Below, piece by piece: positions 1-64,000 of a stretch of 64,000 nt of DNA. Source of the DNA: Mesaphorura yosii (lineage: Eukaryota; Arthropoda; Collembola; Poduromorpha; Tullbergiidae); contig WIXG01000092.1 in the NCBI GenBank assembly GCA_009869945.1, positions 1-64,000 of the forward strand, in the 5' to 3' direction. A model generated the notes under the pieces. That model was given only the letters and a program-made list of their open reading frames with translations, was not told the origin of the DNA and did no database searches. Each line of letters opens with the position of its first letter. The stretch's first letter is position 1. The translations under genes were made by a program, and so were the position numbers.

Positions 1-713
1 GTGCCCACCAATCACTTTCAAATTTGGGACACATGAGCGTACTTTTGGCAAAAAATTGAAGAAACTCAGGAGAGTTACTCATTGGAAAGATTGCATTTGC
101 ATATTGTTTATGTTGAGGTGATGATACCTCAATCAGACAATCACTATCCGAGGAATTGATGCACTCACAAGTGGAATTCTCAAATGCGAAGGCAGGTATC
201 AAGCCCTCACCAATACTTATATCAATTGTAATTAAATTTTATTGACATCAAATTCCTGATTCATTCGGAACATTGCATTTGCTAAACAGTTTGGATAAGT
301 TAATTGAATGATTTGATGAGTTTAAAAACGTGCCCAGTAAGGATACGTTGTCGTACTTGGACTTGTTCGAGTCTGAATTCTGAAAGTCATACTGCATAGG
401 AGCGCACTCTGAATTCAATGCAAATTAAAAGTAAAAGAGGAATATATTTTAAACTGTGACTGTAATTGTGATTCTTATTAAATGCCATGTTAAATATTCA
501 AAGGACTTAGAGAAATAAGAAATAAAGAACGGAATGAATGGAATGGAATTCAATTTACAGTTGACCTTTCTCTCGTATTATTTCGTACATTGCATCCTTT
601 TCTTATTCCTCTTCGTATAAGTCGTACAAATTTTAAGTTACCGGACGAATTTTGTTTATTGAAATTAATCAATTGGGAAGAAAGTTGTCATAGGTTACAT
701 ATAGACTAGACAG
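1..713. other. AT-rich gap, no gene seen
   Basis: No open frame of useful length, tRNA-like fold or recognisable motif was found. The stretch is AT-rich and has the look of intergenic or intronic animal DNA. Its right end probably holds the 3' untranslated region of the minus-strand ATPase gene: an ATTAAA hexamer on the minus strand lies about 55 bases beyond that gene's stop codon. Confidence 0.4.
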
Positions 714-772
714 TTTAATACATAAATCAGCGAGATTAAATAAATCCAGAATTAAAGGACTAGAGCAAACCC

Positions 773-3610
773 TTAATACCACTTCCTAAAGATTTTGATG
801 TACGCGAATTTGGCAAGCTGCGCCGCGGAGCAGTAGGCAAGTAGAACGAGAGCAGTGAAGACATACACTGTCCAATCGAGGTGGACAAAATCCAGATATG
901 TGGAAACACCTGGGATGTACGGTAGGGCCAACCCTACGCCCATGATCAGTACTGTCGTGCAGAGCAAGGGCAGGGCGGCGATCGATTGGACAAACGGGAT
1001 CCGTGGAGTTCGAATCATGTGGACAATGAGGGTTTGGGTGAGGAGTCCCACGGTGAACCAGGCCGTTTGGAAAAGGAGCACGTCGTGGTCGTTGTCCGCC
1101 GACTGGACTCCGTGGTAGTAGTACATAAACAGGAAAGTGCAAATGTCAAAAATGGAGGACCACGGGCCGATGAATACCATGAAAGTGAGGACGGAGCGCA
1201 TTGACCAGCGGTGAGGGACGGTAAGAAACTCCCGGTCCATATTGTCCCAGGGGATTGCGATCTGTGAAGTATCGTACAACAGATTCTGGGCGAGGATGTG
1301 GATGGGGAGCATGGGAACGAATGGCAACCAGGCGGAGGCGACCAAGACGGAGAACACGTTGCCGAAATTGGAAGAGACTGCCATGACAATGTACTTCATC
1401 GTGTTGCCGTAGGTTGTCCGCCCCTCCAACACCCCATCGGCCACGACCCCCAGGTCTTTCTCAAGCAAAATGATGTTGGCGGCATCACGGGCAATCTCCG
1501 TCCCGTTGTCCACCGAAATCCCAATGTCAGCCTCGGCAAGCGCCGGGGCGTCGTTGATTCCGTCGCCCAGGAATCCCACCACGTGGTCGGCCCGTTTCAA
1601 CGCCCGGACGATGTCAGCCTTCTGAAGTGGAGTCAGTTTGGAGAAAATCGTCCCACTCTCCGCCAGCGCGCCAATTTCGGTTTCTGAGGCGCCCTCAAGC
1701 TCCCAGGACTCCACCACGCGCCGCACGGGAAGTTGAATTTCTTGGCACACTTTACGGCAGACAGCAGCCGAATCTCCTGTCAGAACTTTGACCTCCACGT
1801 TGTGCTCCATCAGAGTCTTGAGAGCTGCGGCGGTGCACTGCTTGGGAGGATCCTGGAACACGAGGAACCCCGCGAATGTCATCTCAGTCTCGTCCGACTT
1901 GTTCAGCAAACTTTGAGCGCCGTCCTCCCCCACCCGTGCCATTCGCTTGAAAGCCACGGCAACCACTCTGAGTCCGTCCTCATTGAAGCTCGAATTTAGC
2001 CTCTGCACCTCGGCGCGAAATTCGCTGGTCAAAGGTGGGCACTCCGATTGGTCGGGCAAATCGAACACGGACTGACTCCCTGAAAGGTTAGCAGGTCTCG
2101 CAGGTTCTGAGTTGGATGATGCTGTTGGTGGTGGTGGGGCCAGGTACAGATTGGAGCAAATGCTCAGCATTTCGTCAACGGCTCCCTTGGAAACAAGAAG
2201 CCATGGTTCGTGAACGTCGCTGTCTGAGCTGAGGACGACACTCATTCGCCTTCGAAGGAAATCGAATGGAATTTCGTCGACCTTGCGGAAACCGGCGGCC
2301 GTCGCAGCTGCCGTCTCCTGAAAGCAAGCCACAACCGCCTCGTCCATCACGTTATCGAGACCCGACTGAAAAAACGAGTTGAGGAAACCAAGGCGCCCTG
2401 TCAGCACTGAAGACTGACCACGGAAATCCACGTGAGCCGTGAGTGACACGCAGTTTTCTGTGAGTGTGCCCGTCTTGTCTGTGCACAGCACGTCCATTCC
2501 ACCCAGATTGATAATGGAATCCATATTCTTCACAATACACTTCTTGCGGGACATGACGAATGCCCCTCTGGCCAACGTGGCGGAGACGATGACAGGTAGC
2601 ATTTCTGGAGTCAGACCAACGGCCACAGCGAGGCTGAAGAGGAAGGCGCCGTTCCAGTCTGAGTTGAGGAATCCCTGCAGGAGGAGAACGGGCGGAATGA
2701 GGCAGAGCATCGTCAGGAAGAAAATCCAAGAAATGCGGCGGACTCCGAGCTGAAACGCGTTTTGTGGCTGAGCTTTGGCCAACTGCTTTGCCATACTCCC
2801 AAAGTAAGTTGAGGGACCAGTGCGAAGTACGATGGCGGTGCCAGTCCCGGAAACGACCGATGTTCCCATGTAACACAGAGCGGGGTTGTCCAAATCCGCT
2901 CGAATAAGCGAGCCAAACTTACGTTCCACGCGAAGCCCAAACATGGCGCGCAATAAATTGGAACAGCGCTGGCGGCAGGAGGGCCGGTCTCCGGATAGAA
3001 GCTGCAGGTCGTCGTCGTCCATTGAAATGCTCAACGACAGGTCCGACTTGACGACACCTTTTTTCAGCCAGTTTGGTGGCGGCAGGTGGTCGGGTGCGTA
3101 CTTTTCGACCGGGATGGCCTCCCCAGTCAGGGAGGATTGTGACACGAGTAAATTTTTGGATTTGATCAGTTGGATGTCTGCAGGTACGAGAGAGCCAGCT
3201 GCCAGTTCAATCCAGTCACCAGGGACAAGATCCTCGATCGGAAGTTCTGTGGCCGTCGTTGGCTGGGTGATGGACGTCTCGTTTTCTCTCACCCCTAACC
3301 TAACCACACGAACGGTATGCATCACCAGCCGCCGGAGGCTCTGGGCCGCTCTGGCCGACTTGTACTCTTGCGTGAAGCGAATGGAGAAGGACGTGAGAAT
3401 CATTATGATCATCACGCACATGCCGGCAAAGTCGTCACTCAGCGCCGTAGCTGTGGCCAAGATCGCAAGGAGTATATTGAACGGATGGAAGAGAGCAAGG
3501 ACCAGAATTGAGTACCATGTCACCGCCCGATGAGTAGAAATCACGTTGGGACCAAATTGGCGGCGTAGGAACGTCGCCTCGGTCTCCGTCAAGGGTTTGG
3601 GAATCTCCAT
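773..3610 (-). CDS. P3B magnesium-transporting P-type ATPase, intronless
   Basis: A 945-codon uninterrupted gene. P3B ATPases such as bacterial MgtA move Mg2+ across a membrane using ATP. Diagnostic motifs in order (numbering from the ATG): the TGE actuator loop at ~162-164, GLTPEMLP at ~333-340, the phosphorylation motif DKTGTLTEN with Asp ~378, the nucleotide-site KGA at ~475, the hinge GDGINDAPAL from ~682, and the MgtA-specific QNLLYDTSQIAIPWDNMD from ~775. About ten hydrophobic segments are visible. Two insertions relative to bacterial relatives are likely: an acidic one near 185-240 and a Pro/Ser-rich one near 491-535. The start is the ATG at 3608-3610, in good context (ACCATGG); an in-frame GTG six codons upstream is unlikely to be used. 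No intron is present although neighbouring genes are spliced, and the frame is GC-richer than its flanks. Transfer from a microbe is inferred, not shown. Confidence 0.93.
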   Translation of the reverse strand: MEIPKPLTETEATFLRRQFGPNVISTHRAVTWYSILVLALFHPFNILLAILATATALSDDFAGMCVMIIMILTSFSIRFTQEYKSARAAQSLRRLVMHTVRVVRLGVRENETSITQPTTATELPIEDLVPGDWIELAAGSLVPADIQLIKSKNLLVSQSSLTGEAIPVEKYAPDHLPPPNWLKKGVVKSDLSLSISMDDDDLQLLSGDRPSCRQRCSNLLRAMFGLRVERKFGSLIRADLDNPALCYMGTSVVSGTGTAIVLRTGPSTYFGSMAKQLAKAQPQNAFQLGVRRISWIFFLTMLCLIPPVLLLQGFLNSDWNGAFLFSLAVAVGLTPEMLPVIVSATLARGAFVMSRKKCIVKNMDSIINLGGMDVLCTDKTGTLTENCVSLTAHVDFRGQSSVLTGRLGFLNSFFQSGLDNVMDEAVVACFQETAAATAAGFRKVDEIPFDFLRRRMSVVLSSDSDVHEPWLLVSKGAVDEMLSICSNLYLAPPPPTASSNSEPARPANLSGSQSVFDLPDQSECPPLTSEFRAEVQRLNSSFNEDGLRVVAVAFKRMARVGEDGAQSLLNKSDETEMTFAGFLVFQDPPKQCTAAALKTLMEHNVEVKVLTGDSAAVCRKVCQEIQLPVRRVVESWELEGASETEIGALAESGTIFSKLTPLQKADIVRALKRADHVVGFLGDGINDAPALAEADIGISVDNGTEIARDAANIILLEKDLGVVADGVLEGRTTYGNTMKYIVMAVSSNFGNVFSVLVASAWLPFVPMLPIHILAQNLLYDTSQIAIPWDNMDREFLTVPHRWSMRSVLTFMVFIGPWSSIFDICTFLFMYYYHGVQSADNDHDVLLFQTAWFTVGLLTQTLIVHMIRTPRIPFVQSIAALPLLCTTVLIMGVGLALPYIPGVSTYLDFVHLDWTVYVFTALVLLAYCSAAQLAKFAYIKIFRKWY

Positions 3611-3831
3611 GGTAACTCTGCTCTGCACTGAATTACATTAATTTTTAAATACACAGTTGACTTAGGTTTCACGTCTGTTTTCACAATAGATTCGATGCGT
3701 GAACCGGGCATCCGCCTTTAAATAGACAGCAATACACGCTATTGCCTTGGAGTTAGGCTAAGTTTGCTTGTTTGTGGTGATAAAAAATTATGAGGTTTAG
3801 TGGCCTGCCGTATGCCGATGTCCGCCCCATG

Positions 3832-4046
3832 CAGATTACTTAAAATGTCATTCGTGTGACGTTCTAAGTGAGTGTTAATTGGTAGTTGCAAATTGCAAAC
3901 TGCGTACTGCGTAGCTCCATATGATGCGATTCCAAGAAATATTTCGCATATTTCGCTCTAGTCTTTTCATAAATCCATGGAAATGCGATGTGTGATTGAT
4001 TAGCTATAGTGTCAATGACATTCAGCCTGTTTTTCAGATTTGCCGT
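3832..4046. repeat. Left copy of a ~215-bp direct repeat
   Basis: This stretch is repeated in the same orientation at about 5,012-5,222. Shared landmarks are a run reading GACGTTCTAAGTGAGTGT, a run reading TTTTCATAA then TCCATGGAA, and GCGATGTGTGATTGAT followed by AGCTATAG. The copies differ by many substitutions and small indels. The motif CCGCCCCATGCAG also occurs twice, just before and just after this copy. It probably belongs to an old dispersed or non-autonomous mobile element. Confidence 0.7.
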
Positions 4047-4161
4047 GTCTATATCCGCCCCATGCAGTGATGAGCTTTTGTTTACATAATTGGCAAGCAA
4101 ATGCTCCTCATCTCAAAGGAATTCAATGACGCAATTACAACCAATAAATTAATGTCTCCCA

Positions 4162-4870
4162 TGTTACAAGTATATGACCAAAAATAGAATCGCGATAAGT
4201 GATAGTCGTGCCCACTCAAAACACCCTAACGTCTTTTCATCATAAAAATACATATATACAAGAAACCACTGTTGCATATATAAAACATTGGTTAACTAAA
4301 AATGTTTCATATTCCATAACCTCAGCCTTGTCAAATTGTCAAAAATCTCTGACTATAAAAGGAAAGTCAGAAACTTGTAAAAAGTCAGTCGGGAACAGGA
4401 GTTCATAACGTACAGCAACTAATAAGCAGATAAGGAACAGCTGAAAATAGCAAGTATTATTCAGTCTGGACCCGTAATAGTTGTCAGAATCTCATAGCTA
4501 ATAATAATATTGTGTCGTGTGTAAAAAGGGACATAAAATAAATGGTGCATAAATAAACATTGTGAATTACATTTTCCAGTCTAGTGTGTTGCATCTGCAT
4601 TGCAACGAGCGATGATGTGATATTTAAATTAAGTCAGAGAGTCAGAGTCAGAAAGAGAGGGCAGTCGAGCAGTCAGTCGGTAGTCGGAGACAGAGTTGAA
4701 TAAAAGTCCAGTCTTTGCTTGTTCGCAAATATTCTCTGTGTCCGTGTCCGTCATTTATTCGCCTTTGTAGTTCATTTTCTTCGCCAATCGTCGTGCAGTA
4801 AGCCCTGTCGAATCCAGTAAGTCGTCCGAGAGTCCCTCGCGCGCGTCTTAGCTGCCAGCACACATTTTAT
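4162..4870 (+). mobile_element. Possible solo LTR or retroelement promoter
   Basis: Between the two direct repeats lies a stretch with LTR-like order: it opens with TGTTACAAG, has a TATA-type box (CTATAAAAGG, ~4,352), a following AGTCAGTCGG start-like motif, a GTCAGAG-rich stretch, an AATAAA polyadenylation signal near 4,697 and a CACACA end near 4,860. No open frame is present and I found no convincing target duplication or primer-binding site, so this is only a suggestion. An unspliced non-coding transcript is the main alternative. Confidence 0.22.
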
Positions 4871-5011
4871 TATAAGTGTCCTAATTTCTTAAACATCTCA
4901 CCTCTATGTGCATGCGTCGCATCGTCGCAACCACTACGTTCCAAAAATAACAAAATCAATGTTCGAAACCATTGTGCGAAATAAAGTGCGACAAATCTCA
5001 TCGAGATTAAG

Positions 5012-5222
5012 ACAGCAGATTACTTTAAATGTCGTTCGTCGGACGTTCTAAGTGAGTGTCGATTGGTATATGCAAAGTGCAAACTGCGTATGATGCGATT
5101 CCAAAAAAAATTCGCTCATTCGCACGCGCTGATCTTTTCATAATTCCATGGAATGCGATGTGTGATTGATAAGCTATAGCGACAATTACATTCCGCCTAG
5201 CATTAAATCGTGGATTTGCGGT
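5012..5222. repeat. Right copy of the ~215-bp direct repeat
   Basis: Direct-orientation partner of 3,832-4,046, about 1.18 kb away. It lacks a short piece present in the left copy (the GCGTAGCTCCATAT region), so the two copies have been evolving separately for some time. Confidence 0.7.
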
Positions 5223-5461
5223 GAGCCCTCCAGCGGGATATTATTAAATCTTACTCAGAAACTTTTCTGGATTATTTGACATGCAAGTGTGGTTGGCTTA
5301 ATCTTAGAAAGACGTAAGATCGATCGCGGAGATCCGGTTGGCGACAGCTGGAACCTGAAGGGAAATCCGGGATTGTTGGTTTGGCAATACATCGCGTTAT
5401 GCGTTTGCGATTTGGGGTTTCGTCCGGGATTCCAGTTAGTAGTTCCAGTTTACGACGATTT

Positions 5462-5758
5462 TCATAGGATACTCGTATGATGGTGCCGGTGGCCGTCGAT
5501 TTGGACCACCCAGACGCTGCCTGCTCCTGGATCGGGAGCTCGTTCACCGGGTTCCGTACTGTGTCTCCTCTTGACAAAATAGTAGGTCATCCATGCGGTG
5601 AGGAAGACGCCGATGAAGAGGACGACCAGACTGAGTATGGGCAGCATGATGCTCTGGTGGAATCTTTCGGGGCCTGAATCTCCTTCCGTGGTCAAAGCCA
5701 CGCCGTGTTCAGTGTCAGGGCAACAGCACGAGGTGGGGCCGGCGGTACTTGTACTTGA
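5462..5758 (-). CDS. Terminal exon of a membrane protein (partial)
   Basis: A 98-codon open frame from a good acceptor (TTCGTTAG, ~5,759) to a stop at 5,462. It encodes a short Cys/Ser/Thr-rich ectodomain with a CCC motif, one strong transmembrane helix (IMLPILSLVVLFIGVFLTAW) and a basic cytoplasmic stop-transfer sequence KRRH followed by a Pro/Gly/His-rich tail. This looks like the C-terminal end of a type I membrane protein whose earlier exons lie to the right, perhaps including the exon interrupted by the transposon at 6,677. An overlapping second frame also stays open to 5,272, so an alternative 3' end cannot be excluded. No family was recognised. Confidence 0.35.
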   Translation of the reverse strand, partial: SSTSTAGPTSCCCPDTEHGVALTTEGDSGPERFHQSIMLPILSLVVLFIGVFLTAWMTYYFVKRRHSTEPGERAPDPGAGSVWVVQIDGHRHHHTSIL

Positions 5759-6510
5759 CTAACGAACTTTGAATTGCGAAGATTGGCTTCAGGAGAACAA
5801 CTGAAAGTCGAAACTAGCAAACAACCAGTGAAAGTATAGGTTTAGGCAAGATTTCCAATTTCAAGCGCGCATTTCCCGTTATCAGTGGCCAATGCACTTT
5901 GTTATCGGTAAACAAACAAGAGCATTCGCATATTCCCAATACATTTCAACGCTCTGTTCAGTTTGTACTACTCAGCCAATGCATTCAATCCCGCCCAAGA
6001 AATATTGCGTGCCTAATTGAAATGATTGATTCTGATTAATTCTGAACATTTGCGTAGATCAGTTTAGTAAGCTGAATGATTTGATAGGTTTAGCATTTAG
6101 CAGTCGACGCAGTACCATTGGACCGACGGACGGACCATTCACATAAAGTAGCTTTCCGTACTTAATAATTCTCGAGTAATTCCCACTGGATAATGTAATA
6201 ACTTTGAGTTGAACTTTGATTGATTTCACGGAAGACAAAGGATCCTGCCAGGTTTGCCGATGGTTCCGGGGCCGGAATGCTTGGGTCAATTTCATTTATT
6301 CTCGTGAATTGTCAGACCCCGAGTACAGAAAGGTACAAATAAGCAGCCATGGGGCACTTTGAGACGCGTAAGAAATAGAAGAAAAAATGACTTCTTCGAC
6401 CAACTTCTAGTACAAATCTCTTCTCACGGACAGTGCAAGCGAATTCCGACCAAAGCAATATGGTTCCATTTTCAGGGGCCCACACGCTTACCCATTGATA
6501 CCCAACTTAC
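5759..6510. other. Gap, probably intronic
   Basis: AT-rich sequence between two candidate minus-strand exons. A minus-strand open frame at 6,059-6,295 has no convincing splice sites and no recognisable domain, so I do not call it. The gap is probably intron or intergenic DNA. Confidence 0.3.
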
Positions 6511-6676
6511 TTCGGACGGAGGATTTGGCCGAAACCCTTGGCAAAGTTGGTAGCTTCCTTTGAGTGCAAAGTGAATAGTCGCGTTCGACGATGTCGTCGA
6601 GTCCCGTCGTGGGCCACCCACGTGCTTCAAAATCCTCCGCTTGAGGCTCGTGGTCAGTTGGTTTTGTGGTGAAGAC
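6511..6676 (-). CDS. Host exon 3' part, cut by transposon
   Basis: Read on the minus strand, this stretch stays open from the transposon edge (VFTTKPTDHEPQ...) to a strong donor, GTAAGTTGG, just left of 6,511. With the transposon and one copy of its duplicated target removed, the frame runs without a stop into 14,028-~14,110 on the other side (…ELVAVAVTVFTTKP…), giving one exon-like frame of at least 85 codons. The peptide matches no family I know. If this is a real exon, the host gene is broken in this haplotype. The open frame and donor are seen; its coding status is inferred. Confidence 0.35.
6671..6676. repeat. Left target-site duplication GAAGAC
   Basis: Six bases directly outside the left inverted repeat. 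The identical GAAGAC lies directly outside the right inverted repeat at 14,022-14,027. A perfect match at both edges fixes the element's ends and suggests that the insertion is not old. Confidence 0.93.
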
Positions 6677-6961
6677 TATGAGGGGGTATCGAGGACAGTA
6701 TTCACAACATGTGTGCACCACCTCGCAATTCACGTACTTGAGCTGTATAACTGTTGCGTCACCTTCCAAACTATGATCTTGCATTACACAAATCATGATC
6801 TCGTATTGTACAACCCATGATCTTGCACAGCTAATGCAAGTACGTGCAAACTCAAACTTCTGCATTGCAAACACAGCACAGCATGCACAAACATGCAATC
6901 TTATGTACATTGTACATCAGCAGGAACCTGCTTTTATCACGAAGTTTATGCATAAAACGAG
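6677..6961 (+). repeat. Left terminal inverted repeat
   Basis: About 285 bp, matching the reverse complement of 13,737-14,021 at roughly 95% identity with a handful of substitutions. It contains three copies of ATGATCT starting at 6,773, 6,795 and 6,817, exactly 22 bp apart, then a series of short palindromes (GTACGTGC, GCATGC, TGTACATTGTACA-like). The iterated sites are good candidates for transposase binding. Confidence 0.93.
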
Positions 6962-7101
6962 AACTATCCCGCCAGAGCAAACAAAAGAATTCTGTGCGCA
7001 TAAACGATCTAAAAGCGTTTGCAGCTGTTAACTTGTTAATCTTCTAACGTCTAAATTGAAAGTGAACTTACCAAAAAGGTTTAATTTGGAGCAAAAAGAA
7101 A

Positions 7102-10100
7102 ATCGGATCCGATAGCATAGGGTCCCAACAGACATTGGGCAAAATGAGTGATAACCCCGAAGTACAAAGAGCACTGACAATGCTAACAGAGGCCACGTCA
7201 ATCATACGAAGGCAATCAGGTATGCCAAATAAACGATATATTGTGGTTAATCTCGTATCTTCAGCACATATTTCTAATGATAGGATCTGGATATGATTCG
7301 ACATCAGGCATGCCGAGAACTGCCCAAACTACACCAGACAGAGTAGCGGAGCTGAGGAATTTATTCCAGCCGTACAATATCACTGGACGGATCCGTCCTG
7401 GTACCTCTGCAGCAGTAAGGGGCCAGCAAAGACGGCAAAACCCACCTCGGCCATGGAGTAACAGAGTTTTCTGTCTGAACGATCCTCATACCACAATGAC
7501 GCCTACGATTCCAATAAAAATGCAACTGCAAAACATGGGCCTAGGACTCGAGATGGTGCAGCTTGGTAAGTAGTGCCGCCCACTTACTTGTTAATGGCCC
7601 ACAATTGATAGGGTAATTCGTTGCCTGCAGACATGAATAGTGGCGCGGATGTGTTGGAGTCCGCGATTAGGGCCACGTTTCCAAAGCTCGATGGGAAACC
7701 ATTTGAGCTCCTACGAGCATTAAGCGGTGGAGACAATAAGCCTCTCATTCGCGTCTCTGTGACCCACGAAATTCCACCCGTCGCCTACCTGACATCAATT
7801 ATTCGTCGTGGAACAATCTACGTTCGCCCTAAAGAACCTTTAATGATCTTAATGGTGAACTTGATTTTGAAACTTAATTGGGCTCAACTAATAAGTGCTT
7901 TTGATACAGAATGATCAATCTGATAATTTGGATGGTACGGCAGCTAACTCTGGATCCAGAGGACAGCAAACACAAGAACAGGAGGTGGGGATTGATATGG
8001 GGGGTTTTGATGCGGCAAGCTCTGAGTCCGTTGCTTTTGGAAATAATGCCTCTGAGCCAGTACCTGCAATTAATTCCAATATTGACCGTAATGAGCCCAT
8101 CCAGGGTACGTCTAGAGCTCTCTATGCGGAAATACAAATGGACGATCAAAATACAATTGGTAATACGATTGATTGGATTGTCCCCAAACAATTAGCTTCA
8201 TGCACTTTCAAGTATTTGATAACTATATTTTAATTAATATAGAGTTTGCCACCCTAGACGAATTTCGGGCTGGTAAAATTCGTGGGCACAGTGGTGCTCA
8301 AGTAATTCATGTGCGTCGAGAAGATTTCACGACAGAAGTGGTGGGCCAATATTTGAAAGGATCCATTAATCTTTACAAAGAACCGAATATTTTTTTCTCT
8401 GGAGAACCAGGTATTTCGTGGGCGTAATATGAGTCAGGACCCTCACATTAACTGCGTTACCTCTTTTAGGAAGGGATTTTGGTGCGCTGAGAAGAGAATA
8501 TTTCCATGAAGGAATTAATGCAATCACTAATGGCAAATATGATGGCAGATTTCCAATATTTGATGGTGAGATAGACCATAAGCTACCCTCAACTAATGCA
8601 GCACTCCTACGTGGTTCAATTTTTGAAGCAGTTGGGAAGTTCATGGTGCATTCAATCATTCATACTGGTAAGATACAGCTAAACAAATTAGTGAAGCCAC
8701 AGTTATACCAGTTTAATATGTAGGGATTGGCTGCATTGGATTAAGTGATGCAATGGTGGAGTACCTCACGTCGAACTCCGTTTCTACGAACACATCGTTC
8801 GCGATGAACCTAAACGACGTGACCCAACACGAGGTCCGTCAAGCACTTATGGCGGTCAGTCCCTTGTATCCAAAATCAGTCACACACACTAGCTGAATTC
8901 ATTTTCTAAATTAAACTGGATTAGATAAATAATTGGGAAGGACAAGCGCCGGATCCGGATGTTCTAAGAAACATTCAAGACGTGGCGTGGGATTCTGGGT
9001 ACGAAGTTGGCATTCTTTTCGAAAATCGGATCATGGCGGCTCAGCATATTCTATACCACCATGTAGTTGAAAAAAGAAGACCACAGCTGGACGCAATCAA
9101 AATTGCATTTCTGGAATCTGGCCTGACAAAATTTCTATCTGATAGGCCTTACCTAGTTTCCGGAGCATTTCCACAACACAAGGATTTGTTGATTCCAGCG
9201 AACTTGGTTTTCCAGAAGATTGAGTTTTTTGGCGAAGAAACTTCTAGGCATCTTTTGGAAACCCTTAAGAACTATATTTTGGAAATTACTCCAGGTATGG
9301 CCTAGAACTTGGCGATAGAAGTGATATACATTTTCCTAACTCCCCAGTGGTGAATATCATTAGACGGAGAAAGGTCCAAGCAAATTTTGATGGCATGGAC
9401 GGGCTGGCCCTTGCTGCCTGAAGGGTCACTCATTTTCAAGGTGGAGGACGATGTGGACTTTGTCGTGCATGCTTGCACCAATGAGATGATTGTTCCTTCC
9501 AGTTGGAAAGCAGATGACCTCCGGCACACCTTCAACATACTTTTTGATCATGGAGCCGCTGGTTTTGGAGTTGTATAATTTAGGGCAAATACTATACCTA
9601 AACTTGATCAAGTAAAGATTAAATAAATTTATTGCCGCAAATAAATTCAGTCATCACTCGTCCATTGCTTGATTGGCTTGTAATAAGCACTGCAGTGCTT
9701 GCTCGAATAGATCACACCCGAATAATTCTGACGGAGCTAATGGATCCGTTGTACTGAGTCGGCGAAGTTCTGCCGAGGTAAAGTCACCAATGTCTTGAAC
9801 TGTAGTTATGGAGTCCTGGTCGTCAAACATATTCAAATCTTCCAACTGATCACAAGTAAAGTGTAGGTCGGTGCCGTAAACCTGCAGTAGAATTTTGAAA
9901 AGCTAAATAGTTAATTGTTATTATTTTCAAATGGCAAATGAAATTTACCTGATCAATAGGCAGATCTGCTTCGGGTGGCGAAATGTGTAGCAGCATGAGT
10001 TGATTTGGCGTCTTGTTGCGTTCTGTTGATAATGGGTGGCAATTCCAGCCGTCCCGAAATTGGTCAAGATGTCGCTGAATTCTTGGAACGAATATCCATT

Positions 10101-10893
10101 GCAAAACCTTGATATGCTTCCACACATCCACATTTAATAGTTGAGTTTCTTCAAGTGTTTTAAAAACGTTGTAATAGAATGAAGTCAGTCGATGGAGGTC
10201 CCGCCAGAATCTTTCAATTCTGCATAAATTAAATAATAAGGGAGGTGGTTATTACAACTTGGATCCAAGTTTTCATACCGTTGGTTGTGCACTGATCTGC
10301 CACATATATGACTTGCGCGTCCCAGCCCTCTCGACTCCAACATAAACTTCGCGATCAGTACATTCTCCCTTCCTTTGTCAGACCTGGTCCTTTGAGGAAC
10401 CCCGTACATGGCGGCGCCTTGGAGAAAAGCAGACAGGCTTGACTCGGCTTTGTTATCGCATCCAATACGCAGATATGTGACGCATCTGCTCTTTCCATCA
10501 ATTCCGCCACGGATCACCAGCCCCCATCTTTAAACCCGGCAAAATTGTTAAAAAACAAAAGTTATATTAAAGTGCTTGCTTGCCTTATTAACTTCAGATT
10601 TCCATCAATGTGCCACATTTGATTACTGTAGTCAACATAGTATTCCCTTCTTACAATGGCATGGTTCATTTGTGTCCTTTGGTAAACTCCTTGCGGATCC
10701 GCGGTACGCATAACTTCCCTCACTCTCACCTCAGTGACCTTAACACCTCTGGACAACAAGAATCCCTTCATCCTTTTGTAACCTGTATTCGGGTGATTAA
10801 GGAGAATCTCCGTCACCAAATTTTTTAGGTTATAGTCATCTATTGTTGTGTAAGTTGATGACACCTGTGTAGATAAGAAAAGTTTGGATCCAA
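7102..10893. repeat. Set of seven GGATCC-centred palindromes
   Basis: GGATCC occurs nine times inside the element and seven copies sit in perfect longer palindromes: 7102-7113 (12 bp), 7385-7398 (14 bp, GGACGGATCCGTCC), 7948-7961 (14 bp, CTCTGGATCCAGAG), 8949-8958 (10 bp), 10256-10271 (16 bp, AACTTGGATCCAAGTT), 10693-10702 (10 bp) and 10884-10893 (10 bp). The two without arms are near 8,359 and 9,742. A one-mismatch relative, CTTGGATTCAAG, lies near 11,320. They fall in both exons and introns. Confidence 0.75.
7144..9578 (+). CDS. HECT-type E3 ubiquitin ligase of the transposon
   Basis: Nine exons: 7144-7219, 7284-7565, 7631-7854, 7910-8159, 8243-8410, 8470-8667, 8724-8854, 8925-9294, 9364-9578. 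They total 1,914 nt and encode 637 aa with no frame break. Residues 1-~280 are low complexity with no known domain. Residues ~285-637 form a HECT domain: an N-lobe start with VIHVRREDF and FFSGEPGRDFGALRREYF, and a C-lobe with TGWPLLPEGS, then HACTN holding the catalytic cysteine (C604), closing on the usual short aromatic tail GFGVV. HECT ligases take ubiquitin from E2 onto this Cys and pass it to substrates. The last exon must start at the acceptor TATCATTAG; the upstream CCCCAG would give a premature stop. It resembles the degenerate G2E3-type HECT proteins found beside integrases in other animals. Role in transposition is unknown. Confidence 0.85.
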
Positions 10894-11301
10894 GCTGTTT
10901 AACGTGTAATTAAGATATTGACTTGCCGACAGTCCAGCTTCTTCCAGTCGCCGAAATATGGTTTTCTTTGAAACGCTATACATTCCAGCTATTTGCGAAA
11001 CATTAAAGTTCATTGAAAGTAAATGCTCTAATGCGGCTGGGGGTAAATATATTTTAGGTTGTCCAGGCCTTCGTCCCTGATAATTTTCCGTCAGAGGCTC
11101 CAAAACATCAATTGATTGCAAGATGAGGTCATAGACACGAGCGAAAGTGGTGGCATCAGCCAAAGAATTTAACGCACTAATCAACGACTCCAGTTTTGTG
11201 ATAGCGTAGTCCACGGATTCTAAGCTTTCTGAAAGAAGGCTGATGCAGCCATTCAATTCGAGTAGACATATGGTTCGAAAGTCCTGATCGTCCATCGCCA
11301 T
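9654..11301 (-). CDS. DDE integrase/transposase, IS3-like
   Basis: Five exons in coding order: 11301-10927, 10864-10584, 10527-10279, 10219-9949, 9881-9654. They total 1,404 nt and encode 467 aa with no frame break. Order: helical N-terminus, helix-turn-helix at ~86-122 (VSQIAGMYSVSKKTIFRRLE), an HTH_21-like region at ~130-180 (HPNTGYKRMKGFLLSRGVKV), then an rve-type catalytic core with D212 (WHIDGN), D269 (RSDKGREN) and E304 (HNQRIERFW). The last two are 35 residues apart, the classic DDE spacing. The core tail has FRDGWNCHPLS and KTPNQLM, as in eukaryotic integrase-core proteins. It should cut and join the element's ends. Introns 1 and 2 use GC donors (GCAAGT and GCAAGC); using GT alternatives would break the conserved reading. 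All catalytic residues are present, so the enzyme may be active. Confidence 0.88.
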
Positions 11302-12415
11302 AATGTGGTAGCGTTCAACTTGGATTCAAGCTTCAGAGTGCTGTAACTACGCAGTAATAATGAACAACTTATTGCTTCTAACAAGTCCAACTATTCTGTT
11401 AAGTATTCTTGGTCGAAGCCGTGAAATAAACTTAACTCTTTAATAATACTTGTGATTATTTCTACTTCAGCGTTTAGCTATTAGTTTATAGGTCGTGGGA
11501 ATTGTTTCGTTTAGCGAATAATTCATGAAAGAATTTATGCCGCGCATTTGTGGACTGAGACAATGAGTAAAGGAACACATCCTGATCGAACTGTGGGAAC
11601 AGTTTAGCAATAAAGCTATTAGAGCGAGTTTAATAGTATCCCTTAGACTTTTGTAATGTTTATTATTTATATTTTTATTTATGTTTATTAGCACACCTTG
11701 AGATGGGCTACTGCAGTTGTGGATGGACGTCTGTCTGTACGAGTGATACCAGATTTTACGGTTGAAGGGAAACGGAGTTAGAGTTTGGTTTGGTTTGACA
11801 CCAAAGGTGCCTACAATGCTCTACCGATGTGGCGAAAAAACTAAACGAAAGCATGAAAACAGGGAAAACAAGGAGAAATGGCAGTATTTATAGTGAAACA
11901 GGGAAGCATGTACGCGTGTTCATGTATATCACAGACAATCGGGTCGTAAAGACAATTCGGTGATGACAAATACACATGCAGTGATGTCTAAGAAGTACGA
12001 GAACAGGGGAAAAAGGAATAATGATAGCATGTTACGCGGCACTGGTCGATAACCGCAAATGAACGTTGGATACCCGTTATCCAGAGAAATGCCACACAAC
12101 CGATGAGGTCAAAGCCTCCCAGCCAATTTTTTCATTGGAATGTAAACAATGGATGATGGTAAAGGCGTGATGAGAAAATGACCAGGATCGGTCACGCGGC
12201 ACTGCGAAAGAGTTGCGTGGTCAATCAGTAACCAAGCGCTATGAGAAGTAATTGAACAAAGACAGGAGTGAGACAGCAAGGAAGCGCGGAGCATTCGAAA
12301 CTAGCCATATGGGAAACCGTACAAAATTCACAATAAAGAATCTGTGTGCAAGAAATTGAGTTCTAACAGTTAGAAATCCAATTAATCAAACAGTTGTCAT
12401 TAGTGCAGTGGTACC
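11302..12415. promoter_or_regulatory. Divergent intergenic region inside the transposon
   Basis: About 1.1 kb separates the start codons of the integrase (minus) and the H3-tail gene (plus), so it should hold both promoters. No clear TATA box was identified. Imperfect inverted repeats are present, such as TGGATA/TATCCA arms around 12,066 and TGACC/GGTCA arms around 12,180. Short open frames on the minus strand here have no recognisable content. Confidence 0.4.
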
Positions 12416-13579
12416 ATGGCCAGAATGAAGAATGTTGGCGTACAACGTGGACAACTTTCCGGAAAACGTCGTGGAGTGACAGTTGCTCAGAGGAAGAGTG
12501 CACCAGCCACAGGTTCGGACCTTTGGTTTGGTTGTGAAGCGAGGTTTTGCATTCATTCATTTTTTCACTTATTCAGGAGGTGTTAAAAAGCCTCGCCGTT
12601 ATAAAGCTGGAACAGTCAGCTTGAGAAGAGTTGTTCGACCGACAACAGTGACCAAAAAAAGGAATTATGCCAAAAATCCACTACTGCCAGCCATTACAGC
12701 CGATGAACAACGCGAATTGGTCAAAGAGGTCAACTCCAAGTTTCCTGAGGCTGACAACAAACGACGATTCTTGAGTCAGATGGCAGCTAATCTACTGCAA
12801 GAATATCATCACTCGGCAACGGAGGACGTCACTATCTGGGCCCAATTTAAACATGGAATGGGGACAAAACTGCCTCGAAGCGAGTGCCAAACCTTTTACA
12901 TTAATGAAGCACCAGCCAACAAAATTACGTACGAGTGGTACAGCCGACTGATTGTCTTTAAGAGCGCAAAACATCGAGAGCAGGCTGTGAGGATCGGTAA
13001 GCAAAATATCAATAAAACAAAAGACACAAATAAAGTAACCACAAACCTAGTAAAATAAAAGCCCAACACTTAATTTTTACAGTGGATGGAAAACGGGAGT
13101 ACTTGTGGGCGGCTTGCAACGCCACGACGGAGAAGGAGGGCTTAAGGCAGGTGAAGGAGCGAGCGCGCAAGCATCCAGGGCGGTACATCTTGGCGGTTCT
13201 GGGTTCTGGTAGTGTGGTCCAGCAGAATGGTCACTGCGTCGTTCTTGTGATGACCTTCAATGAGGAAAGCACCAAGTTCGAGGGCTGGGTAAAGGATAGC
13301 CTCGCCACCGAAGCACCACCGAGATTAATCCGAGCTCAAACAATGGCCAGCGGCCTTGGCATGAAGACGATTAGAGTGTTTGGAGCGCGAGGGAGGGAGA
13401 TGAGTGCGAGCTGTGTCCTAGAGGCTCTACGATACGTAGCTGAAGTAATGGAAGCGGGACATAATTGGCGCATTATGATCGAAACCTGGAGCTTCTGGAT
13501 GATGAACGTGGGCAGTGGCCACCCTATCAAGTCAAAAACCGGCGATTTTTGGGTCAACCCACGGTTTGAAATGATTTAA
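12416..13579 (+). CDS. Histone H3-tail fusion protein of the transposon
   Basis: Three exons: 12416-12512, 12577-12996, 13083-13579. They total 1,014 nt and encode 337 aa in frame. Residues 2-5 are ARMK (H3: ARTK). Residues 26-49 contain RKSAPATGGVKKPRRYKAG then TVSLRR, nearly the H3 26-50 segment, at almost the same distance from the N-terminus as in H3. The K4, K27, K36 and K37 equivalents are kept and the K9 ARKS is lost. No histone fold follows. Residues ~60-337 form another domain containing NGHCVVLV (H223), WVKDSL (D244, 21 residues later) and SASCVLEALRYV (C283). That H/D/C order and the strand patterns resemble Ulp1/C48 cysteine proteases, but the usual Gln before Cys is not evident, so this is a hypothesis. 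The first intron (64 nt) falls inside the H3-like ATGG. A polyadenylation signal lies near 13,690. Likely nuclear; function unknown. Confidence 0.82.
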
Positions 13580-13736
13580 GCTCCTACCTACCTTACTTAC
13601 CTTTTGTTGATTGATACAATTTATTGAATTAACGTGACTGATTTTAACAACGGTATCAAATGTTTTCGTTTTCGTGGCCCTATAACATTAATAAAATCTA
13701 ATACTACGTCTTTATTAGCACATCTTCTAGATGGTC

Positions 13737-14021
13737 CTCGTTTTATGCATAAACTTCGTGACAAAAGCAGGTTCCTGCTGATGTACAATGTACATAAGAT
13801 TGCATGTTTGTGCATGCTGTGCTGCGTTTGCAATGCAGAAGTTTGAGTTTGCACGTACTTGCATTAGCTGTGCAAGATCAAGGGGTGTACAATACGAGAT
13901 CATGATTTGTGTAATGCAAGATCATGGTTTGGAAAGTGACGCAACAGTTAAACAGCTCAAGTACGTGAGTTGCGAGGTGGTGCGCACATGTTGTGAATAC
14001 TGTCCTCGATACCCCCTCATA
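13737..14021 (-). repeat. Right terminal inverted repeat
   Basis: Reverse-complement partner of 6,677-6,961. The three 22-bp-spaced motifs recur here as AGATCA at 13,875, 13,897 and 13,919; the innermost has one substitution relative to the left side. The repeat ends in CGATACCCCCTCATA. Confidence 0.93.
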
Positions 14022-14110
14022 GAAGACCGTTACAGCTACTGCTACAAGCTCGAGCTCGCTTTGGTGGAGGGGAGGTTGAGTCGCTGATGGAAGGTACGAT
14101 GGAGTGAGAA
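14022..14110 (-). CDS. Host exon 5' part, cut by transposon
   Basis: Directly right of the element, the minus strand carries the upstream half of the open frame seen at 6,511-6,676 (peptide LHQSELELVAVAVT then V-F). Positions 14,022-14,027 are the duplicated GAAGAC. No clear acceptor was found upstream, so the exon's true start is uncertain. Confidence 0.3.
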
Positions 14111-14334
14111 ATCGTATGTCACAGAGGTTGCATTTTGCATTGCATTAGCATTACCAGCAGGTAGGAAAAAAATTAGTGGAAGTTTTGTGGAGGACAATGC
14201 GACGATGGGCAACAGAAGGCCATCAGACTGAATGTATCAGACTATGTCTGAATTTTCGGAGACCTTGTCTGTAAGATTAATTAAGAGACGACCACGAATG
14301 TATGGACAGTGGTAAAGTTATCGGACTCAAATGT

Positions 14335-14715
14335 CTATCTTTTCAACTGGCAAATCGTTTGAAGAACCACAAATACTCTGATTCCAGCAGCAACTATTCC
14401 AAGGACTTGAATTTGTTCAATGACAATCGGTTCGGTGATTAGTTCGGGAAGAACCACAATCAAATGTTGATTGAACATGTGCATCGGACACTTGCCTCCG
14501 CTGTGTGCCCCCCCAAATGCAAGTGGTCCCAGATGAGTGGCCTCCATTGCTGGGCTACAGTTTCTAGTTTCATGGCCCACATCAGCACTTTCCCAAACCG
14601 GCCGGTTTTTCTTACACCATCGTCTAATAGACAATTCTAACATCCTGACCATTGTTGGACTTGAAAAGCCAGGGAACTTTTTATCTGACGTGGTTCTCTG
14701 CCTGAATTTTGGCAT
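14335..14715 (-). pseudogene. Tetraspanin-like fragment
   Basis: A 126-codon intronless frame starting at ATG 14,713-14,715. It has a Trp/Cys motif (RRWCKKNRPVWES), then RNCSP and GGKC, followed by a hydrophobic segment reading IEQIQVLGIVAAGIRVFVVL. That order resembles the large extracellular loop and fourth membrane helix of a tetraspanin, but the diagnostic CCG is missing and helices 1-3 are absent. It could be the last exon of a diverged tetraspanin or a decayed copy. No polyadenylation signal was noted. Confidence 0.33.
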
Positions 14716-14818
14716 CCAATCTCGAGATTCTCGTATTTTGGCAATCTCGAGTCAATCTCGATCTCGAGATTCTGACTTTGGTGATCTCGAAAAATCTCGA
14801 AGTCAGAAACCTCGAGGT
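14713..14818. repeat. TCTCGAGA-rich low-complexity patch
   Basis: About 100 bp with repeated ATCTCGAGAT-like words, many self-complementary. It is irregular in spacing rather than a clean tandem array. No function is suggested by the sequence alone. Confidence 0.6.
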
Positions 14819-15184
14819 GAGAAGCAGCGATAACTCATTAAGTTCTGCCTAGCGACACTGGTTCGCACAACTTCCGATGCGGTGGGGTACAAAGTATAAT
14901 AGTAAATCTTAATTCATAAAGAGACAGAAATTATCTTGTTCTCAAATTATCGCAGAGGCCTTGCCTGTAAAACCAACCAATTTTTGGTTATCGCAGCTAG
15001 AATGTGAAAAGATTGTTTAAAGTAAGTATAGTCATTTCTATTCGTAATCAAATGCAATAAATATGTGAGTGCGCATATGTTGATCCTGACCACATTCTTC
15101 CTGCGGCCTGCCCATCAGACAGAGTTTGAAAACTTACACCAGAAACAGAAAAAGAACCAGACAGACACAGCAAAGAAACTAAAG

Positions 15185-15409
15185 ATGGCATCGGCTACGA
15201 ACTCCTTCATTATTTTGTTACTGGTTTCGTCTGTGATGCTTACTGTGGCGAACGCACAGCACAACCCCCGAGGCCCGCCGAGCGGTTCGTGCATGGACTG
15301 CAATGATAAATGCGAGCAATGCCCGGATCTTGGGAAGAATGGAGCACGGCTCGGAGCAGTTTGCGTCGACTGCTGCTCAAATTGCCACAGCGGAGGCCGA
15401 TTCGGTTAA
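15185..15409 (+). CDS. Small secreted cysteine-rich peptide
   Basis: A 74-aa frame starting at ATG 15,185. The first ~24 residues form a clear signal peptide (hydrophobic FIILLLVSSVML, cleavage likely after VANA before QHNP). The mature ~50 residues have eight cysteines in the pattern C-x2-C-x3-C-x2-C-x13-C-x2-CC-x2-C and end in GGRFG. An in-frame start further upstream (15,065) would bury the signal peptide and is less likely. A donor-like GTGAGT lies just after the stop, so a 3' untranslated intron is possible. It is probably a disulfide-stabilised extracellular peptide; defence, cuticle or signalling roles are all possible. No family was recognised. Confidence 0.62.
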   Translation: MASATNSFIILLLVSSVMLTVANAQHNPRGPPSGSCMDCNDKCEQCPDLGKNGARLGAVCVDCCSNCHSGGRFG

Positions 15410-16845
15410 CGTGAGTCTTTCCTTGTTCACTTTCCACAGGAATTATGGAAATATAAGTATATATGTATATAAAATTTTAGCGTATTTCATGATCGGCATG
15501 AGAAAACGAGGTCGGCGGATCCAAGGACGCCCACATCGCCAATCACAACGAACAACGAAAGATGATCCTATGATATTTGATATTACTTGTTAAATATTCA
15601 TATTTAAGATAATAAAATGGTGGAATAAAATTAAGCAAATAAACAAAACGCCACGAGTTTCAGCGAATTCAATTCCAGTTGACCTTATAATCAATTCCAA
15701 ATGGTCAACCATTTTAAAATTTCCAATCAGCCACGGTGGCAGCAAATGGCACAACTGCACAACCGTCGTAGCTTCCGAGCTCGATTGCCCCAGGACTCGG
15801 TCACCGCAATCAATCAAGCAATCTACTCTAAAAGTTTCAATCTTAAGTCTCCAGACCTGGCTAAATTGTGAGCAGACTAAATATGGCAGTACAATGCTGA
15901 ATTTTCTTACCCTTAATCTCCGTCGGTGAAAGAATGTTTAAACAGGAAACGAATCGACCCTATTTGAGTTAATTTTTGTTTGAGAAACAAAACAATAGAT
16001 TTATTTCATCCATCTAATTCTATGGCATGAATTTCAATCCTAGCCACATGTAATTGGAATAAAAGCCCAAACCACCATTTCTGGGGAAAACATTGTGTTC
16101 ACCTCTTATAATCTAAAATACTATATTTTAACTTATGACGGAGGGTATCGTATCTTCTGAGGGCTGGACAGTGACCGTAAAGGGTAGGAACTAAGCCATG
16201 TCCGGAAACCCCAGACCTCTTCTTCTCCCTCAAAAAAGACAAACTTAATACTACAATTAAAATGAATATTTGAATGTAGTTGATATTGGTATAGGCCCCA
16301 ATCAATGCAATCGCATTAGTGGAGGTCTATAATCTAATATCAATTGCATTCCCATTAATTATGAACAATCCCTTACCATTTCCCCAAAAGTCACAACATT
16401 TGGGAGCTCCGACCTCCTCTTTACTGTGAACTCCAATTAAAGTCTCTCGTACAAACTCTTCTTGAAGTTCTTTATTAAATCAAAGACAACTTTATTGGAA
16501 TTGATGTTATATATAAATCTTCTATAGATTACGACTGAACCCAGAAAGACGACTGTGTTCACAAGGGGGTTGCCCTCGTATCCGCCCAGGCGCTCCCTTT
16601 TCTCCAGTTGAATTCCCATCCGATCAATGAGTCTTCAAACATAATCACACAAGCGATTCGTGGAATTACAGTAAATTAAATGGCGTGCTTTCGGGCGCTG
16701 TGCGCCACAGGAGGCGCAGTTCCCGTTCGAATAGAGTTTCATTGCTTGGGCAACCACTGACGTCAAGATCGCATCATGCCACAGGCGCCAAACAATATCA
16801 AGTTCTGTGTTGGTGAGAATCTTCGATTTAGAGGAAAATTTTTAA
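15410..16845. other. Gap with one doubtful small ORF
   Basis: AT-rich. A minus-strand 60-codon frame at 16,437-16,619 starts with ATG and has one hydrophobic segment (LVNTVVFLGSVVIYRRFIY). It has no homologue I know, and random open frames of this length are common here, so I do not call it a gene. Another at 16,099-16,305 is similar. Nothing else was seen. Confidence 0.3.
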
Positions 16846-17030
16846 GGATTACGTGACAATCACGTAGTGCTGGGCCACCAATGGTGCTTTTTGGGATACG
16901 TGACAGTGACGTAGCTGGGCTGCTGGAGTTGCTTAGCTGGGTACGTGATAGTCACATGCTTGGGCTAAGTAGGGTGAATGTTGGGATACCTGACGGTCAC
17001 GTGCCTGGGCCAAGGCGTGTCCTTAGGAAC
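16846..17030. repeat. Degenerate ~46-bp tandem repeat with ACGTGAC/GTCACGT arms
   Basis: Four diverged units of about 45-46 bp. Each begins with an interrupted palindrome such as ACGTGACAATCACGT, ACGTGACAGTGACGT, ACGTGATAGTCACAT or CCTGACGGTCACGT, followed by a CTGGGC word. The last unit contains the canonical E-box CACGTG. Confidence 0.7.
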
Positions 17031-18231
17031 TACGTGGGGTTGATGCACTTGGTACTGAGGAGGTTAAGAGCAAACGAAAGATTATTGAAGCAACAAAGGG
17101 GTCCCGAAAGGTGACTTATTCTTTGACTAGTACGCCACCGGATGAATCCTCCAACTTTGGACAGTTCTGATTACTTCACAATGAATGCGTTGAATCGTTA
17201 GCGGGAGTCATCTTCACCAGCGACCTGGGTTCTGGCAAGTCAGCTGATACGAGCGTAATAAACCGATGCCTTCGCTAAGCATTTATTCATCTACGGAAAT
17301 GGCTGCTACGACGAGACGAGATTTACGATCCACCTCTTTCATACATTGGAAGTAGCCTTGCCAAACTCGATTAATCAGTCATCAGAGCACGAATTCCAAG
17401 TGCAAATTCATGACATTATTTAGCGAGTATTGACATTGACATTCGTCCATAAGCTTAGTAGTAATGTTGTACCTTGACTTAATTAAATTGTGGTGACCTT
17501 TGAAATGAACACAACTTTATCTAAATCAATGAGCGTGGGCGAATCCTTCGTATGCCGTGCACCCTCTTGGCGCGCGGAAGACGCGGATACGCTATCGATT
17601 TTCCCTACACTGCAAGGCGTAGACACATAAAAAGTTGTTGCGTACTACATCGATTCTCGAACCCTGCTTCGTGTTTCGTGTTGGAATTACACTGCTTTTC
17701 TACTTTCCTGCATTGAACCATGCTTCTTCGTATGGCTTATGGCATAGGAGAAAGTTGGTCAGTCAAAACCATTTACCTTCTGGAAGCAATCAACATAACA
17801 TCAACTTGAAAACAAATTGAGTGAATGAATTAAATATTAACAGTCTTGTTTTATTTGTCAGCCTTACATCTACATCTTGTGAATTGGACGTCGAAAGAGA
17901 AAGACGTAATTTCTTTCTGCGGTAAAATTCTATTTTTAGCTCGACTTTCTACATCTCGAATCTTTCTTCTGTATATCTTTGTATCATTGTGGGCTACGGT
18001 GAAAAGAAAGGCAGGCATATGTTTGAAAAACTGCAACATTTCTACACCGCATTGATCTGGATTTGCTGACATCATCAACGCGTAATCAAAATATTGTTCT
18101 GACTGTGGCTGGTCGAAATCCTCGACATGCTGCTATACAGCAGTATGGGTGCTAAAGTAAAAAGTTTGGATTAGTGCTGGTGCTTCCTCATTTAAGTCAG
18201 TGCTCACTGTTCGTCAGAGTCAGCAGTGAAA
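17031..18231. other. Gap before the 18.2-kb gene
   Basis: No supported gene. The right end should hold the promoter and 5' untranslated region of the membrane-protein gene that starts at 18,232. Confidence 0.3.
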
Positions 18232-19137
18232 ATGTTTGGACTGATTGAACTGGTTGTGACCGGACTGATCTGCTCTCTGTCCATTGCGGTTGTGGCAATA
18301 GTGGTAAGTAGAAATCTTTTCAGGCTGTTGTTGAATTAATGTGGGCACACTTCTGGAATTAGGATTATCTAACTGGCTTGTCCTTTCCATGTAGATTCAG
18401 ACCCTTCAGATTCGGAAGAGGAAGGGCAGCCGAGAAAGAGAAAGCCTACTGAGTTCGGCGGTAGCCACACGACGATTACGAGGTAGATTACCACATTTCG
18501 TTGAATTCGTTCTAGAAGTTGGAAGAGTACTTACGCCTTATTTCGTAATTAGGAAAAATCCGAATCCAGAAAGCTGCAAAGGTGCCCGTGCCCGCCAAAC
18601 ATCTGCGATCGCAGTCCATTGGACTCACAGAATCACCCCATAAGCCAAGTAATTGCTGCCGTTATGCAGAAATGCGATTCCATTCTTGCTCATTATGTGC
18701 TCATTATAACTCTTCCGGTCTGCTTAGGTTACAAATACCCACAACAACACTACAGGCGAAAGAGCAGTCCGAACATTTCCAAGATCAAGAACAGCAACAG
18801 CAGCACGTTGGTCAACATTTCTCCCAATTTGAAGTGTGACAAGTTGTTTTCTCTCCACCAAGTCCAGCCGACGACGTCACCAGCTGGAATTAATCCGTGC
18901 TCCAAAAATGTGGGTGATAAGGTGGCGAAAACAGGAGGAGGAAAGAACGTAAATGCCAAGACGAAGCATTTATATTTACCTGAGCCGAAAGAGGGCCTGC
19001 ATGTGAGCGAGAAATTCACCAGCCCTTTCAAAACGTCTGAGAAGGAAATGGAAACCATCATCGGACTGGAGAACCTGAACAACAATCACCACGCGTACGC
19101 ATACGAGAAGGGAATCTACATTGTGTCGGAGAAATAA
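18232..19137 (+). CDS. Single-pass membrane protein, 221 aa
   Basis: Four exons: 18232-18303, 18395-18482, 18553-18648, 18728-19137, totalling 666 nt in frame. The protein starts with a hydrophobic helix at ~3-28 (LIELVVTGLICSLSIAVVAI) with no separate signal peptide. A basic stretch (RKRKGSRERE) follows immediately, predicting a short external N-terminus and a long cytoplasmic tail. The tail is Ser/Asn/Lys-rich with repeated tyrosines (YKYPQQHYRRK, HHAYAYEKGIYIV). The 79-nt third intron (GTAATT...TGCTTAG) is needed; reading through it gives a shorter alternative C-terminus that stops near 18,839. No known family was recognised. It shares exon layout with the PPxY membrane-protein genes at 24.8 and 29.8 kb. 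Confidence 0.65.
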
Positions 19138-20848
19138 GAATACAGCTGGCCAAAAGGAGAGAGCTGAACCTGATTAGGTATTGGACGACTAAAACTTTTA
19201 ATATAAATTGCAAATACTGGTTGCCAAAATATAGGCTAGGTTACCATTGAAAATTATACGAATTGTGCTATGTTGATGTTTTTGAAAACTATACTCGAGT
19301 TAGCTTTCGCTTCGCTATCAGAAAGATCGACTTACATTCGCTCTCCTACGTCTTCTTGCTAACCTTCTTTGCCTGCTCTGTTGTACTTTTTGTCATTTTG
19401 ACTAGTAGTGATGTAATCTGGCTTGAGCATAAAAATTAATATTGCTGTCTATTATTGTACAAAGTTGTGAATTTAAAAATAAAAGCGAAAAAATTCATTT
19501 GTGGTCTCGCATCGCGTACGTACGAATTGTCTGGTGATGAAAGTTGTGGACTGACGTCAGACTCGGCTCGGTCGCGAACTCGGGAAAATAAAACTTTTCT
19601 GTGAAAAGGAAAAGCCTGCGCGCAAGCTTGGTTGGGTGAACAAATGCGAATAAAAGTACTGCGTCGTTGTTTGATGTGCTGTGCTATTTTAGGATTCTGT
19701 CACGACCAATTTCGGCGCTTTCGCTTTTTATTTGCTTAGGCATGGACATCAAATTATAGAATGTGTAAATATAGATCTCCGATCCTCTACGACGCGCCGG
19801 CTGAGCAGGGCACGGGCATAAATAATTTGACATTTGATGTACGTCAACGAACTGCCACGCTTAGCTTTGTCGAGTGGCAAATGGAAATGAGACCTGGCTG
19901 TGATTGGAGCCCCGCACGCAAACCAAAAGGCAACCTATGACGATAACGAAATGGAAATGATGATGTGCTCTCGGCGCTGTGTGCTGGAGGAGAATCTTCT
20001 GCCTGATAAGAAAGGCTTTGTAAACAGAAGTCGAATTCTGTCTTCACACATGAGCTATTCTGACTTATTGATTTCCATACACATCCGTCTTGCTGTCTTG
20101 CATGCCACTACCACTGCCATGCATGCATTGACGCGACGCTACTTCCTCTTCTGTTCAGTATCCCCGTACTTTCACCCGCTTTCACTTTACACTCTCCAGC
20201 AGACTACCGTTTCGTCGAGACGGCTTCCCGTTTGGAAGAGGAAGGAAGGAAGTGTGCTCTCCTCCTCAGTGCTCCAGACGCACGGAAGCAGTCTCGTCGT
20301 AGTTGGGTTTTGCGTTGTCTGCTCTGCGGTCGACACGACACGACACCAATTTAGTGCATATCAAATACCTTAACATATTCATATTTATTCAAGAGATTAG
20401 ATCAGTAAACTGTGGAGCTATTGCTATTTTGTCGTTTTGTACAATTTGATAGAGTAAAGTAAATAGAAAAATAATACTCGCACATTTATCATGTAAAAGA
20501 GACAATAAGTGCTGCATTTTACCTTTCAGCCAATAGCCCCCAGTTGGGAATAAATTTCTGGCGCAGCGCAGGCACATTGACATGTGGGCCTCATTCAACG
20601 TCGGGCAGGCTGTCAATTTGCCAATTGTCAATACTATTGCATCTTTATCTTGAGGCACAAATATAACCTAACTTACGACATAAGTCTTGACCAATACGAA
20701 TACAACACGCACGCACTTTATCTTATCAACTAATCACATCAGCAGGGTATGCTTTGCACCAAAATCTGTCCACTTTTCATATTTGGCAATTCTTTGTCGA
20801 CGTTGGTCCAATTCCGGAAGCAAATCAACCCAGCGCAAGTCAAGCACA
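19138..20848. other. Intergenic gap
   Basis: It contains the 3' untranslated region of the 18.2-kb gene, with an AATAAA-type signal around 19,480. Open frames on both strands (for example 19,900-20,373) have no recognisable content and no splice support. Confidence 0.3.
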
Positions 20849-21978
20849 ATGGATAATTCACAACTTTCTTTTCAAGGTAATCAATCCAGAAATCCAGCCC
20901 AACCCAACTCTTTGCACTGTGACACTTTTACTTGTTCGCTATTTTAGATACTCTACAAGTACAACAGAGGAGGATGAGTACCTTTGGTCCAAGTTCAAGC
21001 CACAAGCACCATAGAAGTTTGAGTCCAATTTGTCGAAGAAGCTCGACAACCGCGTTTGAATCGGTGTCTCGAAGCCGTAAGTATTTGATTTGCGTGTGCA
21101 AGTTTTTGGCAATTAATTTCGAATTTATTACATTTTAATTAGGAGACTCGAGTCCTCCGCCAAACAGACGCTTCAGCAATCCAACCAATCAGACCACATA
21201 CGCTTCAAAAAGTGCCAGTTGCTCGAGATCTCGAAGTCCAAGCGATTCACGTAAGGTGGTGATCCGAATAAACACAAGCTGGATGTTGCTATTTTCGAAT
21301 TTGATGTTGATTAGAATACATTGGCGGTGGGGTCACTGTTGTTACCCGGCGCTTCAGTCAACCAATCAGTTCCAACTCCACGTATGCAGGTTCATACGCT
21401 GGGAATGAAGACGAGGCGTGCGACGAACGACGATCTCTTGCGAGCAAAGAGAAGGAAAGCTATTCGTCCCTTACTTACTTACCGGAAGTTCGAGCTTACT
21501 TGAAGTTTATGGAAGGTAAATCTCTATCTATTGTTGCTGCAATTCACTTGCGGAGCCATGGTACAATTCCAAAATTCGGTTCTTCGCAGATGACATTCCG
21601 ATGCCGCACAGAAGTAAGAGCTTCAACGGTCGGAATTCGTCGCGGCGTTCTTCGTACAACCAGCGAAAGAGGTCGAAATCTCGCACAAGAACTCCGACTC
21701 CCACGCCAATGGACTACGAGGACGACTGCTTCCAGAAGCAGTTTCTTTACGAGCAGAATGAAGCCAAGTCGTATGGGCGCTTTCTGACGCCGCAAAGATC
21801 GCTGGAGCCAAGTACCAATGGCAATAGATCTCAGTCGGTTGACTTCACCGACATGAATGCTGCGGCGAGATACTTGAAGCAAGAACATCAGCAACAGCAA
21901 CAGCAACAAAAGGCTCACGTCAATGAGCCGCTTACCAGACGTCGATCTGGTTCAATCATTCGGACCAGCTTTATCTAA
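20849..21978 (+). CDS. Ser/Arg-rich low-complexity protein, 284 aa
   Basis: Five exons: 20849-20876, 20948-21076, 21143-21250, 21315-21515, 21590-21978, totalling 855 nt in frame, all with GT-AG introns of 64-74 nt. The product is basic and rich in Ser, Arg, Pro and Asn. It repeats an RRFSNP/RRFSQP motif, RS-type words (SCSRSRSPSD, RKRSKSRTRTPTPTP) and a Gln run near the C-terminus, and ends RRRSGSIIRTSF-I. There is no signal peptide or membrane segment. The composition suggests an intrinsically disordered, heavily phosphorylated nuclear or cytoskeletal protein. It lacks an RNA-recognition domain and so is not a classical SR splicing factor. No orthologue was recognised. Confidence 0.62.
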
Positions 21979-23774
21979 AGTAAAGTAGCACCTGACGCAC
22001 CTGCTTCGAAACCTTCCGTAAATTGCTACTTGTATCAGTAGTCTCCTTTTGAGATCCAAATTAGACGCCACAGGCGTTGCAATGTTGGAATCCATATCAG
22101 AGAAGCTTAGTCTTTGACACCACGCATGTTCCTTATCAAGCCGAGATTCTATCGTTGTTTGTGTGTAACTAGAATTAGAATTAGAATAATAGAATTGTCG
22201 TTTCATAGTTCCTTTACTCAGAACGCATGCAATAATAATCAAAGTACTTATTTGGTAGGTCTTCCTTGTTGAGAAGGAACGAGAGACCACAAATTAGAAA
22301 TTAGCTGACTTCCTGACCGACCGACCAACTACCAGCTTAGGCATTAAGCTGAAACCGACCATTCCACCAACTTATGACCTTCCAGCCAGGCATTAGCTTA
22401 GTTACTTGAAAACATTGTTATCTACTCTACTCTGTGAGAATCCTTGTATCAGAATTGTGTGGACCACAATAAGCTTGAATACTTAAATCTTTCAATTTTT
22501 ATGAAATATCTCGTTGTCTAATTAAGATTTGAATCTATTTATGGGCTCAAGTGTTAATAAAGTCAGAGCGTCTAATCTACTCTCAATCTTCAGCGGAGAA
22601 GTTTTGCGGAGGAAATTTCTTTGGGAAGCTCTCCAAACTTCTGCTTTTGCCAAGACACGAAGAAAGTCAACTGCTTTGGCCTGCACGCATCTTCTTCTTT
22701 CTTAGTCGTTTAAGTCGTTAAGTGGACGAGTGAGCTACTTTCCTGAAGATTGTGCAGTTGGAGTAATGATCTTTTAACGTTTCCCTGTATAGCTTTAATC
22801 GTTCTCAAGAGAGACGATTATTGGTCGTAAGCCGAGTCTCAGGGCATGAAATAATGATTAATGATCTCGGGCACACAAAACTAAGGAGAACTTCAGAGCA
22901 GCTTAGCCACAAAGCAGACTGGCGGCTTGGTGAAAGTGCAGGAAGGAAACTCGCAGTAAAGTTTATGTTTACAGGCTCCGAGAAGAAGTTTCTTGACTTG
23001 GCGTGGCGTGTGCGTCCTTCTCGGCGCATTGCCTTTCGTTTCGTACATCGACCACGTCTTAATAGTAATAGACCCCGACGAGGAGATTACAATAACAATT
23101 ACTATCTTTATAAGAGGCTTTACATTGCCTTGCCCGACCCGAATTTGTACAGCTCGAGCGAGACGCACGAATAATTCAGTGTTACTAAATTTCCGATAGG
23201 TTCCCGACTCCGACTCTCAGCTGAGCCGCTGACATACTGTTCAGCCAATTTTCGACTGGCAACCGAACCTGCACGCCGCACCCGAGAGAATTATAGCGAT
23301 TGCTGTGCCTAAGCGGATTGCGACTGCGGGGCTTATTTCCTTTTGCCGTTTTCCTTTTCAAGAATTCAATTTCACAAGGCGAAGCCACTTTCCATGCCTG
23401 AGAGACCGAGACTGATATGGTTTCGTCATGCAATCTAGTTTCTCATTTCACATGGTCGGTTGGGAGTGGATGAAATGTCATGATATTGGCCTGTCCAGCG
23501 CAGAACATTAGTCCATGTTTATTACTTGTACTTCAGCGACCGCGTTTCTAATCTCTTCTGATCTCATCGACGACCAGGCCAACTTCCAAGCAAGCTACAC
23601 TGCCCTGGCGTGTGGCTGTGGCGTGACATGTTTTATTTTCGTGAGGCATTCGTGTTACGTTTTTATGACTTGCGGAACGCCTCCGAGTAGAGTTCATGAT
23701 TCGGGCGCATTTCGCAATTACACTCGCCACGCTCTCAGAGAAGAGAAACAGACGCAGGCAGGGGCATGTCTTTA
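21979..23774. other. Intergenic gap
   Basis: No gene supported. Open frames such as 22,821-23,174 (plus) and 22,893-23,168 (minus) lack domain signatures or splice context. Confidence 0.3.
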
Positions 23775-24395
23775 TTAGTCGAAGCAACAATTCAGCGTCG
23801 AGCAGAGGCCGTTCAGCGCTGTTCTCGTGGCCGTCTCGATCTGCGGCTCGACTCGCTCAGCCATGCTCGCCCCGACGTAGGGAATGAGCCTCAGATTCAT
23901 CGCAGCGACTCGCGAGACGGCTCTCGCCATGTTCCCCTCCGTCAGGCCCGCTTCGATGATGGCGTCGGCCGTGTCGCCCGCCTGCTTGGCCTGCAGGTCC
24001 TGGACGAGCTCGGGCACGCCGTCCGGTCGAATGAGCGATAGGATTTGGGAGACACCTGTCTCCACGACGAACGAGACGAGGCGCTTGAGGGGATCTTTGC
24101 AGTAGTCCGGCACCTCGGAGCCCAGGATGTCTATTAATATTCAATTCGGATAATACAAAAGAGATCTAATCAAGGAGAGGAGAAGTGGCAAAACAAATGG
24201 AATTTCTGTGCACTCACTCGGAACAGGCACCGGAATTGGAATTGGCAGACTCGGTAGAACTGTGCTGGACGGTTCTTCTCCACCGAACGGATGAAACACC
24301 GAAAATCGCTCATCTCGCTCTTTTGCGTGCGAGAACGAACCATTTGCGATAAGTGCCAGAATGAAAGCGAAGGTAAACTCCAGTTTCCAACACAT
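23775..24395 (-). CDS. Secreted protein, 177 aa, unknown family
   Basis: Two exons in coding order: 24395-24218 and 24130-23775, totalling 534 nt in frame. The N-terminus is a signal peptide (LEFTFAFILALIANGSFSHA). A proline-rich linker (SLPIPIPVPVP) ends exon 1. Exon 2 encodes a helical domain with Cys residues near its start (DYCKDPLKR) and at its very end (LCSTLNCCFD), a likely disulfide-closed bundle. The stop codon overlaps an AATAAA polyadenylation hexamer. The domain resembles no family I can name; a lineage-specific secreted protein is the safest description. Confidence 0.68.
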
Positions 24396-24795
24396 TTGAA
24401 TATCGGGTAATTATGCTACCGTCACTCAAAGTCCGGCTTCAGTTCGCTTGCAAACCCAAATTGAATTAGTCGCCTGTGAACGATTTTTGTCTTTTATCCG
24501 GGCAGCGTTCGTGTACTTTGGAAAAGTGTTCCAGGAAAAGGAAATGTTCATGGAAATGAAATCTGAGCCGACCGCAAAGTGTGGCCTGCTCCCAACTCGC
24601 ATGAAAGGCGACCGGAAAATTAATTAGAATGACGTGGTGCAAGGAAGTACCGAAACTTTATTTCTTGTCGTTTCAAGAAGTGAAGGCGGAAGTGCACGAA
24701 ATGAAAGATAAAAACGAGTAGTTAAGAATTGTGCTGGAGTGAAATGTTAGTTAAGGTTATTAAGGTTAGATTTTTATTGTCGACGTAATGAAAAC
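24396..24795. other. Short intergenic gap
   Basis: It holds the promoter region of the secreted-protein gene on its left. On its right is the 3' end of the PPxY membrane-protein gene, with an AATAAA on the minus strand near 24,775. Nothing else was seen. Confidence 0.4.
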
Positions 24796-25945
24796 TCAGC
24801 CAGCTTTTGTTTCTGATACTGCTTCTGAAGTTTTAGTAATTGTTGTGTCCACATCGTACTGATCACATTCATATTCCACTGATTCCACTTTTTCTGATGT
24901 GGTTGCGCTGATTGGCCCGCATGGAGTTGTTGCTGTTGCTGCGGCTGAATTGGAATTGCAGATATTCTGCCCTGCAGCCACAGCGGCCTGAGTACTTAGA
25001 ACACATGTTGAGTATGAAGGTGGGAGTGAACTCCTGGAAACTGCTTCGTACTGCGGCAGGTCGTCCTCGTCTCCGCTGCCGCCACTCTCGCCATCGTCCA
25101 GGATGAAACAGGCAAATGGTGGAGCGTGATGTTGCTGGCCACGGTAAAAAATTCCTGACACGTATTTCATAAATGAGAGAAAAAGCAAAGTAAATAATTC
25201 ATAATTAATGCATCGTCATCACAGAACGGTCGGTCAAAGGCGCTCCAAGAATATGAAATCAAGTCGCTTAGGTTTAGTCTATTGGGCTTACTTCGGAAGG
25301 TGAATGTTGTCATTTGAAGTGGCGACAGTCTAGAAGAATTCGTGTCGGCCGTGTCAGACACACTCGCCTGTGACAGGTCGCCCTCGTCGTACAGCTGCGA
25401 TTGCGGACAAAGCACTAGAATGCAAGAACACGTTTCACTGAGACTGGACTAGACTCCGGACCCACACACGACTGTAGGCCGTGGTGTCAAGAAGCTTAAT
25501 TGGCTGAATTATTAACCTGCGTGAGTCCCGCCCAAGTTACAAAGTGACACTTGGACTTGTCTGGAGCTACCACTGACTCGACTACTCTGCATTCTACACG
25601 GGAGACTGTTCAGTGCTTCTGCAACACTACGAAGGCGACTAAGACTCACGGGCCTCGACGGCTTTCTCTGCACTAATCGGCGACAATGCTTAAAACACAC
25701 AAACTAGACAAAATACGCCAAGATTAGAACACATGGCCTTCACAATTCGAACGCGAATGCGAATGGCAAATTCCCAATCTTGAATCCAATCAAGACAGAC
25801 GCTACCGCCAATTAAGAAGCTCTATAATTAGTAGTTTTCTTACCAGAATGTAGGCGCAGCAGAAGTACGTGATGAGGTAGGCGACGAGGAACATGAGATG
25901 CAGGGGTTCGTCGATGCGGAGCGTGCTTTCACTTCCTGGTCCCAT
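24796..25945 (-). CDS. PPxY membrane protein A, 256 aa
   Basis: Four exons in coding order: 25945-25844, 25703-25517, 25414-25292, 25154-24796, totalling 771 nt in frame. Residues ~15-38 form one membrane helix (LHLMFLVAYLITYFCCAYIL) after a short N-terminus without a signal peptide. The cytoplasmic part starts with a Cys/Arg-rich segment (FVCFKHCRRLVQRKPSRP). It later carries paired PY-type motifs, DLPQYEAV and SLPPSYSTC, within an acidic region. PPxY/LPxY pairs bind WW domains of Nedd4-family ligases. The layout (short outside, one helix, paired PY motifs) recalls Commissureless and Ndfip adaptors, which sort membrane cargo to endosomes, but I cannot claim homology. The start is ATG 25,943-25,945; an in-frame GTG upstream is less likely. 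Confidence 0.65.
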
Positions 25946-28900
25946 CGCACGGGTCCGCACTCCGTGTTTGTCGTTGTCGCACACGAGCACGCGAGAAGAA
26001 CTGAGAGTAAGAAACGCTGGCTTTCATCAGATGATTTTTATGGAGCACGCTTCACTCGCTTCGCCTTCAACTTTCAGCTTTCAGCATCTCGAGCAGCTGC
26101 CTTCGCTGCCTGTCCATTGTCTTTGTTTATCCGAGTCTGATTATTAATTCACAATGGTTGTACTGTTTTATCATCACAGATTGCTGGGTTCTTTGCGGCA
26201 CTGTGTCACTATCGAAAGTTTGAAAGTGGCGAGGAGAGAAAGGCTGCCTGGAGTATCAATTTCGCGTGGAGCGTGTTCCGCCGCCGCGTATTTTCGTTGT
26301 TCTCGTCGCGATCGCGACGCAGGGATTTCCTGGCGCACTCACCAGCACAGCAGCGGAGCGCCGAGCGGAGAGAGCGTGAATGGCTAACAAGACAGCGTGT
26401 AACGTTTCACTCGCCTCGCGCGTTGTAACACAATTGATCATACAGACTGCTGCGTACGGAGTCTCGTCCGGGTGAAACGTGCGGGAGAGGATCCAAAAAT
26501 TCTCCAGTTACTTTAATGTTTACCAAGAAGGGCAGATATTGATCCACAAACCCACTGCCAGAACACAGCGAGCCACGGCATCACATCGCATTGCATGGCC
26601 AGGCCGTTTCGCAGCATATTTGGCATACTTTGCACAAAAACTATCAAGTAGGTTAGCTAGTTGCGCTAGCCAGCCAGCAAACTCAGCTGCTCGGTCCGGG
26701 GTACAGGAAAAATTGTAACGATGACTTGTAAATCAGCTTGCAAACTTTCACTGTCTTTGTTCGCAACCCAACATTTGTGCTGCTTTCGAGTAGACAAACT
26801 TGACAAAGTTTGCTCTGCACCTGCGCCGATTCCGTGCCAATTTATTCGTACGCCACTTACGCCCAATTAAACTCGAATTGACATTACGCAAAACGAGAGA
26901 ACAAGCGAGCTGGGTCAATTCACGTTTTCTTAACGACGAGAAAGGGATTTATTAACCAAATTAACGTAATTACGCAATTAGATTTCATGTTTCGAGCAAC
27001 GGCAACGGCCTTCCCCAATTTGCACGAATTGCGTGGTGCCCTTTTCGCTTCCTTCTTTTGCTGCAAGTCTCATTTCTGGAACGAGAATAAATTGGTCTCT
27101 TGCTCCATGCTACGCTGGCTGAAACCAAATCGAATCCAATGTCATAATCCAGAGAAAGACAAGCGGAACTGATTCATTACATCGCATTGATACTTTTTGC
27201 TATTTTGCTCTTTCTGGGTTGTGACTGCAAGATTTTTTATCATTCAGAGATAGAAGAACGAATTAGGAAAAGTACAATTTCGTGTTCCACAACACAGCGA
27301 ACGTCCGCAATCCGCTTGACATTGAGCATTGAGCAGCAAACGCCAGTCAGGCAGTTGCCATTATCCAATTTCTCAACTGAGTGATGGAAGGCCTTGTCGC
27401 AATGCTGCTGTGCTCTGCACTTCATTCATTCATATGCAAAAATTTGCAGGGAATCGGCATCGGAAGATGTTTATTGTGTTTGCACTGCGGAACTCGACAA
27501 GCATCTCAGCAGCACGGCAACGGCGACGGAGACAGACGACGAAGACGGAACGATGCGGCAGTAACGAGTCAAACGAGTTCCAGAGTAATCATAACTTTAG
27601 CCGGTCGTCAACTCTCGCTTGAGCGCGTCTGAATTCAGCAAAAGCAAATGAAAATACGCATTGACGACTCGCGATTCGTTTGATGCCATTGCCATTTTGT
27701 ACTATCCGGCCAGTTTTTGTGCGAGAAAAGAGAAAGGCGACTCGTAAAACCTAAAAGAGAACGGAAGATTTGTGGCGTCACTTTTGCAGAGCAATTCAGT
27801 AGCCAAAGTAAATGAAAGCCTTGAATAGAAAGTTTTCGTTTTCACTATTCGCTTAAAGTTTCCGTTGAACTGCGATTAATTCAAATCGCAACTTTGGAAA
27901 AATGAGAATGAGAAAGACGAGTCAATAGAGCAAACTGAGCCAAGGAGAAAGTTCCGAGCCGAAGAACTCAAAGCCAATGGCAGAGCAGAAGAAGTCAATC
28001 TCTGCGTGCGTGGATGTTGCTACTGCTGCTGTTCTGCTCCGATTTGGATCCACTTCGCAGAATGAAGACATGCTTTTAAGAATCCATAAAAAGGGAAAAG
28101 TTTCCAGCTTCAGAGGGAATATTGCCGAAATATTTTTGTTTCAAGGAGAAAGTTTTATAGAAACGGAGTAAATCTAGCTGTAATCATAGTCCCCACTCAG
28201 CCTTTTTGCTTCTGCGACGTGAGTGTTTTCGAAAGCTCATGTTGAACGACCTGTCCAGCATTTAATTAATCCCCGATTTCGCGATGGTGATTTCTATCTG
28301 ACATAATTTTGAACAATTTGCGCAGCAAACTTTGCACGGTTCTCGAACAAGTATTTCAAGAATTTAAACGCATGTCGTAATTTAGTAATTTCGTTGACTG
28401 ATGCATTCTTTGCGTGAACCGTAGCGTAAACACGGCTATATGACTACACGACTACATGATTTTGAATTACGGTCAAAAGGCATTTTCACTTTAAAATGTA
28501 TCGAAAACTTTCCAGACGTTGCCATCCTGGCCTGTCAGCGTCAAGTCTGGTCTAATTTCATGCATTATGAGTAATTTATTAAGTAGGTTTGTTTTTGCGG
28601 TCGATACTTCACAACCTATTAACATAACACAAGTAAGCCATTTGGCTGAGCAAACACACCTCGAGGCAGGCTCAGACAAGGACGTTCATTAAAGCAGCTA
28701 AGCAGCAGAGGTCAAGCCAAGTAAAGCCAAACCAAGCCCTGTGCAAAGCAGAGGTCCTGACACAATTAAAATCGTGGACGGGGAAGGGAGCATCCGGTTG
28801 CTTACTTGCGTTACGAGTGAGTTATGGGTCATATTTGTCATTGGGCTGTCGTGCCAGAAAAAGCCAGAAAGCAGTAAAAGTAAAGCAGAAAAGTAAAGTA

Positions 28901-29776
28901 AAGTAAAAGGAGCGTCGAATTGTGTTTTTCGTGACAAGCCACACTGCGGATGTCACATTATTATTCCGTTTCATTAGACCGCACTGCACTGCGGATACCA
29001 CATTCTTTTGAACTGCACTGGAAGCCTGCCTGCAATGGTAATGGCACGGCATGGCCATGAATCTGCTGCTGGAGCTTTGCCTTTCTTATTACAATCACTC
29101 GATAATAACAGTGATAGATAACAATCCCGTAATTACACGTTGTGACTTGCGAGCAGCAAAAAAAGGCAAAAATCTTTCGCTGCCTTCTTGTCAAGATGTG
29201 TAGCGACATTAATTATTTTTGCCCATGAAGCTTTTTTTGTTCTTCCCACAGAAATTTTTATGGTTTGACATGCAAAGTCAATAACGCAATTATCGGTATC
29301 GGTGAAAAGTTACTTCGGCTGCCAAATCGTAGGAAAAAGTGAAAAGTTGCAAAAACTGCAACTGCTTGGACTACGACGCGCCAGAGAAAAGACGCTCTGC
29401 TCTGAGTCGCGTCTCACTTTTCTCGTGCCTTCTTTTTCTCGCTTCGCTTGCTTTCTCCCGAGACCCGACGGCAGAGACGCGTTGCATTGCGCTACTGCCA
29501 GAAGTGAAAGCGTGCAATGAGCACAATCTGGTGCCAAAGCCAAAAGGTGCCACTTTGTAGCAGAAAGTTGGACAGTGTTCATGGGGCCTAGGAAATCAAT
29601 AACTGCAGGCTGCATCGCAATAGATGCGCACTTAGCATTCGTAATTTCTTCTGGCGATTCTTTCCCAATTTTAATGGAAGAACGCTGAATAATTCGTATT
29701 ACAGTTGCAACTTTGTTGAAGACGGCCGTCTAATTGTTTAATTCCTCAAGCGTGCAATTTCAATTTGCAATCTGAA
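25946..29776. other. 3.8-kb intergenic gap
   Basis: No supported genes. There are short low-complexity patches (AAAGTAAAG words near 28,880-28,915). Several open frames of 60-100 codons occur on both strands with no domain or splice support. It probably includes promoters for the flanking membrane-protein genes. Confidence 0.3.
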
Positions 29777-30401
29777 ATGGATCAATCTCTTCTCGTCCCT
29801 CTGCTTCCAGTCGCACTCATGTTTTTATTCGTCGTCATGTACTTTGTACTCTACGCAAATTTCGTAAGCACATTTTTCATTCGAAGACTTTTACTGCTCC
29901 TAGCTCTTGTACGGCTTTCTTCTTAAACTTGTGTGATCTTTGATTACTAGATTCAGAAAATCTGTTTTGGTAAGTGGCATCTGGGAAGCGGCGGACATCA
30001 GGGACCGCTGCCTCCGTTCAGCGGTCTCTGGCCCCGAAGAAATTTGCAGGGGCACGACTCGCCAGACTTTGACGAGACGTACATTCAACTCAAGGCGCAG
30101 CTCACCAGAATCGCCCTGCACGAAGCGGAAGCAATGAGACTGGCCAAAATTCTTTCGGAGAATAACGGTAATGCTGGTAATTGGAAACTCTTCCTCCTTG
30201 TATTGAGATGACATTGACTTTCTTCTGCATATCGTAGAGCAAGACGCGAAGGAGTACATTTCCAATTTGCGGATGACGATGTTTCCACGCGGCATGAATC
30301 AATTTATGCGGGAGCACCACGCGGACGCGAGTGTCTGTCACACGGAGCCAGCAGGGGAGGTGCCGCCTCCAAAGTACGACGACTGCGTCCACTGTGTGTA
30401 A
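29777..30401 (+). CDS. PPxY membrane protein B, 155 aa
   Basis: Three exons: 29777-29863, 29951-30167, 30238-30401, totalling 468 nt in frame. Exon 1 encodes an N-terminal membrane helix (VPLLPVALMFLFVVMYFVLY) with almost nothing before it. The cytoplasmic part has a Gly/Pro/Trp-rich segment (HLGSGGHQGPLPPFSGLW), a charged helix and a C-terminal PPPKYDDC PY motif two residues from an HC pair. As for membrane protein A, this suggests a Nedd4-family-binding adaptor with a Commissureless-like layout. Introns are short (70-87 nt). The first intron follows the membrane helix in phase 0, the same position and phase as in the genes at 18.2 and 24.8 kb. Confidence 0.66.
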
Positions 30402-30905
30402 CACGTACGAAGTGCGGTCAGGCTTCCATTTGGCGTTTCAGTACCTCTCACCTGTAGAGCTATAATTATATTATATCTCGAGATTAATTGCATGTCACAT
30501 ACGACAAAAACCTGGAGAAACAAATAAACAAACTATCAACAAATGCTCTGCCTTTAATTTCAGCAAAGTAGCTTTATAACACTTCGGAGTCATTCTTCCG
30601 TTGACTATTTACATCATTCATTCATTCAATCTGTAACTGAGATAAACCAGACGTCTGACGTTTGTCCGGAGATTTGACATGAATCATTACTACTAACCAA
30701 AGCATTTCTTAACATTCTTAATTCCATTCAATGAGGCTGAGAAGAGAAGAGAAGAGAAGAGCTTGTACTCTACACTAACGAACAGTAAAATATGACAACT
30801 TGATAAAGATCTTCTATGTTATGTATAGTCAAATTAAAATCTTCTGAACACACTAATTAATTACTTATTCATTCAAACCAAAGCCCTCGATTTTGATTTC
30901 GTAGT
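30402..30905. other. Gap between convergent genes
   Basis: 3' untranslated regions of membrane protein B (AATAAA near 30,525) and of USF on the other strand. A short GAGAA(GA) run lies near 30,740. Confidence 0.4.
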
Positions 30906-32018
30906 TTACTCAGACGTCGATACAACAATGGTAGAAACCTCTTCAGTCGGGCCAAGCTGTTGTTTCAGCATCATGTTTTCCCTTCGTAGCTCAGACACTT
31001 GTCTTTTCAAGGCGGCCAATTCCTCAGCTGTATTCTCGTGCTCCTTCAAAGTCGATGCCAGTCTACAGTTGGTTGTCCGTAATTCGTTTATGTATTCGCA
31101 GGCCTTGGCAAGAATTCCGCCCTTGCTCTGGATTAAAATGATGCATAGTAAAACCCGGTCAACACTGTTCCCCTCAGCATTATCAAGAATGTAGTACCGA
31201 ATTCTGGTGAACGTGGCCTTGCTTTAGGAGGTTATCGTCGTTACAGGCTGGAACGATTTTGGCTAGTTTGTTTATCCATCCATTGATTTTATCTCGACGT
31301 CGTCGCTCGACTTCATTGTGGGTGGCTCGTTTCTTTTCATCCCGAATAGAGGCTTTCGCGGATGCTCGGACAAGGGAACGCGTATCGATAATTTGTGCTG
31401 TTCGTGAATTGACCTGTCTTCCTACAAATTTGCAACAAAAATTTGAATACTGACTGAGCTGCCGTTCCGCCAATGCTTAATCTTGTGCTCTACTCGTTTA
31501 ATTCTATGCAATCCTACCCACCTATGACATCAGAGGATCCGATTACATAGTACTGGCCATTCAGGGAAGGTGAAATTACTTGCACTCCGCTGGTAGGCTG
31601 AGTGTATGATGACCCATCATTTGCAATTCCAACCACTCGGTAGGTAACACCTGTCGGTAGTTAAAAATTGGTAAATCAAACCCGATTCACAAACAAGAAG
31701 GATTTAAACTAGCAAATTGGGTTACCTCCTTGGCTTTGGCCAAATTGCAATGATGAATGAGGTTCAGAGTCGGTAGTAATAATTGATGACAAGGACGCAT
31801 CTTCCACAATTGAGGTTGTGCCGTCCTCCTCCACAATGGTGATGTTCATCTTTTCTTCTTCATCGTCGGTATCAATCATTTCCTTCGGGCTGGATTAGAA
31901 CACAAGGATGTGAAATATTTAATGCAGATGCCCATAAAATCAAACAAGAGATTATGAATGAAATTATAACAGTAATTTGTACAGCTTACGTAATTTGCTC
32001 CGAATCATCATGATCCAT
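30906..32018 (-). CDS. Usf: USF-type bHLH-leucine-zipper transcription factor
   Basis: Five exons in coding order: 32018-31990, 31889-31726, 31650-31522, 31421-31198, 31127-30906, totalling 768 nt and 255 aa in frame. USF proteins bind CACGTG E-boxes as dimers in the nucleus. An acidic N-terminus is followed by the USF-specific region (YRVVGIANDGSSYTQPTSG, QYYVIGSS). The bHLH starts near residue 138 with KRATHNEVERRRRDKIN, giving the E-box-contacting His142, Glu146 and Arg150. Helix 2 starts SKGGILAKACEYINELR as in USF1/2, and a leucine zipper covers the C-terminal ~45 residues. The loop between helices is longer than in vertebrates if the GTACTA donor after 31,198 is used. That junction is the only uncertain one, since GTTCAC nearby keeps frame too. 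Confidence 0.92.
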
Positions 32019-32991
32019 GTTTCCAATCCAGGAAAATGATACCACTTCAATAGAAGGAACTAATATTTGTTTTCTTCAACTGCTTTTTCCTCAAAAAACT
32101 GTACAAAACTTAATGTTTACAAGTTAACTTTAGTTGTGTTTAGTAGCCGGAGGAGTCCGGTCCCGGGCTCACGTTGTCAAATGATTGGGATAAGGTCACA
32201 AGGCTGGGACCATGTGAGCCAAGGTGTGGGTCAGGCTGAGGACTCAGGTGACACTCGCTGGACCAACCAAAGCAAAATGAAGGCGTCTATTTTGTGTATG
32301 CAGTATGCACGTACTGGTCATGTGAGAGAGTGTAATCTTTTGTAACAAAAAGCTTGCATGCATGCATTGGGCTACGAACTGCACTTGCACAGAGTTTAGC
32401 ATTGCAGCTTTTGGGTTTTATGAAGTTCCGTCTCATAATTCATGACCCCGGACCAAGAATTTTGGAAATACAGCATAATTAGTTGGCTCAGAACATAGGT
32501 AAGCGGCTGGGCTGCAGTAATGACCCCTGGAGCTGGAGTGCTGAAATGATGGTGCGTATCCGGTAGCCTTATGCGGCTGATTACTGATTACGCAATACAC
32601 CAACAAGAGCAACCAATTCCTTGAGTTGAAACTCTATCCTTGAGGCTCTTGCGAAAAGTAAGTTTAAATAGCATGAGAAGTTGTGAAGCAGTATCTTCGT
32701 AGTTGAAAAGTCGCATTAAGTTGTAATCAGTCGCTGAAATCAACCGGATAAACCGTAGATTTTCATTTGTGAATCGTAATCAGTTGGTTGGGCCGCAAGC
32801 TACAGGCGCAGTTAAAGGTTTGATTCAGATTATTTGCAAACTACGTCGTTTATGGGGTGCTAACTTAACTCATTTATTTATCCATTGATTTATCAGGAGA
32901 TCGCATCATAAAATGGAAACTTGATGACCCAGTACGGCTGAATTAATTTCCTAGCCCAGTCGGAAGTCCAGGCCGAGAAGCCGAGGAGGAA
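32019..32991. promoter_or_regulatory. Divergent gap between USF and the 158-aa gene
   Basis: The two start codons face away from each other about 970 bp apart, so this stretch should contain both promoters. No TATA box or repeated element stands out. A plus-strand open frame at 32,067-32,345 has no recognisable content. Confidence 0.35.
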
Positions 32992-33468
32992 ATGGGGATC
33001 ATACGAATGCCAAAGTTTTTACGGAGGTTCTTCAGAAGAGTGATGAATCCAGTAAATTACAACAAGGCGTGGACTACAAGGGAGAAGCTTTCTGTGGCGT
33101 ACGCAATAATTGCGTGGAACGCGCTAGCGCTGGTGGGGTACCAATTATATCATGGTAATAGATACTGGCCAGTCACATTAGGTTTGGATACTGGTGAGAA
33201 GATGGACATTCGCCCAGGTGAGATTTCTCCGCAAGATGTTCAGTATTGCATTCATTCATCCAATATAATTGGAACTGTTTTTACAGCCATACAATACTCC
33301 CACCTCTTGGGCATCAAGAAAGCGCAGGTGTACCGAATTTCTGGCTTCAACATTTCGAATCCAGAGTATATTGTCATAAATGACGAAGACAACAAGAGCC
33401 AAGTGGCTCCTGATACCGAATGCAACTCACAAGAGTCCAGCAGCAGTAACGAAGATGAATTTAGATAA
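32992..33468 (+). CDS. Single-pass membrane protein, 158 aa, intronless
   Basis: ATG in good context (GAAATGG). Layout: a very basic N-terminus (MPKFLRRFFRRVMNP), one membrane helix at ~33-53 (LSVAYAIIAWNALALVGYQL), then a ~75-residue folded-looking region, and an acidic Ser-rich tail (ESSSSNEDEF-R). The basic start plus helix is typical of small mitochondrial inner-membrane proteins. The WTTREKLSVAYAIIAWNAL segment is loosely similar to vertebrate SMIM26, which is a weak memory-based resemblance. An AATAAA follows near 33,662. Function not established. Confidence 0.6.
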   Translation: MGIIRMPKFLRRFFRRVMNPVNYNKAWTTREKLSVAYAIIAWNALALVGYQLYHGNRYWPVTLGLDTGEKMDIRPGEISPQDVQYCIHSSNIIGTVFTAIQYSHLLGIKKAQVYRISGFNISNPEYIVINDEDNKSQVAPDTECNSQESSSSNEDEFR

Positions 33469-35639
33469 GTTTTAGAAAAGCCTCTGTCGATGTCGAAATA
33501 GTGGAAAACGGATTGACATCAGCGGCAGAAATTGCACATATTTAATGTTAGCCCCGCCATGCCTGCATGAACATAAATCGAAAAAATAATTGAATCCTAA
33601 GCAGCGCAGACACGCAAGACGCACGGACCAGAATATGAATTTGTAATAGTCATTTATTGTTTAATAAACTTATGTTCAGTACAATGAAACATGAAATAGC
33701 AGATGTGAATTCTAGTGCTAATTATTTAAGTCAAATTAATTAGTTACTTCTTCATTCTATCGTCTCGTCGCTGCATAGATCATTTAATACTGTTTCTCGT
33801 CTATCATTTTTCTCTTCATGATTCATTGATTCAACAAATAATTTTCTTTGACCGACTCCCAATCGAAAGGGTTCAAAGTTCAAATTCTGAAGGAATATTC
33901 AAATGTATAAAGAAAGCCTCTACTCTAAAGCTTAACAATGGTTTAAAATTTCACGAGGCACGCACGCATTGAGACATTTCCTGCATGCTGTGCTGGCTGG
34001 GACAATCGACAGCGTAGAAAGGTGCTGGCAACAATGGAGATCGGAAATCAAAGAGTCTAAACTACATAAGTACTTCTAGCTACCTTAATGAAATACGTCA
34101 ACAAGAACGAAACTACGCGCACTTCCCGGTGGGGTTGCAAAATAAGGCTGATTAATACTTTTAAGGAAACAAGGATGCTTTAAAGACTAGAATCATACTG
34201 CAGACCGTCGCCTGGCGCGCGCAAAAACTTAAATAAATTCTAATGGCTATCCGTAAAAATCTTAATTATGTACAAACATTGATTATTCTCATCACACAGC
34301 TTCCGCAAGAGTTTCAGAGTTCAGAGATAGAAGATTATTGAGTAAAACTACTTAAATGTCCATTAAGTTTGTGCCGTTGCATTGTTGCATTGCATCGTGA
34401 TGAGAGGAGGGCGAGCGGGGGCTTGTGGCTGCGGGTCCGGCTCCGCTCCGTTGAGTTTCCGTTTGGTGTGTGTTTCTGTGCGTGCCTGCCTCGCCGACCG
34501 CCGTTTCAATTCAAACTCTGAAGCCATGAAACAGACGTCCAAAGAAAAATTTTTCTTCTTTCACACTTGGGGTTTCTTAGTTCCAGTAGAATACAAGCAC
34601 CGGAGTGGACTCAAAGTCAGCTTGGCCTGCAATTAAATAAGCAATCAATTTAGTACGAGCTTCAGTCAACCGAGTGTCAAGATTTCGTGGATTTGGGAGT
34701 GGAAGAAATCGGGAGACAGTTTTAAGAGTCGCAGTGCTCCAAGTCAACACAGCCTTGGAATCTGCATTCGAGGGTTTAAGCGTCTAGTTAAAATTGTTAA
34801 ATGGTTTAAAATGAAAAATTACTACTTTTGAGTTGAGAGATCAGTTCAATTACAGAACCAGAAGCAAGAAAGCGATCAGTCATGGCTTGGCATGGCGCAT
34901 GGTGTCTTTGCATCGTTGGCGCACGAGGCTCGAGAGGCTTTTGCGTTTGGAGTTTGGACCCGAAAGGAATTGATAGACAGATTGATTCGATGATGCAATT
35001 AATGGGTTCCGTTTCAACCTCAGCAGCAGTGTTCGGGTCATCGACTTTGGCATAATTGCACTTGCACAGAGGCAACACGAAACGGCCGTGCATTCTAAAA
35101 ATAAGACACGATATAAATCGGTCGCTGAATGCTGAAACTTGACGGCACGGTACGGGCATCATCTCAGCCTGCAAACGCCAGCCGCTGGCTGGCATGGCGT
35201 ACGAAATGAAGGATGAGTCTGAGATCTTTGAACATCGATTTCCAGATTGTTTGATTGCCATAATTTGGGCCGGGGCTCCGTTTCCGTGTGGAAGTCTAGA
35301 CTCGACGAGAAGTGCAATAAATTCATGAGAGCGAGTCTCGGATAGACACAACAGCATGCAAAAAATGAATTGCCGGCTCGACGAGAATTTTATTTGCTTC
35401 TCTTAGACTTGGATCCCAAACTCGTTCTCGCTCAACTTCGGGGCCATGAATGCATATTTGCAGATCGTGCATCGCACGACACGCGATTTCTCGAATGCGA
35501 GCACGCCAAGGACACAAAGAAAGCAAGCGAAGCGAAGCCAGCGGTTTGGAGGAAGAGAGAAATGAGAAATTGAGGAAGATATAAAAAGATTGGAGGATTC
35601 TGGCTGGGTTGTTGAACTGATTAAGAAAGAAACTTTTAC
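33469..35639. other. Gap containing Vein 3' region
   Basis: 3' untranslated sequence of the Vein gene (minus) and intergenic DNA. A 183-codon minus-strand frame at 34,806-35,357 has no domain, signal peptide or codon pattern to support it. Confidence 0.35.
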
Positions 35640-38600
35640 CTACGAGCAAGGATAGTGAGGATTGTTTCCGAATGTGCAAAAGTATGAGAGGAACATACTA
35701 CCCGAAGTCGGAATATCCTTCACGTCGCACCGCTGTCCTTTGTAACCTTCTGCACATCTGAAAATAAGCAAACACACAAGTATTAATAATATGCGATATG
35801 GAAAGCGACCGGAGAGAAAAACCGAATTAATATTTTCTCGGAGCATAAAATATGTGGTTTGAGCCATTTCCATACTTTGCCCGAGCTGTGAGCCGAACTT
35901 TGAGCAGCGCGAGCAGAATTTGGCAAGAAACATGCCAAAAGTCATTCTGCAAGTTGAGCATCGAAGCATAAATTTAAACCAATGAACATAATTTTTGGTC
36001 CGTCTCCGAGATTATTACGACCATCAGCATTTATTGCCTCTTGCGTCTTTAAAGCCATTCCGAGTAAAAGCTCAATATTTCTCACAAAGTTTTACGACCT
36101 TCGAGCGTAGAGCTACGCCACGCTTGAAATAAATGCGGACGAATACTGCCATGCAGCTTGATTTACTGAACACGTTTGGGCGATAATCCGCTAATTTGTA
36201 GCCGAATCTGCGAATTGCGAATTGTTGAATTCGTCCAGAATTAATTTTGCGGGCGTGAGCTTGGCTGCTGATGCCGATGCCGGGATTTTACAATTTATGA
36301 CTTATGAGTAACAGGTGACCTTTGGGCTCTCCCATTACTCATTGCTCTGTGTTGCTTCGTTTGGTTATATAACACAAGAAAACAAGTTCCTAGAATCAAA
36401 TCTGCGCGCATCAGCGTCAGATAGCTCATTGCAAGCAGAAAGCATGCACAGCAGCTGCGGAAAAGTGTCCAAGTGAAAAATTTCAGGCTGGTGACAGGTC
36501 AAAAACGAAACACGACTCATTTTCGTGAAGCAGCGGAAAAGCCGGAGCGAGTCTTGCTTTTGCGCTGGGAGTTGTCCAAATCATTCGCCGCATGTAGTCA
36601 AGGCAAATTTCTGCTTCTCTACGCTGCAACCCTTTGAAGCAAACTCTCATTTTGTCAGCACGCGCATCAATTAAAAACGAGATTTAATTTTAGCAGCGTA
36701 CTCGAGTTAAGCTCACTGAAGTGTCTACCAACACCAACACCAACTTTAGTCATTGTAACGTCAAAGAAGGCGATAAAGCGAGCTGGAGATTAGTCATTGC
36801 ATCTTGCGTCAGAGGACAGTAATAAAATCCAATGTTTTGACTTTGACGTCAATAATAATTAAGAGCGTTAATAGCCGGGCACGGCGTGATTGAATGAATG
36901 GAGCGTGGGTCAGATTACATGAGACTCGCCCACTCAAATAAGAGCAGTGCGAATGCGAAAGTGCAGACTGCATATTGCAGGGCGATGGGTGAGACTGGCA
37001 AAAGACAAAGGAATTCTTGAGAGGTAAACAGATTAAGTTTACACATGTTTGCGTTTGCATTTGCGTGCGTAGGTGAAAGTCAACGCCAAAAGGGTCGGGC
37101 TCATTAGTGAGTCATCTCCATCACGGCTCACTCCGTCATTAATATCACGACGGTATTCAGAGGCATGCCTCGATATTTGCCACTACATCACCACTTTAGC
37201 TTTGTTGAAATTCCGTGAACAAATCGAAGCATTTCGATTTCCGAAAGGAGATTTCCAATCTGACATGACGCAAAGCAGGATTTCTTGTGGGAGTGCACTT
37301 AAGAAGCAGCAGCACGCGAGACGGGAGAAGACGACCGAGGAGTGCGCGGTTGAAATCAGATCAGGTTCGCGTTGATCCTGTTTTGGCTTTAGTTTTGGAT
37401 TCTACAATTCTTCGTACAATGCCGGCGAAACATGTTAATGTCATTTCCATTTTTTCTCGGGCACGTTTTTCAGCGTAGCATCTCTCAAGAGACAAGACAA
37501 GCAATAGCAAGGAACAAGCAATAGCATGAAAAAATCACGAGCAAGTTTTGGAGATTGTGTCGAAAGTCGAGCGTGTGCCACGCCACAGCCACGGAAGCTA
37601 CAAGCGAGCAGTAGAAAGAATATTACAACCAGTAAAATAGATTTTGGTGATGTTTGGTCGGTCATGCACATGAAAGCGAACGCGCGCGGGTGCGAGTGAT
37701 CATGAATTTATTTTTAGGCACAAGCCAACAACTCCCTCGCTAACGCGAACGTGCTGTGATACAAAGCCAGCCAGCCGGTGTAGTTTACTACGGCATGGAA
37801 CTCGTAGTATGCAAACTGCAATTACAATTTACTACGAACGCGAACTCGAGCACGGCTCCTCGAGACTGCCACGTTGCAGATCACCAAAACAGAGACACAG
37901 ATGAAGACTTTACTGGAGAGCGATGCTCGAGCATGAGCATGTGCGCAAGACAAGAAAGAAGACACTTGTGTCTTGCCTCTCTGCTGCTTCTGTGCATGCA
38001 ATCTGTTTTCTTGTTTCTTGTTTCGTGCTTCTCCATAACTCAAAATCTGAGCGTCTTTCTCTTATGCTTTGCTTTACCCAACATTAATTACTAGGCGCTC
38101 ACTTCCTAAATATTTTCCTTGCCCGACCGACCCTCTTCGTCTTCATTCCGATTTTCCGCTGGAACACACACACAATGAATGCGAGTGCGCTGCAACCGTA
38201 ATCGTAATCGTAGTCGGAGTCTGTCAGATGAGTGTTAATATTCTCATGTGTTTTCCGAGACATGCCTTGTCATTATGCTGACTGCAGTCGAGTCCGTGCA
38301 ATGTCCGTGTAGAAGAATGCACTCGCTGAACGTGAGTAACCTATTTACGATTTACGAAGCACGGCTGGCCGGCCAAGAAACATCTCTTTCGGCGGCGCAA
38401 GGGGAAATTATTATTATTACGCCCGAGAACGTTTGCATTGTCGATTGTCGGTCGGTCACTCGCTTTCTCGACTTACCAGCAGTCCTCGTTATTCTCCCAA
38501 GAAAGATGCAGTGCGCGCAGACGCGAGACGCAAGACTTTAAAGAAAAGCGGCACATTCTCAAAATGACAGGTGTACAAATTACAAATGCGTAATGTGTGA

Positions 38601-41600
38601 GGTCCCGATTATTCCTGATCAAATTATGGCAGAACAGGAGCCGGGCCCTTTCCAGAGCGCCAGCCCGTGACGAATGCGAAAAGAAAGGTTTTAATTTGAA
38701 TTCCTCCATAATCCACCCTCAAAAGAACCAAATCCCAGACCAAATCTCAAAATCTTGATTATTCGGGCTTTGAGCAGTCGTAGTCGCCGGGAATCAACAA
38801 TCAACATTTTCCCAGTTAATCATTGTTAATCAGTTAAAACGTATTGAGTAAAATCTCCTTTTGCGTTTTGCCACCGCTGCGCTGCCGCCGCTGAGCGACG
38901 CATGCAAGTTGTAAACACAAATGCGCAGCACCTCATGAAAGCGACAGGCTGTCTGCCTCCGCCTTTTGTTTCTGGTGTCAAAAACAAAGGCGACTGAGTG
39001 ACAGCGGGGCTTGGTCGCATGGCGCAGGCGTTACTCATCGACGGGCATTTCCACCACATCGCAAAGGCGACAGGGAAAGGCACTAAATTGAGGCTTTTGA
39101 CCTGCGACCCAAGCGAATTCGACGAAATTTCCGCATGGCCGCATCTGACGAATTGTTTCTCCAGGATGAAGATTACATCAGACAAGACAACGCTCGTCTT
39201 GGCTTCTGTTCCTTGCTGCTTCTTGAAACGAGGAAACTTCGATCGAGTGTGCGACATGTACAATTGCAAATTGTATTAATACTCCATGCATGCAAGTGAA
39301 TAAAAACGTCGTGTTATGCATACTTCGACGAGGATATCAGGAAAATGAGAACGCAGCGCCCGAAAAGTGAAGAGACACGATGGCGTTGTGCCAATTTAAG
39401 AGAAAGCGAGCAGTCGAAGCTGCAGATCATCACAGGCTTAGCTAATAGCGAGTTATCAGCTCGCGTTCTCCGACATGGCAGCTTCTTAGATTACCAAGTT
39501 TCAAGTTAGCATTCAGCTCATCTCCTGCTTTTCTTATGCTTTCGAAAAAGAAGCTTCTGTTTCGTCTCATTCTGCCCCGCGCAGCTCGCTGTTCACTCCT
39601 TCGGAGAAAGATTGGTTTGCCTTGCTTTGGTTTTTCTCGTTTTTCTCTCAGGATGGCGAAAATGCGAAAATGAAGGGCACTTACTGACACACGTACTCCA
39701 GGATGCTCGGGTAGTAGTTGCAGGTACCTCCGTTGAGACAATACGCGTCGTAGGGGCATGCACTGCTGCTCAAAGGGGGCAGGGGTCGGACGGTCGTCGT
39801 CGTCGTCACTGCTGGAAGGGCACGAACAGGAACAGGAGTTAGTCCAGCCAATGAGCATTAGCAAATAGTCACAGGTACCAATTTGGGCGGTGTTTGCATT
39901 TTTCAGTGTACTTACCTGTCGGAGCCTTGACTGGCGCGACGGTGGTCGTTGTCGCACTCGTCACTTTGGGCAGGACGACTCGCGTGGTAGCCGAGTGGGA
40001 TCCTAAGTAGTTTTGTGCTTCGCACTTATAGAGACCAATATCTGACTGCCTAGCTTTCCTTATCACCAAAATGGACTGCCTTCTGCAATTCAGAAACAAA
40101 GCACGAATTTAGCTTCCTTCTCATGTAACTTTGCATGAAATTCAATACGCCGCGTTCCAGACCGAAAAACCCGTTAAAAGTTCAATGTTTTGTAACTTGC
40201 GGGTTTCCTTTTCGTACCGTTGCGTTGCGGAGATTGCATTTCAATAATTACACGTTGTTGCAGTTTAGTGCTTGTGCTTGCTACTTTGCAGGCGTTGTTC
40301 GACATGTGCGGTGCTGCGTTTCGTGATCGGTTTTTGCATGTGTAAACAGTTGGTGGACTACTTAATTTACGGAACTAGTTTGGGAACCTGGTTTGGCGCA
40401 GAAGAGGTCAGCAAGTGGCAGAGGGAATATTGTGATGGTTTCTTAAACAAAATAAATCACTCGCGACTTGCACTGCTGCGTTTGCGTTTACGGGAGCAAT
40501 TACGGCCGCTGCTTCTGCTTTCCATCACCTTTTTAGTTCCAGCAATCCGAACTCCGCGGAACCTCATGATCAAAGTAAATAAGGTCTGCCTTGCCTGCAA
40601 AATGCCATGTTTATCATCACACGTGCAATTACGGACCGGCCAACCTCCGTCTCGGACTCATCTTATTGTAAAACTATCGAACGAAGTTGATTTAAGGGGC
40701 AGGCCATAATCTCAGCTTTGACGAACCGCCGCCGCCCAACTGAAACAGCGTGGCAGAATAAACATTGGCGGGAATCGACGCTCTTTTCTCGTTTCTTGGG
40801 AGTCACTGGTTGAAATTAATGCGAAAAGTTCCGAGAACCTTCATAAAATGAGAAGTGAACTCCATATCCTAAGAACTTAATTATTCACTCAATTACCGTG
40901 TGAAATCTAATTAATAGGCAAAACCCTGTGTCTAAACACCGCTTGGATCTTCAATTCGGCTTTGCCATCGGCGAAATCAACGTCTTCATTAATTGGCTGC
41001 TATTTTACAGATGAGATTGCGTGGTACCTGACACAAAGTGCAAAGCCAAGCAGCGCTGAAGCTGAAGCTGTGAACTCTGCGGCGCGGCTGCCACCACGAC
41101 GGTGGTGTCTGCCGTCGGCGCAGCGCATCGCAGCTTGATAATATCCATCAACAGCGCACTTTAACAAGTCCAGCTTCGTGCTCAGCCTGCCTACCTGTCG
41201 TCGTTCCGTTTATGTAACCTAATTTTCTCGGAAATTTTGGCCGTGCGTACGTGCTTGTTCTTCTGCGGTCTGGGCTGCACTCCGCCTGCAACCCATCTCA
41301 TTATTTGTTACTTATCCTTCAAAAGAACATGACCTCTTCATCTTCAAACAAATCATCAATTTGGCTCTAAGCATTTAAGCTTCACTTCGTGCGGCTCCTT
41401 TCCTAAAACTAACCAGACGCTGCTGGCTCACTTGCATTCGCGCGCGTCGCCAAATTGTTTATTTATTAACGGGCTCCAGAGCAGATGAGAACTGCGAAAA
41501 TAATCCTACGACGAGGAAGAAAGGATTCTGAATAGCGAGCTAGCGGTTGAGGTTTGCAGGATCCACAAAATTCCCGGTAATAGCAACGGTGGTTCGTGTC

Positions 41601-44600
41601 CGAGCCTGAGAATCGTGAGCCCAGACGTTTAAAGTAGCAGTTAGAGCCGCCTGAACAGATGGACACTCTTCCTGGAAGTTTGGCGTGGCGTGGCTTTAAC
41701 TCGTGAAGTCGTAAACACAACAAAGATTTACAGGAAAATGCACTAGAGGCATTTCCGAATTTCCCGCACTTCCAGTTGTTTGAATATTTGAAGTTCTCTG
41801 AGCTTGAATTTTGTTGTGACTCACCTTTTTGCGCGAAGACGGTATCGACTATCACCAAAATCAATGAGTTTGCCATCTTTGTACCAAATAAGGGTAGGAA
41901 TCGGAAATCCCTTATGAAGTCTGCATCTCAGTTTCAGTCGCTTCTTCGGCTCCAGAGCCACTTCGCGAGGAGCAACAACACCAGGAGGTTGTTCTGAAAT
42001 GACAGAAAACAGTGGCAATTAGCACTGGCAATGAATAATGCAGAATAATACATAACTTTTATCCATATCGTCATTTTCCCTTTTCTATGCAATTGTAAAC
42101 GGACTCAAAGCAAATGAGAAAGTATTCACAGTTTTGAGCTTGATTTTTGGGTATAAAGCTTAAAATGCATGAATATGGCAATTCTGCATTCAAAGTCATG
42201 ATCATGTAGCAATGATGGCGTTAATTCATTTCACATTTGTTGGTATTTCACCAGATTGACGGGTGTTGAAACTTGAAATTGAAATCTGCTGCTGCGTTGA
42301 GTGCCACAAGAACACAGAACGAAGAACGTAGAAATGTGGAAATGTAGTTCAATGCCCGTGCATATTCACTTTATTCATGTGTAGTGTAGTGGATTGGTTT
42401 CACTTCCACTTGCGCTGTGGTCGTGGCGGAAAACGATGCTATAAAATCTCAGTGAATCAAAGCGCAGCGCAGAAGTCTATAAATATCAGCCACGGATTAT
42501 TATTGCATTGCATTGCATTGCGTTAACAGACTTGAGGTTTGTTATTGCTTTTGCACGCATGCTTCTCGAAATAATCCCAGCAATCTGAGCCAATTCGCAT
42601 CATTTCAGCCAACACGAAACATGTCAGGCAGGTTCAAAAGTCTACCAGTGAAATTAGAAATTTCCGAGTCTGAAATGAAATGGTTTAGCGAGCAATTAAC
42701 AGGAGGTTCATGAAATAAATGAAATTAAGCTGAGAAAAGGGGTTGCATTTTGCATTGTTTTTGTTCGTGAGACATTCGCAGTGATGACGCAGTATATATC
42801 GAGCTCAGCTCATAAAATTGGAGAAGTCGAGTTGGAGTTTGGTTTATTCGAGTCTAAGGCTGAGCATGAGCATCGTGATTGGTGAGGAGTTTGTGAGTTT
42901 AATAATAGAATTGGGAATTAGAAAGAGTAAATCCCGAGTCACATTTCAGAGTAATAATACGCGAGGAATAATGATGGTGATAAAATGACAGAGTGTTTTA
43001 GAGTGAGTAAGCAAATCACGGAGCTTAAAACGTCTCTTTTTTTATAATGTGACATAAAAAGACCACCAACAAATCTATTCTTTTTGAGAAAACAATTGAA
43101 TATTCTACAGCGAGCGAGTACGGCACGGCAGGCACAGCAGCCTGCCTTTATTCTCCTTAATCCCTTAACAGAGTCATCACGGGAACACGGGCACAAAGGC
43201 ATTTTTCTCTTTCTCAGTCACTTCTCGAGAAGGAGCAGGTAAAAGAGGAATTATAGCATATTATGAAGTTAAGCAGATTCAGAGGCGAGCGTACACATGC
43301 CTCACAGAGCGCCTGCATGACTCTGACCTAGGAAATAAGCTTTAAAATCCACAGTGCACAGCGTCCGAGTCCAATTTCAAAAAAGAAACGCCGAAGAGCG
43401 AGAAGAAATGAGTTCAGACCAGATGCAGGAGCAGACTCGAGACTTTTTTAAGCTGAGTCTACCCACTTAACCCAGCTAGCCAGCAAAGCAGAGCATTTCT
43501 TAATTTTATGCTCTGTGCTTCCTTTTGGGCTCTTCATGAAAGTGGCTGCTCCTGCCTTTGCCTTTCCTGCCTGCTTCCTCAGTCCGCACGCTGCGGAGCG
43601 GTGGCTGGTGGTTGGCGAAGGCCTGCGCTGGCAATTGGAATGGAATAATGAGTTTTTGTGAGGGAGGGAGACTATTAAAGGCTCGGTGGAAGGCAGAGAA
43701 AAGGAAGAGACCACCACCACCTGTCTTCTTCATGTCCATTATTATAAAGAGACGATTTAAACATAATTTTTATTGTCCTTTGCCTTCATTCTCGTAAACA
43801 CTCTCCGTCGTCTCGTTACTCGTTACTCCCGTCCAGTCCAACTAACTGCTCGGTCGTGGTTGTGGGCTTTTCTGCTTTTCTCCACCGTCAATAATTCACC
43901 ACGTTTTGACTCATTCTGTTTGTTTGGTGCGATGTCGAAAAATGCCAGCCTGTCTGCACGAGCATTCCGACTCTTTTCTCTTTGCTTGCGCCCGCCCGAC
44001 CAGGTGTGCTCGCTCCGAACCCACAACTCAATACTCAAGTATCAAACCCAATCGTGCCAATGATTTCAGTAAACCCAAAACCAGGCGACCGAGACTCGAT
44101 TTCCAATAATCTGAATTCGTGTACAGTCGTCGGCAGTTAACAAGAGCGAACGAGCAGCAATTTGCCATCACATCGCAGTGAAACGAGATGCATTGCGGAT
44201 GCATTCAGGACGACGATGGAATCGAACTAATAATACTCTCCTGGGCAATTGTTACGAGAGAATAGCCGAGCGTGGAAGCGTCGCAGTCGCGCAGACACCA
44301 TCACAAAGGCGTAATGCTCTTTAGTATTTATTATTTGCATCATTATTATTGAAAAGCTCGGAGCTGGGTCGCTGTTTGGTTTTTGGGGCTTTGCTTTGGT
44401 TTGGGCTTAAGCCGAGCGGAAAATCATGGTAATAAAGTAAAGAAAAGAAAGGTGACGGAGGCGAGTCAAAGGCAGCCTTCCGCTTTTTCTCCCTTTGCGT
44501 CGTCGTCACACGGAATTTATTCATCTGTCGACTTCACTCTAAATACAACAACAAATACGACCAGGATGAATTATAAGGCTCGACGAGAGTCGGCCGGCGC

Positions 44601-47393
44601 TCCGTGACTCGGATCCTGTCGAACAATTTTCCTCCGCACTAATCCAACAAATTCCTCGCGCTCTAATCCCTCGGCCTGTCGACTTTAATCGTCCCCGCAG
44701 CAGCGCAGATGAAGACACGAACGACTGCACCGGTAGTTTATGAGATTTACGACAAAAGATCGAAGCCAGCACACCGTCGAGCAGGAATGCAGTTGCAGCG
44801 TCGTGTCAAACGACACTAATCTGATTAGCCGGTACAGAATGCTCGACCTTTAATTGCCCGTCTTAACCAATCGACCGGCTTCTTCTCAAAGGAGCGAACG
44901 AGGAAACGATCTCAGCGTAATCTCAATGCAACGATTTAGCCTTTGCTTTCTTCGCTTGAGACCTTGATTGCCTTGGCCGTTGCTCGGCCCAAGAAATTTG
45001 GCAAATTACTCCAACCGTAAATGTTAGCGGCCTCATTAATTACACTGTACTGGCTTGGTGAGGCTCGAAATGGTACCTGAATTGCAAGCTACGGTCTCAG
45101 TCAGCCAGACGCGGCACGCTACGCGGGTTTCGCGGACGCGATAAAACCAAGCCAACGAGAGCAGCAAAGCAATAAACCGAGCAGAGTGCAGAATGTGCAA
45201 GTCGAAGTCACAAGTGTGCAAAGAAGCCGTTCACGAATCACGACACGAGCAAAGTGGCACAACGACGTAGTATTTATGTACGAGATAAGAAAATATATAA
45301 TAGTAGGTTTGCGTTTTGCGAGTTTGCGACTCATGCAATCACACCAAAGCCAATAGCCAAATAATGCCATGATATCTTGGGCCATGCCGTGCCACGAGAA
45401 AGCAAGGCAAAGCATTGCCTGGCATTAGAATCTGGCCGGCGCGGCGCGGCGAGAGATGAACGAACTTTCTACTCTATTACGCGCATTACTACGAGTCAAC
45501 GAGTGCTTAGTGCCTGCCTGCATTGCTTATGGCATAGCATGGCAGTCCGGCATGGCGGTCTATGTGCAGCAATGATTATTATGATTTGAGATCAATCTAT
45601 TAATCAACGTTACTCCGAATCGCTGCCCGTATTTTTTGCATGCACTTCCCTCCTCAGAAAACGCTGCCTGGCTTCTTGTACTTGCTGCTCTCTTGCTTGC
45701 CCAGTCCTCGCCTTTTGCAACGACGACTGTTTACTTGCAAAACCCGAAAGCGAAATGGTTGACCGAACAAACGTCTAAACTTTCTTTCATGCAGCAACGG
45801 CTGAGCTGTCAAAAGTCTTTCCTTTTGTGTTCTGTCCGACATGAACTCGTTCACCGTACGTTTCATACACGACATGACACGACACGATACATGCACATGA
45901 AATGCTGGGGATTCGTTGGAATTTGAAGTGGACAGCGTTAAGACAAATGTCAGTACGATTCTGGGACATCTGAGGCTCAGACCCAGGCATAATTCGAGTT
46001 CGAATCTGAGCATGTTGATTTAATGCGAGTAAATTTGTCGCCTCACAAAGGAACTTTCTCCGCGGGTGTGCGAAAGCCTGCCTGCCTGCCTGGGACACGA
46101 ATACCTTATTAAATACAGACAGGCAGGCAGTTAATTCGTTGTGATGCTTGGGCGATAGAGACGGAGGCGATAAATAACCAATCTGTCTGGCTAATCCGAC
46201 TAATGCCTCGTTTGTGAATGGCGTGCAGGCAGGGCAGGAGTGAGGCTGGGCATGGGCTCAAGGGTTCCGAAAAGAGATTAACTGCTTCAGATATTTCCTT
46301 GGATTTGGGACAGGTTGTGAGAGGAAAGGTGAGAAAGATTTAATGCGTTCGCTGGGTGGTAAAACGCCGGCTGAGGTATGCGAGGAAGGTGAAAATGCTG
46401 CAATACGCCGGATTAAGAGACAAAAGGGACAGGCGAAGAAGTGACAAGAATGTCGTTGAGGTACTTAAGACGACTGGGACAAGGAGGAGAGGACTTACCA
46501 CATCCATGACAAAACGTACTGTTGAGTACTTTGGTATTTTTCTTGTTGACAAACTCAGGTGAGAAAACTGGTACAAAATGGTTACTATCCAATTTAGTTA
46601 CAAACACAAAATATTTTCGTCCTGTCTTGATAATTGCTCTCGGAGGGCTGCACTTCTTCACCGTGCTGCTCCTCGCCACAGCCACTCCACTCCGACTATC
46701 ACTCGCAAATGGCGACCCAATCTGTCCTAAACTGTTACTGATTGCGGCCTTCTTGGTGCTGGCGCTCCTCGTAGCCCCGCCAACGCCACCGCTCGGCTGC
46801 TGTGGCGTCTGCGAGCTGAGGTTGAGGGCGTTGCCGCTCACGATCTGCAGGCTGCCGCTGGCGGCGCTGATGCTCCGCGGGAAGTTCGAATGTACGACGA
46901 GTGTTGTGGCTGGAATTGAGTTGCTAATGTTGCCTACGCTAAGTCTCGAGTAATTTACAGGATTATCTAGGAACTGAAGTCGGAATTGTTTCCGCCGCCT
47001 CAGGAGCGGGGCGTCGCCCTTGACTATTCTGCTCAGATCAAACGTCACTCCGTACGTCCCGTCCGCCCGTACCTCGCTTCGGGACCGCGCCGTGCCCTCC
47101 AGCACGAGCTCCGCGCCCCACGCCTTGGTCGTGATGTCCGTCGGGTACACGTCCGCGTTCTCCTCCACCGTGCTCGGCCAGACCGACGGCCCCTCCAGGA
47201 ACGGACATGACGTGCGGTGAGCGTTGGAAGCAGAAGCCGATGGGGCGACGAGGAGGCTGGGGAAGTGGGAACCGGGCTGCGGTGGTCCGGGCCCCATGAC
47301 GCGTGACGGGCGGCACTCGACGCGCAGCGGGAAGGAACTGAACATAAGCAAAAATAAACAAAATGTCCACAGCACGAGACTAATGTATTTCAT
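35640..47393 (-). CDS. vn: Vein-like secreted Ig/EGF neuregulin ligand
   Basis: Five exons in coding order: 47393-46499, 41993-41825, 40082-39916, 39811-39685, 35757-35640, totalling 1,476 nt and 491 aa in frame. Vein is a secreted ligand of the EGF receptor. Exon 1 has a signal peptide (LVLWTFCLFLLMFSSFPLRV) and a long Ser/Pro-rich region with a conserved N-terminal domain. Exons 2-3 encode one Ig-C2 domain (Cys in KLRCRL and YKCEAQ, Trp in LIWYKDGK). A Thr-rich linker follows. Exons 4-5 encode one EGF domain with all six Cys: ACPYDAYC, NGGTC, YVCQC and GYKGQRC. The chain ends 26 residues after the last EGF Cys with no membrane helix, so the ligand is secreted. Introns reach ~4.5 kb. The start is ATG 47,391-47,393. 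Confidence 0.9.
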
Positions 47394-50300
47394 CGCGACG
47401 ATGGTGTGGCGGTGGCGGCTCGGCAACGGTGCAGGTGCAGAGGAGGCTGGTGCTGGCCAGGGCGAGGACGTGGACACGGGCGCTGTCGAGGAACGGCTGC
47501 AATCTGACACGGTTCACAGTATGAGAACGAGAACGGGCGTGCGCTTCGGCGGCGATTCTGGGCAAGTGTCAGCGACGCACGAAGAACGACGAGCATCATG
47601 TTCACTTTCACTGGACACAGCACCCACGCACGGCTGGACAGCAGCGGCAAGCAGACTGAACGCTGAACTTTCACCTCCGCATCAACGTCTCAAATCATGC
47701 AGTAGCAGAAGCGAAGAACGATGAACATGAATGAGTCGTCGGAGCAAAAAAGCGTTCTCGTCTCGCATTCACGACTCGTCTCGGTCTCGCGGCGTGCGTT
47801 GATGTTGAGTATCATTTTGCGTGTCCATCGCGAATCGGATTTGGTTTTGAATACCTTCACTCATCATCTGTTCTGTTCGTGCCGCACACTCGTAGGCAAT
47901 TCATCGTCGGTGTTTTCTGTTTGATAAAGCCGGCTAATTAGGACGACCGGTGTCACTAATTAAGCCACTTTCGCGTCTCCGGCGATAAAAAAACACTTTC
48001 ACGAGCAAATGTCTCAATTTCTCTCGACCAGAGCGTCGACTGTCACTGTTTGTTGCTTGTGATTCTGTAACTCGAAATTTGTTGCTTGTGATTCTTTAAC
48101 TCGAAACTCGAAATACGGAAGAAAACAGCAGAAAAGTTGAGGAGAGGAAAATTGACACATGGACGCGTACACACGTACAAACACGTACAAACACGTACTT
48201 TAGCTAATGCTGGTAGTTGGTAGTCGTGGTTTGGTTTGCTTTGCTTTGACAGGGTTCGGTTGTTTGTGTGCACGTTCGTTCAAGCGCAAGTGAGTGACTG
48301 ACTGACTCTATTTTGGAAGTTGTAAGTTGAACGTTCGTCGGAGTCGGCGGCGGGTGGAAGTGGATGGATGCAGACTGGTGGCATGGCTGTGCCGTGCCCG
48401 TATTTACGCTTGACGCTTTTACGCTGCGCTCGCGGTCTTACCGTGCCGTGCCGTGAGTGCATGGACGTGTGCTATATATTATTATTAATATTGTTGTGTA
48501 GCACTGCCAGCCTGGCAGGCCAACCCGTAATCGTAATCTTCTTCCTAGAAGAGTTGTCGGGCATATTAGGCCAGGCCAAGCCCGTGCTTCTCCCAACAAG
48601 TAACACATGCCTCGCGTATCGCGTTCCGTTTCTCAGTGCATCTTCGCGTACGGACGGAGTCTCGTGCGGAAGGAAGCAGTTTGCAGTAAGCAGAGGAAAG
48701 CCCAAGCGGCTAAGTCGTGGCCGTAATGGGTTTACGGAATATTTAGTCTAAAGTTTAAACGGGCAACTCAACGGCAACGGGAAAAGGTCCCGACTTGCTG
48801 TACTCTGCACGCTGCACTCAAACACGAGATACGACGCGAGATGAGACGAGTAATGCACCATCACGCCGTCAATAGTCAATTTGTAGGCTCAGTTCTTAAA
48901 GAATTGCTCGCAAGTTTTATGTTTTCACCACGTCCATCGAGGCTCCGCACCGGAACTGCTCTTCGCGTCGCGTCGCACACTTACGGCACGAAACCCGAGC
49001 CGAGCCCCGGTAGGGCACGGCACGAGACGACCGACCCATAATCATCAAAGTATCGAATCCGGCTCCCATTTGTGATGTAGCGTTGTTGTTGTTTATTACA
49101 TGAATTATCCTGGTGGTCAGAGAGACTTGAGACTGTCGCGCGACGGAACAATTTAAGTTATTTTATGCGCAAAGTTTTTAAATCATTTCCATACTTGTAA
49201 CTTGTCTCGATTTCATTCATGTTCGTGTTATTGAAGACGAAGCACTTGAAGAAAGTGAAGAAACGGGTTTTGTGAGTGCTGCCAATTTTTTCACTTTCTG
49301 CCAACGCAAAGCCGAGCCAAGCCAAGCCAACTTGATACTCATGCAATTTTGTCATCTTGGAGATATTCTGCAGAGCATTACATATGACAGGAAGAGTACG
49401 CAATACAATCGTGTCATTAGCTGCTGGCTGAAGCAAAGTGAGGGCGGAGGACAGGGACAGACAGACAGTTGGGCACGACACGACGGTCTGGCATGGCGAT
49501 CTTTGCTCGGGGTCGGCGCATAAATCGAGAATTTCAAGAGAATCACTTCCTCTGTTCACTTTCTCGTGTCTCTTCCAGATCGCACATCTTAAGCGACACA
49601 TGTTTCTCAGGCGCAGTTTTTAGGCAGGGCAGGCCCGGCTCGGACGGATTTGAGTTGATATTTGATATCAAATTCCCTGCAGTGCACTGCCTTGTAAGCA
49701 AAATGCAAACAAGCCGGCTGAAATCGAAGGAAGTTTCGTTTCAGAAAGTGCAAGAAAAATAGCGCGAGACAGAGTTTAAACGACTTAACTGATTGGAGGT
49801 ATTTATAAACGGCTAAACGGCAATTGGCGATTGGCGAGCAGTTAACCGAGTTAACCTCTGCCTCTGCGTTTACTGTTATCGAGTCTAATGAGGGCAGTAA
49901 CAACAAAAAAGAATTGACTTGACGCTTATTTGCCACCAAAATAGACTCATTTCAAATCATTACCCTGGCCTGGCATGAAGCACATGAAGACAAGCATTCT
50001 TGCCTGCTTCTGTGGCTGCTCTTCCCGAGTTACGATTCACGATTCACGTTCACAGGAGTTGTTAGTGCGCGTGCGTAGAGATTATGGCAGGGCAGGGAAG
50101 GCAGGACGGCAGTCAGACAACTGGAAGAGCGAGCTTCACATCTGCCCATACCTTTTCCAAAGTAATTACTCATAACATCCTCCTATCCTTTTCTCTGCTG
50201 CCACATCTTCCGTGTGCATTTATTTACTTGTTCCATATGGTCAACCTTTTTCACCTTTACAAAATACGGGCACACGGCTCCTGCTGCAGTCTGGCTCCTG

Positions 50301-52208
50301 TTCCCTATTCGTATTCGTACTCTGCTCCAGCACGCGTGAAGAAGTGAAGATTACACATATAATCAATCTGTCATCGTGAGTTAAGATTCTCGACCTAGTC
50401 CCGTGTTAAACTCGCTTATCGTTTCATACTTGGACAGGACCAGCACTGGCACATGTGGACGAGGCAAGAAAGCAGGCAGGCACGCGGCACGCTCCCCGCT
50501 TTGATGCTCCGTAATTTCTCTTGCGCTCTTATTACGTACGTGCGGCTCTTCCCGATTCTTATTTTCTTATTATATCGGTCAATTATTACATGCAGTACAG
50601 TTGCTTTCTGCTTCTGCCTGGAAGATCATGCATGCACTTCGCCCGTTTGTGTCTGAGTTGAATGAGGAAGGAAAATTATTGAAGGACACGTGTCTGCTGC
50701 TCTGCTCTCAGGTTGGATACAACAATTTTATTTGAAAGGTGCACCGAATTTTTTGTTTTATTCTCGGAGTGCAGTTGGTCTGTGACGATCTTGGCATCCT
50801 GAGCATCTTGGTTCCGGGTTCCTTTCTCGGCCTGCCTTTTCAACAATGCCGTGCCGTGCCGTGTGCCTGAAACACGATACTCCGAAGCACGAGTCTCAGC
50901 AATCTCACGTTTCCTCTTCTCATCTCGCAGCCGAACAACTGTCGACGAATTCCTTTCTTCCTCAACAACGAACAGCGTCTTGTACTTGTACAATTTCGTG
51001 TACGGGCCACGTTCTCCGAGACGAACGGCGTTTCGGTCCCTAAAAATAAGCAGCTCTTGCGACTAACCCGACTTTTATTGCAATAGCTTCTTGCATCTTG
51101 CTTAAAATAACAAATGCATTGTTCAATAATTATTTCATTTCATAGCCTAAATAGAGATAGAGATTAATGCAACAGGTTTCACACGCCTTGACGTAATAGC
51201 ACATTTAATTAACATTACAAATCACAACTATTCTCTTGCGTAGCCGCATAATTTGTCAAAATAACAATTTATGGTATTTTAATTACGTACGTATCAGATC
51301 AGATCCGAAGTGTAAAGAGAAAGCGTAATTTTCGTGCGTATTTCAAGTTGTCTTGTCTCGCTGCGTCTTCACCTGCGAGATTCCATCACAAATTGTTAAT
51401 GCTTATAAACTACTTAACCGTACTCGATAAAAATAGCAACATTAACATGATAGTACGAGTAATATTAATTTAACAATGCGATATCGAAATGCATGCCGTT
51501 AATAAAGTGTAACATCGTCCGTCCTTTTCACACACGAATCTTAAATATGTAACAATTGAGTCGCTTACGCGAACAGCAAAAATCTTGTGGCCTGGATTAA
51601 TTAGTTTAGTAGTAGAGTAGAAACACTTTGAATAATACTTTGAGTTGGGGTCTGCCCACAAATACTGACGTTGATTATTAAAAGGGTTAATTTCACAATG
51701 CGATAACGTAACAATCAAAATGTTCACCCTGCCGTACAATGCACAACGCAATTTCTTTGTGATATGTCAAGATAATTGTTCATTAGCACTAAATAACAAA
51801 TTGCATGTCACAGATTAGATTGGAAATCACACTCTTTCCAACACGACGCGAGATTTTCAATTCTCGTTCTCGAAACCGTTTTATTTTCTACGTGAGTGAG
51901 CAAAAATGGGATTGAATCAGCAAACAGATGCATTTCAATTTTCTGTCTCTCATCGTTGTGTGTTGATGGCGTAGTTAACTGATCGTATTTGTCTTTAGCA
52001 TTTTTAGTGAACAAAGTTAGTTTAACGATAGACACGTTGTACAAAGCGTAAAGTTTTTACATCACAACTACAACAAATCTGCCATATTTGCGTGGTACGT
52101 GGATTCTTGTAGGAACTCCGTCTGAAGGTCGTAAGGGTCAGGTAGCTAGTAGCCTTTCCCTTAGATGTACGAGTAGGGACCTTCAGTCAGAGCCCTACAA
52201 AGCAATTG
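47394..52208. other. Gap: Vein 5' region and slowpoke 3' region
   Basis: The left part should hold the Vein promoter and 5' untranslated region. The right part holds the slowpoke 3' untranslated region, with a minus-strand AATAAA candidate near 51,880. Short reiterated words occur, such as CCGTGCCGTGCCGTG near 48,440 and 50,848. No open frame here has a recognisable domain. Confidence 0.35.
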
Positions 52209-63314
<11,106 letters not shown>

Positions 63315-64000
63315 CTGGTGTTGAGAACATAACAAAAATTCAGAAATCATAAACGAAAGCGTGAAAGAAGGCAAGACACGTCGATTCCACGACAAAAATA
63401 CTAAACACGTAAATAAAAAACAAGAAACCCAGAATAAAATTGAAGACACGAATTTTCTCGAGAACGAAATCAAATTCGAAAATGTCATGTTTTTGTGCTT
63501 CGACACGCGTACAAAATGTGAAATAATAATAACGCAAACACAAATGCGAAGTCGTCTCATCCTGTCCCGAAGTTTGTTTACCCGTCATTAAGACATCAAA
63601 GAAGGGGTTCAAATGGAATGTAAGCAAACACTGTTGGGCTATTCTAACTCACACATAAATACAAACAAAATGAACACATAAACACACATTCATGCCATTT
63701 TGACTCTATTCTGTGTGTCATTTTCTTCAGCGTGAACTTTGACGACTGGTTGGCTGACTGACTGACTGGCAAAAGGAGCTTTGAGCTTTGCAATTTGCTA
63801 TGCTGCACCTTCCTGCTTTTCTTCGACTCTGCGCCACGGCCTCGGCCACGCACGGCAAATTCCTTATCGCGTATTCCGTTTTCCGTGTAATAAAGATGGT
63901 CTTTACGCAGAGACGACCAAATTGCTGACTCATGAAAAATGAAGCAGGCTAAAATCCTTCTGCCTTGACGGTTTTGTGTTCTGTGCCGCACTATCCACGT
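63315..64000. other. Probable slo intron at window edge
   Basis: No further channel exon was recognised before the window ends. Open frames here on both strands are unsupported. Confidence 0.4.

Follow-up and report, generated by a model that had tools for sequence, protein, structure and literature searches.

Organization of the element

The window, that is, the whole 64,000-nucleotide stretch of Mesaphorura yosii DNA analyzed here, contains two 292-bp terminal inverted repeats (TIRs) that enclose three genes: a HECT-like gene on the forward strand, a transposase gene in the middle on the reverse strand and, again on the forward strand, a gene whose product begins with sequence resembling the tail of histone H3, hereafter the H3-tail gene (Table 1). 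Because the 292-bp repeats have GAAGAC on both sides, the element can be delimited as 7,345 bp, from 6677 to 14021, with a perfect 6-bp target-site duplication (TSD). The two arms align with 11 mismatches in 292 positions and zero gaps, and the termini read TATGAGG..CCTCATA, i.e., TA..TA ends; the left arm came out of repeat finding as 293 nt, one base being a chance match outside the repeat. As a guess, the 22-bp repeat within the left arm is a candidate transposase-binding site.

Table 1. Coordinates of the features in the window and of two related sites elsewhere in the genome.
Feature	Position	Strand	Remarks
P-type cation ATPase frame, 954 aa	773-3637	-	without introns; Pfam E1-E2_ATPase, E 5.7e-34
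TSD, left copy GAAGAC	6671-6676		read as GAAGAC followed by TATGAGG; identical to right copy
Left TIR, 292 bp	6677-6968	+	begins TATGAGGGGG; repeat finding and alignment
22-bp unit, 2.8 tandem repeats	6767-6827		within left TIR; tandem repeat search
Gene 1, HECT-like protein, 637 aa	7144-9578	+	9 predicted exons
Gene 1, exons 1-5	7144-7219, 7284-7565, 7631-7854, 7910-8159, 8243-8410	+	predicted splice sites
Gene 1, exons 6-9	8470-8667, 8724-8854, 8925-9294, 9364-9578	+	predicted splice sites
Gene 2, DDE transposase, 467 aa	9654-11301	-	5 predicted exons; PF24764
Gene 2, exons	11301-10927, 10864-10584, 10527-10279, 10219-9949, 9881-9654	-	predicted splice sites
H3-tail gene, 337 aa	12416-13579	+	three exons, no internal stop
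H3-tail exon 1	12416-12512	+	aa 1-32 and first base of codon 33; ATG in ACCATGG; ARxK N-terminus
Kept H3-like segment, exon 1 part	12488-12512	+	QRKSAPAT-; K27 equivalent at 12494-12496
H3-tail intron 1, 64 bp	12513-12576	+	phase 1, within codon equivalent to H3 G33
H3-tail exon 2	12577-12996	+	through 12632 encodes (G)GVKKPRRYKAGTVSLRRV
H3-tail exon 3	13083-13579	+	orphan C-terminal region, aa 173-337; stop 13577-13579
AATAAA	13690-13695		between H3-tail gene and right TIR
Right TIR, 292 bp	13730-14021	-	terminates in CCCCCTCATA
TSD, right copy GAAGAC	14022-14027		read as CCCCCTCATA followed by GAAGAC
Transposase relic, 81 bp	L038:1831-1911 (contig C1077)		80% identical to transposase gene; stops within the stretch
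Second H3-tail fusion, MSEDRIKQTARKSTGGMAPRMQLAVKHP..	L031:4446-5000 (host contig C111:171748-172287)	-	H3 1-45 match, E 1.9e-5

The middle gene encodes an IS3/IS481-like transposase that matches PF24764 with an E-value of 2.5e-69, together with an HTH_21 match (E 2.2e-4) that lies under Pfam's own cut-off, and it lacks an HHCC domain, as read from the sequence and unscored. Its frame is open, and residues D212, D269 and E304, invariant across 16 aligned sequences (the query plus 15 of the 120 hits listed), are read as the catalytic triad. Introns 1 and 2 are best read as GC-AG, which may be a mere rarity or may reflect early splice-site decay. Among 7988 candidates scored, 1262 relatives were found at E <= 1e-5; the 120 of them listed share 35-48% identity with the transposase, the best of these being from a springtail (40%), and the matches listed also come from fishes, cnidarians and molluscs, while 38 pattern matches in viral contigs yielded 0 confirmed relatives.

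In the part of the published description drawn on here, complete IS3EU families have TA..TA termini and TSDs that are mostly 6 bp long (PMC10045372). By its termini, TSD and transposase type, the sequence fits a single, intact-looking DNA transposon of the IS3EU type, a match made to the published description, since the relatives listed carry no superfamily name. Searches by protein, by DNA (two query pieces spanning 6600-14900) and by Pfam family gave an element count of one in the 93-Mb genome, which contains besides this copy the 81-bp transposase relic of Table 1, on a contig of which 6000 of 11051 bases were inspected. The relic is a trace of an older related element formerly present in the genome. 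Repeated copies are usual for a transposon family but are no requirement for an element.

The 637-aa product of gene 1 has zero Pfam matches at E <= 1. Four weak matches were obtained in the PDB: a mitoribosomal protein, which scored best (E 0.26), and three HECT ligases (E 0.69-0.84). When the protein was compared with 49 frames from 22 of the genome's HECT loci, the best four matches (E 0.003, 0.007, 0.034 and 0.14) were N-lobe and C-lobe pieces in the correct order, a fifth (E 0.3) being out of order; a Cys also lies close to the C-terminus, at a position judged by eye. On this weak evidence we term the protein, which is outside Pfam's reach, HECT-like, not HECT. Outside the element, the window also carries the P-type ATPase frame; as an intronless gene in an intron-bearing genome, it is a possible case of horizontal transfer.

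Structure and coding potential of the H3-tail gene

The gene ends 150 bp from the right repeat. The donor of its first intron, GTTCGG, is weak; the junction of exons 1 and 2 is supported by homology, because splicing there restores H3 exactly (..APAT-G/G-VKKP..). Exons 2 and 3 are open, and among 5000 mononucleotide shuffles of each exon not one was. In coding-bias scores, the true frame of exon 2 came out best of six, at -0.035 bits/codon (about zero), and that of exon 3 second of six, at 0.090 versus 0.163 on the other strand; codon bias thus gives exon 3 no clear support. AF2 models of exons 2 and 3, each built alone and without an alignment, reached pLDDT values of 42.5 and 38.9, respectively, too low to support a search by fold, the former with low-confidence helices at about aa 74-87 and 91-112.

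Two statements of an earlier, sequence-only reading of this DNA are borne out here. It had described a gene for a 337-aa protein at 12416-13579, and had placed that gene in a transposon, a setting now documented by the 292-bp TIRs, the 6-bp TSD and a transposase frame that is open and retains its catalytic residues. A comparison that it had suggested, between the first intron and that of host H3.3 genes, showed different positions: in the host H3.3-like gene on contig C283 the first intron falls within the codon for R42 (read from the sequence), versus the G33 codon in the H3-tail gene, and inheritance of intron 1 from that host gene was therefore rejected.

Resemblance to histone H3 and the orphan C-terminal region

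A phmmer search of the PDB with the H3-tail protein returned 118 distinct sequences at E <= 1, with a best E-value of 1.4e-8 over aa 11-56, and every one of the 60 listed is H3 itself, an H3 variant or an H3 chimaera. In a search of 5.8 billion proteins that scored 2495 candidates, 8 matched at E <= 0.01; the Pfam histone domain is present in all eight, and the best of them (E 8.3e-12) is a protein bearing two H3 copies. Segment aa 1-57 aligned to H3 better than any of 2000 shuffles did. A reverse search of the genome with the H3-tail protein reached E 5.3e-6 and 0.009 for two H3 variants of the host. The H3-tail gene was absent from the genome matches to whole H3 (16) and to H3 1-45 (5), in searches that scored only the candidates of a loose first look and with the gene's tail split by an intron. 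As judged from these similarities, the N-terminus of the protein is derived from H3.

The preserved parts of H3 are the ARxK at the N-terminus and residues 26-49 only, which include K27, K36, K37 and the start of alpha-N. Within H3 positions 25-51, the protein shares 19 of 27 residues with the host H3.3-like gene, with identities spanning R26 to R49, versus 7 of 25 for Met plus H3 1-24 (Fisher p 0.005). The ARxK at positions 2-5, a motif chosen after the fact, was reproduced in 27 of 20000 shuffles. For residues 6-24, shuffles were equal or better against H3 in 8891 of 20000 cases; with aa 1-25 alone, 826 of 2000 shuffles did as well in local alignment, and the 7 identities observed in register were reached in 1120 of 20000. 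Equivalents of K4, K27, K36 and K37 are present, and the alignment used shows no counterpart of K9, K14, K18 or K23, with a Lys adjoining the place of K18. Ala occupies site 31, as in canonical H3; the host H3.3-like gene has Ser there. In exon 2, (G)GVKKPRRYKAGTVSLRRV holds the K36 and K37 equivalents and the start of alpha-N, and the remainder of the exon is without detectable relatives.

Beyond the tail, the search for a histone fold was negative: 933 of 2000 shuffles aligned with the H3 core as well as aa 58-130 did, zero Pfam histone matches were obtained at E <= 1, and when three sequences were searched with a profile built from nine H3 sequences, the E-value was 0.053. QRxLVxE- and RFxS..LQE-like runs, noticed by eye as a possible remnant of the fold, were dropped as not significant against shuffles. 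Residues 60-337 matched 0 of 444 candidates at E <= 10 among the 5.8 billion proteins, and a genome search with residues 54-337 returned nothing beyond their own locus. The whole protein gave 6 pattern matches but 0 relatives in viral contigs, and no relatives were confirmed for it in phage records or for the C-terminal region in NCBIfam; PHROGs returned weak hits of unknown function for that region (best E 0.041). On these searches, the C-terminal part of the protein is an orphan region.

These results lend partial support to the interpretation offered by the sequence-only reading, which had seen in this gene a mimic of the H3 tail. The resemblance stands for the ARxK and for H3 26-49, and it falls for residues 6-24, which fare no better than shuffled sequence, so that the tail is less complete than that reading had implied; the loss of K9 beside the retention of K4, K27, K36 and K37, the absence of a detectable histone fold and the presence of sequence without detected relatives after the tail fit what it had described.

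The genome also holds several divergent H3 variants (L011, L012, L013, L014, L016, L017, L020 and L022), some of them with tails that are rewritten or lengthened; L016 may be, as a guess, a centromeric H3. The second H3-tail fusion, on contig C111, continues after its tail into a region without a Pfam histone match, has, as judged by eye, an acidic stretch encoded further on in a later exon, and retains part of the H3 1-24 stretch lost from the element's H3-tail gene. No inverted repeat of at least 25 bp was found in the 9.9 kb surrounding it.

Possible roles of the H3-tail protein

We give only slightly less than even credence to the view that the H3-tail protein is a chromatin-facing adaptor within an IS3EU-type element, with its N-terminus taken from H3 and an orphan C-terminus. 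The element would be served by the C-terminal part, through binding to the element's own DNA, to the transposase or to the HECT-like protein, and the kept stretch from K27 to alpha-N would engage host writers or readers of K27 and K36, or nucleosomal DNA; as an outcome, the element might blunt silencing or set its integration complex on chromatin. It is likewise a tentative proposal, and one that we would rather raise than assert, that the transposon captured and long maintained an H3 tail segment, comprising ARxK and the stretch from K27-K36 to alpha-N, fused to an element-specific domain, and that host chromatin enzymes or readers would treat the resulting protein as H3.

Among the conceivable roles, anti-silencing is our first choice because the known fungal IS3EU passengers act on epigenetic marks. 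Methyltransferases of K36 require the small G33-G34 and the K-K-P context, and the G33-G34-V-K36-K37-P context is kept in the H3-tail protein; this kept K36 context, together with the lost K9 silencing site, would fit an escape from silencing or an interference with it. Since K9, K14, K18 and K23 are lost, the protein is no general mimic of the tail.

The same stretch of H3 might have been kept for binding DNA or nucleosomes, the protein being a basic accessory factor of transposition for which lysine marks are irrelevant. Alpha-N residues contact DNA in nucleosomes, where the H3 segment around 38-49 runs between the DNA gyres, and for this reason the conservation of alpha-N need not concern modification; the alpha-N part is accounted for equally well by DNA binding alone. 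The identity with H3 does extend beyond K37 through RRYKAGTVSLR, the segment is strongly basic, and the gene shares one element with a transposase. However, RKSAPATGGVKKP, which lies upstream of the DNA-contact part, is equally well kept, and the N-terminal ARxK is above chance (27/20000), features that leave DNA binding as the sole function unlikely, though still to be taken seriously.

Constraint, age and origin of the H3 segment

Codons of the H3 segment are identical to those of the host H3.3-like gene at 7 of the 19 identical residues, where 5.4 would be expected by chance, a level computed from the codon usage of one host gene and for this comparison only; against two other host H3 genes the figures are 5 of 17 and 2 of 15. 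With such codon agreement, a recent capture from a host H3 gene is not favored. As the residues were kept while codon identity is near chance, the segment would have been under long constraint, i.e., purifying selection, provided that it came from an H3 gene of this lineage, and this is what the comparison suggests. Were the donor a distant species, the codons would be less telling and a similar picture at synonymous sites would be expected; even then, either time or a chimaeric origin is required to account for the loss of residues 6-24. That all three frames are open despite 11 of 292 differences between the TIRs is a weak hint of constraint and not significant (0.062): 62 of 1000 simulations left the frames without a stop, on a neutral clock of half the TIR divergence that presumes arms identical at insertion, although the arms may have differed earlier.

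The same data bear on the idea that the H3-derived N-terminus is a passive captured relic, with the C-terminal region alone of importance or the whole gene functionless. Such a relic would be in keeping with the lack of relatives that could reveal conservation, with residues 6-24 and everything past about 57 being beyond recognition, with the weak donor of exon 1 and with a codon bias that is not telling. But a relic old enough for codon identity to have fallen to chance ought not to retain 19 of 27 residues, nor would it be expected to show the uneven conservation along the tail (Fisher p 0.005), unless a short fragment captured from a distant species explains both, and we regard the idea as rather improbable. 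It is very improbable that the gene is a domesticated locus, or a host H3 variant that inverted repeats happen to enclose, instead of cargo of the element: its single copy, the many divergent H3 variants in the genome and the presence of another H3-tail fusion where no inverted repeats were detected would suit such an origin, but the gene lies within sharp TIRs and a TSD, with an IS3EU-like transposase and 150 bp from the right TIR, and its orphan part has no other match in the genome.

Comparison with known systems

With histone H3 and its variants the H3-tail protein has in common the N-terminal ARxK and residues 26-49, and it differs from them in having no detectable histone fold, in the rewriting of residues 6-24 and in its length of 337 aa. 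In histone mimics, influenza NS1 and the G9a substrate ATF7IP among them, the imitation covers a few residues around K4 or K9. Like them, the present protein carries an H3-like motif outside a histone that could recruit writers and readers of H3; unlike them, it does so with a longer stretch, around K27-K36, and in a protein of a transposon.

Transposons carry enzymes that alter DNA or histone marks. If the proposal of a captured H3 tail that host factors treat as H3 is true, this would be a first histone-mimic gene in a DNA transposon, directed against silencing or serving targeting, and carrying a histone tail, as a copied substrate, in place of an enzyme would represent a different strategy in the conflict between transposons and silencing. 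It would also mean that selection can preserve a segment of the H3 tail apart from the histone fold. The literature searched, which was covered in part, through titles and the beginnings of abstracts, yielded no description of a transposon with an H3 tail.

As far as the portion of PMC10045372 considered here describes them, IS3EU and GingerRoot elements share with the present element the TA..TA termini, the 6-bp TSD and an integrase-like DDE transposase, and the H3-tail gene sets the present element apart from them, in a comparison made with the published description. SET methyltransferases and anti-silencing proteins occur in other transposons, according to the relevant passages of PMC12730594. 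The same passages describe fungal TET/JBP IS3EU elements in which a dioxygenase gene lies between a transposase and an alpha-kinase, the latter two oppositely oriented, and which in rust fungi have TAYGG..CCRTA ends and 6-bp TSDs (PMC12730594). In the features covered there, both systems have such borders, an extra gene with a connection to epigenetic marks and another gene opposite to the transposase (PMC12730594). The order of genes differs, with the transposase central here and the HECT-like and H3-tail genes flanking it, and so does the passenger, which in the fungal elements, as described in those passages, is an enzyme acting on 5mC and in the present element an H3-derived segment joined to an orphan region (PMC12730594).
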